From contig JAQIBN010000259.1 of NCBI GenBank assembly GCA_027859095.1, positions 1-49,392 on the forward strand: a DNA stretch of 49,392 nucleotides. Direction: 5' to 3'. Numbering within the stretch: position 1 is the stretch's first letter; every line of letters begins with the position of its first letter. The position numbers and the translations under genes were made by a program. Below are positions 1-49,392 of the stretch, one piece after another. The stretch comes from Spirochaetia bacterium (lineage in GTDB: Bacteria; Spirochaetota; Spirochaetia; B11-G9). The notes below the pieces were generated by a model that made no database searches, was not told the origin of the DNA, and saw only the letters and a program-made list of their open reading frames with translations.

Positions 1-65
1 CTCCCAGCTTTTCTCTTTCTATATTTCCTTCCCTTCCCTATTTCTTCTTTTAAAGACCATGACTC

Positions 66-100
66 CTGTTAACATTTGCTCTCTTGCTACTCGTTAACAG
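66..100. repeat. 8-bp inverted repeat with GTTAAC cores
   Basis: CTGTTAAC at 66-73 is matched by GTTAACAG at 93-100, separated by 19 bases. Each arm contains the palindrome GTTAAC. It lies just downstream of the minus-strand promoter at 109-138 and would fall in the 5' leader of that transcript, next to an AGGAG and an ATG that opens only a 13-codon frame. It may be an operator or a leader hairpin; the function is unknown. Confidence 0.4.
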
Positions 101-108
101 CGTCCGTA

Positions 109-138
109 CTTATATCAAATTATCTTGTTTACTGTCAA
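109..138 (-). promoter_or_regulatory. Sigma-70-type promoter reading out of the left edge
   Basis: On the minus strand TTGACA (133-138) is followed after 18 bases by TATAAG (109-114). No long coding frame follows before the window edge, so the transcript is either a non-coding RNA, an rRNA or tRNA leader, or a gene with a long leader. The remainder of 1-253 holds no supported gene. Confidence 0.5.
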
Positions 139-253
139 CCACTTCCGTGCTTTTTTAAGTATAATTTATATTTGATATAAAACTGCATTCCGCTTCAAAT
201 CAGCGTCGCTCAGCGAGATGTAATTTACATATTGAGCCGAAAAAAGTCAACAG

Positions 254-580
254 CTATTTATCTTTTTTTTCCACTTTTTGAACAAGCATATTTTTAGTTG
301 CTAAATCTGAAATAAGCCTTTCAAGTTCGGGAAAAAAATCTTTAATTTCAGGAGTTCTAACAGAAACAGAGGAACGCCCCCTATTAACAAGAAGAGCATA
401 CACTTCTCTACCTAATAATCCGTAAAGCTCATCTTCGTTTTTAGTAAGTTCTTTAATTTCCGTATCCAGTACCGTACGCTCACCAAGCTCTAAAGCCTGT
501 TGTTTGGCCTTTTCAAGCAAAATCTTCGACTGATCTATCCCCTGATTAAATCCCTTACCCAATTTCTTTTTCCAATTCAT
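254..580 (-). CDS. Small helical hypothetical protein (108 aa)
   Basis: Not recognised. The predicted product is 108 residues, soluble, highly charged and mostly helical, with a lysine-rich start and end and no signal peptide or membrane segment. A Shine-Dalgarno (AAGGA) lies 6-7 bases before the ATG. The first ~50 residues look like a short coiled coil; the middle (NEDELYGLLGREVYALL) suggests a small helix pair. It is the first gene downstream of a divergent region containing a tandem 12-bp repeat. The function cannot be inferred. Confidence 0.7.
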   Translation of the reverse strand: MNWKKKLGKGFNQGIDQSKILLEKAKQQALELGERTVLDTEIKELTKNEDELYGLLGREVYALLVNRGRSSVSVRTPEIKDFFPELERLISDLATKNMLVQKVEKKDK

Positions 581-607
581 AAATATTCCTTTTTATAACC
601 TTATACT

Positions 608-631
608 AGTTTAACCTCAAGTTTAACCTCA
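608..631. repeat. Tandem 12-bp direct repeat
   Basis: AGTTTAACCTCA occurs twice back to back (608-619, 620-631) in the short region between the divergent genes starting at 580 and 683. Perfect direct repeats in a divergent promoter region can be binding sites, but nothing here identifies a factor. Confidence 0.45.
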
Positions 632-645
632 TATAAAAAAAAGAC

Positions 646-674
646 AAGACAATTCTTATCTTTTGACTTATAGT
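646..674 (+). promoter_or_regulatory. Candidate promoter with -10 box 8 nt before ATG
   Basis: AAGACA (646-651), a 17-base spacer and TATAGT (669-674) precede the ATG at 683 by only 8 bases. No Shine-Dalgarno is present. If used, transcription would begin at or within a few bases of the start codon, giving a leaderless message. Confidence 0.4.
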
Positions 675-682
675 TTAGTGAA

Positions 683-961
683 ATGACAGAAGATAAAGAC
701 TTTAAATATTACAGATGCTCAAATTGTGGAAGATATTTTATTAATGAACAGGAAGAAGGGAATAAATTTTGTTCAGAAGAATGCAAAACTTACTTCAAAA
801 GCTGTAGAGCATGCGGTAACTACTTTACATCTTCAAGAACAGATAATGGTATATTCTGCTCCATGGAATGTGGAACTAATCCTGAAACAGAGACTCCTCA
901 TCTGGAACAGGATCTATCTCTTCTTCACCACCAACAGACTCTTTCAGTGGATAATCAATAA
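683..961 (+). CDS. Small double zinc-ribbon protein
   Basis: A 92-residue protein with two successive treble-clef or ribbon-like units: CSNCGRYF with FCSEEC, then CRACGNYF with FCSMEC, within residues ~12-65. The paired CxxC and CxxxC knuckles predict two bound zinc ions. The last ~28 residues are polar and unconserved in appearance. This tail is encoded antisense to the end of the TPR lipoprotein gene (86 bp overlap), so the two transcripts converge and overlap. Family and partner are unknown; the regularly spaced cysteines are what make it believable as a gene. Confidence 0.72.
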   Translation: MTEDKDFKYYRCSNCGRYFINEQEEGNKFCSEECKTYFKSCRACGNYFTSSRTDNGIFCSMECGTNPETETPHLEQDLSLLHHQQTLSVDNQ

Positions 962-1823
962 AAACACCCAAAATTTTATCTCTATCAAGAAGATCTTTAT
1001 AGTTTTTTAATTCATCAATTCTTTCATTACCATTAAAACCATTTTGAAGAGAAATTTCCAAAGCAGGTATCCCTCTTTCATAATCTTCAATAGCAGTTAG
1101 TAAAACAAATGCTTTGTCAAAATAAATTGCAGGTTCAGAATTAATATTTAAAAGAATATCATAGAGTTCAATAACCCTTTCATAATCCTTATCTATTTTT
1201 AAAGCTTCTATAAGAGCAATAATATTCTTTTCTAGACCTGGGTCTTTGTTATATGCTTTCTCAAACCAATTCAATCCAGTAGATAATTCAAGCTCTCTTT
1301 CTGTTAATCCCAAATTATAATAATTACTATCAGTATCCACACCGGCCTCTTCCAATCTTATAAGATGGGGATACGCTTCTTCATACATCAACATACTTAT
1401 CATTAAAATAGTAATATTATTCAAAGCATCTATATTATAAGGATCCAGCTGTAGAATTGAATCATAAATTTCAACAGCCCTGTCTAATGAGGTATATTTA
1501 TAATAACCCCAGGCCAGAACTTTTAATACTAAAATATTTTCAGGTTCCTTTTTTAGAAGACCCTTCAGGACTTTTATTCCAGACTCATATTCCCCGGATT
1601 GGATTTGTACCAAACCAAGATTAAAGGCAGCACTGGGAAAGGAAGGATCAATTTGAAGAGCTCTTACAAAGGCAGCAGAGGACTGCTCAAGTTTACCGAG
1701 ATCATTATAAGCATTTCCAAGATTAGAATAAGCTTCAACCAATTCTTGTTCATATGTAACAGAAGAGCATGAAGAAAGAATAATAATCAGAATACTAAAA
1801 TATAATAAAACATTTGATCGCAT
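876..1823 (-). CDS. TPR-repeat lipoprotein
   Basis: A 315-residue lipoprotein. The N-terminus is a hydrophobic signal ending in LSSC, a lipobox with the acceptor Cys at about residue 19. Several tetratricopeptide repeats follow (residues ~28-230), recognisable from A..NLGNAYNDLGK, AAFNLGLVQIQSGEYESG and repeated P..I.AL patterns. The C-terminus is acidic. It probably sits on the periplasmic side of a membrane as a scaffold. It is the last gene of a likely operon with the uracil phosphoribosyltransferase gene (23 bp gap). Its 3' end overlaps the zinc-ribbon gene on the other strand. Confidence 0.85.
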   Translation of the reverse strand: MRSNVLLYFSILIIILSSCSSVTYEQELVEAYSNLGNAYNDLGKLEQSSAAFVRALQIDPSFPSAAFNLGLVQIQSGEYESGIKVLKGLLKKEPENILVLKVLAWGYYKYTSLDRAVEIYDSILQLDPYNIDALNNITILMISMLMYEEAYPHLIRLEEAGVDTDSNYYNLGLTERELELSTGLNWFEKAYNKDPGLEKNIIALIEALKIDKDYERVIELYDILLNINSEPAIYFDKAFVLLTAIEDYERGIPALEISLQNGFNGNERIDELKNYKDLLDRDKILGVFIDYPLKESVGGEEEIDPVPDEESLFQD

Positions 1824-1846
1824 AATGAATTACTTACACTCCCGAA

Positions 1847-2911
1847 TTAACCAAGTACAGTTTTTTCAATTTTATTTAACTGAGCCCGGTAAAGAGAAGT
1901 AATATTTGTTCCATAATCAGCAATTAACTGTATAATATTACGTGGATAATCATTTTCATCCTCTCCATTCAACCTATCTCCAGCATCACCTAACCCAGGA
2001 ACAATATAAGCTAATTCATTTAAAACAGGATCCATCCAAAGAGTATAGATTTCAACATTTTCTATTGCCCTTATAATCCTCAAAGAACCCTTTAAAGCTG
2101 AAATAACATTAAAACATTTAATTGAATTAGGCTTTACACCCTGATCAAGAATATATTTCAAATTAGTAACTAAACTCCCTCCGGTAGCACTCATAGGGTC
2201 AGCAAAAATTAAATCTTTTCCATTTAATTCTTCAAGATTATAAAAGGACTTTTCCAAATCCAAAACATACTCCATATTGTGTTCTTTTTTGGAATCATCC
2301 CTCTTTATTTTGAATAGAGCAAATGGAGTTACGTAGTTAGATGAAGAATACTCCTCAATTTCTTTACTCATAATCATAGAAGGTAAAAGTGCCCCCCTAA
2401 GCATTACACACATAACTGTGTTTTCCACAAGATGATCAACATCCGGTATTTTATGGACAGCATAATTTTGAACCGGATATTTAACAGGAGTATCTATTAC
2501 AAGATAATTTTTTTTTCCTGATTTACTTTTTTCTCCATAGGCAAGGTTAAAAAGAAGTTCATATGCTCTTTGTATATAATAAACAAACTCCTGATGCTGT
2601 GTTTTTTTATTTCGTAATTTTGCAATTAATCTGGAAGCTTCACCATGATTTTCAATAGGTGTATCAAAAGGATAGATATGCAAATGCTCCTCTTTGGAAG
2701 AAATCTGCTGCATCAACTGACCCATAGTATCATACAGTCCAATAAGACGCTCTTTTTCCTTTTTTAAACGATCCTCATTGTGGGATGAAGAAAGAATTTC
2801 AAATGAACTGGTTGCTTCTGCATAAAAATCATCAAGTTTTTTTATATTTGCTCTATCTTCTTCTGTTAGATAACCATCAAGATCTTCAGCTTTCAGAATT
2901 ATTTTTTTCAT
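1847..2911 (-). CDS. Uracil phosphoribosyltransferase-like protein with N-terminal extension
   Basis: The C-terminal two-thirds carry the signature of uracil phosphoribosyltransferase, which makes UMP from uracil and PRPP in pyrimidine salvage. The PRPP loop reads DPMSATGGS (classical form DPMLATGGS) and the uracil-binding end reads [10 protein letters not shown]. The product is 354 residues against ~210 for standard Upp. The first ~140 residues are charged and helical and resemble nothing I recognise. This may be a distinct long clade with an added regulatory or dimerisation domain. It lies 7 bp downstream of the YjbH-like barrel gene and upstream of the TPR lipoprotein gene. Confidence 0.82.
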
Positions 2912-2918
2912 ATTATAC

Positions 2919-3713
2919 CTACTTCAACGAAAACCCAAAAGAACCACCAATTGTAAATTTATCAATACCCTCATCAAAGACATCCATGAGAGTAGCGTCT
3001 ATTACAAGTTTATATGCACTTCCACCAAGAATATTTATCCTGAGTCCTGAGTTAAATGCTCCTCTTGTATTTGCATCGGTAATTCTTGAATCTGCACTGT
3101 AAGAATAGTTTGCGAACTCGCTAATCCAGCGGACATAACCATTAAAGACCTGAGGGAAAAGCGCCATATCAAACCCCATAGAAAAATCAATTCTATCATT
3201 CAAACCAGATTCAATATCAAAAGTTTTTCCAAATACTATGGTTGTAGAGGCAGGGATTTCCATAAAATCACCAGAATAAGTTGATGCCAAATAAACCTGA
3301 CTAAAGGTACGTTTAATATCTGATGTAATATCAAGGAGCTGTAAATTGGCACCAACAGCCATACCTGATTGTCCATCATTAAAAATTTGAAATTTTCCAA
3401 AAAGAATTAAATCTGATAAATTATCTCCTGATTGAGAATCAAATGTTAATCCAGCTTCCAGTTTCTTAAACATACTGACTGCAATATTTATTATACTTTC
3501 ATTTTCTCCAAATCCTCTGTTTGTAGAAAAATGATACCCAATATCTATTCCAAGATCAGATGATTCTTCCCAGCCAATTCTCCCTGTAGGTGTTGTGATA
3601 AGACCAGTTGTTCCACCTAGACTAAGTCCTTTTAAACTTTGCGAAAATACAGGGGTTACAGAAAATATAAATACTACTGATACTATTACTACTAAAATCA
3701 ACTTTCTGATCAT
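2919..3713 (-). CDS. Outer-membrane beta-barrel protein, YjbH-like
   Basis: A 264-residue exported protein. A signal peptide of ~24 residues ends near FSQS, followed by [13 protein letters not shown], which resembles the GxxGLInTPTA start of the YjbH/Wzi-like barrel family. The rest alternates polar and aromatic residues in strand-length pieces and ends in GFSLK, as expected for a barrel. A Shine-Dalgarno (GAGG) lies 6 bases before the ATG. It starts directly downstream of the tRNA terminator and is probably cotranscribed with the upp-like gene. Exact role unknown; an exopolysaccharide or cell-surface function would fit the family. Confidence 0.7.
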
Positions 3714-3778
3714 TGCTACCTCATTTATTATTTTATTATTTTAAACCATATATTTTAAACTATATAACAGATGAGGAC

Positions 3779-3820
3779 AAAAAAAAAGCCTTTGTCAAAA
3801 GAGTTTTCTTTTGACAAAGG
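3779..3820 (-). terminator. Rho-independent terminator of the tRNA operon
   Basis: A perfect 14-bp stem (3789-3802 with 3807-3820) with a 4-base loop is followed on the minus strand by nine T residues (3779-3787 as A on the plus strand). It sits immediately downstream of tRNA-Glu and ends the tRNA transcript before the YjbH-like gene. Confidence 0.9.
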
Positions 3821-3823
3821 ATA

Positions 3824-3895
<72 letters not shown>

Positions 3896-3904
3896 ATATA
3901 AACC

Positions 3905-3977
3905 TGAGCCGCACAGGATTCGAACCTGTGACCCACGCCTTAAAAGGGCGTTGCTCTACCAACTGAGCTAGCGGCCC
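3905..3977 (-). tRNA. tRNA-Lys (UUU)
   Basis: A complete 73-nt cloverleaf: acceptor GGGCCGC paired with GCGGCTC, D arm AGCTCAGTTGGTAGAGC, anticodon stem ACGCC/GGCGT enclosing CTTTTAA (anticodon TTT), and T arm CAGGTTCGAATCCTG with discriminator A. CCA is not encoded. It is the first gene of the tRNA operon. Confidence 0.95.
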
Positions 3978-4045
3978 GTTAGTTAACAACCTCAAAACAA
4001 AATGCTTATTGTTTTGTTTAAATCGGTCTTTTCCGGGTACGATGG

Positions 4046-4074
4046 ACTATACAAAACAGCCGAAAAAATGTCAA
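4046..4074 (-). promoter_or_regulatory. Promoter of the tRNA-Lys/tRNA-Glu operon
   Basis: On the minus strand TTGACA (4069-4074), a 17-base spacer and TATAGT (4046-4051) form a near-consensus sigma-70 promoter ~70 bp upstream of tRNA-Lys. It starts 14 bp after the stop codon of the preceding barrel gene, so the tRNAs are transcribed independently. Confidence 0.8.
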
Positions 4075-4088
4075 TAGTTTGTATATTT

Positions 4089-5240
4089 TTAAATTCTAAA
4101 TTCAAAACCCAACTGTAAATTGTAGACAGGTTGAAGGCCTGGTTCTGTAGAAAGTTCAGATCCAAACATTGCAAGGTTCAGCTTGAAGTAATAAAGGTCG
4201 AGACCAAGACCGGCAGCTAGCAAGCCCTCATTAAACCCCGCTCTAACATCAAGTATACTCAACATGGAAACCTCTACCCCTAATCCAATATGAAGAATTG
4301 GATTTGTAGCTAATTCAGGATAGAGCCAAAAATCAAGAATATCGTAATAATCAAGATAGACCTTGACATCACTGACAAAGAGATTCTTCGATTCCAGATC
4401 CGGTGAATACATCATACCAAAATCCAGAGCAAAAGGAACAATACCATTTAACTCCTCTTTAGGAATAGCCCCTGATGTAAAATCATTGAAATCATCGTAA
4501 ACATTATGAAGTGTTGGGGAATAAAGATCTCTGCCGACAAGACCAAAGGTTATCATATCCTTATAGGAATAACGGAAACCAAGATCTACCCCTATCCCGG
4601 TTATGAAGTCAAAGGGTTTGGATTTAAGCGTTGCCAGACTAACATTCATAATATTGAGGGCAGACTCTTCAAAGGAGAGTTCCCCTTTAAAGGTTCCCTT
4701 AAGAAGCATACCAACGTCCAGTTGATTTATATCCGGTAAAGGGAGTGGGATTCTCATGGCATAACCCCCGGTAAGGATAACTTCCGAACCAATATCCGCC
4801 TTAACTGTTAAAGGACCACTTGAAGAAATTGTAGAGTAGGAATTACTATAGATACCAAAACCAAGCCCATCGCCGACATAACCAAAGGATAATGGACCAA
4901 GCATATCCAGACCAACATATATTCCCTGCAGCATGGCAGGCAGTGAAGCCATATCATTTGTAATTATTAAATTGGCAATATCAAATACAGGCCCTTTTAG
5001 CCCCAAAGTAATCTCACCAATACTAAACTCAGGTTCAGCTGTATAAAAACCTGCAGGATTGTTCATTAGACTGGAAAACCCATTGTTCATTGTCACATGA
5101 GGACCGCCGAGAGCAGATGCAGTGGGAGATATTATTGAGATAGGTGTCTCATAGATGTCTACAGCAAAAATGGAATAATGAATAATGAATAATGAAAAAC
5201 AGATGATCAATGATAATGCAAGATATTTACTATTCTTCAT
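4089..5240 (-). CDS. Outer-membrane beta-barrel protein (cassette 1)
   Basis: A 383-residue exported barrel protein. After a hydrophobic signal, the mature part begins with a motif shared with the protein at 7507-8634: SALGGPHVTM followed by a SSLMNNPAGF box. This is typical of FadL/PorV-like proteins (A...NPAG). The remainder is glycine- and aromatic-rich strands ending in FRI. I chose the ATG at 5240 because AGGAG lies 5 bases upstream; an in-frame GTG two codons earlier overlaps that ribosome site and is unlikely. It follows a lipoprotein gene by 21 bp, the same order as the paralogous pair at 7.5-9.4 kb. Ligand unknown. Confidence 0.78.
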   Translation of the reverse strand: MKNSKYLALSLIICFSLFIIHYSIFAVDIYETPISIISPTASALGGPHVTMNNGFSSLMNNPAGFYTAEPEFSIGEITLGLKGPVFDIANLIITNDMASLPAMLQGIYVGLDMLGPLSFGYVGDGLGFGIYSNSYSTISSSGPLTVKADIGSEVILTGGYAMRIPLPLPDINQLDVGMLLKGTFKGELSFEESALNIMNVSLATLKSKPFDFITGIGVDLGFRYSYKDMITFGLVGRDLYSPTLHNVYDDFNDFTSGAIPKEELNGIVPFALDFGMMYSPDLESKNLFVSDVKVYLDYYDILDFWLYPELATNPILHIGLGVEVSMLSILDVRAGFNEGLLAAGLGLDLYYFKLNLAMFGSELSTEPGLQPVYNLQLGFEFRI

Positions 5241-5261
5241 GAACACTCCTGTTGTATAAAT

Positions 5262-5879
5262 CTAAAAAGAAAAGGAACCAGACAGATCAGTCCAATCGGT
5301 ATATTCAGCTTTTGATATAAAAAACAAAGCTTTTTCTGCATCACTTGTCGCTGAAGCAAGATCAGCAGGAAGGGATGCACCATCAAAAAGAGTCCAGGCT
5401 GAATCCCGATCTGTAGATTGTATCGCTATAAGTAGTAAGGCTGCAGCTGCCTGAAGATATTGCTCCTCACTTGGAACAGCTCCATTATTAATAGCAGATT
5501 CCAGTTCATCAGCTGCTCCTTGTAAAAGCGTTCCACTTAAAGTATCAATAAGGGATGTGGGATCACCAGTTCCTTCCAACAACATTGTGGTCGCTTCTGC
5601 TATCACACCACTAACTCCGGATCCCGCAAATGCCAACTCTGATGCTAATAAATCTGCCTCTGCAGTATCTAAATCTTTTATTGCATTATAGGCATCGATA
5701 ATTGCTTGTTCATCTCCACTGGCTAACGCGCTTTCTGCATATGCGATCTGCTGTGCTGGAGGTAAATTAGAAGGATCCCTCTGAGCCCATTCGAGCACGC
5801 TGTAGGTAAAAATCTGCTGACAGGAGGAGAGGATTAAATAAATAACAACCGTGAAAGCGATGACACAGATTTTCTTCAA
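5262..5879 (-). CDS. Lipoprotein (cassette 1)
   Basis: A ~205-residue lipoprotein with lipobox LSSC followed by QQIF. The TTG at 5879 (LKKICVIAF) is the likely start: AGGGGG lies 6 bases upstream and it gives a normal signal peptide. An ATG 13 codons earlier at 5918 has a poor site and adds residues before the signal. The mature part is alanine-rich and helical and may contain degenerate TPR-like hairpins. It is paired with the barrel gene 21 bp downstream, as is its counterpart at 8645-9367. Together they could form an outer-membrane complex; the function is unknown. Confidence 0.72.
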   Translation of the reverse strand: MKKICVIAFTVVIYLILSSCQQIFTYSVLEWAQRDPSNLPPAQQIAYAESALASGDEQAIIDAYNAIKDLDTAEADLLASELAFAGSGVSGVIAEATTMLLEGTGDPTSLIDTLSGTLLQGAADELESAINNGAVPSEEQYLQAAAALLLIAIQSTDRDSAWTLFDGASLPADLASATSDAEKALFFISKAEYTDWTDLSGSFSF

Positions 5880-6042
5880 AATATAGCCCCCTGTTATATT
5901 ATCAGTTCGGTAAAACATATCTATACCTTTAGTCTATCACCTGTGGAGGAAATATCAAGAGGTGGAATAATAAAAGGTTTTGAAACAATATTTGGCAATT
6001 AATTCAATAACACCAATAATTTCAAATATTGTTGTTTTCCCC

Positions 6043-6324
6043 GTAGGTACGGGGCTTGCCCCCGTCCGATGTGTTCCATTAAAAACATCCCATTCCCCAT
6101 TGTTAACATGCGGTTGTTCATTATAAATATTCCGTAATCCATTAAAAATATCCGTTATTTTATCATTGTTGGATGTGTTCCATTATGGTTATTAAATTTT
6201 CCAACCATGAATGTATAATTTTTTACATGGATGCCCAATGTTTGGTTACGAATGCCCAATATTTAATCATGAACACCGAATATGGGGTTACGGATGCCCA
6301 CAAGGGGCGTCCCTACGTTGTTTT
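6043..6324. repeat. REP-bounded 21-bp minisatellite, unit C (~10 copies)
   Basis: Between a palindromic segment (CCCCGTAGGTACGGGGC, ~6043) and CCCACAAGGGGCGTCCCTACG (~6299) lies an uninterrupted array of degenerate 21-bp units, in phase from 6077 (6077, 6098, 6119, 6140, 6161, 6182, 6203, 6224, 6245, 6266). Typical units start CATT and carry AATATCC or GATGCCC. Read on the minus strand, the left flank resembles the linker of the adjacent transposase (TGKTTIFEIIG). It is a truncated, expanded copy of the transposase linker. The stretch from 5919 to ~5989 holds nothing I recognise. Confidence 0.75.
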
Positions 6325-6329
6325 TATTG

Positions 6330-6481
6330 TATAGGATTTGCGGTAATTGCCACAAACGTTTATAAAACCGTTGACAATTTGATTTTTTATACCATTTTAA
6401 ACCGATTTGTTGTAATTGATTTGAATGATTTCAAACAATGATGTTTTCCCCGTAGGGACGGGGCTTGTCCCCGTCCATTGT
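6330..6481 (-). pseudogene. Degenerate fragment of the RAYT transposase gene
   Basis: The stretch repeats, with an internal deletion and point changes, the part of the transposase gene at ~6690-6880. Shared text includes GGATTTGCG, TAATTGCCA.AAACG, ACCGATTTGTTGTAATTG and ATTTGAATG. On the minus strand it still reads KSITTNRF, matching KSITTNRY in the intact gene. It joins directly to unit B of the minisatellite and to unit C on the other side, so 5990-7294 is a nested series of related copies. Confidence 0.7.
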
Positions 6482-6660
6482 GATCCAATAAAAACATCCC
6501 ATTCCCCATTGTAAACATGCGGTTGTTCATTGTGAATATTCCGTAATCCATTAAAAATATCCGGTGTTTTATCATGGGTGTATGGGTTTCCATTTTTAAA
6601 TACCCAATTTTAACCATGAATTTGGTTGTGGATACCCACAAGGGGCATCCCTACGTTGTT
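6449..6660. repeat. REP-bounded 21-bp minisatellite, unit B (~7 copies)
   Basis: The segment is bounded by CCCCGTAGGGACGGGGC (~6449) and CCCACAAGGGGCATCCCTACG (~6635). Inside are seven in-phase 21-bp units (6486, 6507, 6528, 6549, 6570, 6591, 6612), the first four almost identical to units in the array at 6077-6160. On the minus strand they encode a 7-residue repeat: HRIFLMD, YGIFTMN, NRMFTMG, NGMFLLD. The shared anchors show that units B and C derive from one ancestor and differ in copy number. Confidence 0.78.
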
Positions 6661-6661
6661 T

Positions 6662-7294
6662 TCATCGTGTAGGGGGATGATAATTCATGGGATTTGCGAT
6701 AATATATTCCCTGATTCTGTTTAAATCATTTTCATTGCGTATTATGTGATCATGATATCGTAATTGCCATAAACGTTTGTCAAACCGTTGCCAATTGTTA
6801 TTTTTTACACCATTTACATACCGATTTGTTGTAATTGATTTGAATGCACCAATAATTTCAAATAATGTTTTTTCCCCCGATATCCCATTTTTAACATTTT
6901 TTGATCCATTAAAATGATCCGGTGCACCAGGGACGGACAATTTTTGGGGATGAATGCCCACAAGGGGCGTTCCTACATTGTTTTTGTTGCATGCGGGTTG
7001 GGTTTTATGGTGAACGGGTATTTTCCTGTTGGGTAATAATTGGATAATACCGTGGAAATGATCGGGCATGATGATGTATTTATCCAGAATTGCATGTGTG
7101 AACCTTTCAGGAATTTGTTTCCATTCCAAATCAACCATATTACCAACATCATTTAATTGAATTTTCCTATCCCTGATAACCCCAAATTTAATTCCCCGAT
7201 CCTGTGTTACTATTGTAAAAAAATAATATCCTGGCTGTGAATAATCATATCCGGTCAATCTAATGGAATAACGATTATATTTATAATCTACCAT
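6662..7294 (-). CDS. REP-associated tyrosine transposase (Y1_Tnp/RAYT family)
   Basis: A 210-residue HUH single-strand transposase of the IS200-like RAYT family, which cuts and moves REP palindromes. Visible features are the N-terminal RLTGYDYSQPGYYFFTIVTQ segment, the HUH motif HFH at residues 79-81 (MPDHFHGII), the catalytic Tyr candidate at residue 159 in GAFKSITTNRY, and the C-terminal signature RLWQLRYHDHIIRNE...EYIIANP. Length is normal. The linker at residues ~101-142 is itself encoded by a REP arm (NNVGTPLVGIHP) plus about four 21-bp units. Degenerate partial copies lie directly downstream. It appears intact; no flanking insertion ends are evident. Confidence 0.88.
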   Translation of the reverse strand: MVDYKYNRYSIRLTGYDYSQPGYYFFTIVTQDRGIKFGVIRDRKIQLNDVGNMVDLEWKQIPERFTHAILDKYIIMPDHFHGIIQLLPNRKIPVHHKTQPACNKNNVGTPLVGIHPQKLSVPGAPDHFNGSKNVKNGISGEKTLFEIIGAFKSITTNRYVNGVKNNNWQRFDKRLWQLRYHDHIIRNENDLNRIREYIIANPMNYHPPTR

Positions 7295-7453
7295 AAAGCG
7301 AAACCCCCAGAATTTACCAAACCAATAATTCCAAAATCAAAAATTGATCTAAATTAAATGTTAGTTATACTCCAGTACTGGGGATTTTCTGTTTATGCTT
7401 CAATATTAAATTGTGATATTGGTACAGCTGAATGGAAATTTCAGGTGATTCAT

Positions 7454-7484
7454 AAAAAAAGGCTGCTTTCAATAGAAAGCAGCC
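7454..7484 (-). terminator. Rho-independent terminator after the barrel gene
   Basis: A perfect 10-bp stem GGCTGCTTTC/GAAAGCAGCC with a 4-base loop, followed on the minus strand by seven T residues. It lies 23 bp past the stop of the gene ending at 7507 and separates cassette 2 from the transposase. The gap 7295-7453 shows nothing else. Confidence 0.9.
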
Positions 7485-7506
7485 CAATTATACCAAATAA
7501 TTATCT

Positions 7507-8634
7507 CTAAAATCTAATTGCAACTTCCAAAGACATCCCACTGTTAGGATCAACTCCGGCGTATTCACCCATTTCTCTTGTAAAGTATGCCATATTTATA
7601 TCCAGGAATAGTAGTTTTGCACCAATTCCGGCAGTAAAATAACCCTGATTAATTCCAGCCCTGACTTTCATAAATCTAAGAACTCTAATTTCTGTTCCTG
7701 CATGAACACCTGTCCAGAATGAAGGGGTATTTTCAGGATCCTGATAGAAAACATGCTGATATTCTGCAGTAAAAGTAGGATCAATAAGCCATTTCAGCAT
7801 ACCAAAATCAGGATGATAACCAATACCGGTATTTATCTGCATAGGTATTCTGTAGTCCTCATCAACATCACCAGTCTCATTTGTGTCCATATTTTCATAG
7901 GAATAGATAAATTTTGTACCACCTACATCACGAATAGACATACCAAAGGATAATGAACCCATATCAATAATAGCACCAAGATCAATTGCAAGAGCATCTC
8001 CGGTAAGAAGATCCACATCTGAAGTAGTTGCAGGATCATCATCGCCAAGGTTCATAAGATCGACAAAGCTTACATCATCCATTTTCATACGGTGCATATA
8101 CCGAAGGTCACCACCAACATGAATTGACAATGGTCCAAGCTGAGGATTAAAAGATAGCCCTGCTATAGCTGATAAAGTTCCAATAGCATCAGCTTTAGTT
8201 CCAAGAGGAGTATCTCCCCGTGCATATGAATCAACATCAACAATAACTCCAAGTCCAAGACCCTTGCCAACAATGGCAATACCGGTATTAACGTTTGCAC
8301 CAATACCGTTTGTTACAATAAGGTCACTTAAAAGAACAATTGCCGCTTCTTCATCAGTTAATGCCAATTCAAAATTGCTGATATTCTCTGATGTAGGTGC
8401 AAAATATGGATTTACACTTGCAGAAAGAAGGGTAAAAGAACCATCTGCCTTGGAAAACCCTGCAGGGTTTGTAAAAAGGGCTTCATAACCATGGGCTGTA
8501 GCAGTAACAGCATTACCCATACCAATAACATCCGGTAATACTGGTGCAAATATAGGATCATCCAAAATATCCTGTCCAAAAGAAAATCCGACAAACATAA
8601 AAGCTATTAAAATTAAAAGTATTATTTTTTTCAT
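7507..8634 (-). CDS. Outer-membrane beta-barrel protein (cassette 2)
   Basis: A 375-residue exported protein with a signal peptide ending near FSFG and a FadL/PorV-like start (VIGMGNAVTAT, then EALFTNPAGFSKADG). The body is strand-rich with repeated GLGVGV and GAIIDMGSLSFG patterns, and the C-terminus ends VAIRF as barrels do. It is paralogous to the protein at 4089-5240: NPAGF box, GLGxGI, and near-identical GFN/GINQGxxxAGxG segments before the C-terminus. It follows the lipoprotein gene by 10 bp and ends at a strong terminator. Substrate unknown. Confidence 0.8.
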   Translation of the reverse strand: MKKIILLILIAFMFVGFSFGQDILDDPIFAPVLPDVIGMGNAVTATAHGYEALFTNPAGFSKADGSFTLLSASVNPYFAPTSENISNFELALTDEEAAIVLLSDLIVTNGIGANVNTGIAIVGKGLGLGVIVDVDSYARGDTPLGTKADAIGTLSAIAGLSFNPQLGPLSIHVGGDLRYMHRMKMDDVSFVDLMNLGDDDPATTSDVDLLTGDALAIDLGAIIDMGSLSFGMSIRDVGGTKFIYSYENMDTNETGDVDEDYRIPMQINTGIGYHPDFGMLKWLIDPTFTAEYQHVFYQDPENTPSFWTGVHAGTEIRVLRFMKVRAGINQGYFTAGIGAKLLFLDINMAYFTREMGEYAGVDPNSGMSLEVAIRF

Positions 8635-8644
8635 CAGTTACCTC

Positions 8645-9367
8645 CTATATCACTATGCCAGCAAAATCAAGATATGACTGTAATATATCTACAGAACCAC
8701 CCGTATCAAATGGATCGACATATCCATCCAAAGTGATAGCTGCAGGATCAGTTACAAAAAGATATAAAGCTGCAGGAGTCACAGTGGAAACAATTTCAGT
8801 TATGACAATAGAGACAATTGCATACTGAGCAATATCACCTCGTTCAACATTAGTTAATGGAAATAATGGATCACCATTACCATCAAGTGTACTTTCAAAC
8901 TCTAAATATGCATCACTAGCTGCTGCCATACTATCTAGCATTTTATAAAATTCGGTTTCGTCTGTAGGAAAAAGTGCTTTTACTGCTACCATGTCAGCAT
9001 ACCCTGCTAATGCAATTGATACAATTTCATTAACCGCATCTTTTGCCTCAGGATCACTATTAATACTAATGGCTCCTGCTAGAATTGCTGCTTTTTGTTG
9101 CGTTTCAGGATCTGAAGGAATAATATCATTATATAAATCCTCTAAAACAGAGACAATATCATCTGCATCGTCTTCAGATATTGAATCACTTTCAATATAA
9201 TCATTTACATCATCTATAAAACCATCGGGATCAGAGCTTGCTCTATCACTCAACTCTGCCGCACTGGGAATTTCAATTTTGTCAAATTCAGTAAAAATAT
9301 TGAACTGACAACCAGACATTGTAACCAACACAAGGGCAACTATACCCAGGGTCAAAATTTTCTTCAT
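8645..9367 (-). CDS. Lipoprotein (cassette 2)
   Basis: A 240-residue lipoprotein: short basic start, hydrophobic core, and lipobox MSGC followed by QFNIF. The ATG at 9367 is chosen because AGGAGG lies 6 bases upstream; a longer frame from 9388 has no such site. The mature protein is acidic, aspartate-rich and helical, without a recognised domain. The CQxxIF start resembles the cassette-1 lipoprotein (CQQIF). It is translated first in an operon with the barrel gene 10 bp downstream. Confidence 0.75.
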   Translation of the reverse strand: MKKILTLGIVALVLVTMSGCQFNIFTEFDKIEIPSAAELSDRASSDPDGFIDDVNDYIESDSISEDDADDIVSVLEDLYNDIIPSDPETQQKAAILAGAISINSDPEAKDAVNEIVSIALAGYADMVAVKALFPTDETEFYKMLDSMAAASDAYLEFESTLDGNGDPLFPLTNVERGDIAQYAIVSIVITEIVSTVTPAALYLFVTDPAAITLDGYVDPFDTGGSVDILQSYLDFAGIVI

Positions 9368-9435
9368 TATTATCCTCCTAAAAGACAACGTATACTATAA
9401 CAATTTGAAATATTTTTTTTGTTACTTATGTATGT

Positions 9436-9463
9436 AGTATAGCTCATGAAAATAAAAAAGCAA
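9436..9463 (-). promoter_or_regulatory. Candidate promoter for cassette 2
   Basis: On the minus strand TTGCTT (9458-9463), 16 bases, then TATACT (9436-9441), ~70 bp before the lipoprotein ATG. A second AT-rich TATAGTATACG element lies closer to the gene but lacks a -35. Confidence 0.4.
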
Positions 9464-9480
9464 ATTAATATGTGATATTT

Positions 9481-9554
9481 CTGTAGGGACAGGTCGCGAC
9501 CTAAGATTGCATAGGCGAGCAGGAAGCTTGCTTCCGACCAGCCTGTCCCTACAG
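9481..9554. repeat. Composite REP-like palindrome overlapping the end of mtaB
   Basis: Outer arms CTGTAGGGACAGG (9481-9493) and CCTGTCCCTACAG (9542-9554) are perfect 13-bp inverted repeats. Inside is a second hairpin, GGAAGCTTGCTTCC, within a module (ATTGCATAGGCGAGCA...GACCAGCC) that recurs at ~44588-44628. The right arm supplies the last codon and TAG stop of mtaB on the minus strand. GC content is well above its surroundings. It may also act as a bidirectional terminator. Confidence 0.85.
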
Positions 9555-10925
9555 AAATCGAATAAATTCACATTTTATCCCATTTTCAATATTATCTATT
9601 CTGCATTTAACCAGCCTGCCCCTATAGGAAATATCATTATCCAGACCTTTAAGACTGACATGCAGATAATTTTCCGACAAACCAGACCAGAAATTTAAAT
9701 TTGTACTAGCAAGGCATGCCTTGCTGCTGGATTCTATATATTTTTCCAAAACTACTTCAACCTCTCTACCAATCCACCTTTCAAGATAGCTTTTATTCAA
9801 CCCTGAAGTCAGTTTATTTACACGGGCAATTCTTTCTTTTGTCACTCTTTCCGGCACCCGGTTTTTTGCTAAAAACAGAGCAGTCCCTGGACGAGGGGAA
9901 TACGGAAAAAGATGGAGCTGGGAAAGTTTTAGGGTTTTTACTAAGTTGAATGAATCCTCAAAATCTTCCTGGCTTTCTCCAGGTAAACCAATAATCAAAT
10001 CTGCAGCTACAAATGGATCATACTTTGCTTTCCTTAACAATTTCACGGCTTCCTCAACTCTTTCTGCAGTATAGTGCCTGTTTATTTTTTCAAGAATAGA
10101 ATTAGATCCACTTTGAATAGGAATATGGAAATGAGGAACTACTGATTTGTGAGATACTGCTTGTGCAAGATCTCTATCTATCATATCCGGTTCAAGGGAT
10201 GAAAGTCTTATTCGAACAGTTTTCAAAGAGGACGTTAGAGCAATAATAAGAGCAGGAAGTCTGTTTCTTTCATTTCCCGGATCTTTATAATCTGTAATAT
10301 TTACACCTGTTAGTATAACTTCTCTATATCCCGCAGCTTCAAGATTCAAAGCTCTTGAAACAACTTTATCCAAACTTAAACTTACAGAATTTCCCCTTGC
10401 GATAGTTACTCTGCAATAAGCGCAGCTGTTATTACACCCATCCTGTATTTTAAGATAGGCACGGGCATGATCAGAAAAAGAACTTGTATCAAAATTAAAT
10501 CTGTCTTTATCTTTTATAATTTGAGATTCCGAAACAGAGAGAAAATCAGAAACAGCTTCGAGTAAAGATAATCCATGGCTTTCCCCTTCCAGAATAGCAT
10601 CCGGTAAGTTTAATAAGGTATGTTTCCTGTCCATTGACACAATAAAAACATTTTTATCCAATTTACTGAGCTCATCAGGCTCTACCTGGGCATAACACCC
10701 TGTTACCAAAACAATGGAATCCGGATTCTCTCTGGCAAATTTTCTAATCATCCTTCTGGTTTTTTGTTCTGCCTTTGTTGTTACAGTACAACTATTTACT
10801 ATATATAAATCTGCATGGTCACTGGCCTTAGTGACTAAAAAGCCCCGGTTGTCAAAGGACGAAACCAGGGCTTCACTTTCACTTTGGTTCAGCTTACAGC
10901 CCAAAGTATAGAATGCTGTTTTCAT
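9549..10925 (-). CDS. mtaB: tRNA t6A37 methylthiotransferase MtaB
   Basis: Radical-SAM methylthiotransferase that converts t6A37 to ms2t6A37 in tRNAs reading ANN codons. The N-terminal UPF0004 domain (residues 1-~115) starts MKTAFYTLGCKLNQSES, the MtaB-type opening, with further cluster cysteines in NSCTV and TGCYAQ. The radical-SAM motif CNNSCAYC lies near residue 162, followed by LTGVNI and the C-terminal TRAM region. At 458 residues the length is normal. It is 6 bp downstream of the TPR gene in an operon started by bactofilin. The final codon and stop come from a REP element, so the native C-terminus may have been slightly changed. Confidence 0.93.
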   Translation of the reverse strand: MKTAFYTLGCKLNQSESEALVSSFDNRGFLVTKASDHADLYIVNSCTVTTKAEQKTRRMIRKFARENPDSIVLVTGCYAQVEPDELSKLDKNVFIVSMDRKHTLLNLPDAILEGESHGLSLLEAVSDFLSVSESQIIKDKDRFNFDTSSFSDHARAYLKIQDGCNNSCAYCRVTIARGNSVSLSLDKVVSRALNLEAAGYREVILTGVNITDYKDPGNERNRLPALIIALTSSLKTVRIRLSSLEPDMIDRDLAQAVSHKSVVPHFHIPIQSGSNSILEKINRHYTAERVEEAVKLLRKAKYDPFVAADLIIGLPGESQEDFEDSFNLVKTLKLSQLHLFPYSPRPGTALFLAKNRVPERVTKERIARVNKLTSGLNKSYLERWIGREVEVVLEKYIESSSKACLASTNLNFWSGLSENYLHVSLKGLDNDISYRGRLVKCRIDNIENGIKCEFIRFL

Positions 10926-10931
10926 ATAAAA

Positions 10932-11558
10932 TTATCCATTTCGTTGTTGAGCTTCCACCCGTTCCTTCCCTCTCTTGGCATCAGGGAAAGATGGTACCAG
11001 CTCGAGAGCTTTGTTATAGGCTTCTATGGAATAATCATAATCTTTTGCCATTTCTCTGGCATAACCCAGCCTGGCCCACCATCTAGCTATATTAGGGCTG
11101 TGATATACTGCAGTTGTAAATGCTATATCTGCATGATTATACTCACCCATTCGTATAAATAACTCTCCCATAAAAAAGTAGACAGAATCAATTCGTCCGC
11201 CGCCAGGAGAGAGTGTTGCATATTCTTCAAACCATTTTAATGCTTCTAAATTTTTACCAAGATAAAAATTAGCTTCACCTACAATTTCTATAATTCTTGC
11301 ATCATATCGGGAGATTCGCAGTCCTTCTTCCGCCTTTTCCAGCGCTTCCTTATAATTACCCATTCGAATCAGACTCCAGCCTAATACAGAATAGGAATCC
11401 ATATTGCCTGGTCTCAGCTTTAATTCACTTTCACAAACTTCAATCGCCTCTACATACTTTCCAGATTGATACAATAATAGTGCATCCGGCATAGCCTGGC
11501 TAAAAACTGATACAGATATCAACAACAATAAAAATATTAATAATTTTCTATTTTTCAC
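10932..11558 (-). CDS. Exported TPR protein
   Basis: A 208-residue periplasmic protein with a signal peptide (cleavage near VFSQA) and about four TPR units: YQSGKYVEAIEVCESEL, GWSLIRMGNYKEALEKA, FMGELFIRMGEYNHAD, then RLGYAREMAKDYDYSIEAYNKALEL. The start is GTG and shares its G with the TAG stop of the bactofilin gene, indicating coupled translation. With bactofilin upstream, a role in cell-envelope or cell-shape assembly is a reasonable inference, not shown by sequence. Confidence 0.85.
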   Translation of the reverse strand: MKNRKLLIFLLLLISVSVFSQAMPDALLLYQSGKYVEAIEVCESELKLRPGNMDSYSVLGWSLIRMGNYKEALEKAEEGLRISRYDARIIEIVGEANFYLGKNLEALKWFEEYATLSPGGGRIDSVYFFMGELFIRMGEYNHADIAFTTAVYHSPNIARWWARLGYAREMAKDYDYSIEAYNKALELVPSFPDAKRGKERVEAQQRNG

Positions 11559-11977
11559 TATTTCGTTCCTTGGTGACTAATTTCAGGTTTCTGATGCTTC
11601 GCATCTCCCGTATCAGATTTCTTTAAAGGAGATTCCATTCTGCAAATTCCATTAAATCTACAGCCGCTTTCCATTATAACATCAGGTGCTGTTATATCTC
11701 CATCTACCATTGCAGAAGCAAATAATTCTACCCTGCTGTAGGCAAAAACGTCTCCTTTTACCGTACCTTTAAGGGAAACAACTTCAGCCTCAACACGTGC
11801 TTCCACATGGGCATCAGTATCAATATATAGTTCCCCTTCAGCTTTTATATCACCTAAAAATCGGCCTTTAATCATCAATGATTTTTTAAAATTAAGGGTA
11901 CCTTCAAATTCTATATCCCCTGCAAGAACCGTATCAATATCGGTCTCGTCAACTTCTCTTATCTGTACGTCAGACAT
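11558..11977 (-). CDS. Bactofilin
   Basis: A 139-residue polymer-forming cytoskeletal protein. The central part (residues ~20-110) is a right-handed beta-helix of the DUF583 family, visible as repeated short strands with the pattern G.L...GxIxAEGELxIDxxAxVEAxVEAEVVSLxG, followed by GDxxApxVxxExGCxFxG. The N- and C-terminal tails are polar and disordered, as usual. Bactofilins assemble without nucleotide and help set cell shape. AGGAG lies ~9 bases before ATG. First gene of the bactofilin-TPR-mtaB operon. Confidence 0.92.
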   Translation of the reverse strand: MSDVQIREVDETDIDTVLAGDIEFEGTLNFKKSLMIKGRFLGDIKAEGELYIDTDAHVEARVEAEVVSLKGTVKGDVFAYSRVELFASAMVDGDITAPDVIMESGCRFNGICRMESPLKKSDTGDAKHQKPEISHQGTK

Positions 11978-12016
11978 ACTTTCAAACTCCTGTTACATCC
12001 CACATTATTCATTATT

Positions 12017-12045
12017 AATGTACCTGTCCAGGTTACAGATGTCAA
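12017..12045 (-). promoter_or_regulatory. Promoter of the bactofilin operon
   Basis: Minus-strand TTGACA (12040-12045), a 17-base spacer and TACATT (12017-12022). Within the spacer is a 5-bp inverted repeat ACCTG-TC-CAGGT (12022-12033), a possible operator. It lies between tyrA and the bactofilin ATG. Confidence 0.6.
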
Positions 12046-12062
12046 GGAGTGTATATAGGTCC

Positions 12063-12803
12063 TTAATCCTTCTCAGGGTCTGCGTTTGCAAGCATATCCA
12101 TTGTTTTTTTTAAAGAATCATTAAGGTCCTGTCTCATATTATGAGTGTATGGATTATAATGCTGAAGATCCATAAATAACTGAAGAGGATCATTACAAGT
12201 TTGTTCTACTAAGGACAATAAACTTTTATATCCCATTGTAGATATTTCACTTCCTTTAAGATCCAGTTCATTTAGAACCCGTCCGATAAAATGTGTTACA
12301 CCTTGAGTATAAGCAGCATCTTTATCGTGCATCTCAGCTGTAATTTCAATTACTTTCATTTCAAAATCAAGAAAAATATTTTTCCATAATTTTGTAGATT
12401 TCCCACTATCTCTTACAGGAATAAAAACGATAGGTAAATCCTTAACACCATTTTTTCCGGAATCGGGACCAAACATGGGATGTGTTGCAATTATATCAAT
12501 ATTATTTTTCAGAAGTGATTGCATCAAATTAACAGGATAAACTTTGACAGAACAGGTATCAAAAACAAGACTACCGGGTTTAATTCGATCAGTAATATTT
12601 AATAAAACTGATTCCAGGGAAGAAATTGAAACACACAAAAATAGGACATCACACTGAAGAAGTTCATCTTCAGAAACCAAAGATACATTTTTCGGGTTAT
12701 GTACCGGTAAAGTCCTATTATATCCATATACTTCAAATTTTTGTCCAAGCAATTCAGACCAAAAAAAACCAAATCTCCCTAAACCATATACTCCAATCTT
12801 CAT
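12063..12803 (-). CDS. tyrA: Prephenate dehydrogenase family protein
   Basis: NAD(P)-dependent prephenate dehydrogenase, which forms 4-hydroxyphenylpyruvate for tyrosine. The Rossmann start IGVYGLGRFG is followed by the CDVLFLCVSISS strand, FDTCSVK, and the substrate region ATHPMFGPDSG (H and GP conserved). At 246 residues it is a short, single-domain form without a chorismate mutase or ACT domain; the C-terminal helical dimerisation part is present but compact. No other aromatic-pathway gene is adjacent, although a TrpR-family regulator lies elsewhere in the window. Confidence 0.85.
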   Translation of the reverse strand: MKIGVYGLGRFGFFWSELLGQKFEVYGYNRTLPVHNPKNVSLVSEDELLQCDVLFLCVSISSLESVLLNITDRIKPGSLVFDTCSVKVYPVNLMQSLLKNNIDIIATHPMFGPDSGKNGVKDLPIVFIPVRDSGKSTKLWKNIFLDFEMKVIEITAEMHDKDAAYTQGVTHFIGRVLNELDLKGSEISTMGYKSLLSLVEQTCNDPLQLFMDLQHYNPYTHNMRQDLNDSLKKTMDMLANADPEKD

Positions 12804-12923
12804 TGGGAGATTCTAACAAAATTATTAAATAAAAAAAAGTCAAAATATGAATTACTTTATGGAAAAATAACTGCATTTATATTATTATGAAATATATACC
12901 ATGCAACCGATGAGGAGTTTAAA

Positions 12924-13916
12924 ATGACATTCCCTGAAGCTATGATAAGTAAAGCAGTAAGTATGAAAAAAAAATTAGTACTTCCAGAAGGTACAGAACC
13001 GAGGATCCAGACAGCAGCCAGAACCATTATGGATAAAGGAATAGCATCTGAAGTTTTCCTGGTTGGAGCAATAGAAGATATAAAAAATACTGCTGCTTCA
13101 AATAATGTAGACTTATCAGGCCTTACTCTTATTGATCCAGCAAGTTCTGAATTGAAAGATGATTTTGTTAAAGAATATTATGAATTACGTAAACATAAAA
13201 AAATATCAATGGGATTAGCAGAAAAAATTGTAACTACGCCACTGTCCTGGGGAGCTATGATGCTCAGAAAAGGGGTTGTAGATGGTATGGTAGCTGGAGC
13301 TGAAAACTCTACAGGAAATGTTCTTATTGCATCTTTTACTATTATAAAAACAAAACCTGGTATTAAAGCTGCATCATCCTCTTTTATTATGACTATGAAA
13401 GATGAAAAGTGGGGAGTAAATGGAAATATGGTTTTTTCTGATTGCGCAACAATACCAGATCCCACAACAGAGGAACTTGCAGAGATTGCAATTGCATCTT
13501 CAGACACCTGTAAAACTTTTTTAGGTGTTGATCCCATTACAGCTATGCTTTCGTTTTCTACCAAAGGATCTTCAAAACATCCAAATATTGATAAGGTAAA
13601 AGAAGCTTTGGCACTTGTTCAGGAGAAACGTCCTGATATAAATATTGATGGAGAACTGCAGTTGGATGCAGCTATAGTGGGAAGTATAGGAGAAAAGAAA
13701 GCACCAGGATCAAAAGTTGCCGGAAAAGCTAACGTACTTATTTTCCCCGACCTTCAGTCTGGCAATATTGGATATAAATTAACCCAGCGACTTGCCGGAG
13801 CAGATGCATGGGGACCAATACTACAGGGCTTTACAAAACCAGTAAGTGATCTTTCCAGAGGCTGCAGCGTAGAAGACATAATTGTTACATCTGCAATGAC
13901 ACTTATTCAGGCATAA
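12924..13916 (+). CDS. pta: Phosphate acetyltransferase
   Basis: Catalyses acetyl-CoA + Pi to acetyl phosphate + CoA; with acetate kinase it yields ATP and acetate in fermentation. The 330-residue product has the compact single-domain form. Recognisable segments are LPEGTEPR, the SFSTKGS/ELQLDAA stretch, the ANVLIFPDLQSGNIGYKL motif, and the end GCSVEDIIVTSAMT. GAGGAG lies 8 bases before ATG. It is transcribed alone, divergent from tyrA and convergent with the HEAT gene, with a REP palindrome between the two stops. No ackA is in the window. Confidence 0.95.
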   Translation: MTFPEAMISKAVSMKKKLVLPEGTEPRIQTAARTIMDKGIASEVFLVGAIEDIKNTAASNNVDLSGLTLIDPASSELKDDFVKEYYELRKHKKISMGLAEKIVTTPLSWGAMMLRKGVVDGMVAGAENSTGNVLIASFTIIKTKPGIKAASSSFIMTMKDEKWGVNGNMVFSDCATIPDPTTEELAEIAIASSDTCKTFLGVDPITAMLSFSTKGSSKHPNIDKVKEALALVQEKRPDINIDGELQLDAAIVGSIGEKKAPGSKVAGKANVLIFPDLQSGNIGYKLTQRLAGADAWGPILQGFTKPVSDLSRGCSVEDIIVTSAMTLIQA

Positions 13917-13921
13917 TTCAT

Positions 13922-13949
13922 GTAGGGGCACGGCGCGCCATGCCCCTAC
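13922..13949. repeat. REP-like palindrome between pta and HEAT gene
   Basis: GTAGGGGCA (13922-13930) and TGCCCCTAC (13941-13949) are perfect 9-bp arms around the loop CGGCGCGCCA. It fills most of the 40 bp between two convergent genes and could stop both transcripts. Confidence 0.85.
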
Positions 13950-13956
13950 GGACCAT

Positions 13957-15162
13957 TTATTTATTTAATTTGGCTAATGCGGCTTTTGCTTCTCTTTTTA
14001 CAGAGTTTTCCCAGGAATCGGAATATTGAACATTAGTTAATTCCTCAAATCCAATAGGATTTCTGGTATTACCTATTGCAATAATTGAAGATTTTGATAT
14101 TCTAAGATCAATACTTAATCCGCTTTCTTTTCTATCTGTAAGGTAGGCAAGAAACTCTGTTTGTGCTTTTACACTGGCATCACTGGAAAATGTCCCTAGA
14201 GCTTCAAATAAATCTATCATTTCATCAATATCAAAAAGCCGCTCTGTTCTGTAAGAAATCAGCATTTTATTCATATATACAATAGCTTCTTCCGGTTTAA
14301 CAGAACCGTATTCCAAAACATTTAAAGCAAGAACTCTTAGACTCTTAAGCTGAGTTTTTTCTGTTGGATTTATAGGAGAAGCCTGTAAACCTTCACTTAG
14401 TGACAGAACAGCTAGGGCTGCCTTATTTCCATCACTTGCCTTAGACTTGTAACCTGCATCAAGAGCTGCAAGTTTGATATCATATTCCTTACTGTCCTTT
14501 GTTACCTGCATAAGTTGTTCAGTAGGATCATCAAGAATTGTTAACATAGATTCACTGGCCTTTGCTCTAACACCACTCTGGGATGAATACCAACCTGTAG
14601 AAGCAAAAAACAGAGGAGAATAACTCGATGGTTGTTTTAATCTTTCCAGTGCTATAACCAACGAAAAAGCTACTATTTCATTCTTTCGCTGATCCTGAAT
14701 AGCGCCTAAATTAAAATTCAAATTACGAAGTAAAATATTTAATTCATCTATATATTGTCTGGCACCGACCTTACCAAGAGCAATTATAGCCTCACCCTTT
14801 AGAAAAGGTTCATCTACAGCCTGTACTATCTGCCAAATATAGGGAGCGGCTTCACTTGCTTTTAAACGACCTAACTCTTTGATAATCATCTTTGTATACT
14901 CTGAAATCTGCATTCTTACAGTGACATCTCCGGTGTTTTCCAAGCTTCCGACCTGCTCTTCGAGAGCTTCCATTAGCACAGGAACCATATCCCTGTTGTG
15001 CTGCTCAACAATACTAGCCATTATATTTGACTTTTGGGATAAACTGACAGCCCGTCTAAACAATCTTGTCCATACAGCAGAAACTTCATTCGCAGGAACA
15101 GAAGCAGCTACTAAGAATAGAACCAAAATTATTGTTATAATTTTAATTAATCTAGTTTTCAT
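13957..15162 (-). CDS. Exported HEAT-repeat protein 1
   Basis: A ~401-residue periplasmic protein of helical HEAT/Armadillo-like repeats. The signal peptide begins at the ATG at 15162 (MKTRLIKI...) and ends near SVPANEVSA; a start eight codons upstream would place charged residues before it. Repeat signatures include APYIWQIVQAVDEPFLKGEAIIALGKVGA and the final VKREAKAALAKLNK. It resembles the protein at 18390-19574 in signal, repeat layout and C-terminus, so the two are likely paralogs. It overlaps the upstream lipoprotein gene by 11 bp. Probably a binding scaffold; function unknown. Confidence 0.8.
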   Translation of the reverse strand: MKTRLIKIITIILVLFLVAASVPANEVSAVWTRLFRRAVSLSQKSNIMASIVEQHNRDMVPVLMEALEEQVGSLENTGDVTVRMQISEYTKMIIKELGRLKASEAAPYIWQIVQAVDEPFLKGEAIIALGKVGARQYIDELNILLRNLNFNLGAIQDQRKNEIVAFSLVIALERLKQPSSYSPLFFASTGWYSSQSGVRAKASESMLTILDDPTEQLMQVTKDSKEYDIKLAALDAGYKSKASDGNKAALAVLSLSEGLQASPINPTEKTQLKSLRVLALNVLEYGSVKPEEAIVYMNKMLISYRTERLFDIDEMIDLFEALGTFSSDASVKAQTEFLAYLTDRKESGLSIDLRISKSSIIAIGNTRNPIGFEELTNVQYSDSWENSVKREAKAALAKLNK

Positions 15163-16003
15163 AAGTAATCTCTTCTCTACTTTCATAATCAGTTATTAAC
15201 CTTTCCTGAACATTATCACCTGCATCCATAAAAACGGTTTCAACAGGGTTCCCATACTGATCATTTAAATACATAATTTTTCTTAATACAGAGCTGTTTT
15301 TCCTTTTAATCAATTCCATTACAAGAAAAGTATCTTTATATTCAAAAGATCTCGAATCCTGAACCTTTCCTTCTACATTATAATGGACGTTCTCTAATAA
15401 CAATCCATTATTTTTATATAAGAGTTCAAAATATTCTTCCATTTCACCACCAGGACTTAAACTGTCTATCCGGGTCAAAATATCATCAGTATATTTGTAG
15501 AGCGTAGTACTAAGAAGGCTATTTGATCCATTAAAAATCTTCCAACTTATTTTCATACCATTTTTATATTCATATTCAGATACGGAAATCAAATTATCTT
15601 TATTATCATATTTTTCTTTATTCAGAACATTTTTATCCGCATCTAAAACAATAAGTTCATATGAGACAAGAGTTCCTGAAGCATCATAAAGACTCTTTTT
15701 ACCTGTTTCATATGCAATAGATTGCTGTAGAATATCCTTATTATTAAATAATTCTTCTTTTAACAGCGTAGAACCGTCTTCATTATAACTGTAAACAGTA
15801 TATTCGTCTTTAACACCATCACCAAAATAGGATACAACCGCAACGGGATAATATACTGTTGTGACAATTTTTTTTGGTTCTTTTTTTACTTCCTTAACAA
15901 CTGCAGGAACTGCATCAATTGAAGATTCTGAAATACTAGGACTTGTTGAACATCCCAAAAAAATAAATGCAACAAGAACGAATGTCAGTGAAGATAATTT
16001 CAT
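15152..16003 (-). CDS. Lipoprotein with repeated beta segments
   Basis: A 283-residue lipoprotein (lipobox FLGC at ~residues 15-18). After a Ser/Lys-rich spacer the body consists of repeated short strands with a Y-x-N/D-G or YKYTDD pattern (EYEYKNGMKISWKIFN, YKYTDDILTRID, FEYKDTFLVMEL), reminiscent of YD- or MORN-type repeats. No catalytic motif is visible. It lies between rsmA and HEAT protein 1 in a minus-strand run and overlaps the latter, suggesting coupled expression. Confidence 0.78.
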   Translation of the reverse strand: MKLSSLTFVLVAFIFLGCSTSPSISESSIDAVPAVVKEVKKEPKKIVTTVYYPVAVVSYFGDGVKDEYTVYSYNEDGSTLLKEELFNNKDILQQSIAYETGKKSLYDASGTLVSYELIVLDADKNVLNKEKYDNKDNLISVSEYEYKNGMKISWKIFNGSNSLLSTTLYKYTDDILTRIDSLSPGGEMEEYFELLYKNNGLLLENVHYNVEGKVQDSRSFEYKDTFLVMELIKRKNSSVLRKIMYLNDQYGNPVETVFMDAGDNVQERLITDYESREEITYEN

Positions 16004-16048
16004 ATTATTTTCTCCTTTTATATATTTAAATTATTATTGATTAATATA

Positions 16049-16936
16049 TTAATTGCAACTCAATTCTGAAACTGATTTAATTTTGTTTAAACTATAAACA
16101 AATTCAACAAGCCCACTAACAGGAATATTTTCCCCTCTGTCTTCCGGGCTAATACCAGTCTGTATCAGCGCATTTTCAACAATATCCCAGGAGATATTTT
16201 TTCCAGTCCATCCTTTAGTTAAATTATTTTTAATTGTTTTTCTTCTGGATTGAAATAAATCCCTGATAATTTTAAAATAAAGACAGGAGTTTACATTTGT
16301 ATATTGATTGTGTGGCTTTAATTCAAGAATTGTAGAAGTAACATCCGGAGCAGGATAAAATGACCCTGATTTCAGATCTCCAATATTCCTAACATTGAAA
16401 ACATATTGACACAGCATGGAAAAGGAAGAATAATTTTTTGACCCCGGAGGTGAGGTCATTCTCTGACCCATTTCCTTCTGAACTGTTACAACCATAATTT
16501 TGGGTATACAGTTATTTTCAATCAAACTTGAAATTATTGCTGAAGCAGAATTATATGGTAAATTGCCAAGAATTATATCTGGCTTCCCTTCATTTAAGGC
16601 AATAGGTTCCCAGGTCTTTACAAAATCACCTGAAATAATTTTAAAACCTTGATATGCTCCAAAGGCATCTTCAAGATATCTAATAAAACCATAGTCGATC
16701 TCAAAAACAGTAAGATTCTCTGTCATCTCAAGTACCATATGAGTCATGGCACCAAGGCCAGGACCGATTTCCCAAATATTAGAATTTTTATCTAATTCCA
16801 AAAGATCAATCAATTTAGATCTGGCACTTGAAGATATGAGAAAATTCTGCCCAAAACGCTTGGACATATTAAGACCATTTGCGTCAAGTACAGATTTAAT
16901 ATCAGATATAGAGTCATAATTTTGTATTAATTTCAT
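16049..16936 (-). CDS. rsmA: 16S rRNA dimethyladenosine transferase KsgA
   Basis: SAM-dependent enzyme that dimethylates A1518 and A1519 of 16S rRNA during 30S maturation. The N-terminus has SKRFGQNFL, motif I is WEIGPGLGAMT, the acidic ribose-binding residue is in VFEIDYGF, and motif IV reads GNLPYNSASAI (catalytic NLPY). The C-terminal helical domain includes SRRKTIKNNL. Length 295, normal. It follows comEC after 36 bp that contain a small hairpin. Confidence 0.93.
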   Translation of the reverse strand: MKLIQNYDSISDIKSVLDANGLNMSKRFGQNFLISSSARSKLIDLLELDKNSNIWEIGPGLGAMTHMVLEMTENLTVFEIDYGFIRYLEDAFGAYQGFKIISGDFVKTWEPIALNEGKPDIILGNLPYNSASAIISSLIENNCIPKIMVVTVQKEMGQRMTSPPGSKNYSSFSMLCQYVFNVRNIGDLKSGSFYPAPDVTSTILELKPHNQYTNVNSCLYFKIIRDLFQSRRKTIKNNLTKGWTGKNISWDIVENALIQTGISPEDRGENIPVSGLVEFVYSLNKIKSVSELSCN

Positions 16937-16941
16937 TATCG

Positions 16942-16959
16942 TCTGGAGAGTACTCCAGA
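16942..16959 (-). promoter_or_regulatory. Small hairpin in the rsmA leader
   Basis: On the minus strand TCTGGAG-TACT-CTCCAGA forms a perfect 7-bp stem ending 5 bases before the rsmA ATG. The only GGAG near rsmA is in this stem, about 16 bases upstream of the start. It could affect initiation or RNA processing between comEC and rsmA. Confidence 0.4.
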
Positions 16960-16972
16960 AAATTATATACCG

Positions 16973-18379
16973 TCAAGACTTCTGGGTACTCTTAATAAAT
17001 ACAAGTAAAACAATAAAAAATATGGCAGTGGTTCTATTATTCAAAACTGGAAACTGGGAGAAAAATCCTGAAAAAGATTCAATAAGTATATAAAACACCT
17101 CCATAACCATAAATATTAAACGCTGAATAACCCAAGGCATTGGAATAAGGCCAAAAATACCTGTCCAGATAAATAAAGTTATTAATGGAACCAAAATTAT
17201 TCCTGAAATAATACCTACAGGGTAGGTTACACCAAAATAATTTAAAACCAGAGGAGCAGTGAATAGTTGTGCAGATATAGATGCAGCTAAAACTGTTCGT
17301 AAATTGAATGGAATTAAACCAGGTAGTATTCGTCTTATGGCATTACTCCCAAGTATTATTCCACCCAAAGCCATATAGGAAAGTTGAAAAGAAAGCTCCC
17401 AGGCACATCCAGGGTAAACAGTTACCTGAATCAGAAAACAAATAACCAATATATGAAAAATATCTATTCTTAATCCTGAAAAAGAGAACAATCCCAAAAG
17501 TGAGAATAAAATTGCACCACGAATTAACGAAGGACCGGATTTTACAAGAAATACATATATAATTATAAGAACTAATGTAAGTACAAAACTTTGGTGTCTG
17601 CCGAATAATGGTGTAAAGAGAAACAGTATTCCTAAAGAGATTATTCCAAGATGCATACCTGAAAGAGCAAGAATGTGAGAAGCTCCAGCTTTTTTTATTG
17701 AGGTAAATAGTTTCCCATTAGGATTTTCCTTTGTGCCGGTAAATAAAGCGGTAAATAGTAATGAAGCCCCTGGCTTCATTCGGTCTATACGCTGCATTAG
17801 ATAATTTAAGATTTGAGCTCTTTTTTTCAGTAAATGACCATTTAAGGAATCATCCCAATTAAGAATATCTATACTTTTTTTGTCTGCAAAAATAATTGAA
17901 GATTTTTGTTCAAAAATATTTCTCTTACTAAGATCTATATTCTGACCTTTAAATAATTTAACATTGGAGATGATACTTATTTTCCCATATGAACTTGTCC
18001 AGTTTGATCCAATATCTTTTGAAAAAAGAATTTCTACAGGGAATATATACTTCCCGCCATTTATCTCTTTAGAGTCATCCAGTACTTTAGCAGTTATTTT
18101 TATTATTGAACTTTTTTTCTGCCCCGGGGAAAACCCTGGACTTGATGAGTAACTTAAAAGATAAAGCCCAATTAATAATGATAATAAACAATATAATAAA
18201 ATTTTTGTATAAATTTTAAAAATATTCGAATTGAAAATTGAAATTGTTATTGCAAATGAAGCTGCTAATAATGAAGAAATAAGAATAATTACCGGATTCA
18301 GATCTCCTGGAATTCCAACATAAAGAATCGAAACAAGAGGTATCAGCAGTGCTAAATCAAAAAATTTTTCTGTGGGCAG
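16973..18379 (-). CDS. comEC: ComEC/Rec2-type DNA uptake channel, no conventional start codon
   Basis: The open frame runs without a stop from 18409 to 16973 (478 codons). The N-terminal ~200 residues hold two or three membrane segments (LALLIPLVSILYVGI, PVIILISSLLAASFAITI, ILLYCLLSLLIGLYLL) and a beta-rich DUF4131-like part. The Competence domain follows with ILALSGMHLGIISLG at ~residue 240 and six or more further helices. Together this is the DNA-translocation core, without the C-terminal metallo-beta-lactamase domain. No ATG, GTG or TTG occurs in frame before codon ~195 (17797). I set the start at CTG 18379 by position only; ATA at 18409, preceded by GAGG, or an ATT is equally possible. 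It follows the HEAT gene with at most 10 bp between or an overlap. Confidence 0.75.
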   Translation of the reverse strand: MPTEKFFDLALLIPLVSILYVGIPGDLNPVIILISSLLAASFAITISIFNSNIFKIYTKILLYCLLSLLIGLYLLSYSSSPGFSPGQKKSSIIKITAKVLDDSKEINGGKYIFPVEILFSKDIGSNWTSSYGKISIISNVKLFKGQNIDLSKRNIFEQKSSIIFADKKSIDILNWDDSLNGHLLKKRAQILNYLMQRIDRMKPGASLLFTALFTGTKENPNGKLFTSIKKAGASHILALSGMHLGIISLGILFLFTPLFGRHQSFVLTLVLIIIYVFLVKSGPSLIRGAILFSLLGLFSFSGLRIDIFHILVICFLIQVTVYPGCAWELSFQLSYMALGGIILGSNAIRRILPGLIPFNLRTVLAASISAQLFTAPLVLNYFGVTYPVGIISGIILVPLITLFIWTGIFGLIPMPWVIQRLIFMVMEVFYILIESFSGFFSQFPVLNNRTTAIFFIVLLVFIKSTQKS

Positions 18380-18389
18380 AAATACTGAT

Positions 18390-19574
18390 TTATCTACTTT
18401 TAAGGTTATTTAGAGCCTCTCGTGCCGCTCTCTTTACTGTGACAGGATATTCAAGATACCCGGAATAAAGCAAATCATCAAAAGCAATACTATCACCAAT
18501 AATTCCAATATTACTGATAACTGCCAATGAAATTTGCAAATCTGTTTCCTGCCCATTTTCCATATAAGAGTTCATAAACTCTAAGTATAGGGTTAAACGC
18601 CCTGCTGCTTCATGAGTACCAATGGCACCGAGGCAGGAAATTGCTTCAAGGACAGTTGATTTAGGAGAAATACCATGTTCATATTCAAAATTTACAAGAT
18701 TAAAATGTTCGATTACTAAATCGGCAGCATCTGCCCATTTGAGTATTGTCAGCTGCCTTACAGCACCATATCTTAAATCACGTATTAGTTGTTCATCTTC
18801 TGAATCGTCTACTTTAATAACCAGCCCTATATCGAGAGCCATTTTATACAATCCGCCTTTCTCTTCGATTGGCATTTCAGAATCTTCAATAGCAAGATTA
18901 AGAGCCAATATTTTATCTGAAGGAACACTGTTTTTTATAACCCTAATTAGAGACTGACTATAACTCCCTTCGAGGTTCTTCAAAGCTATATTTGCTTTAT
19001 AGCTTATATCATCTGAATAATTTGCTGATCCAGTACTAAAAACAGTAGAGAACGAAGAGCTATCACCAAGTTCACCCAAAGTTACGACTGCTTCAGCAAC
19101 AACTGGTTCAGAGACTTTAAGACCTTCTCTAAATCTCTCATTTTGTAATTTCAGCCATTGATTTAATTCTTCAATTACCAATAAATCCGGATCTATATTA
19201 CCAAGAGTGCCTAATATTTCCACCTGTACCTGTTCATCTCCATAAGTATTAAAAAGTTGCCACATAACTGTAGTTGAATTATTATATCCATTTATACCTA
19301 TTAATCTGACTGCTAATATTGTAAGTTCTCTGGCAGCAGAATCAGAAGCAAGATTTTTAGAATTATTAAGTATGAAATTTAAAGCCTCTCCATAGAGGGG
19401 AGCCATATTAACTTCCGGATATTCAGCTGAGTCCTGCAGTACCTGGATTTTAGTAGATATCGATCCCCTGGCAAAGTTTTTCCGCATGGCAGATAGAACT
19501 GGATTTGTGTCCTCAGAATACACAAATACTAAGACCATAAAAAGCAGGGTAAGACCTGCAATAGATTTCTTCAT
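18390..19574 (-). CDS. Exported HEAT-repeat protein 2
   Basis: A ~394-residue periplasmic HEAT-like protein. The ATG at 19574 is preferred: GAGGGG/GGTGG precedes it and the encoded MKKSIAGLTLLFMVLVFVYS is a clean signal peptide. Helical repeats include ILGTLGNIDPDLLVIEEL, VVTLGELGDSS and LEAISCLGAIGTHEAAGRLTLYL, ending VKRAAREALNNLKSR, which parallels the end of HEAT protein 1. It starts 7 bp after the PilZ gene and its stop abuts or overlaps the comEC frame. Role unknown. Confidence 0.82.
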   Translation of the reverse strand: MKKSIAGLTLLFMVLVFVYSEDTNPVLSAMRKNFARGSISTKIQVLQDSAEYPEVNMAPLYGEALNFILNNSKNLASDSAARELTILAVRLIGINGYNNSTTVMWQLFNTYGDEQVQVEILGTLGNIDPDLLVIEELNQWLKLQNERFREGLKVSEPVVAEAVVTLGELGDSSSFSTVFSTGSANYSDDISYKANIALKNLEGSYSQSLIRVIKNSVPSDKILALNLAIEDSEMPIEEKGGLYKMALDIGLVIKVDDSEDEQLIRDLRYGAVRQLTILKWADAADLVIEHFNLVNFEYEHGISPKSTVLEAISCLGAIGTHEAAGRLTLYLEFMNSYMENGQETDLQISLAVISNIGIIGDSIAFDDLLYSGYLEYPVTVKRAAREALNNLKSR

Positions 19575-19581
19575 ATCACTT

Positions 19582-20631
19582 TTACCACCCCTCAAGTATA
19601 GCAGAAGCATTTTTTACATTTTTAGAACTTCTTTCACCAAATAAATCATAAACATAGGCAAGAATTCTGTTTTTCACCCGATCCTGAAGAGGCACAGACT
19701 GAATATGAATAATTGATGTATTTTTATTTTGCTGAAAACTAACACCTTTAACAACACCACACATAATTAATGTTGAATCAGATAGTTTAAATTGGATTTT
19801 AACATTCATACCAACTTTTCCATGGCCACCAATTAGTAGCGCAGCTCCATCTTCAGAGATATCCTGCAACCTGCATCGTATACCACGTCGTTCTTCCAAA
19901 TCATTTGAAGCCTGGGCAATAACTTTTAGAGGAAAAAGTTCAGCTGGAGCATTAAGATTGGCACGTACAGAACCTCTTTTTTGACTACGTATAATTGAAT
20001 CAGATTGAGATATATAAAGAATAGGAACCTTACTATCCATATGATTTTCTAATACTTTTGATTCGAAAACATACCCGGCATCATCCTTTCTCCAAAAATA
20101 AATATTTAACTTCTCACCCTTAAACTCATAATCCTGGGGTAACTTAGGACCCTCAGGATAAGTGATTGCAATATATCTGCGTTGATTTTCAACAACCTGG
20201 GATATATAAACACCAAGACCGGGTATTGAAATTTTTAAATACTGCATTTTTGTAATTTTTCTTGTAGTTTTTAGACCAATAGTATACTTAGGTAGTTTTA
20301 ATTCAACAGTTTTTCTAAAATCAAACAGTTTTGATAAAAACACCATATTGTTAAGTTCATCAAGAACTCCTTCCGATTTAAATCTAATGATTGCCCCACG
20401 GATAGAGCGATCAAGCTGCTTAATAGACCAAAAAAGGGATGTTGGATTTTTCAACCTTCCTTCTACAGCAACTTTTCTTAATAAATTAACCTCAGTAAAT
20501 GAAAAACCAGCTTCCTTTCCTTTTGCATAAAAATGAATCCAGGGAAATGATCCACCTCCAGCTTTTCTAAGGAGAATAATTAAAGTAATTACAATAAGCA
20601 GTAGTACAAACAGTAAAATCATTGAAACCAT
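19582..20631 (-). CDS. Membrane-anchored PilZ-domain protein
   Basis: A 349-residue protein with an N-terminal membrane helix (residues ~3-22), a cytoplasmic helical region, a beta-rich middle and a C-terminal PilZ domain that binds cyclic di-GMP. The two PilZ signature parts are visible: KRGSVR (RxxxR-type, near residue 217) and LQDISEDGAALLIGG (D/NxSxxG, near residue 265). Members of this kind act as c-di-GMP effectors in motility or secretion. It heads the run PilZ-HEAT-comEC-rsmA. Divergent from the CPBP gene. Confidence 0.87.
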   Translation of the reverse strand: MVSMILLFVLLLIVITLIILLRKAGGGSFPWIHFYAKGKEAGFSFTEVNLLRKVAVEGRLKNPTSLFWSIKQLDRSIRGAIIRFKSEGVLDELNNMVFLSKLFDFRKTVELKLPKYTIGLKTTRKITKMQYLKISIPGLGVYISQVVENQRRYIAITYPEGPKLPQDYEFKGEKLNIYFWRKDDAGYVFESKVLENHMDSKVPILYISQSDSIIRSQKRGSVRANLNAPAELFPLKVIAQASNDLEERRGIRCRLQDISEDGAALLIGGHGKVGMNVKIQFKLSDSTLIMCGVVKGVSFQQNKNTSIIHIQSVPLQDRVKNRILAYVYDLFGERSSKNVKNASAILEGW

Positions 20632-20739
20632 ATTATTATTATCGAAACCCTTCTTCTTTAATTTATTCTTTTTATATAAACTTACACCCTACAATACTAT
20701 ATAATAGTACATGATACATCAAATTGGAGCAATAAAAAA

Positions 20740-21432
20740 ATGTTTTTTCATGAGATTCTAAAAAAAATTGACCTTGAAGACAAAAAAGAACCAATTATTC
20801 TGTTTATGGTCTTTTTTTTACCTGGTTTTCTTAGCCAATCACAAGTTGTTGATGGAACTGTTTTTAACTCAGCCTGGTTCAATATGATCTATTTATTTAC
20901 TGTAATTCCACAAATATTACTGGTTCTTTATCTTATAGAAAAAAAACCTGTTGAAAAGATTCACCTCTATGGTATTACCAATATTAAATATAAAGATCTG
21001 TTATACAGTCTTTTATATTTTGCAGGGATTATGATTATTGTACTGGGAACAGGTCTAATTTCATTTCTGATTTCATTTTTAGGATATGAAACAGGTCAGG
21101 AAATGCCTTTATGGCAATTTAATAATAAAGGCCTCATACCACTAATTTTTTTAACATGTATGGCCACAGGATACAGCGAAGAACTTTTTTTCCGTAGTTA
21201 TCTTTTGAGTGAATTTCATTCTCCGGGTAAGGAAAAATATATAATTTTTGGTACTTCATTAATTTTTGCTCTGGGACATATCTATCAGGGAGTAATAGGT
21301 TTCCTTGGAACTTTTGTAATAGGTATTTTCCTGGCTTCCATTTTCATTAAAAAACAAAACTTGCATAGAATTGCAATTGCTCATGGACTTTATAATTTTA
21401 CAGTACTTATGATAAGTGCCAGCATAGTATAA
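20740..21432 (+). CDS. CPBP-family intramembrane metalloprotease
   Basis: A 230-residue polytopic membrane protein of the CAAX-protease and bacteriocin-processing (Abi) family. The catalytic motif EExxxR appears as EELFFR (E147-E148), followed by the metal-binding histidines in ALGHIYQG (~179) and AIAHGLYNF (~216). Six or more hydrophobic helices surround them. Such enzymes cleave within membranes; the bacterial substrate is rarely known. GGAG lies ~10 bases before ATG and a TATAAT at 20700-20705 is upstream, though without a good -35. Confidence 0.87.
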   Translation: MFFHEILKKIDLEDKKEPIILFMVFFLPGFLSQSQVVDGTVFNSAWFNMIYLFTVIPQILLVLYLIEKKPVEKIHLYGITNIKYKDLLYSLLYFAGIMIIVLGTGLISFLISFLGYETGQEMPLWQFNNKGLIPLIFLTCMATGYSEELFFRSYLLSEFHSPGKEKYIIFGTSLIFALGHIYQGVIGFLGTFVIGIFLASIFIKKQNLHRIAIAHGLYNFTVLMISASIV

Positions 21433-21447
21433 TTATGTGAATAATAC

Positions 21448-21476
21448 TTGTCATTTCAATAATATACATATATCTT
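21448..21476 (+). promoter_or_regulatory. Candidate promoter of tlpA-dsbD, -10 box 6 nt before ATG
   Basis: TTGTCA (21448-21453), exactly 17 bases, TATCTT (21471-21476), then six bases to the ATG. No Shine-Dalgarno precedes the gene. This arrangement predicts a leaderless transcript. Confidence 0.5.
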
Positions 21477-21482
21477 GCATAT

Positions 21483-22040
21483 ATGAAAAAGATAATAATT
21501 ATACTGAGTCTTATGACTCTAATAGTCGCATTCCTACCAGCCCAGGATGCACCTCCAATGACCCCCTTACAGGAAAAATTGTGGAGAGCAGGTTTTGGAG
21601 TTCCTCAACAGATTATGGATGCTCCAGAATTTTCAGCAGAAAATTTAGAAGGGAAACAGATAAGCCTTAGTTCACAAAAAGGTAAGGTTATTCTTCTTAA
21701 CCTATGGGCTACGTGGTGTCCTCCATGCCGGGCAGAAATGCCGTCTATGGAAAGACTTTATCAGAAATTAAATGATCCAAATTTTACAATCCTTGCAATT
21801 GCAACCCCTACTCCACCCAAAGAAACCAGGGAAAAGATTATTGATTTTGTTGATGAAAATGGATATACATTCCCAGTTTTAATTGATGACTCAAAAGAGA
21901 TTTCATATCAATATGGTTCAGGAAGCATCCCTACTTCATGGATAATTGATGCAGAGGGAAAAGTTCTTGCAAGATTTGTTGGGGCAATGGAATGGGATTC
22001 TGAATTAATGCTGGAAGTATTTGAGGAACTTATTCCTTAA
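21483..22040 (+). CDS. Exported TlpA-like thioredoxin-fold protein
   Basis: A 185-residue periplasmic thiol-disulfide protein. Signal peptide MKKIIIILSLMTLIVAFLPAQ, then an AhpC/TSA-redoxin-type domain with the active site WATWCPPC near residue 79 and the cis-proline loop GSGSIPTSW. Close relatives reduce apocytochromes or other periplasmic thiols. The dsbD gene begins 2 bp after its stop, so DsbD is the probable electron donor. Confidence 0.9.
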   Translation: MKKIIIILSLMTLIVAFLPAQDAPPMTPLQEKLWRAGFGVPQQIMDAPEFSAENLEGKQISLSSQKGKVILLNLWATWCPPCRAEMPSMERLYQKLNDPNFTILAIATPTPPKETREKIIDFVDENGYTFPVLIDDSKEISYQYGSGSIPTSWIIDAEGKVLARFVGAMEWDSELMLEVFEELIP

Positions 22041-22042
22041 TT

Positions 22043-23785
22043 ATGAAAAAAATTGTTTTCCTTATATTATCTGGTTTATTCCTATTAATTAGTGTTACAC
22101 ATTTAACAGCATATGAAAATGTTAATATTTCTGCAAGTATCACTCCCTCAGTGCTTGTTCCTGGAGAAGAGGGTTTAATAACTGTTATATTTGATATACA
22201 AGAGGGTTTTCATCAGACCAGAGCTGATGACTTCTTTTTTATTACTTTCGAAAATAATGAATGGTTTTCAATGGGTGAAATTATTTACCCGGTCGGTGTG
22301 CTAAAAGATGGCCTTGAAAATTATTATGGAAAAGTAACTCTTGAAGCAAAATTTATTGTTTCGGAAAATATTCCAGCAGGAGAACAAACGGCTCAGATAA
22401 AGACAGCATGGCAGCTTTGCGATGAAGAAGGAGTATGTTTTTTCCCTGAAGAAATAATAATTGATGTACCTGTTGAAATTGGCGGAGATAATTCCCCGAT
22501 AAATAAGTCATTAATGACTCTTTTAAAATTTCTCTTTTTTGCATTTTTAGGCGGCCTTCTATTAAATGTTATGCCTTGTGTTCTACCCATACTTTCTATG
22601 AGAGCTTTGAATTTGGTAAGGCAAAGTCAAAATGATCGTAAGAGTATATTTATAGGCTCTCTTCTTTACGGTGCAGGAGTACTTGCTTCACTACTAATTC
22701 TTGCTATAATTGTAATTATATTAAAAACGACAGGGCAACTTGTTGGGTGGGGGTTTCAGTTTCAAAACCCGCTTTTTGTTATGAGTTTAATTACAATAAT
22801 TTTTATATTTGCTCTCTCATTATTTGATATTTTTATAATTAATGCTCCTGGTATGAATAAAATGGCAGCAGCCTCAAATCAAAAAGGATGGGTAGGATCC
22901 TTCTTTAATGGTATTTTTGCTGTTCTTCTTGCAACTCCATGTACTGCCCCCTTTTTAGGGACGGCTCTTGGATTTGCTTTCAGCCAAACACCATTATTTA
23001 TATTAAGCAGTTTTACTGCAATTGGTGTGGGGTTTGCACTCCCCTTTGTTTTAATTGGTATTTGGCCAAAACTTATTCAATCTCTACCCAAACCAGGTCC
23101 CTGGATGGATACATTTAAAGAAATTATGGGATTCCTGCTATTTGGAACTGTACTTTATTTATTAAGTTCATTGAGATTTCAGATAAGCTCTGATTCGTTA
23201 TATAAATTTCTTATTTTTCTTACTCTAACTGCATTTTCAGCATGGCTCTATGGAAAACTAAGTAAACCCGGATCAAAATTTCCCTCTGTTTTTCTTGCAC
23301 TTGTTATTGCCCTCATACTGATTATTGTATCTGCTTTTTACTTTATTGATACAAAACAAAATTTTTCAGATACCGAAACATCTGTTTTGAGAGAAGGTTG
23401 GGAAGAGTTCAACCCTGACGCTATAGAACAATACAGGGATGAAGGAAAAGGCCTTTTTCTTGCCTTTGGGGCAAAATGGTGTTCAGTATGTAAACTGAAC
23501 GAAAGCAGAGTCCTTTTTACAGATAAGGGGGATTTATTCTTTGAAGAACGGTCTTTGATTAGAATGAAGGGTGATTATACCAATAAAGATCCTATAATTG
23601 ATGAATGGATAAAAAAATTCGAAAAAGCAGGAGTTCCGGTTTATGTATATTATCCTCCAGATGGAGGTGACTATATTATTTTTCCAGAAATACTCACTTT
23701 TTCTATACTGGAAGAAAATATTCCACTTAGCAGTAAAAAGAAAAGACTTGACGACAGCATGTTTTTGATACAATCTAGTAATTAA
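22043..23785 (+). CDS. dsbD: Thiol:disulfide interchange protein DsbD
   Basis: Transmembrane reductant carrier that passes electrons from cytoplasmic thioredoxin to periplasmic partners. All three modules are visible in 580 residues: an exported N-terminal DsbD-alpha domain (Cys pair in LCDEEGVCFFP near residues 131-138), an eight-helix core with NVMPCVLPI and the second redox Cys in ATPCTAPF, and a C-terminal thioredoxin domain with AKWCSVCK near residue 478. It is translated with the TlpA gene upstream. Length is typical. Confidence 0.93.
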   Translation: MKKIVFLILSGLFLLISVTHLTAYENVNISASITPSVLVPGEEGLITVIFDIQEGFHQTRADDFFFITFENNEWFSMGEIIYPVGVLKDGLENYYGKVTLEAKFIVSENIPAGEQTAQIKTAWQLCDEEGVCFFPEEIIIDVPVEIGGDNSPINKSLMTLLKFLFFAFLGGLLLNVMPCVLPILSMRALNLVRQSQNDRKSIFIGSLLYGAGVLASLLILAIIVIILKTTGQLVGWGFQFQNPLFVMSLITIIFIFALSLFDIFIINAPGMNKMAAASNQKGWVGSFFNGIFAVLLATPCTAPFLGTALGFAFSQTPLFILSSFTAIGVGFALPFVLIGIWPKLIQSLPKPGPWMDTFKEIMGFLLFGTVLYLLSSLRFQISSDSLYKFLIFLTLTAFSAWLYGKLSKPGSKFPSVFLALVIALILIIVSAFYFIDTKQNFSDTETSVLREGWEEFNPDAIEQYRDEGKGLFLAFGAKWCSVCKLNESRVLFTDKGDLFFEERSLIRMKGDYTNKDPIIDEWIKKFEKAGVPVYVYYPPDGGDYIIFPEILTFSILEENIPLSSKKKRLDDSMFLIQSSN

Positions 23786-23860
23786 AGCTTTCAATTAAAA
23801 GCTTAATGGGATAATTTTATAACTTATTTCAGTCGCGAACCGATATCCGGAGGACAAAAG

Positions 23861-25765
23861 ATGAATACCCCCAATACATTACCTAAAAGAATTAAAGCAA
23901 CAGCTTTAAAGTACCCTGAGAAAGCCGCTTTAAGGAGTAAGGATGAAAACGGAGACTTTCAGATTATAAATTTTAAAGAATTTTATGAAAAAATTAAAAT
24001 TCTGGGAACAGGACTTCATAAGCTTGGTGTTAAAAGAAATGAACATGTAGCAATAATGTCTGATAACTGTAAAGAATGGATAATAACAGACCTGGCCTTA
24101 CTTGGTATTGGAGCTATTGACGTACCTAGAGGATCTGACTCCACTGCAGAAGAAATGAAGTACATAATTGAACATGCAGACTGTGAACTTGTATTTATAG
24201 AAAATTCTGTACAGGCAGAGAAAGTACTTTCACGAAAAAAAGATCTTCCAAAAATGAAAAAAATAATTATATTTCTTCCAGGTGGATCAGTTGATAAAAA
24301 ATTGGCAGAAGGAATTGAAATACTATCTTTTGAAGAACTGGAAAAACTTTCAGCTGATGCTTATGAAAAAGATAATAAACTATATGATTCAGAACTTGAA
24401 AAAGGAACTATTGAGGATGTAGCCACTATTATTTACACTTCCGGTACTACAGGAACTCCAAAAGGGGTTATACTTCAGCATAGAAGTTATATGTATCAAC
24501 TGGATAATCTATATGATTATGTAAATATAGTCGCAGGCGAAATACTACTGAGTGTCCTACCTGTCTGGCACTCTTTCGAGAGAATTATTGAATACGTAGT
24601 GCTTGAAAGAGGAGCATCCCTGGCTTACTCAAAACCTATTGGAGCAATAATGCTTCCGGATATGGCAAAAGTCAAGCCACAGTGGATGGCATCTGTGCCC
24701 AGGATTTGGGAAGGTGTAAGAGCCGGTATTTATAGAAATGTAAAAAAAGAAGGTGGAGCAAAAAAAGGTATATTTCTCTTCTTTGTCTTTGTAGGTAGTG
24801 CATGGGCACATTTAAATAATATGTTTAAAGGAACCCTTCCAACCTTTCATAAAAGAATAAGAGCTCTGGATATAATACTTAGTATCATTCCCCTTATACT
24901 AATAACTCCATTTAAGCTACTAGGTGATGTTCTTGTATTTTCTAAAATTAAAGCAAAATTGGGTGGTAGATTTATAGCGGGTATATCCGGAGGAGGAGCT
25001 CTTCCTCCATATGTAGATAGCTTCTTTCAGGCAGCAGGCATTGGTCTTTTAGAGGGTTATGGACTTACAGAGACAGGGCCAGTAGTTGCTATAAGAAAAC
25101 AGAATCACCCTGTAGGCAATACTGTAGGTCCTCTGTTTCCAGATATTGAATACAGGGTTATTGGGAAAGATGGTGCCCTGAAGGGTCCTGGAGAAAAGGG
25201 AACTCTTTATTTAAAAGGCGATATGAATATGAAAGGTTACTACAAACGCCAGGAAGCTACTGATGATGTTTTAAAAGACGGATGGCTCAATACTGGAGAT
25301 ATATGTATTGCAACACATAATAAAGAAGTTAGTATTGTAGGAAGGTCAAAAGAAACTATAGTTCTAATGGGTGGAGAAAATATTGAACCTGTCCCCATAG
25401 AGGATAAAATAAATGCCTCCGATGCAATATTGCAGAATATGGTGGTTGGACAGGATAAAAAATTCCTTGCAGCATTGGTAGTACCAAATATGGAACTATT
25501 GGAAGAAATTGCCAAAGAGAAAGGTATTAGCTATGTTCCAGTGGAAGATCTTCTTGAAAATCCTGAAATTCAGGAATATATTCATAATGAGATACAGGCA
25601 CAGGTTAGTACAAAAACAGGTTTCAAGAATTTTGAATGTGTTTTTAGGGTCAAGCTTTTGGAAAAACCATTTGAGGTGGGAAAAGAACTTACACAGACTC
25701 TTAAGTTAAGAAGAAGTGTTATTGATGATATCTATGTAAAAGAAATAAAAGCACTTTTTAAGTAA
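23861..25765 (+). CDS. Long-chain fatty acid-CoA ligase (AMP-forming)
   Basis: A 634-residue member of the ANL superfamily that activates fatty acids as acyl-AMP and then acyl-CoA. The P-loop reads YTSGTTGTPKG (~residue 192), with GYGLTETGP and the hinge LNTGDICI further on, and the C-terminal lysine region is LRRSVIDDIY. Many relatives of this length from anaerobes are annotated FadD-like. GGAGG sits 9 bases before ATG. The preceding 75 bp carry only a weak inverted repeat without a T tract. Chain-length preference cannot be read. Confidence 0.9.
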   Translation: MNTPNTLPKRIKATALKYPEKAALRSKDENGDFQIINFKEFYEKIKILGTGLHKLGVKRNEHVAIMSDNCKEWIITDLALLGIGAIDVPRGSDSTAEEMKYIIEHADCELVFIENSVQAEKVLSRKKDLPKMKKIIIFLPGGSVDKKLAEGIEILSFEELEKLSADAYEKDNKLYDSELEKGTIEDVATIIYTSGTTGTPKGVILQHRSYMYQLDNLYDYVNIVAGEILLSVLPVWHSFERIIEYVVLERGASLAYSKPIGAIMLPDMAKVKPQWMASVPRIWEGVRAGIYRNVKKEGGAKKGIFLFFVFVGSAWAHLNNMFKGTLPTFHKRIRALDIILSIIPLILITPFKLLGDVLVFSKIKAKLGGRFIAGISGGGALPPYVDSFFQAAGIGLLEGYGLTETGPVVAIRKQNHPVGNTVGPLFPDIEYRVIGKDGALKGPGEKGTLYLKGDMNMKGYYKRQEATDDVLKDGWLNTGDICIATHNKEVSIVGRSKETIVLMGGENIEPVPIEDKINASDAILQNMVVGQDKKFLAALVVPNMELLEEIAKEKGISYVPVEDLLENPEIQEYIHNEIQAQVSTKTGFKNFECVFRVKLLEKPFEVGKELTQTLKLRRSVIDDIYVKEIKALFK

Positions 25766-25774
25766 GTATAATAC

Positions 25775-26905
25775 ATGCAATTCTTTAGAAATGATCTTGA
25801 GGGTCTTTTTTTGGAAAGACCCAATAGATTCATTGTAATTGCAGAAACTTCTACCGGGATAATAAGAGCTCACTGCCCTAACCCCGGCAGACTTATTGAA
25901 ATACTTACTCCCGGCAGAAAATTAATATTTCAAAAATCAGATAATCCGAAAAGAAAAACTCCTTACAGTTTAGTTGCAGCATTTTATAAAGATAAGGTTA
26001 TACCTCTTAATTCTGTTATGGCAAACAGGGCTGCATCAGAGCTTGTAATACCACTACTATTCCCAAGTGCAGATAAGATTACCCCTGAACAAACATTTGG
26101 TAAAAGCAGATTTGATTTCCTTATTCAGGAAGAGAAAAACAAAACCTACCTGGAAGTAAAATCCTGTACCCTGGTAGAAAATGGAAGAGCAATGTTTCCA
26201 GATGCACCAACAAAGAGAGGTACTAAACATATAAACGAACTTATGGAAATAGAAAAAAATGAACAAAACACAAAAGGAAAAGTTCTTTTTATAATAACCC
26301 ATGAAGACGCAAAAGTTTTTACCCCTAATATGCATACGGATCCCTATTTTGCATTTACTCTTAAAAAAGCATTAAAAAATATACAAGTTGATTTCGCGTC
26401 AATTAAATGTAATGCCAATGGGAAAGCATCACTTGTAAATCTAAAAGTTCCTGTTGATATAGAACCTGTAAAGTTTGCAGAAGATGATTCAGGGATCTAT
26501 ATGGTTATTGTTAAATTAGAACAGGATAAAACAATTCCAACAGGAAAACTTGAGTATTCAAAATATAAATCAGGATACTATCTCTATGCAGGTTCTGCAA
26601 AAACTAATCTGTCAAAAAGAATTAAACGGCATAAAAACAGGACAAAGAAAACATTTCACTGGCATATAGATTATCTTACTGCAAGTGCTGATGAAGTAAA
26701 AACTTTTGGTATTTATACTGACAGGTTTTCTGAATGTGATATTGCCCAAGGGCTTCAGGGTATTGGAGGCAGAGGGATTTTAAATTTTGGTTCCACTGAC
26801 TGCAAATGTTCATCCCATCTATACTATTTTAAGAATAATCCTGTAAGGAATATTGATTTCCTGGAACTTCTACATTATTTCAGGCACAGTTATAACAAAA
26901 AATAA
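25775..26905 (+). CDS. sfsA: SfsA-DUF123 fusion protein
   Basis: Residues 1-~230 are SfsA, a PD-(D/E)XK-like putative nucleic-acid-binding protein: CPNPGRLIEIL, RKTPYSLVA, and YLEVKSCTLVENGRAMFPDAPTKRG with the E-x-K core. Residues ~245-375 are a DUF123 domain (GIY-YIG-like): GYYLYAGSAKTNLSKRIKRH, WHIDYL, and CKCSSHLYYF. SfsA alone is ~230 residues; the fusion occurs in some other bacteria and suggests a nuclease or DNA-repair-linked role. It begins 9 bp after the acyl-CoA ligase stop and its last 16 bp overlap the convergent zinc-ribbon gene. Confidence 0.9.
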   Translation: MQFFRNDLEGLFLERPNRFIVIAETSTGIIRAHCPNPGRLIEILTPGRKLIFQKSDNPKRKTPYSLVAAFYKDKVIPLNSVMANRAASELVIPLLFPSADKITPEQTFGKSRFDFLIQEEKNKTYLEVKSCTLVENGRAMFPDAPTKRGTKHINELMEIEKNEQNTKGKVLFIITHEDAKVFTPNMHTDPYFAFTLKKALKNIQVDFASIKCNANGKASLVNLKVPVDIEPVKFAEDDSGIYMVIVKLEQDKTIPTGKLEYSKYKSGYYLYAGSAKTNLSKRIKRHKNRTKKTFHWHIDYLTASADEVKTFGIYTDRFSECDIAQGLQGIGGRGILNFGSTDCKCSSHLYYFKNNPVRNIDFLELLHYFRHSYNKK

Positions 26906-27216
26906 ACCCTAAACAATCCAATAATAACAATTACCATAATTCCTATAAGAACCCGGTATAACCAGACAGGAAGCTGCTTTCCTTTTTCTTTAGATTTTTC
27001 ATCATACAATTCCAGCCCCAAGTGAATGTTATTATTTAGAACACCACTATAACCGCACTTTGGGCATTTAACTTTAAAAAGAGTGTCTTCCCCAGTAAAA
27101 CCACAGGAGGGACATCTAACCTTAGAAAATTCCTGTCCGCATCCAGGACAGATATCCATTGCAGAAGAAACTTTTCTACCACAATTTTCACAATAAAAGG
27201 AAGGATCATTGACCAT
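26890..27216 (-). CDS. Zinc-ribbon membrane protein
   Basis: A 108-residue protein with two zinc ribbons: CENCG with CPGCG, then CPSCG with CPKCG (residues ~9-57), followed by a linker and a single C-terminal membrane helix (LYRVLIGIMVIVIIGLFRV). The ribbons would face the cytoplasm. It is 5 bp downstream of the sensor-phosphatase gene and probably in the same operon, so it may be an accessory of that signalling system. Overlaps sfsA by 16 bp at the 3' end. Confidence 0.83.
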   Translation of the reverse strand: MVNDPSFYCENCGRKVSSAMDICPGCGQEFSKVRCPSCGFTGEDTLFKVKCPKCGYSGVLNNNIHLGLELYDEKSKEKGKQLPVWLYRVLIGIMVIVIIGLFRVYFLL

Positions 27217-27221
27217 AATAG

Positions 27222-30200
27222 TTATTTCCTTTTAAAGGCCAATATTGTAAGGTCGTCAAACTGTTCATCTTCCTTTGCATGTGAAAACATTACAGAATGA
27301 TCCCCTTCCTTTTTTCCAAGCTGATTATCAAAAAAGCGATCAAATTCCATAAAATGTTTTTCCATAAATGCTATGATATTCCCATCAACACTAATTCTAT
27401 CTCCATTTCCGGATGAAGGATCAAAATATAACCGATAAACTCTTTCTATAGCCAAAAGAGCCATTATAGCTTCACTAAAAGTACCTTCACATGAACTAAA
27501 ATCAAAGTTATAAACTTCATTGGAATACTCATTATGGAACTTAAAAAGCTCATACTTATCTCTATTAAGAACTGCTTCAACTATGTCCTGCATTCTGGGA
27601 ACACCAAATTCTTCAAAATCCTGACCTGCCTTATGAGTAGAAAATTCAACATGTTCATGATTGTCATCTTCACATTCAAGAACCTTTAATTCACTATTTC
27701 TAAAATGACGTTGAGCTTCTTCTATACCATCTGTAAACAAGAATATTATATCTCCTATATCCATTTTATATGGAATAAGTTTAAAACCTGCTGTCATTTC
27801 AACCATATCATTAGGAAATACACCAGCTGCCGGAGCTTCCGGAATTGTGATTATTTCCATTTTACCCTTATTTTTTTTATAAATATGGACCAGATTATCT
27901 CCTGCATTACAAAAAATTGTTTCCCCGGTTATGGAATCTATATAAACAATAATGAATGCTGCGAACCGACCTTTAAACCCCATGGATTCAACAAGTTCAT
28001 TAATGGAATATACAAGTTTATCTATTTTGGGAATACTTGGCTTAATTTTCACTTTCTTATGTGCTGCTATATTTTTATCTCGTTCATTTTCTCTCTGCCA
28101 GTCATTAAAGTAAGAATGAAAAATTGTTGCAACTGCAGCCATAATCAATGAAGCTGAAACCCCTTTACCGGATATATCACATTTAATTATTGCATATCGA
28201 TCTTTATCAATTTCAATAAAATCAAAATAATCTCCCGATACCCCTTTGGCACCTTCGTAGTAACCAAAAAATTCTACATGTTCAGTATTCAATTTTGCTA
28301 TTGCTGTTTTTTCTCCTTTAGCATCCTTTTCAAGAGGAAGAAACTGTTTCTGGACATCCTTACCTACTGTAAGCTCCTGGTTAGCTAGTGCAGCTTTGTA
28401 CAGCCCATTACTCATTTGATTTACAGCTCCTGCAAGGCTGGATATTTCATCATGGGACTTTACATTTACACTGAAATCTTTAAGTTCAAGATGATTTGTA
28501 GAGTCGCGTATCTCCTCTACTTTTCTTAATAAGTGATTTATTGGACTAATTATATACGATGCAAGAAGTAGAGCACCAACTATTCCAAGGCCAATGGCAA
28601 TTAATGCAACATAAACAGTTCTTTTTATAAGAGCATCCCGGGATGTCTCTATCTCGGTAATTATTTCTTCTGTAGAAATTTGAAGACGTACACTACCCTG
28701 ATAATACTTCTCATTATTGCCTCTCTTCTGATATACAATAGGGCTGAAAAAGGTATATTCCATTGGATTAGTAAGAATTTCTTCAGGATCAAATTCAGGA
28801 ACAGAAATAAAATAATTACCAATCTCAGCCAGTTTATTATTTATTTCACCACTGAGCATAATAATTTCATTTTGCATTTGTCTGATTTCTTCAATATCAG
28901 CTTCTGTTCTTGCTTTTCTGGAAAGATCAGATGCAATTCCCTGAAGCCTGGTTAGCTCTACAGAAAGAACACCAACAGACTTCGTTCCCTCGGTATTTAT
29001 CTTTTCCGCAATGTTCCTAATACTTTCTGTAAGTTCATCATTCATTACAAGAGAACCTTCAAGAAATCTGGTCCCATCAGGTAAACTGGCTAAAATATCT
29101 TCTTCTGATTTAAAAGAATCCAGGTTAACTTTGTCTCTAATAGAGTTATCATTTGTTACCCATAAATATTCTACAGAATTACTATCACCAGAATCTAATC
29201 CAGGACCGGTAATTGTAAGAAAACGTGCAGAATTCATGGACTCAATCTGGGATGGTAATCGTTTAAGCTCCAGGGTATTGTTTTCCTGTAAATATTTACC
29301 TGCAGAGGTATTTACACTACTAATTAATACTTTAGTAGTTTGCGAAAGTCCATCAGTAAGATTTCTCTGCTGGGTAGAGATCATAAATAGACTCAGCGAA
29401 TAGGAAACCATTAAAACAACCAGGAGTACAAGAGTTGTTACCAGTAATGCAAACTTTATCCTTAATCCCATTCCACGTTTCTGCATATTTCTTATCCTCT
29501 CTATCTTCTTTTCAGATGACAATAAATTGTTAGTTACAAGTGCATTTACTTCCATTTTTATTAAAGCACTTTCCCTGACCAGTGCAAGAATACGAATAAA
29601 AGCAAAGATAAACATAATTGCCAGCAATATCATAACAACAGCAAAGAAAATGTTGTTTACAGACAGTGTTAACAATTTTCTCAAAATTACACTTGAATCT
29701 CTACCATCATCCAGAATACTAAAATTTCCAAACTTTACAGTACCAGTAGATTCAAACTCAAGTTTTTCTTTATTAAAAATCAACCCTCTTGTGGGATGGA
29801 TCAAACCAATATTATAGGAACCTTCATCTATATCACTTATTGTGAATCCAGTAATTTTCCTATCTGAAATAACATTAAAAAAACCAGTTTCTGGTTCATA
29901 AACATAATCATATGGCTCTTGTTTATCCCTATCAAGAATAATTGTAGAAATTTGACCTCCCACAGTAAACCCACGACCCAAAATACTCATTGTTATTATA
30001 CCAAGATCATCCTGTTCAGCAGAAAGATTTGTAATATAGGTAACTGGAATATATTTATTCATTCGCAAATATATTGTCTCAGCAGCTCCCTTGTTTCCTA
30101 CTGCATCAAAGGAGTTAACTGTTAATGCCCATAATCCATTATCCTGATTGTATATTCTGTAGATCAACTCATTATTTATTGGTCTATTTGGAGTATCCAA

Positions 30201-31907
30201 AATATTAAAATCAAGCCACTCTCCATTAAACCCAGAATCAGTCAGGTATTGAATTCTGTAACTATATCCGGCAGCAGCCTCTCCCACAGGTGGATCCCAA
30301 CCAAAAGTACCTGTGTTTGATAAAAGATAACCATCTTCATCAAGTTCCATCCCTTTAAAAGTTACTTTTCCAGGAGGGGTAGTATCCCTGGAAATTTTTG
30401 ATGTGGTAGTTTTAGACCAGTTTCCTGCGTAATCAACAGCCCTGATATGCACATACCAGTCACCATCAGTATCAACTGTAAAACTATTTCGTCTATCATC
30501 CCTGCGACGAACCATTATTGTTCTAGGTGGTGAACCATTTTCATTTCTATCAATAGAATAACTAAATCCTTCTATACCGGAGGAATCTGAAGGGAGGTCC
30601 CAAGTTAAAGTATACGTGTCCTGATTTAGTGGTACAGATTTATAATTGACAGGATAGATTTTTATTTTGGGAACTGTTTTATCAGGGGCAAGAATAGTTA
30701 AACCAGAATCTCCTCTGGAGTCACTTTGCCATATAATATTCATTTCATTATTTGAAGATATAAATCTACAAAAGTTACTTAATCCTCCGCCAGTCTGTCC
30801 TGGGATATCAATACTCTTCCACTCGTTATTTTCTTTCCCTGCAAGAACTATCTGACCTATATTATTATACCATAGAGCGATGGTTTTTCCTTTTTCAATA
30901 TATATCTGAGGATTATTTACAGGATTAGTACTAATTGATTCACCCAAAATTTGTTCAACATCAGTTAAACGGGATCCTGGTATATCAAATTTTCCATAGT
31001 AAGATGACGATGGACCATTCCCAAGTTTTCGTTCCCAGGAAAGATGGATTTCACCTCTGCTTTCCATTAAGAACACTCTCTGATTATCAAAGTCTTCAGA
31101 TCTATTGGAACCTTCAGAAATATCCGTTATCCATAAGGGAGATGACCAGGTACGACCACTATCTCTACTTGAAATATGGTATAAATGATAAAATCTACTA
31201 TTTGATGGAGATGCCTGAAAAACAACATGCTCCTGCCCCCTTAAGGAAACATGATAAGGTAAATACACATTTGATAAATCAAAGGTTGAAAGAAGAGGGG
31301 AATATTCTGACCATGAGTAGCCATCTGAAGAAACAGAATAAGTTATTCCAAGTGAACTTTCCTGGTTAAATGAAGTAGGATTACCCGGGAGTGGCTGGGT
31401 TACAAATAGAATAAATTTATCCTGATCAGTCAAAAATAATTTGGGCGATACAGTTGAAACACCTCCCCCACCAGGGGTAGATGTCAAAGTAAAAGATTGC
31501 CCTTTATCACTGGAGGAATATATAAGTATTCCCTTTTCTGAATTTGTTATTGCAACAAATATAACACCTTTACTATTTACTGCCAGAGAAGATACCGAAA
31601 CCTTATCACCAGTAAATGGGAATGGCCCCAAAACCCCCTCATGAAGGATCCAGTCTGAATCTCCATTATCAACCATTAAAGAGATACTAAATTCACCTAA
31701 GTCCCCTAATTGATTATTAAACTCCTGCCATAAAATAACACTAATATCAGAACTTGAGGCAGTAAGTGGAAACCAGACATTTTTATTAATAAAAATTTCG
31801 GGATTTTCCCAGTAGATATCTTCTGCCATAAGATTTAGACCAGATACTATAAGAATCAAACCTGTAATGAATAAATATAATTTAATAATAGATAATTTTT
31901 TTATCAA
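27222..31907 (-). CDS. Sensor protein with HAMP and SpoIIE/PP2C phosphatase domain
   Basis: A 1561-residue transmembrane signalling protein. In order: signal peptide (1-28); a large exported region with BNR/sialidase-like Asp-box motifs (SSDKGQSF ~130, SRDSGRTWSSP ~250) and fibronectin-like segments (~420-640); membrane helices at ~750-775 and ~817-842; a second exported domain (~843-1094); a helix at ~1095-1118; HAMP; and a C-terminal PP2C-type phosphatase of the SpoIIE/RsbU class with GVSGDYFDF (~1220), CDISGKGVSASL, NAGDN and FLFTDGIEEA. Such phosphatases act on phosphorylated anti-anti-sigma factors; none is in the window. It overlaps the upstream 1007-aa gene by 4 bp. Confidence 0.9.
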   Translation of the reverse strand: MIKKLSIIKLYLFITGLILIVSGLNLMAEDIYWENPEIFINKNVWFPLTASSSDISVILWQEFNNQLGDLGEFSISLMVDNGDSDWILHEGVLGPFPFTGDKVSVSSLAVNSKGVIFVAITNSEKGILIYSSSDKGQSFTLTSTPGGGGVSTVSPKLFLTDQDKFILFVTQPLPGNPTSFNQESSLGITYSVSSDGYSWSEYSPLLSTFDLSNVYLPYHVSLRGQEHVVFQASPSNSRFYHLYHISSRDSGRTWSSPLWITDISEGSNRSEDFDNQRVFLMESRGEIHLSWERKLGNGPSSSYYGKFDIPGSRLTDVEQILGESISTNPVNNPQIYIEKGKTIALWYNNIGQIVLAGKENNEWKSIDIPGQTGGGLSNFCRFISSNNEMNIIWQSDSRGDSGLTILAPDKTVPKIKIYPVNYKSVPLNQDTYTLTWDLPSDSSGIEGFSYSIDRNENGSPPRTIMVRRRDDRRNSFTVDTDGDWYVHIRAVDYAGNWSKTTTSKISRDTTPPGKVTFKGMELDEDGYLLSNTGTFGWDPPVGEAAAGYSYRIQYLTDSGFNGEWLDFNILDTPNRPINNELIYRIYNQDNGLWALTVNSFDAVGNKGAAETIYLRMNKYIPVTYITNLSAEQDDLGIITMSILGRGFTVGGQISTIILDRDKQEPYDYVYEPETGFFNVISDRKITGFTISDIDEGSYNIGLIHPTRGLIFNKEKLEFESTGTVKFGNFSILDDGRDSSVILRKLLTLSVNNIFFAVVMILLAIMFIFAFIRILALVRESALIKMEVNALVTNNLLSSEKKIERIRNMQKRGMGLRIKFALLVTTLVLLVVLMVSYSLSLFMISTQQRNLTDGLSQTTKVLISSVNTSAGKYLQENNTLELKRLPSQIESMNSARFLTITGPGLDSGDSNSVEYLWVTNDNSIRDKVNLDSFKSEEDILASLPDGTRFLEGSLVMNDELTESIRNIAEKINTEGTKSVGVLSVELTRLQGIASDLSRKARTEADIEEIRQMQNEIIMLSGEINNKLAEIGNYFISVPEFDPEEILTNPMEYTFFSPIVYQKRGNNEKYYQGSVRLQISTEEIITEIETSRDALIKRTVYVALIAIGLGIVGALLLASYIISPINHLLRKVEEIRDSTNHLELKDFSVNVKSHDEISSLAGAVNQMSNGLYKAALANQELTVGKDVQKQFLPLEKDAKGEKTAIAKLNTEHVEFFGYYEGAKGVSGDYFDFIEIDKDRYAIIKCDISGKGVSASLIMAAVATIFHSYFNDWQRENERDKNIAAHKKVKIKPSIPKIDKLVYSINELVESMGFKGRFAAFIIVYIDSITGETIFCNAGDNLVHIYKKNKGKMEIITIPEAPAAGVFPNDMVEMTAGFKLIPYKMDIGDIIFLFTDGIEEAQRHFRNSELKVLECEDDNHEHVEFSTHKAGQDFEEFGVPRMQDIVEAVLNRDKYELFKFHNEYSNEVYNFDFSSCEGTFSEAIMALLAIERVYRLYFDPSSGNGDRISVDGNIIAFMEKHFMEFDRFFDNQLGKKEGDHSVMFSHAKEDEQFDDLTILAFKRK

Positions 31908-34900
31908 AGCCTTGCTTCTACCTTTGTCTTAAGATCATTTAGTTTAGAACTTTTCCTGTTATCAGAAATAGCCCATAACTGATTAATTATTATATTTGCC
32001 TCCAGATATCTACCCTCAATATATAAAGATTCAGCATATCTTAGCTGTTGGGTATCTGAACTTGACATAACAACCTGACTTACAACACCAGTACTTGTCC
32101 TGATTTTATCCATGAGTAAAGCGGCTGCATCAAAATCACTGTTTATCTGTATAGCTTCTTCCAGATAAGCAAGAGCTATCGGGAATTCAGCCCTGTTATC
32201 AGTATTTACAATTGTACTTGCCTGATTATAAAGTTGTGTTGCCCTTTTTAAATCTACCTGTGCCGGAGGTGGAATAATCCTTCCAGTAGAAACACCTGAA
32301 CGGTATACTGCAGTTTTTATTCCCGGGTAATCAGAATTAATTTCATACAAAGCAAGAAGATCATCGTCTGCAGTTTTTGGATCATCATCTATATTTTTTA
32401 CTGCTGAGTCATACATGGATTTGAAGAAAATCCTGAATGCATCCTGTTGAGTATATTCAAGAATTTGCAGGTACATTACACTTGCCTTAAAATTACGGGG
32501 GAAGGGTGTTTTTATCAATTCAATATTTTTTATAGCTTCATTAAAGTGAATATTGGCCTGTTCTTTATTACCGGATTTTAAAACTGTTTTCCCTTTATCA
32601 AATTCTTCCTGGACAAGATTTAAAATTGAGATAATATCATGATAAAGAGGATCTGTAAGAGCAATTTCCCGCCCACTGGTTGCTTCCAAAGCTCTTTTAA
32701 TTTTTATAAGCCAATTTTCAATTTCAGGATTACTCTCAACATTAGTTACCTTAAACCTTTCCTGTGCCTGTTGAAATATTTGCTCTGCTTTAATAAATTC
32801 CTGGAGATTGTAAAAATCCTTTCCTCTGGTAATGAAGGATCTTACCTCCCGGACAATCTGCCTGTTTAAAGAAACTGTAATATCTGAATCCAGTTTTGTA
32901 AGTTCCTGAGTTAATAAATTTCGTACTTTTTCATCTTCTCTAAATTCCAACGATTTAAGAAAGAGTGATTCTGCTTCATAATACTTCTTTCTTGCTCCGT
33001 CAAAATCCTCCCGATAGAATTTTGAATACGCTTCATCAAGACGAAGATTGCCTAAACTAAGAACATCATCCGCTTCATCATTTAATATTTTTGCACTATT
33101 AAGAAGCTGTTCTATTTTCCCATATTTTTTAGTTATTAAAACCACTAATTCGGATGCCGCTTCAAGTAGTGTACTAATGGAAACATCAGATTTTTCCAAT
33201 GGGTTATTAGTATCCAAACTGTTTATTATATCTTCCAATCCAATTTCTGCTTTTTCAAGATCTGTTTTTGTATCATTTAGCAACAGGACGGCTTGATCAG
33301 GGCGCATAACCTTCAAAACAAGTCCATTTATAGTTTCTTCAATACCATCTATAAAAGCTTCAGCTGTAATAATAGACTCTCCGGAGTTTTCAACAATAAT
33401 TCTTTCAGGACGGATTCGTAAGGTTAATATTCGTTCTTCAGCTCTCACCTCAGCTATAAATAACTTTTCTTCTAAAAGAGATTTATTATCCTTTAGTTCA
33501 GTTAAAGTTTCATTAATTAAAGTCAGATCCATTTCTGGATTTGTACTAACAATTTTTTTATTTTGAAAATCGAGTATAGCAGTATCAAAACCTGATAAAA
33601 TAACACGTATATCATCCAGACCGGAACGAGCTACTTTTAAATCATTTATAACTCCGGCAGCGTCAATAGTTTTAACCAGACTATTAATATTTTCAGACTG
33701 AAGAGACATATCTGTATATAGAGCTGCAAATTGAACTACAGCCTGGGCAAATAATAAATCCGGAAGTTCAGTAAAAATGGAATCTAAGCCATTATCATGT
33801 ACAACCAGATCATTGCCCAGATAAATTTTATCACCTCGAAGTTTTATAACATCTACAACTATAACTGCTGTTCTAACTGCATCCAGTAATATATTTCTTG
33901 ATGCTGCAAAGGAGGAATCTTCAAAATTAAATATAGCTTCCTTGTAGAGTTCCTCCAACCGGGACATTATCAGAGAAGAAATATTTTCCTGATTTTCATC
34001 CCAGACAGTACTAATCACACCAGCAATACCCTCCTGAAAAGCTGAACCTGAACGGCCAACAGTTAAAACTTTTTTAATAGAAATGTACGGTATATCCGAT
34101 TCATCTTCTTTTTGATTTAAGTTCTTTAATACATCCAGCTTTGCTGCATTTGATTTTAAAATTCTCCATTTACTTCCTGTTTCAAGCATAATTAAAGAAT
34201 AATCAGAATACCCCCTTTCTATTTCTGAAATAAGACCACTTTGAATAATATCTGAATATATTTTTGATGCATCAAGAACTGTACTGTACAGATCTAAAAA
34301 GTCTTTGGCAGTAGTCAGTATAGTATTCTGATAATCCAAAACCTGATCCGATGCTATATTTCCATAGTTTTTTTCTACAAATAGATCTTTATGCAGTTCA
34401 AATCCCCCAAAATATGTATCTATTGCTTCAGGATATTCTTTATTATTAATATGGTCTGCAGCAATTTTCATTATATTGGCATAGGTTCTATCATCGACAG
34501 CAAAAACGATAGATTTTTTGGCCTGGGAAAATGCAGCAACAGCTGCCTTATTAGGATTACTATCCAGGGCCTCCATCTCTCTTATTATGGTATATGCACT
34601 TTCCTCATCAATAGATTCTCCACGAGGAGGATCCAGTAGAATTATTAATTTCTCATAAAGCTTATTGTAATTATCCCTGGCAATACTAATTTTTTGAATT
34701 AATTTTTGAGCTTCAGTAAATTGATCAGGAGATGTTTTCATAATCTCTGTTAAAATTAAAATAGCATCATTATATTGTCTTTGTTCTACAAGAGATAAGG
34801 CTTCTGGAATTCTGTCTTCTTTCTTACCCCCGGCATATAAATTTAGAGGTATAAAAATAATAATTAAGAGTAGAATAAATAATACTTTTTTGCTACGACT

Positions 34901-34927
34901 AATATACACTAAATAAATATACCCCAA
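31904..34927 (-). CDS. Large exported helical TPR-like protein
   Basis: A 1007-residue protein with a signal peptide ending near LNLYAGG and a long, almost entirely helical mature part. TPR-like hairpins are visible at the start (ALSLVEQRQYNDAILILTEI), near residues ~630-740 (AYSKFYREDFDGARKKYYEAE, QEFIKAEQIFQQAQERF) and at the C-terminus (YAESLYIEGRYLEANIIINQLW). The frame opens with TTG at 34927 (AGGG 5 bases upstream); a GTG at 34909 is an alternative. Its last bases overlap the phosphatase start, so the two are made together. It may bind the phosphatase's exported sensor. Confidence 0.82.
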   Translation of the reverse strand: MGYIYLVYISRSKKVLFILLLIIIFIPLNLYAGGKKEDRIPEALSLVEQRQYNDAILILTEIMKTSPDQFTEAQKLIQKISIARDNYNKLYEKLIILLDPPRGESIDEESAYTIIREMEALDSNPNKAAVAAFSQAKKSIVFAVDDRTYANIMKIAADHINNKEYPEAIDTYFGGFELHKDLFVEKNYGNIASDQVLDYQNTILTTAKDFLDLYSTVLDASKIYSDIIQSGLISEIERGYSDYSLIMLETGSKWRILKSNAAKLDVLKNLNQKEDESDIPYISIKKVLTVGRSGSAFQEGIAGVISTVWDENQENISSLIMSRLEELYKEAIFNFEDSSFAASRNILLDAVRTAVIVVDVIKLRGDKIYLGNDLVVHDNGLDSIFTELPDLLFAQAVVQFAALYTDMSLQSENINSLVKTIDAAGVINDLKVARSGLDDIRVILSGFDTAILDFQNKKIVSTNPEMDLTLINETLTELKDNKSLLEEKLFIAEVRAEERILTLRIRPERIIVENSGESIITAEAFIDGIEETINGLVLKVMRPDQAVLLLNDTKTDLEKAEIGLEDIINSLDTNNPLEKSDVSISTLLEAASELVVLITKKYGKIEQLLNSAKILNDEADDVLSLGNLRLDEAYSKFYREDFDGARKKYYEAESLFLKSLEFREDEKVRNLLTQELTKLDSDITVSLNRQIVREVRSFITRGKDFYNLQEFIKAEQIFQQAQERFKVTNVESNPEIENWLIKIKRALEATSGREIALTDPLYHDIISILNLVQEEFDKGKTVLKSGNKEQANIHFNEAIKNIELIKTPFPRNFKASVMYLQILEYTQQDAFRIFFKSMYDSAVKNIDDDPKTADDDLLALYEINSDYPGIKTAVYRSGVSTGRIIPPPAQVDLKRATQLYNQASTIVNTDNRAEFPIALAYLEEAIQINSDFDAAALLMDKIRTSTGVVSQVVMSSSDTQQLRYAESLYIEGRYLEANIIINQLWAISDNRKSSKLNDLKTKVEARL

Positions 34928-34941
34928 TGTACCCTATTTTC

Positions 34942-34956
34942 GGCATATGTTATGCC
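34942..34956. repeat. Inverted repeat in divergent promoter region
   Basis: GGCATA-TGT-TATGCC, perfect 6-bp arms, lies 15 bp upstream of the 1007-aa gene in the 102-bp divergent region shared with the UPF0164 gene. A candidate operator for coordinated control of both. Confidence 0.4.
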
Positions 34957-34994
34957 TGTGCTTATCAATATCTAGTGTTATTACATAAAAATAT

Positions 34995-35022
34995 AGATTA
35001 CCACCCTATATTGTAGTATACT
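34995..35022 (+). promoter_or_regulatory. Candidate promoter with -10 box 7 nt before ATG
   Basis: TATACT at 35017-35022 lies seven bases before the ATG at 35030, with a weak -35 (TAGATT, 34995-35000) 16 bases further up. No Shine-Dalgarno is present, so the transcript may be leaderless. Confidence 0.35.
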
Positions 35023-35029
35023 TAAATTA

Positions 35030-36280
35030 ATGAAAAAAAGACTTTTTAGTACTCTCTTTCTCCTCTTCTCATTAACTTTGTACTCCGCAGACCTGGCTGA
35101 TTTTTATTCTGCCTTCACAAGCCTCTCCAGTTTACCCTTTTTTTCTGATAAAAACACTGGGTTAACAGTTTTTCCAACACTCCTTGTCCCTATGGGAGGA
35201 TTATACGAGGGAATGGGCACTGCATATACTGCAGTATCAATTGATTCTGGTTTTATTGAATCAAATCCAGCAGGAAGTTCCCTCCTGGATTATACGGAGT
35301 TGACTCTTAATCACAACAACTGGATTGCAGATACAAATATTGAAGGTGTTGTTTATACCACCAGATTCGATAATTTAGGTATAGGGATTGGAGGGAAATT
35401 CCTTTACGTCCCCTTTATTGGATATAACAGATGGGGAGAAGAAGAAGCGAGTGGATATTATTCTGAAACCATTGCCACAATGAATCTGTCTTATAATTTC
35501 TTTTCCAGTTACTATTTCTATGGTATATCTCTTGGTGCAAATATTAAAGCAGCATACAGGCATATACCGGAAGAACTCTATGCTGATAAAGACGTTGGAA
35601 ATCAATCATCACCTGCTATTATGACAGACATTGGTTTTATTTCCAGATTTAACTTTCTAAAGTTCTACGCTGCCAGAGAGAGAAACTTTTCTGTAGGAGC
35701 CGTAGTTAAAAATCTTGGCCCCGATGTTCAGAATGAACCCCTTCCTACAATAGCAACAGGAGGTATATCATATTCTCCAATAAGACCAATACTTATATCT
35801 TTTGATTATAACTATCCATTTAGTCTCTCATTACCGGCAGATCAATGGGAAAAATGGAATATTGCAGCAGGAATAAATGCAGTGGTCACAGACTTTTTCT
35901 CTATTCATGCAGGCTTTTCACATAGAGGATCCAATCCAAAAATTACTATTGGAAGTGGCCTTATTTTAGAAAAGATAAATATAAATATAAATTATACACT
36001 GGATATGACTACTCAACTAACTGCGGTAGATAAATTCAGTATTGAAGCAACTGTTCCTATGGGTGATGGTGGAAGAAAAGTAGATTCACGAAAAGTAGAT
36101 GAATATTATATTGCTGGTTTGGAATCCTACGCAAATGGAGATTTAAATAAAGCTATTGAATTCTGGAAAGTGGTTCTTGAAATAGATCCTACTTTCCAAC
36201 CTGCTTCAGAAAATTTAATAGTAGCTCAAACTTCTATTACACTACAAAAAAACATGGAAGCTCTAAATGTAGTTGAATAA
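35030..36280 (+). CDS. UPF0164/FadL-like outer-membrane protein
   Basis: A 416-residue exported barrel protein. After a signal peptide (cleavage near LYSADL) comes the UPF0164-type start: VPMGGLYEGMGTAYTAVSIDSGFIESNPAGSSLL. Family members in Treponema are FadL-like outer-membrane proteins thought to take up long-chain fatty acids. The last ~55 residues form a periplasmic TPR unit (YIAGLESYANGDLNKAIEFWKVVLEIDP). It is divergent from the phosphatase operon and shares its promoter region; from memory, Treponema UPF0164 genes also lie near a SpoIIE-type gene, which I cannot check. A nearby acyl-CoA ligase (23.9 kb) fits fatty-acid use. Confidence 0.85.
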   Translation: MKKRLFSTLFLLFSLTLYSADLADFYSAFTSLSSLPFFSDKNTGLTVFPTLLVPMGGLYEGMGTAYTAVSIDSGFIESNPAGSSLLDYTELTLNHNNWIADTNIEGVVYTTRFDNLGIGIGGKFLYVPFIGYNRWGEEEASGYYSETIATMNLSYNFFSSYYFYGISLGANIKAAYRHIPEELYADKDVGNQSSPAIMTDIGFISRFNFLKFYAARERNFSVGAVVKNLGPDVQNEPLPTIATGGISYSPIRPILISFDYNYPFSLSLPADQWEKWNIAAGINAVVTDFFSIHAGFSHRGSNPKITIGSGLILEKINININYTLDMTTQLTAVDKFSIEATVPMGDGGRKVDSRKVDEYYIAGLESYANGDLNKAIEFWKVVLEIDPTFQPASENLIVAQTSITLQKNMEALNVVE

Positions 36281-36284
36281 CTGG

Positions 36285-37037
36285 CTATTTCGAAACTCTT
36301 TCTTTCAATTTTTTATATACTACAAAAAGTGAAAGGTCTATTTTATTTTCTTCTGCCCATTTTGATAGTTTTTCTTTTTCTGTATCATTAAGATTATCAA
36401 TTCGCTTTTTATAAATTTTCCCTGTAAAATATTTATCCAAATATGCTACTAATTGTTTCATATCATCCAGGTTACTATTAACAAAACTATTTTCATATGA
36501 GTTCACTAAGGAATTTAAAATACTGATTTTGTCTGTTGATTCATGAATATGAAGTATTTCTTCAACCTCTTTTACAAATTCATCTTCTTCAAATACTATT
36601 TTATCCATGACAAGCCTGAGAGATAACCTCTTTTTTGATGATTTTTCGGAATTTTGATCTTTTTTTGAAAGAATAAAAAAAACAGCTAGACCTCCTCCAA
36701 AAGATAATAGAAGTTCATCAATAATAGGAATTGGATCCCGTATTATAAAGGATGCTACAAGATAGATAAGAAGAAAAGATGCTGCGGAAATAATAAATCG
36801 CGGGATAAATTTAATATCATTCATCCACCTTTTTACGGAGAGTTCTATTAACCTATAGAGATCATTTCTGAGCATAGTCAAACTCTCAACTCTTGGTTCA
36901 TTTCCATAAAGTCCAACTATCTCATAACCATCATCCAGTTTCAAAAGTACTTCAGAATCTGAAAAAGGATGAAGAAATAATGATGATCCATCTTTCCTGT
37001 GAATATGAAATATTGTCAATTTTGTTTTAGCGTTCAT
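36285..37037 (-). CDS. Two-helix membrane protein of unknown function
   Basis: Not recognised. About 250 residues: a small N-terminal cytoplasmic beta domain (LTIFHIHRKDGSSLFLHP...), two membrane helices (~residues 86-105 and ~110-130) and a charged, helical C-terminal cytoplasmic part. I place the start at ATG 37037, with AGGG 6 bases upstream; a TTG seven codons earlier is less likely. It overlaps the preceding membrane-protein gene by 11 bp and is last in the TrpR-ankyrin operon. Its stop is 4 bp from the convergent UPF0164 stop. Confidence 0.75.
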   Translation of the reverse strand: MNAKTKLTIFHIHRKDGSSLFLHPFSDSEVLLKLDDGYEIVGLYGNEPRVESLTMLRNDLYRLIELSVKRWMNDIKFIPRFIISAASFLLIYLVASFIIRDPIPIIDELLLSFGGGLAVFFILSKKDQNSEKSSKKRLSLRLVMDKIVFEEDEFVKEVEEILHIHESTDKISILNSLVNSYENSFVNSNLDDMKQLVAYLDKYFTGKIYKKRIDNLNDTEKEKLSKWAEENKIDLSLFVVYKKLKERVSK

Positions 37038-37593
37038 TCTTATCCCTATTTTTTTCAAGTAATTCTGATAGCCCTATATATGTCTTTCTAAAACTAATTA
37101 TAACAGTAACTGTTAAAGATAAAAAGCCCATAAGAAAATCTGTTTTTAGCCAGAAATCGCCAAAAATAAATGCTCCGGTTGATAATATAAATAATAGTAG
37201 CATTACTAAAGCTGCAAACCTGCTTTTTTTCTGGGAACTTATTCTAAAAAGGATTTCAAAATATATAATTCCTAATACAGAAATTAACAGAATTAAGGAG
37301 TTCCAGTTGAGAACTTCATCTCTAACTAAAATATTAAACAATACTTTAGTAAGGGAAAAAAATATTATAGTTGATAGACCAAGAAAAAACACATTCCAGA
37401 ATATATATTTGTTTTTATATGCTGAAGTATATTCATAACCAGATTCATTCCATAATATTCCATTTAGACCTGAATAAAGTAATAAAAGACCTATCCCTGA
37501 AGGAGCAGTTAATTTTAAAAATATTCCAGTAATTAAAAATAAAACAGCACCAGAAAAATAGAGCAATTCAATAATAAATCTTTTTGCAATCAT
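37027..37593 (-). CDS. Polytopic membrane protein of unknown function
   Basis: Not recognised. A 188-residue protein with about six hydrophobic segments separated by short basic or polar loops, ending in a charged tail. It carries no conserved catalytic motif that I can see. Its ATG shares one base with the stop of the ankyrin gene and its 3' end overlaps the following gene by 11 bp, so it is clearly in the same translational unit. Confidence 0.78.
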   Translation of the reverse strand: MIAKRFIIELLYFSGAVLFLITGIFLKLTAPSGIGLLLLYSGLNGILWNESGYEYTSAYKNKYIFWNVFFLGLSTIIFFSLTKVLFNILVRDEVLNWNSLILLISVLGIIYFEILFRISSQKKSRFAALVMLLLFILSTGAFIFGDFWLKTDFLMGFLSLTVTVIISFRKTYIGLSELLEKNRDKNER

Positions 37594-38471
37594 TATGTTT
37601 CTTTATTTACTAAAGCTAAAACTTGTTTCAGTTTAAACAGCTGCGCATATTTAAGTGCAGACATACCCAGATCATCTTTAATTTCACTATCTGCTCCAGC
37701 ATCAATTATAATCAAATCAACATCTTCTGCCTGCCTGCCTACTGCAAGAACTAGTGCTGTCTGGCCGGACTTGCTTTTTAAATTGATATTAGCACCAGAA
37801 TGTATCAACTTATGTAATAATTCCACATTCCCCTCAGCAGCAGCATCCATCAAAGGAGTATTTCCCCGATCACCACTGATACTATTAATATTAGCACCAT
37901 TTTCAATAAGATTAATTGCAATATGATCATGGCCTTTTCTGATTGCCATATTCAATATTGAAACACCATTTTTATCACAGCTATCTGAAGAAAAACCTGC
38001 TTTCAGAAACAACTCAAAAGCAAGACTTTCTCCTTTGAAAACACTCTCAACAAGTGCATTGTTTGTAAGATCAACTCCCATCTCCACAAGAGCGGCTTTT
38101 GCAGATTCAATACTCTTTTGTTTATTACTTCTTACTGTTTCACTTTTAATAAACGTTTCCAGTTCATCCTGTTGTGATAGAACAATAGATTTATCATTAC
38201 AGTCAGGAATAGAAAATTTATCATTCCCAAAAATAATAAAAGATCTGTTGAGCCCAACACAGTACCCTGTAGCAAAAATTATTTCAGGATTGTTTATTGA
38301 ATCGTTATCCCAAACAATCAGAATTAAATCATTCTTATTTAGACAGCTTGTAAGGCCTTTTTTAGGGTTAGCCCCATATATTGATGGATCAGAACCGAAT
38401 TTCAAACATAAGGCTTTAATTTTCTCAATTTTTTTAATTTTTTCTGAACTACCAAGAATTAAGACCTTCAT
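37593..38471 (-). CDS. Ankyrin-repeat protein with TIR/deoxyribosyltransferase-like N-terminus
   Basis: A 292-residue cytoplasmic protein. Residues 1-~115 form an alpha/beta domain: MKVLILGSSE, LILIVWDNDS, then FATGYCVGLNRSFIIFGND, which resembles the F-E-I-G-Y-A-x-A-L-G-K-P core of nucleoside deoxyribosyltransferase or TIR-like folds. The position of the usual catalytic Glu is Ala here, so enzymatic activity is doubtful. Residues ~140-290 are four to five ankyrin repeats (DKNGVSILNMAIRKGH, RGNTPLMDAAAEGNVELLHKLIHSGANIN, SGQTALVLAVG). It lies 29 bp downstream of the TrpR-like regulator. A binding or sensing role is more likely than catalysis. Confidence 0.82.
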   Translation of the reverse strand: MKVLILGSSEKIKKIEKIKALCLKFGSDPSIYGANPKKGLTSCLNKNDLILIVWDNDSINNPEIIFATGYCVGLNRSFIIFGNDKFSIPDCNDKSIVLSQQDELETFIKSETVRSNKQKSIESAKAALVEMGVDLTNNALVESVFKGESLAFELFLKAGFSSDSCDKNGVSILNMAIRKGHDHIAINLIENGANINSISGDRGNTPLMDAAAEGNVELLHKLIHSGANINLKSKSGQTALVLAVGRQAEDVDLIIIDAGADSEIKDDLGMSALKYAQLFKLKQVLALVNKET

Positions 38472-38500
38472 ACATCAAATATCGGTGGTTTTGTTCTTAT

Positions 38501-38794
38501 TCAAAGCTTTTTAAATTCTTCTATCATAACTGCAAAAGGTGAATCCTCTTTTTTTAATTCCTTTGATCCTCTAGTAATATTACATAAACTTAATCCAAGT
38601 TCCTTTGCTATATGCCTCTGACTCATTCCTTCATCCAGAAGCCTGACCAGAGCCCATCTGTTTGCAACTCCAGCAGATTCTGAATCTGTAAGGAGACTCT
38701 TCAGGAAATCTTCTATCAGAACAGGGTCTGTACATTCTGCCAAAGTCTGAGAAAGTTCCTGCATTGCATTTTCATTTATTTTTCGTTCTTCCAT
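38501..38794 (-). CDS. TrpR-family transcriptional regulator
   Basis: A ~97-residue regulator of the Trp repressor superfamily. The DNA-binding helices read GMSQRHIAKELGLSLCNITRGSKEL, matching the E. coli TrpR helix-turn-helix (MSQRELKNELG...ITRGSNSL), preceded by SAGVANRWALVRLLDEG. I choose ATG 38794, because the promoter lies over an upstream GTG at 38839. It heads an operon of an ankyrin protein and two membrane proteins, not tryptophan genes, so the ligand may differ from tryptophan. A perfect inverted repeat over its own -35 suggests autoregulation. Confidence 0.85.
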   Translation of the reverse strand: MEERKINENAMQELSQTLAECTDPVLIEDFLKSLLTDSESAGVANRWALVRLLDEGMSQRHIAKELGLSLCNITRGSKELKKEDSPFAVMIEEFKKL

Positions 38795-38802
38795 ATACAA
38801 GT

Positions 38803-38839
38803 AATATACAACACTCAGTGATTCTGTCAATAGAATCAC
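38803..38839 (-). promoter_or_regulatory. trpR-like promoter with overlapping operator
   Basis: On the minus strand TTGACA (38825-38830), 16 bases, TATATT (38803-38808), then 8 bases to the ATG. The perfect 8-bp inverted repeat GTGATTCT-N6-AGAATCAC (38818-38839) covers the -35 box. The repressor it controls is the first gene, so it is a good candidate autoregulatory operator. The message would be leaderless or nearly so. Confidence 0.65.
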
Positions 38840-38879
38840 ATATTATGTTTTTTTGCACTGAATGGAACAAAAGCCTCAA

Positions 38880-40265
38880 TTACTTATGTATCGATATCAT
38901 TTCTTCCAGAAATTTTGAAAGATACTCAATCAAAAAAAGAGGAAGGGCAAGTAAAACAGATTGTGCATCAACCATCTGACCTTTTAGAAGGATCTTATGA
39001 GAGACCTCAGAGGTATAACTCTTCCTGTATGCAAGATCCATTCTAATAGAATAATCTGCATTCTTTTTGGCAATGTATTGCCAAAGGGATTTCATTTTGC
39101 CTGTTTTTCCTGATTTAATTTCAACAGGTAAAATTCGATTATTAAAAGCAATAATAAAATCAACTTCAGCAGCTCCCTTTCTTTTTTCAGAAAGCCAATA
39201 ATAAAGGCCGGAATTGGGACTCTGAGGTGTAAGATATTTTAAATGCTGGGCAATAAATTGTTCTGCCATTTTACCTTTTATTATTAAATCTTCGGGATTA
39301 AGCTGAAAGATATCACTCCATCTAATTCCCATCATCGCATTATACAAACCAATATCAAGAAAATATAACTTACATATCTTATCGTCTTCACCAGCCTTTA
39401 AGGGCAAACCGTTACAATTATTAAACGTAGTTTTAAGAATAACCCCAGCTTTGGACAGTAAATTGATAGCCTTCTTTACGCGAGAGGAATGAGTGTTTGA
39501 AACATCAGAAAAAATAACTTTCTCACCAAGGTGTGCAGCTGTATACTCAAAAAGATCATTCACATTACTGCTTTGACCTGATTTTGTATATATTGGAATG
39601 TCATCACGATAGGTTTGTATAATTGATTCATGGATAGCTTTTACCTCTTCAAAACTACCCCCATCACAATAAACTTTTACAGCTTCCGGCATACCGCCTA
39701 CAAAATAATATTCTTTTAAAAGCTCAATACCTTTTTGAAAGGCTGCCCCAATAAAGGATTACTAATATTTGCATTGTGTAACTGATCCAAAAAAATATTT
39801 TCCTTTTTAGCTAACAGGAACTCAGTAAATGTCATAGGACCTAATTCATGATAGACTACACGACCAACAGGTATTGAAAAATTTTCATTATTAAGAACAA
39901 CTTCCATTAGAGAACCAGCTGCAATAACTTTTAACCCAGGCATATCTTCATAGAAATATCTCAACCTGTTCAAAACCAGCGGCTGTGCCTGGATTTCATC
40001 CAGAAAAAGACAGGAATCCATGCCAATTTTTTTGCCAAGTTTGACTTCAATCTCTTTAATTACTCTATCAATAGAGAAAAAATCAGATTCATTAATTTCC
40101 TTCAATTTCATTTTTTCGAAATTTATCTCTACCAGGTCTATACTTTGTTCATCACAAAATAATCTTACCAGTGTAGATTTTCCTACTTGTCTGGCCCCTC
40201 TAAGAAGTAATGGTTTTGGAATTTCCTGTTACCTTAACAAGTGCAGAGTAGATAGATGCCCACAT
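38880..40265 (-). pseudogene. AAA/DUF4143 ATPase gene broken by two frameshifts
   Basis: A continuous DUF4143-type ATPase of ~460 residues is recovered by joining three frames. Frame one starts at ATG 40265 (MWASIYSALVKVTGNSK). Frame two continues PLLLRGARQVGKST (Walker A), CLFLDEIQAQP (Walker B) and IAAGSLMEV. Frame three, from ~39755, gives EYYFVGGMPEAVKVY and the nuclease-like end AEVDFIIAF, LPVEIKSGK. The breaks fit one extra base in the run at 40214-40217 and one missing base in the run at 39753-39755. Relatives are orphan ATPases of uncertain role. Both breaks are in homopolymers, so sequencing error is an alternative. Confidence 0.85.
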
Positions 40266-40324
40266 GGGGGAATCTTTACCGGCATTCCTTGAAATGGTAA
40301 TAAAAATAATATAGTCTCCTGTAT

Positions 40325-41092
40325 ATGAATAATTTCCACACCCATACATGGCGTTGTAAGCATGCTACAGGCACAGTAAAAGATTATGTTAATGCTGCAA
40401 AAGAAAAAGGAATGAAGGTACTGGGAATGAGTGATCATACCCCTCTTCCTGACAACAGATGGTCTCATGTACGTATGGATATGTCGGATCTGGATGCATA
40501 TGTAGAAGAATTTAAAGAAGCGGAAACAGAAGGCATAGATATTCTAAAAGGTCTTGAGTGTGAATGGGACCCAGTATATGAAGGGTTTTATAGGGATGAA
40601 ATATTAGGTGAAAGAAATTTTGACTTCCTTATTGGCTCAGTTCACTATATTAAGAATGATGGAGACTGGGAATATCTTAGTGAGATAAGAACAGCAAAAC
40701 ACCTTGCAAAATATGCCGAGGTTCTGATTGCAACTATGAAAACAGGGTTATTCAGTTTTATTGCACATCCTGATGGGTTTGGTGCTGGTTATACAAAATG
40801 GGACAGTAATGCGGAAGCCTGTGCTATTGATATTCTAGTCGCTGCTGAAGAACTTTCAATACCATTGGAAATTAACGGTTATGGCCTGCGAAAAAATAAA
40901 GTTCTAACAGAGGATGGGATTCGATCTGTCTATCCATTATTAAATTTCTGGGAGCTAGCCGGGAGGTTTGATATAAAAGTAATTTGTAATTCAGATGCTC
41001 ATAGACCAGAGGATGTAGATGCTTCTATTAAAGAATGTAAAGAGCTGGCAGATAAATATAACCTGAATGTAATAGATGATATTCGAGGTTAG
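40325..41092 (+). CDS. PHP-domain histidinol-phosphatase family protein
   Basis: A 255-residue PHP metallophosphoesterase similar to HisJ/HisK histidinol phosphatase, which makes histidinol in histidine synthesis. Metal ligands are visible as HTHTWRCKH (start), GMSDHTP, GLECEWD, GSVHYI, AHPD and CNSDAHRP. The length is typical. No other his gene is present, so a different phosphate ester is possible. The ATG has no Shine-Dalgarno and TATAGT lies 9 bases upstream (40310-40315). Confidence 0.85.
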   Translation: MNNFHTHTWRCKHATGTVKDYVNAAKEKGMKVLGMSDHTPLPDNRWSHVRMDMSDLDAYVEEFKEAETEGIDILKGLECEWDPVYEGFYRDEILGERNFDFLIGSVHYIKNDGDWEYLSEIRTAKHLAKYAEVLIATMKTGLFSFIAHPDGFGAGYTKWDSNAEACAIDILVAAEELSIPLEINGYGLRKNKVLTEDGIRSVYPLLNFWELAGRFDIKVICNSDAHRPEDVDASIKECKELADKYNLNVIDDIRG

Positions 41093-41120
41093 TATTATTA
41101 AAAAAAATGTTTTCTTAATA

Positions 41121-41149
41121 TTGATTTATCATCCAATATAAATTATTTT
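41121..41149 (+). promoter_or_regulatory. Candidate promoter of the glnS operon
   Basis: TTGATT (41121-41126), 17 bases, TATTTT (41144-41149), placed 18 bp before the small cysteine-protein gene. Confidence 0.4.
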
Positions 41150-41167
41150 ATATCTATTGAGGTATTT

Positions 41168-41386
41168 ATGCAGGAATGTGAATTAATTGAAAGTTGCCCC
41201 TTTTATAACGACCAGTTAAAAGGCGATGCAAAACAAATAGAATCTATGAAAGAAAAATATTGCAGAACAAATAATTTGAACTGTGCACGATATATGGTTT
41301 TTATAGCACTCGGAAAAGAGAGTATGCCAGAAGAACTATTTCCCCATCAAAAAGACAGGGCATACGAACTTATCATCCAAAATTAA
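41168..41386 (+). CDS. Small cysteine-containing conserved protein
   Basis: A 72-residue protein with four cysteines in the pattern CELIESCPFYND...YCRTNNLNCARYMV; the CPF-N and C-ARYMV segments look conserved and may bind a metal. I recall similar short proteins in other anaerobic bacteria but cannot name the family. GAGG lies 6 bases before ATG. It sits 31 bp upstream of glnS and is probably cotranscribed. Confidence 0.72.
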   Translation: MQECELIESCPFYNDQLKGDAKQIESMKEKYCRTNNLNCARYMVFIALGKESMPEELFPHQKDRAYELIIQN

Positions 41387-41417
41387 AAAGAACCGTGTAT
41401 TTAAAGGGATAGGATAA

Positions 41418-43139
41418 ATGGAAAATAACAATAATGTAATTGCCGGAAATTTTATTGAAAAAATAATTGAAAAAGATATTGAAAACAACAAGTATAATGG
41501 CAGGGTTGTAACACGCTTCCCCCCTGAACCTAATGGATATCTTCATATAGGACATGCAAAATCACTTTGTCTTAACTTTGGTCTTGCAGAAAAATATAAT
41601 GGTACTTGTCATCTTCGTTTTGATGATACAAATCCGTCAAAAGAAGAAGTTGAATACATTGAATCCATTAAAGAAGATGTAAAATGGCTTGGTTTTGACT
41701 GGGGAAAACATGAGTACTATGCATCTGACTATTTTGATAAACTCTATGAAATAGCAGTAAAAATGATTAAAGATGGGAATGCATATGTAGACGGGCTAAC
41801 TCCTGAAGAAACTAAAGAATATCGTGGAACACTGACCTCACCAGGGGAAAACAGCCCGGATAGAGAAAGATCCATAGAAGAAAACCTTGATCTATTTAAA
41901 AAAATGAAGAATGGGGATTTTGAAGATGGGAAGTATCTTTTAAGAGCAAAAATAGATATGGCTTCTCCAAATTTAAACATGAGAGATCCTGCATTATATA
42001 GAATAAAAAGAATGACCCATCACAGAACAGGGGACAAATGGTGTATATATCCTATGTACGACTTTACTCATCCACTTTCTGATACTTTTGAAAATGTTAC
42101 ACACTCAATCTGTACTTTAGAATTTGAAGATCACAGACCATTGTATAATTGGTCTGTAAATGAGTCTGGTATTGATGTAAAACCTCAGCAGATTGAATTT
42201 GCAAGACTCAATATAAACTACACTGTTATGAGTAAAAGAAAACTTCTGGAACTTGTGGAAAAAGATTATGTATCAGGCTGGGATGATCCAAGAATGCCGA
42301 CTATTTCCGGAATTAGACGTAGAGGGTACACTCCTGAATCTATTAAAGATTTTGCTTCCAGAATTGGAGTAGCAAAATCAAATAGTACTGTAGATTTTGC
42401 CCTCCTTGAACATTGCCTTAGGGAAGATCTTAATAAAAAGGCCAAAAGAGTTATGGCTGTTCTGGATCCATTAAAGGTTGTTATTACAAATTATCCAGCT
42501 GATAAAACAGAAATGATTGAAGCTGATAATAATCCTGAAGATGAAAGCATGGGCAAAAGAGAAATACCTTTTTCCAGAGAAATTTTTATTGAAAAAGAAG
42601 ATTTTATGGAGAACCCGCCAAAAAAATATTTCAGACTTTCTCCAGGTAAAGAAATTAGACTAAAACATGCATACTATGTAACCTGTACTGAAGTTATAAA
42701 AGATCCTGATACTGATGAAATTATTGAGGTTCATTGTACCTATGATCCGGCTTCAAAAGGCGGTGGAACTGAAGATGGAAGAAAGGTAAAGGGAACTAGC
42801 CACTGGGTTTCGGCCCTGCATGCATTTAATACAGATATCAGACTGTATTCAAATCTCTTTAAAAGTGAAAATCCAGAAGAGGCAACAGGCAAATTCCTGG
42901 ATGATCTGGCTCCTGATTCTCTTGAAGTTTTAAAAGGATGTATGCTGGAACCATCTCTTTTGGATGCTGAACCTGGTGATTCCTTTCAGTTTCTTAGAAA
43001 AGGATATTTTTGTGCAGATACCGTTGACTCAAAACCCGGTTCTCCAGTATTTAACAGAACTGTTTCAATGCGAGATACCTGGGCTAAACTGCAGAGAGAT
43101 GCTACAAAAAAGGCTAATTCCAATAAGGGCGATTCATGA
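41418..43139 (+). CDS. glnS: Glutaminyl-tRNA synthetase
   Basis: Class I synthetase that charges tRNA-Gln directly. The N-terminal catalytic domain has [17 protein letters not shown] (HIGH motif at ~42-46), FDDTNP, the [26 protein letters not shown] stretch in pieces typical for GlnRS, and the VMSKRK version of KMSKS near residue 270. The C-terminal anticodon-binding beta barrels follow to residue 573. Presence of GlnRS means this organism need not rely on the GatCAB route for Gln-tRNA. The DUF493 gene overlaps its stop by 4 bp. Confidence 0.95.
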
Positions 43140-43429
43140 ATCGCCCCAACTTAAATAACAATCCCTTTGGTGACACAGAGGTTGATTATCCAGTAAGAGT
43201 TGCAATGAAAGTAATTACATATAGCAATTTTACAGAAGAAGAACATAAAACTGCTATAATTGGTGTCCTTGATATATTACAGCTGTTATCTTCTGACTGG
43301 AAAAAGAAGAATAGTAGTGCCGGTAAATATGTCAGCTACTCATTCTCTGTGACCGTTCAATTTGCTGAACAATTAGAAAAACTATATAAAATGTTAAATG
43401 ATCTTGATGTGGTGAAAATGCTTTTGTAA
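43136..43429 (+). CDS. DUF493 (UPF0250/YbeD-like) protein
   Basis: A 97-residue single-domain protein that aligns by eye with E. coli Ybe[11 protein letters not shown] near the start, then [14 protein letters not shown] and [20 protein letters not shown] (YbeD: ...[21 protein letters not shown]). The fold is ACT/ferredoxin-like and suggests a small regulatory or binding role. Its ATG overlaps the glnS stop (ATGA), so translation is coupled. Confidence 0.85.
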
Positions 43430-43453
43430 TACAAAATTTGGGTTGGCATATTG

Positions 43454-43497
43454 GGAATGGGCGGGGCAAGCCCGGCCCCTACATTGTTTTTATTGCC
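43454..43497. repeat. REP-like element between DUF493 and RlmK-like gene
   Basis: The GC-rich stretch GGGCGGGGCAAGCCCGGCCCC with flank CCTACATTGTTTTTATTGCC lies in the 88 bp between two convergent genes. The same flank occurs at the transposase locus (6982-7000 and 6312-6330), tying it to that family. Confidence 0.75.
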
Positions 43498-43517
43498 AAC
43501 ATTTGTTTTGAATTAAA

Positions 43518-44456
43518 TTATTTCTTTTCGATTAACCAGCATCTGTGGGGTTTGTTTTTCTTGGAAAAATCTTCGTCTATTGTTGTGTGCGTTATATTTT
43601 TTAACTCCATATTTTTAAATCTACTTGGATCAAAATGGAATTGGGTATAATTTGTAGAAAAAATTATATAACCGTCTTTATTCAAAAGGTCCAGACAAAC
43701 TTTTAGCAATGAAACATAATCTCTCTGTATATCAAATACTCCATCCATTTTTCGGCTATTAGAGAATGTTGGAGGATCTACTATAATAATATCATATCTA
43801 TCCCAATTATTTCTGGCATTCACAAGAAAGTCAGCTGTATCTGAAGAATGGAATTTGTAATCAGGATTTATGAAACCGTTTAAAACAAGATTCTGTTCCG
43901 CCCAACGATTGTAATTACCAGATAAATCTACAGTATCAATAGATTCTGCTCCGCCAGCTGCTGCATATACAGAAAAAGACCCGGTGTATGCAAACAGATT
44001 TAACACTTTTTTATTACTGGCACTGTCTCTGACCATTTCCCGGGTCTTACGGTGATCTAAAAACAGACCGGTGTCTATATAATCATGAAGATTAACCAGA
44101 AAACTAAGACCATTTTCAGTTACCTGGATCATATCCCCAGAATCATCAAGTTTTTTATGTTGAGTAGTCCCTTTCCGGGTTTTTCTGTTTTTATAAACAA
44201 CCTGCTCCTTTTTGACATAGAGCATTCGGGAAACTGTATCAATTATCTCTTCAGAGGTTGGAGAATTACTCTCAGAACCTTCCCGAAAATCCAATATGTA
44301 AACAAAAGCTCCATAAAAATCCACAGTTAAGGAAAGGGAAACTATATTTTTATCGTATACTCTATAGCTATTTGTACCCAATGGCGTGAAGTATCGGCGC
44401 ATTGAAAGATGGTTTTGTTTTAACAGTTTTCCAAAATCTTTAAGAATGTAATTCAT
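43518..44456 (-). CDS. SAM-dependent rRNA methyltransferase, RlmK-like
   Basis: A 312-residue methyltransferase resembling the C-terminal (RlmK) half of RlmKL and RlmI. Key segments are DYIDTGLFLDHRKTREMV, motif I LNLFAYTGSFSVYAAAGGA, VDLSGNYNRWAEQN, and the catalytic-region motif IIVDPPTFSNS. RlmK makes m7G2069 in 23S rRNA; the standalone form here lacks the RlmL half and a clear PUA domain. The N-terminal ~110 residues form the small alpha/beta domain usual before the SAM core. It appears monocistronic. Confidence 0.87.
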   Translation of the reverse strand: MNYILKDFGKLLKQNHLSMRRYFTPLGTNSYRVYDKNIVSLSLTVDFYGAFVYILDFREGSESNSPTSEEIIDTVSRMLYVKKEQVVYKNRKTRKGTTQHKKLDDSGDMIQVTENGLSFLVNLHDYIDTGLFLDHRKTREMVRDSASNKKVLNLFAYTGSFSVYAAAGGAESIDTVDLSGNYNRWAEQNLVLNGFINPDYKFHSSDTADFLVNARNNWDRYDIIIVDPPTFSNSRKMDGVFDIQRDYVSLLKVCLDLLNKDGYIIFSTNYTQFHFDPSRFKNMELKNITHTTIDEDFSKKNKPHRCWLIEKK

Positions 44457-44499
44457 AAGTGCAGGTTAGCATAAAAGACAGTTCTTATCCACTGCGTCA

Positions 44500-44635
44500 G
44501 GGATTGTAGAGGAAATCCCGCACCGGGGGTGTATGTCAGTGTACAGACGTGATTTATCGCGCCCTACAAAGGGGAGACGCCCAAGGATGCATTGGTGAGC
44601 AACAGACGAAGTCTGTGACCAGCCCAGAAAAGCAA
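44500..44635. repeat. Composite REP-like cluster upstream of osmC-like gene
   Basis: The 234-bp gap 44457-44690 is GC-richer than its surroundings and holds hairpin-prone pieces: GGGATT..AATCCC near 44511, CGCGCCCTACAAAGGGG near 44559, and GCATTGGTGAGCA-ACAGACGAAGTCTGTGACCAGCCC (44591-44628, as two parts). The last part matches the inner module at ~9508-9543, including its own small hairpin. No coding frame of substance is present. Confidence 0.65.
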
Positions 44636-44641
44636 ATTTCA

Positions 44642-44669
44642 TTGCCTTTTCACAAATATTAAGTATATT
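44642..44669 (+). promoter_or_regulatory. Candidate promoter of the osmC-like operon
   Basis: TTGCCT (44642-44647), 16 bases, TATATT (44664-44669), 21 bp before the ATG, which has a good GGAGGG site. Confidence 0.45.
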
Positions 44670-44690
44670 ATAACAAAACTGGAGGGAAAT

Positions 44691-45107
44691 ATGAAAGCAC
44701 AAGTTGAATGCAGCTGGAATGGAGGCATGTCCTTCGAAACAGAAATGGACGGACATAAAATTGTTATCGATGCAACACCTGAAGTGGGCGGAAAAAATCT
44801 AGGCCCAAGACCAAAACCTTTTATGCTTCTGGCACTTGCAGGATGTACAGGTATGGATGTTATTTCCATTCTTAATAAAATGGGTCAGGAAGTGTCCTGG
44901 TTTAATGTAAGGGTTGAATCTGAGCTGACTGAAGAACACCCTAAGCATTTTTCCAGTTATCATATTGTTTATGAATTTAAGGCTTCTGATGATCTAAATA
45001 GAAAAAAAGTTGATAAAGCAATTGTACTTTCCCAGGACAGATACTGCGGTGTAAGTGAAGTACTAAAAAAAGCATCCCCAATAACACATCAAGTCGATTA
45101 CCTTTAG
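44691..45107 (+). CDS. OsmC-family protein
   Basis: A 138-residue OsmC/Ohr-fold protein. Family features are VEVGGKNLGPRPKP-like text (PEVGGKNLGPRP), the first cysteine in ALAGCTGMDV (~residue 53) and the second in DRYCGVSEVLKKA (~residue 122). Enzymes with both cysteines reduce organic hydroperoxides; this YhfA-like subgroup is less well defined. GGAGGG precedes ATG. First of three closely spaced genes ending with a TlpA-like protein, a context consistent with redox or thiol metabolism. Confidence 0.88.
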   Translation: MKAQVECSWNGGMSFETEMDGHKIVIDATPEVGGKNLGPRPKPFMLLALAGCTGMDVISILNKMGQEVSWFNVRVESELTEEHPKHFSSYHIVYEFKASDDLNRKKVDKAIVLSQDRYCGVSEVLKKASPITHQVDYL

Positions 45108-45116
45108 GTTGTAGAT

Positions 45117-45575
45117 ATGGATGAAGAAAGTAATAAACTCTTAGCAAAAATGGAACTGGAAAATGGTGGTAAACTGGAATATCGTACATATGCACAGTTC
45201 CTTGGGAAATCGGGAGAAGGAACAAAAAATCTTGGAGGACTTCTATTTTTTGTTGGCAACAGACTGATTTATGAAGACTTTGAACGTCAGAGCAGCACAA
45301 TGTTTCTTCTTTTTAGAAAGAAAAAAGAATATGTAAAACTAAAATTTCAGATAAGTACTGATGATATAGAAAGAATAAACCTGGTTAATTTATCTCAGGG
45401 ATTAAAAGTTGTAAAATATAATAAGGACCCAAAAAACCTTACAGAAATATCCACATTACGAAGGGTTCTTTTTAGAAATGTTACGCAAATTCTTTTAAAA
45501 GATGGAAGTGCATACTATTTCGAAATTTTTGATTTAAAAGGATTTAATACTTTTATGTCCCTTCAAAATAAATAA
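45117..45575 (+). CDS. Hypothetical protein, possible PH-like domain
   Basis: Not recognised. 152 residues, soluble, no signal peptide. The middle alternates short strands (LGGLLFFVGNRLIYEDF, EYVKLKFQISTDDIERINLV, VTQILLKDGSAYYFEIF) and ends in a helix (LKGFNTFMSLQNK), an order that suggests a PH/GRAM-like fold. It lies 9 bp after the OsmC gene and shares one base of its stop with the start of the TlpA-like gene. Confidence 0.72.
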   Translation: MDEESNKLLAKMELENGGKLEYRTYAQFLGKSGEGTKNLGGLLFFVGNRLIYEDFERQSSTMFLLFRKKKEYVKLKFQISTDDIERINLVNLSQGLKVVKYNKDPKNLTEISTLRRVLFRNVTQILLKDGSAYYFEIFDLKGFNTFMSLQNK

Positions 45576-46498
45576 TGATTTTTTTTACCAATTCACAAAT
45601 AACTTTGGGGCCAATGGTCTTAAACACTTCCCTACTCTATATTCTTATAGGAATTGGGGTAGGAAGTATACTTGTAACTATATTGACAAAAAAAGACAAA
45701 GTTATAAGAAAAATTTCTTTTGATATTATTACTAATTTCTTTTTAATTGTAATTCTTACCTGGAAATTATTACCTGTTATTCTAGCTCCGGGAGATATAA
45801 TAGCAAACCCTATTTCTATTCTTTATGCCTCGGGGGGTGTTGTAGGGATTAGTTTGGGAACAGGGTTTGGAGTTGTTTATTTGGGATTAAAAATATTTTT
45901 ATATGGGAAAAATAAGATTGAAATTGTCCGTACGGTTATTATATTTTTTGCTGTGGCTGGGATTATTTCATTGTCATTGTTTTTTGTTTCCGGTGTTGTT
46001 CGGAATGGGGATGGTGGGGTTTCCCGTGAGGGCGAACGGTCGGTCGCCCGTACGGTCGATAATATGGCACCGGATTTTGAATTGATGGATATTGAAGGCA
46101 AAATTATCTCCCTTAGGGATTATCGGGGGAAATGGGTTGTTCTTAATTTCTGGGCAACGTGGTGTCCTCCGTGCAAAGCGGAACTTCCTACTCTAAATCG
46201 ATTTTATGAAGGGATGGATAAAGATAAGGTCGTTTTATTGGGTATTAATGCTACAGGGACTGAGAAAGCAAATCGTAGTGATTTAAGATCTTATGTTGCG
46301 ACATTTGTTATAGATGAAGGGATTGATTTCCCTGTTTTATTGGATTTTTGTGATGGTACACAGCCATGTGTTTCGACAGTTTATGGGGCAGGGAACCTGC
46401 CCACTACGGTTGTTATTTCCCCTGAAGGTGTTATTACAAAGGTTAAAACGGGTGTGGTTGATTCTTTTTGGCTGCGGTCGGTTGTTGCCGGGGATTGA
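45575..46498 (+). CDS. Membrane-anchored TlpA-like thioredoxin protein with in-frame REP insert
   Basis: A 307-residue protein. Residues ~15-140 contain four membrane helices; residues ~165-305 form a thioredoxin-like domain facing the periplasm with active site WATWCPPC (~residue 195) and cis-Pro loop GAGNLPTTV. A second cysteine pair region, DFCDGTQPC, is unusual. The linker (~residues 145-162) is encoded by a GC-rich palindrome of the REP type and is Arg/Gly-rich (GDGGVSREGERSVART), so it looks inserted without breaking the frame. The gene overlaps its predecessor by one base. Confidence 0.85.
   Translation: MIFFTNSQITLGPMVLNTSLLYILIGIGVGSILVTILTKKDKVIRKISFDIITNFFLIVILTWKLLPVILAPGDIIANPISILYASGGVVGISLGTGFGVVYLGLKIFLYGKNKIEIVRTVIIFFAVAGIISLSLFFVSGVVRNGDGGVSREGERSVARTVDNMAPDFELMDIEGKIISLRDYRGKWVVLNFWATWCPPCKAELPTLNRFYEGMDKDKVVLLGINATGTEKANRSDLRSYVATFVIDEGIDFPVLLDFCDGTQPCVSTVYGAGNLPTTVVISPEGVITKVKTGVVDSFWLRSVVAGD
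46024..46056. repeat. REP-like palindrome inside the TlpA-like coding sequence
   Basis: GGGCGA (46030-46035) and TCGCCC (46044-46049), with outer CGT/ACG, form an inverted repeat much richer in GC than the rest of the gene. It falls exactly in the membrane-to-thioredoxin linker and keeps the frame. Confidence 0.65.
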
Positions 46499-46573
46499 TA
46501 TGATGGCCGTATAAATACAGGGTGGGTCTGTAATATGGTGGGATATCGGGATAGGTATTATGTGCCGGTGTAA

Positions 46574-46593
46574 GGACAGGTCGCGACCTGTCC
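46574..46593. repeat. Perfect 20-bp REP palindrome
   Basis: GGACAGGTCGCGACCTGTCC is a perfect palindrome followed by CTAC, between the convergent TlpA-like and carboxypeptidase genes. Its first 16 bases are identical to part of the element at 9487-9502. The rest of the 105-bp gap shows nothing else. Confidence 0.85.
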
Positions 46594-46603
46594 CTACATA
46601 GGG

Positions 46604-47797
46604 TCAATAATCACCTGATAATTTTAGGAAGAAGATTTTGATGGTGTCTAATAACCGTCTGAAAAATCCGCCCACAGGTAAATCTTCTGCTGCAGTAATA
46701 TTATATTTTCCGATGATCTCTTCTCCTGTATATTGAATTATTTCGCCGATGATCTCTCCTCTTTTTATGGGGGCAATTAAATTTTGAGGGATAATTACCT
46801 CTATTCTAAGGGTTGTGGCCTTAGCCACAGTAAGAGTAAGAACTGGTATTTCAGGATATTTTATTTTAATAGAAGACTGAGAACCTTTCCAGATTTTTGG
46901 AGAATCAATTAAAGGTATTTCACTTTTTATATTTCTAAAATTATAAAATCCGTATGATAATAAATTTACTCCGTCAATTGCTCTAAGGAGAGAACCTTCT
47001 GCACTGTTTTCTCCTGATCCTCCTAAAATAACTGCTATAAGCCTCCGTTCACCTTCTTTTGCTGTTAGAGCTATATTATAACCGGATTCATCTATATATC
47101 CCGTTTTCAACCCATCTACAGGGTTATAAGAGCCAAGAAGGTTATTTCTATTATACTGTTTAATAGGTCCATAAACTGAGACTCCATTGGATTTCCAGTT
47201 TCCTTCTTTTGGGTAGGTAAATGAGCTTACCGAATGTAGCTCATTTAAAGCTTCCGGATATTTATTAATATATTCTGAACAAAACTGAACAAAATCTACT
47301 GCAGTAACTCTATTTTTTTCATTCAAACCGGAAGCATCTTCAAAATGTACCGAGCTAAGACCCATTTCATCAGCTTCGAGGTTCATCAGTCTGACAAATG
47401 CCTCCACACTCCCTGCAATTCTTTCTGCAATAGCAATAGCTGCATCATTACCCGAAGGGACTGCAAGACCAAGCATTAGATCCTTAATTGAGACTTCCTG
47501 TCCTTCTTCCAGAAACATGAGGGATGAGTGTGGAGGGAGAGACCTGAAGTCAGCATTTTTACTTATACGTATAATCTCACTCTTTGAAAGTACTCCTTCT
47601 TCTATCTTTTTATAAACGACATAAAGGCTCATGAGTTTTGTCATTGATGCAGGGGGAATTGATACCTGGCTGTTTTTTTCAAACAATATTGTCCCTGTCA
47701 GGCTGTCTATTAAAATTGCAGACTTAGCGTTAAGAGATGGTTCTGCTGAAAGAGATATTGCTGTTACAACAACAAAAATAATAATTAAAGATTTCAT
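46604..47797 (-). CDS. D-alanyl-D-alanine carboxypeptidase (PBP5/DacF type)
   Basis: A ~397-residue serine peptidase S11 enzyme that trims the terminal D-Ala of peptidoglycan stem peptides in the periplasm. Motifs: SxxK as SMTKL (~residue 52), SxN as PSGND (~107), and KTG as LKTGY (~213). A signal peptide begins at ATG 47797 (MKSLIIIFVVVTAISLSAEP); an upstream TTG would add ten residues. The C-terminal PBP5_C beta domain follows, and the last hydrophobic and basic stretch (LLDTIKIFFLKL) could be the membrane-binding amphipathic helix. Confidence 0.92.
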   Translation of the reverse strand: MKSLIIIFVVVTAISLSAEPSLNAKSAILIDSLTGTILFEKNSQVSIPPASMTKLMSLYVVYKKIEEGVLSKSEIIRISKNADFRSLPPHSSLMFLEEGQEVSIKDLMLGLAVPSGNDAAIAIAERIAGSVEAFVRLMNLEADEMGLSSVHFEDASGLNEKNRVTAVDFVQFCSEYINKYPEALNELHSVSSFTYPKEGNWKSNGVSVYGPIKQYNRNNLLGSYNPVDGLKTGYIDESGYNIALTAKEGERRLIAVILGGSGENSAEGSLLRAIDGVNLLSYGFYNFRNIKSEIPLIDSPKIWKGSQSSIKIKYPEIPVLTLTVAKATTLRIEVIIPQNLIAPIKRGEIIGEIIQYTGEEIIGKYNITAAEDLPVGGFFRRLLDTIKIFFLKLSGDY

Positions 47798-47842
47798 TTT
47801 AGCAGACTCAAAATTTTTTATATTCAAAGTATTAATCCCAGA

Positions 47843-47871
47843 TTGAGTAGTATTTAAAGATATACTATACT
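47843..47871 (+). promoter_or_regulatory. Promoter upstream of the MshEN-like gene
   Basis: TTGAGT (47843-47848), 17 bases, TATACT (47866-47871), 33 bp before the ATG at 47905, which has a GGGG ribosome site. It is divergent from the carboxypeptidase gene. Confidence 0.6.
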
Positions 47872-47904
47872 GGATTACGTTAGATTCAAATAGTGGGGTT
47901 TTGA

Positions 47905-48099
47905 ATGGAAACTAATAATAGTGATGAAAAAATTGGAGAATGGCTAATTAGAGCTGAAGCTATGTCTCTTAATGATGTGGAAACTGTATTAAAAGAACAA
48001 CGAGAAGGCAATGAAAGCCTCTTCGGGATAATTGCAATGGAACTGGGTCTTATAGATCCTGATATACTACTGACATTTGCTGAAATGAAAGGACTTTAA
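47905..48099 (+). CDS. Small MshEN-like domain protein
   Basis: A 64-residue protein whose pattern (IGEWLIRAEAMSLNDVETVLKEQ, then LFGIIAMELGLIDPDILLTFAE) resembles the N-terminal domain of type II secretion/type IV pilus ATPases (GspE_N/MshEN), which can bind c-di-GMP in longer tandem forms. Here the domain stands alone. It ends one base before the inositol monophosphatase-family gene, so the two are coupled. Assignment rests on a short motif only. Confidence 0.65.
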   Translation: METNNSDEKIGEWLIRAEAMSLNDVETVLKEQREGNESLFGIIAMELGLIDPDILLTFAEMKGL

Positions 48100-48100
48100 G

Positions 48101-48898
48101 ATGGAAATAGCTTTTAATAATCTTGTACGGGATGTAATGGCTGCAGGTAAATACGCAGCAGCAAAACAGAGTACTGTCTCCCGGAGTATAAAAAAAGACG
48201 GCACAATACTTACTAAAACAGATACGGAACTTGATAAGCTTATTACTGAGAAAATAAATGAATATTTTCCAAATTCAGTAATAATTAGTGAAGAGAATCC
48301 CCTGCCAATACAAAATATAAAAAATAGCGATTGGATATTTACTCTTGATCCTATCGATGGCACTGATTCCTACAGTCAGGGAATGCCTGGCTGGTGTGTG
48401 GCTGTAGGTATACTGGATTCCGGGTTAACACCAGTTGGAGCAATTATTTTTGCACCCCGCTGGGGAACCGATACTGAGGGTGGGAATATCCTTACCCTAA
48501 TGCCCGGGGGTACAATTAAACTGAACGGCAAGGATCTGGATACTACAAATTTAGATGACACTGACCAGGCCCAGATTATGATGGGTTCAAGTGTTCATAA
48601 TTTTTTTGATTTCAGCACTTTAGCAAATAAACTAAGGGTTTCAGGAAGCGCAGTTATTAATATTTCTGCTCCCCTACTACATAGTGCTGTAAATGGGGCC
48701 ATTCTTACACCATGTTACATTTGGGATGTAGCTCCGGCTCATGCTGTTATTCAAAATGCAGGGATGGATCTGGAATACTATTCCGGTGGGAAAATTAACT
48801 ATGCAGCTTTGATAGACAGAAGTAAGGCAAGGGATCATTTTGTATCTGGCAGTCCTGATACACTCACCCTTATTCGAAAACATTTTAAGTTGAAATAA
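48101..48898 (+). CDS. Inositol monophosphatase family protein
   Basis: A 265-residue Mg-dependent phosphatase of the IMPase/CysQ/FBPase superfamily. Metal-binding motifs are visible: ISEENP (first Glu), WIFTLDPIDGTDSY (~residue 83; the DPxDGT loop) and IWDVAPAHAVIQNAG (final Asp). Substrate could be inositol phosphate, PAP or another sugar phosphate; the motif set does not decide. Follows the MshEN-like gene directly. Confidence 0.9.
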   Translation: MEIAFNNLVRDVMAAGKYAAAKQSTVSRSIKKDGTILTKTDTELDKLITEKINEYFPNSVIISEENPLPIQNIKNSDWIFTLDPIDGTDSYSQGMPGWCVAVGILDSGLTPVGAIIFAPRWGTDTEGGNILTLMPGGTIKLNGKDLDTTNLDDTDQAQIMMGSSVHNFFDFSTLANKLRVSGSAVINISAPLLHSAVNGAILTPCYIWDVAPAHAVIQNAGMDLEYYSGGKINYAALIDRSKARDHFVSGSPDTLTLIRKHFKLK

Positions 48899-48910
48899 AT
48901 TTTAAAAAGG

Positions 48911-49392
48911 ATGCTGAGTTTGATAGAGAACATTCCAGAGCCGATTTTAACAAAGAATCTTAGACTTATAGTTTTAAAAAAATCTTCTGCTGGAATAGTT
49001 CTTGATTACTACTTAAGAAACAGAGAATCTTTTAAAATATGGGAACCTCTTAGGCCGGAATCTTTCTATACTATTAAACATCATAAATCAGCGCTAAAGT
49101 CAGGATTACAAAAAGTTAAGGCAGGCAGGGAATATCGTTTTCTGATTTTTGAAAACGAAGATATTAAATATAAAAATATTATAGGAGTACTTACTTTTTC
49201 CAGTATTGTAAAGGGTCCCTTTTTATCATGTTTTGTGGGCTATAGTATTGATAATGTTTTTCAGAATAAGGGATATATGACCCAGGCATTACAAGCAGGA
49301 ATAGATTTTATTTTTAACATCATTGGGCTGCATAGGATTGAAGCTAATATTATGCCTAAGAATAAGGCTTCCCTGAAAGTAGTTAGTAAACT
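48911..49392 (+). CDS. GNAT acetyltransferase, RimJ/RimL-like (3' end outside window)
   Basis: An open frame from ATG 48911 runs off the window after 160 codons. It begins MLSLIENIPEPILTKNLRLIVL and contains the GNAT core: LTFSSIVKGPFLSCFVGYSID, then NKGYMTQALQAGIDFIF (acetyl-CoA loop Q/RxxGY) and LHRIEANIMPKNKASLKV, the typical RimJ-like motif. A TTG at 48920 is also a plausible start because AAGG lies 8 bases upstream. Probably N-acetylates a protein N-terminus or small amine; substrate unknown. Confidence 0.85.
   Translation, partial: MLSLIENIPEPILTKNLRLIVLKKSSAGIVLDYYLRNRESFKIWEPLRPESFYTIKHHKSALKSGLQKVKAGREYRFLIFENEDIKYKNIIGVLTFSSIVKGPFLSCFVGYSIDNVFQNKGYMTQALQAGIDFIFNIIGLHRIEANIMPKNKASLKVVSK

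Follow-up and report, generated by a model that had tools for sequence, protein, structure and literature searches.

REP-associated tyrosine transposases (RAYTs) look domesticated, and how they relate to their own REP palindromes is still puzzling; the locus described here raises the question of how the linker inside such an enzyme comes to change its length. The locus lies in the window, by which we mean the whole stretch of DNA analysed, a contig of 49,392 nt from a 4.2-Mb Spirochaetia bacterium assembly in 314 contigs. An intact gene is followed, 3' of its stop codon, by two truncated copies arranged head to tail, and together they form a module at about 5989-7454 (no strand assigned). A sequence-only reading had proposed that the linker of the transposase can grow and shrink by 21-bp units and that it has left expanded, derelict copies downstream.

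The module is extra DNA relative to an uninterrupted orthologous intergenic region in two congeners, G003 (L065) and G005 (L067), where window positions 7455/7449 are directly joined to 5988/5980. The nearest relative, G002, whose neighbouring gene encodes a protein 91% identical to that of the window, has no RAYT module at the orthologous site and carries only one perfect double-foot palindrome (GTAGGGGCAGGTCGCGACCTGCCCCTAC, at approximately L064:366-400), a REP of a sequence other than the window's. In G004, a nucleotidyltransferase (PF01909) and HepT-like (PF01934) pair, laid out as in MntA/HepT-type toxin-antitoxin systems, takes the place of the module (L066:396-1032). The module is absent from the orthologous site in these four congeners and is therefore either lineage-specific or repeatedly lost; the assemblies of all congeners are drafts, in 290-430 contigs each. 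A tRNA-Glu (ttc) and tRNA-Lys (ttt) pair lies at 3823-3977 of the window, on the minus strand.

The intact gene (6662-7294, minus strand) encodes 210 aa and, judged by profiles, conserved residues and predicted fold, is a RAYT of the TnpA_REP type (Y1, HUH), as the sequence-only reading had recognised. Its protein matches Pfam Y1_Tnp (E=6.9e-5) and the PDB profile of TnpA_REP 4er8 (E=1.9e-9), while the best and only NCBIfam family is the REP-associated tyrosine transposase (E=2.6e-18, at 66 bits against a curated cut-off of 80), with the match broken into two parts by the linker. In a Foldseek comparison, the predicted fold resembled ISDra2/IS608 TnpA and 4er8 TnpA_REP (E 6e-6 to 7e-4), with TM-scores that are modest because the linker is disordered. 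The catalytic residues H79, H81 and Y197 are present, the last in the motif Y197-I-I-A-N-P, and the HuH motif H79-F-H81, W176-Q177, R186 and Y197 are conserved in alignments, two of which show H79, H81, W176 and Y197 to be invariant and Q177 nearly so. By spacing, W176-Q177, H183 and R186 correspond to positions tied to GTAG recognition, as these are defined for the TnpA_REP family in the text of Quentin et al. 2018 (PMC6006769).

Only 13 residues follow Y197, so that the protein has no C-terminal extension beyond the core, and the HuH-Tyr distance is 113 aa, within a range of 55-162 aa across 59 RAYT genes that we surveyed. These features make the locus most like subclass 2.4 of Quentin et al. 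2018, equivalent to group 4 in the RAYT classification of Bertels et al. 2017 and with a median HuH-Tyr distance of 88 aa (PMC6006769). The motifs here are DHFH and YIIANP, compared to the subclass consensus NH[IFV]H and YIxNNP, forms that occur in many of the relatives.

A variable linker (residues 91-140; 6875-7024, minus strand) joins the HuH part to helix C and is predicted to be unstructured: in the AlphaFold2 model it lacks secondary structure, and pLDDT falls below 50 exactly at these residues, compared to values above 80 over most of the core. Within the linker, between HuH and Tyr, lies a REP palindrome (GTAGGAACGCCCCTTGTGGGCATTC; 6952-6976, minus strand; two mismatches to the REP family pattern) that is read in frame as VGTPLVGIH, and the reading frame is open throughout.

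This palindrome, which we call REP-R (GTAGGGAYGCCCCTTGTGGGCATCC), is common to all three segments and contains the right anchor described earlier (CCCACAAGGGGC.TYCCTAC., at 6297, 6635 and 6957). On the minus strand, it occupies 6630-6654 in copy 2 and 6292-6316 in copy 3, both found with the REP family pattern, the latter being identical to a dispersed copy at G000:C165. The left anchor, GTAGGGACGGGG, had been taken as common to all three segments but occurs in copies 2 and 3 only and is missing from the gene. The two anchors had also been called REP arms; they are two different GTAG-type REP palindromes rather than two arms of one, inverted relative to each other with their GTAG feet outside. 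The second, REP-L, lies on the plus strand, at 6452-6476 in copy 2 (GTAGGGACGGGGCTTGTCCCCGTCC; hairpin -10.2 kcal/mol, z -4.5) and at 6043-6067 in copy 3 (two mismatches; hairpin -7.3 kcal/mol). REP-R belongs to a small family, with four further sites in this genome compared to none for reversed-pattern controls, and one or two copies with at most two mismatches in each of G001, G002 and G011, while among 12 genomes REP-L was found only in copies 2 and 3 of this locus. Dispersed REP-R copies of the same genome lie in intergenic clusters with several unrelated GTAG palindromes (L010:1430-1560 and L011:1440-1610).

The sequence-only reading was borne out in placing derelict copies with longer linkers downstream of the gene, as shown by alignment of both copies to it. 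Copy 2 (6318-6660, minus strand; delimited by alignment, translation and flank BLAST) starts 3 nt past the end of the gene's ORF and consists of REP-R, the linker and a truncated C-terminal half. In the RAYT frame it reads NNVGMPLVGIHNQIHG*NWVFKNGNPYTHDKTPDIFNGLRNIHNEQPHVYNGEWDVFIGSQWTGTSPVPTGKTSLFEII, which aligns to NNVGTPLVGIHPQKLSVPGAPDHFNGSKNVKNGISGEKTLFEII of the gene, and its damage comprises a stop codon within the linker, the deletion of 8 nt following FEII and one more stop. The heptads YGIFTMN and NRMFTMG, offered earlier as the linker repeats, belong to a shifted frame; the RAYT frame of copy 2 gives DIFNGLR-NIHNEQP-HVYNGEW, homologous to DHFNGSK-NVKNGIS of the gene. Copy 3 (about 5988-6317, minus strand; from alignment) consists of REP-R, a longer linker and the start of the C-terminal half; it carries stops and a frameshift, and its similarity stops at the border with the flanking locus. 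Positions 6424-6588 and 6015-6179 are 88% identical across 165 nt, matching points of copies 2 and 3 are spaced 409-419 nt apart, head to tail, and the copies diverge by 12-20%. From REP to REP, copy 2 measures 203 nt and copy 3 measures 274 nt, a difference of 71 (3 x 21 + 8) that is a multiple of neither 21 nor 3. On alignment, the derelicts appear to be truncated tandem duplications of the unit "REP + linker + C-terminal half" rather than copies of the linker alone.

Both derelict linkers have a 21-bp period, which we measured as lag-21 identity against 1000 dinucleotide shuffles. Copy 3 (6069-6296) reached 0.498 compared to 0.280 (sd 0.034) in shuffles, and copy 2 (6477-6634, minus strand) reached 0.460 compared to 0.273; none of the 1000 shuffles matched either value, and 4/1000 matched copy 2 when the best of all lags was allowed. 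The copy 2 array holds about seven units, the number first proposed. The 21-bp series had also been extended to the intact gene, as about four units, and there it did not stand: lag-21 identity in the gene linker (6873-6956) was 0.333 compared to 0.247 in shuffles, a value reached by 105/1000 of them and not significant. The homology of the gene linker to the derelict arrays is visible by alignment alone, and the unit profile slid along it gave a weak match (p 0.02-0.07).

Copy 3, described earlier as one in-phase series of units, holds two blocks. Block A (6216-6299, minus strand) is REP-proximal and comprises four 21-bp units in the unit table, three of which open with the REP-R 3' arm (GGGCATYC) and two of which match at 17/21 positions. 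Block B (6069-6152, minus strand) is distal and comprises four 21-bp units that, by segment alignment and unit comparison, are common to copy 2. That the two blocks form a single unit family is unproven (rotation test, p = 0.50). The folding of the REP-array-REP strand gave z = -3.4 for copy 3 and z = -1.8 for copy 2, with no array structure common to both evident from folding. Arrays beside dispersed REP-R copies (L102, L103, L104 and L107) showed no period 21; their best lag identities, 0.42-0.46, fell at unrelated lags and over short stretches.

We surveyed 59 RAYT genes, mostly from Spirochaetota, and found tandem repeats in 17/59 linkers compared to 2/59 N-terminal core stretches of equal length (p = 2.5e-4), with a score threshold that was picked after seeing the data, genes that are phylogenetically non-independent and linker borders set by pattern. 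At a stricter score, the counts were 10 linkers and no core stretches. The linker repeat periods were multiples of 3 in all 17 cases, and hairpins occurred in 47 linkers compared to 22 core stretches. Among the 16 linkers with both an array and a palindrome, the array touches the palindrome in 15 (6.8 expected, P = 1e-5), and a palindrome arm lies within the array in 11/17 (5.2 expected, P = 0.002). Together, these findings support the linker as a preferred site of in-frame tandem repeats in relatives.

Individual loci bring the arms and units together. The 21-bp units of L075 contain the REP arm TGCCCCTAC, the 24-bp units of L074 contain ATTTTTCGCCCC, and the 18-bp GTAGAGACGCACGGTCCY units of L031 adjoin the REP GTAGAGACGCAAAATCTTGCGTCTCTAC. 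The L031 gene has four REP-arm units while a truncated copy directly behind it has five, the extra one being an exact 18-bp unit and the rest near-identical, and this is the cleanest evidence of unit number differing between adjacent copies; such differences were observed between paralogous segments only, namely copies 2 and 3 of the window and L031. In the intact gene L110, six units of 18 bp fill the space between a pair of inverted REPs, an arrangement that copies 2 and 3 share.

Linker-derived DNA also recurs behind RAYT genes. It lies in direct orientation within 500 nt downstream at 12/59 loci, compared to 1-2/59 for core sequence (p = 0.002-0.008). L045 repeats 69 bp at 97% from the ORF end onward, and L033 has a 37-bp REP-plus-duplicated-arm downstream at 100%. 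The 3-nt gap between ORF end and copy 2 in the window fits this layout of linker copies behind the stop codon. In RAYTs of Clostridia / Oscillospiraceae MAGs (L020, L021 and L022), GTAG-palindrome-like peptides, VGAPIGRP and SGRPMGAPT, sit in two distinct loops of the protein, which looks like an inverted REP pair divided between two parts of the gene.

We consider it probable that the module arose in two steps, a REP-flanked tandem duplication followed by tandem duplication of linker units bounded by a REP arm. Here a candidate cognate GTAG palindrome lies in frame in the predicted disordered HuH-Tyr loop, and a second copy of this REP follows in direct orientation just past the stop codon. 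Duplication or deletion of the C-terminal half by slippage or recombination requires such direct REP repeats on either side of it and would yield a unit of about 415 nt; in the first step, an exchange of this kind between the REP in the linker and the one downstream would have duplicated "REP + linker + C-terminal half" to give the truncated copies 2 and 3. In the second step, linker units bounded by the arm of the REP hairpin would multiply in tandem, with replication slippage at the hairpin as the probable cause. Changes in multiples of 3 would survive while the gene is translated, and after truncation the copies would decay, leaving degenerate 21-bp arrays of different length between inverted REPs. 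In vitro, the TnpA_REP of E. coli cleaves at CT dinucleotides on the 5' or 3' side of a REP and can join strands (PMC8266576), and by analogy the enzyme may possibly take part in changing its own linker. Three observations count against the two-step origin: repeats in the intact gene fall short of significance, blocks A and B could not be shown to form one unit family, and the derelict linkers differ by 71 nt.

A bolder form of this proposal, which we rate as unlikely though conceivable, is that the REP of a RAYT acts as a length-changing device. The hairpin arms, perhaps nicked by the HUH enzyme, would seed in-frame units, exchange with the REP past the stop codon would swap or duplicate the C-terminal half, and the enzyme would thereby drive the fast evolution of its own linker. 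If linker repeats do grow from REP arms in frame, the REP would be both substrate and mutational engine of the gene, which would explain the large variability of HuH-Tyr spacing in subclass 2.4 and would offer a case, open to testing at the bench, in which a hairpin seeds changes in protein length.

The alternative that survives best, to which we give a little less than an even chance, reverses the direction of change. In this case, the ancestral linker was long and held both REPs and the array, the derelicts keep that state, and the gene has been shortened in frame by 69 nt, REP-L among them, and by a further 36 nt or so. Consistent with a contraction, REP-L is missing from the gene linker and falls, on alignment, within a 69-nt in-frame gap relative to sequence present in both copies 2 and 3; the net length differences between copy 2 and the gene are multiples of 3, and the linker of copy 2 stays in the RAYT frame except for one stop. 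On the other hand, block A lies beside the REP of copy 3 and is absent from the other two copies, which is most simply a gain. The first idea of a growing and shrinking linker thus holds in part: the in-frame repeats of relatives and the one-unit difference at L031 speak for it, but the linker of the intact gene has no significant period and may have shrunk.

Separate insertions offer another route to copies 2 and 3, which would then be a REPIN-like non-autonomous element mobilised by the RAYT rather than tandem duplications of the 3' half. Each copy does have the layout of a REP dimer or REPIN, with two inverted REPs and GTAG feet outside; L111 (G109:C1:529300-530600), in a genome held in two contigs, carries in its linker an in-frame REPIN-like element made up of two inverted REPs, with two similar copies in the 320 nt or so downstream of the gene; and the strand cutting and joining of the E. 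coli enzyme would supply the activity. However, copies 2 and 3 hold C-terminal coding sequence beyond the REPs and follow each other head to tail at the spacing given above, and a DNA search of the genome with 5980-7020 returned two short REP matches elsewhere and no second array of this kind, which makes the insertion reading improbable.

The period itself could have arisen by chance or from the base composition of AT-rich, decaying DNA. Tandem Repeats Finder, the type of tool suggested earlier, was run on the window and reported no period-21 array in 5990-7294, down to a score of 30; the units are too degenerate for it, being alike at a mean of only 7-9/21 positions. Since no shuffle reproduced the period of either derelict, lag 42 is high too, and copies 2 and 3 are the strongest lag-21 stretches in the whole 49-kb window, chance is disfavoured for the derelicts and overall very improbable, although it still holds for the gene's own linker. 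An assembly artefact, in the form of collapsed or chimeric metagenome repeats, is least credible of all: the source assembly has many contigs, and contig ends lie close to the neighbouring gene in G002 and G005, but the copies diverge too far to be assembly duplicates, synteny on both sides agrees with congeners, and L111 shows the same kind of downstream linker copies. We accordingly retain the two-step origin as the preferred reading of the module.

Rickettsia palindromic elements (RPEs) insert into unrelated genes and are not known to have a cognate transposase or arrays. They share with the present locus palindromes that are carried in frame within genes (as cited in PMC3733652). REPs of the GTAG class and those within genes (Di Nocera et al. 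2013, PMC3733652) come closer: they have a palindrome with a GTAG foot at its 5' side, inverted dimers whose GTAG ends face outward and a position within coding regions. At the present locus, it is the RAYT that hosts the REP, and a tandem array fills the spacer between the two REPs. REPINs (Bertels and Rainey 2011, PMC3116915) likewise consist of two inverted REPs and a spacer near a RAYT; copies 2 and 3 differ in that they contain remnants of coding sequence and arrays of 150-230 nt and have no dispersed counterparts in the genome.

The nearest known system is subclass 2.4, for which the main text of Quentin et al. 2018 (PMC6006769) describes in-frame REPs between HuH and Tyr and a highly variable insertion domain with short repeats found by MEME. 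The locus shares with it an HUH-Tyr core without a C-terminal extension, a long and variable HuH-Tyr distance, an in-frame REP, short repeats in the variable domain and GTAG-type REPs around the gene, while we found no description there of a pair of truncated copies in tandem behind the gene that hold degenerate arrays of 21-bp units between inverted REPs. Linker variation by short repeats and in-frame REPs is thus already published there; relative to that account, our survey puts numbers on the link between arrays and REP arms, on periods in multiples of a codon and on linker copies past the end of the gene. We conclude that the locus is probably an ordinary member of subclass 2.4 and that it gives a clearer view of how RAYT linkers may change length.
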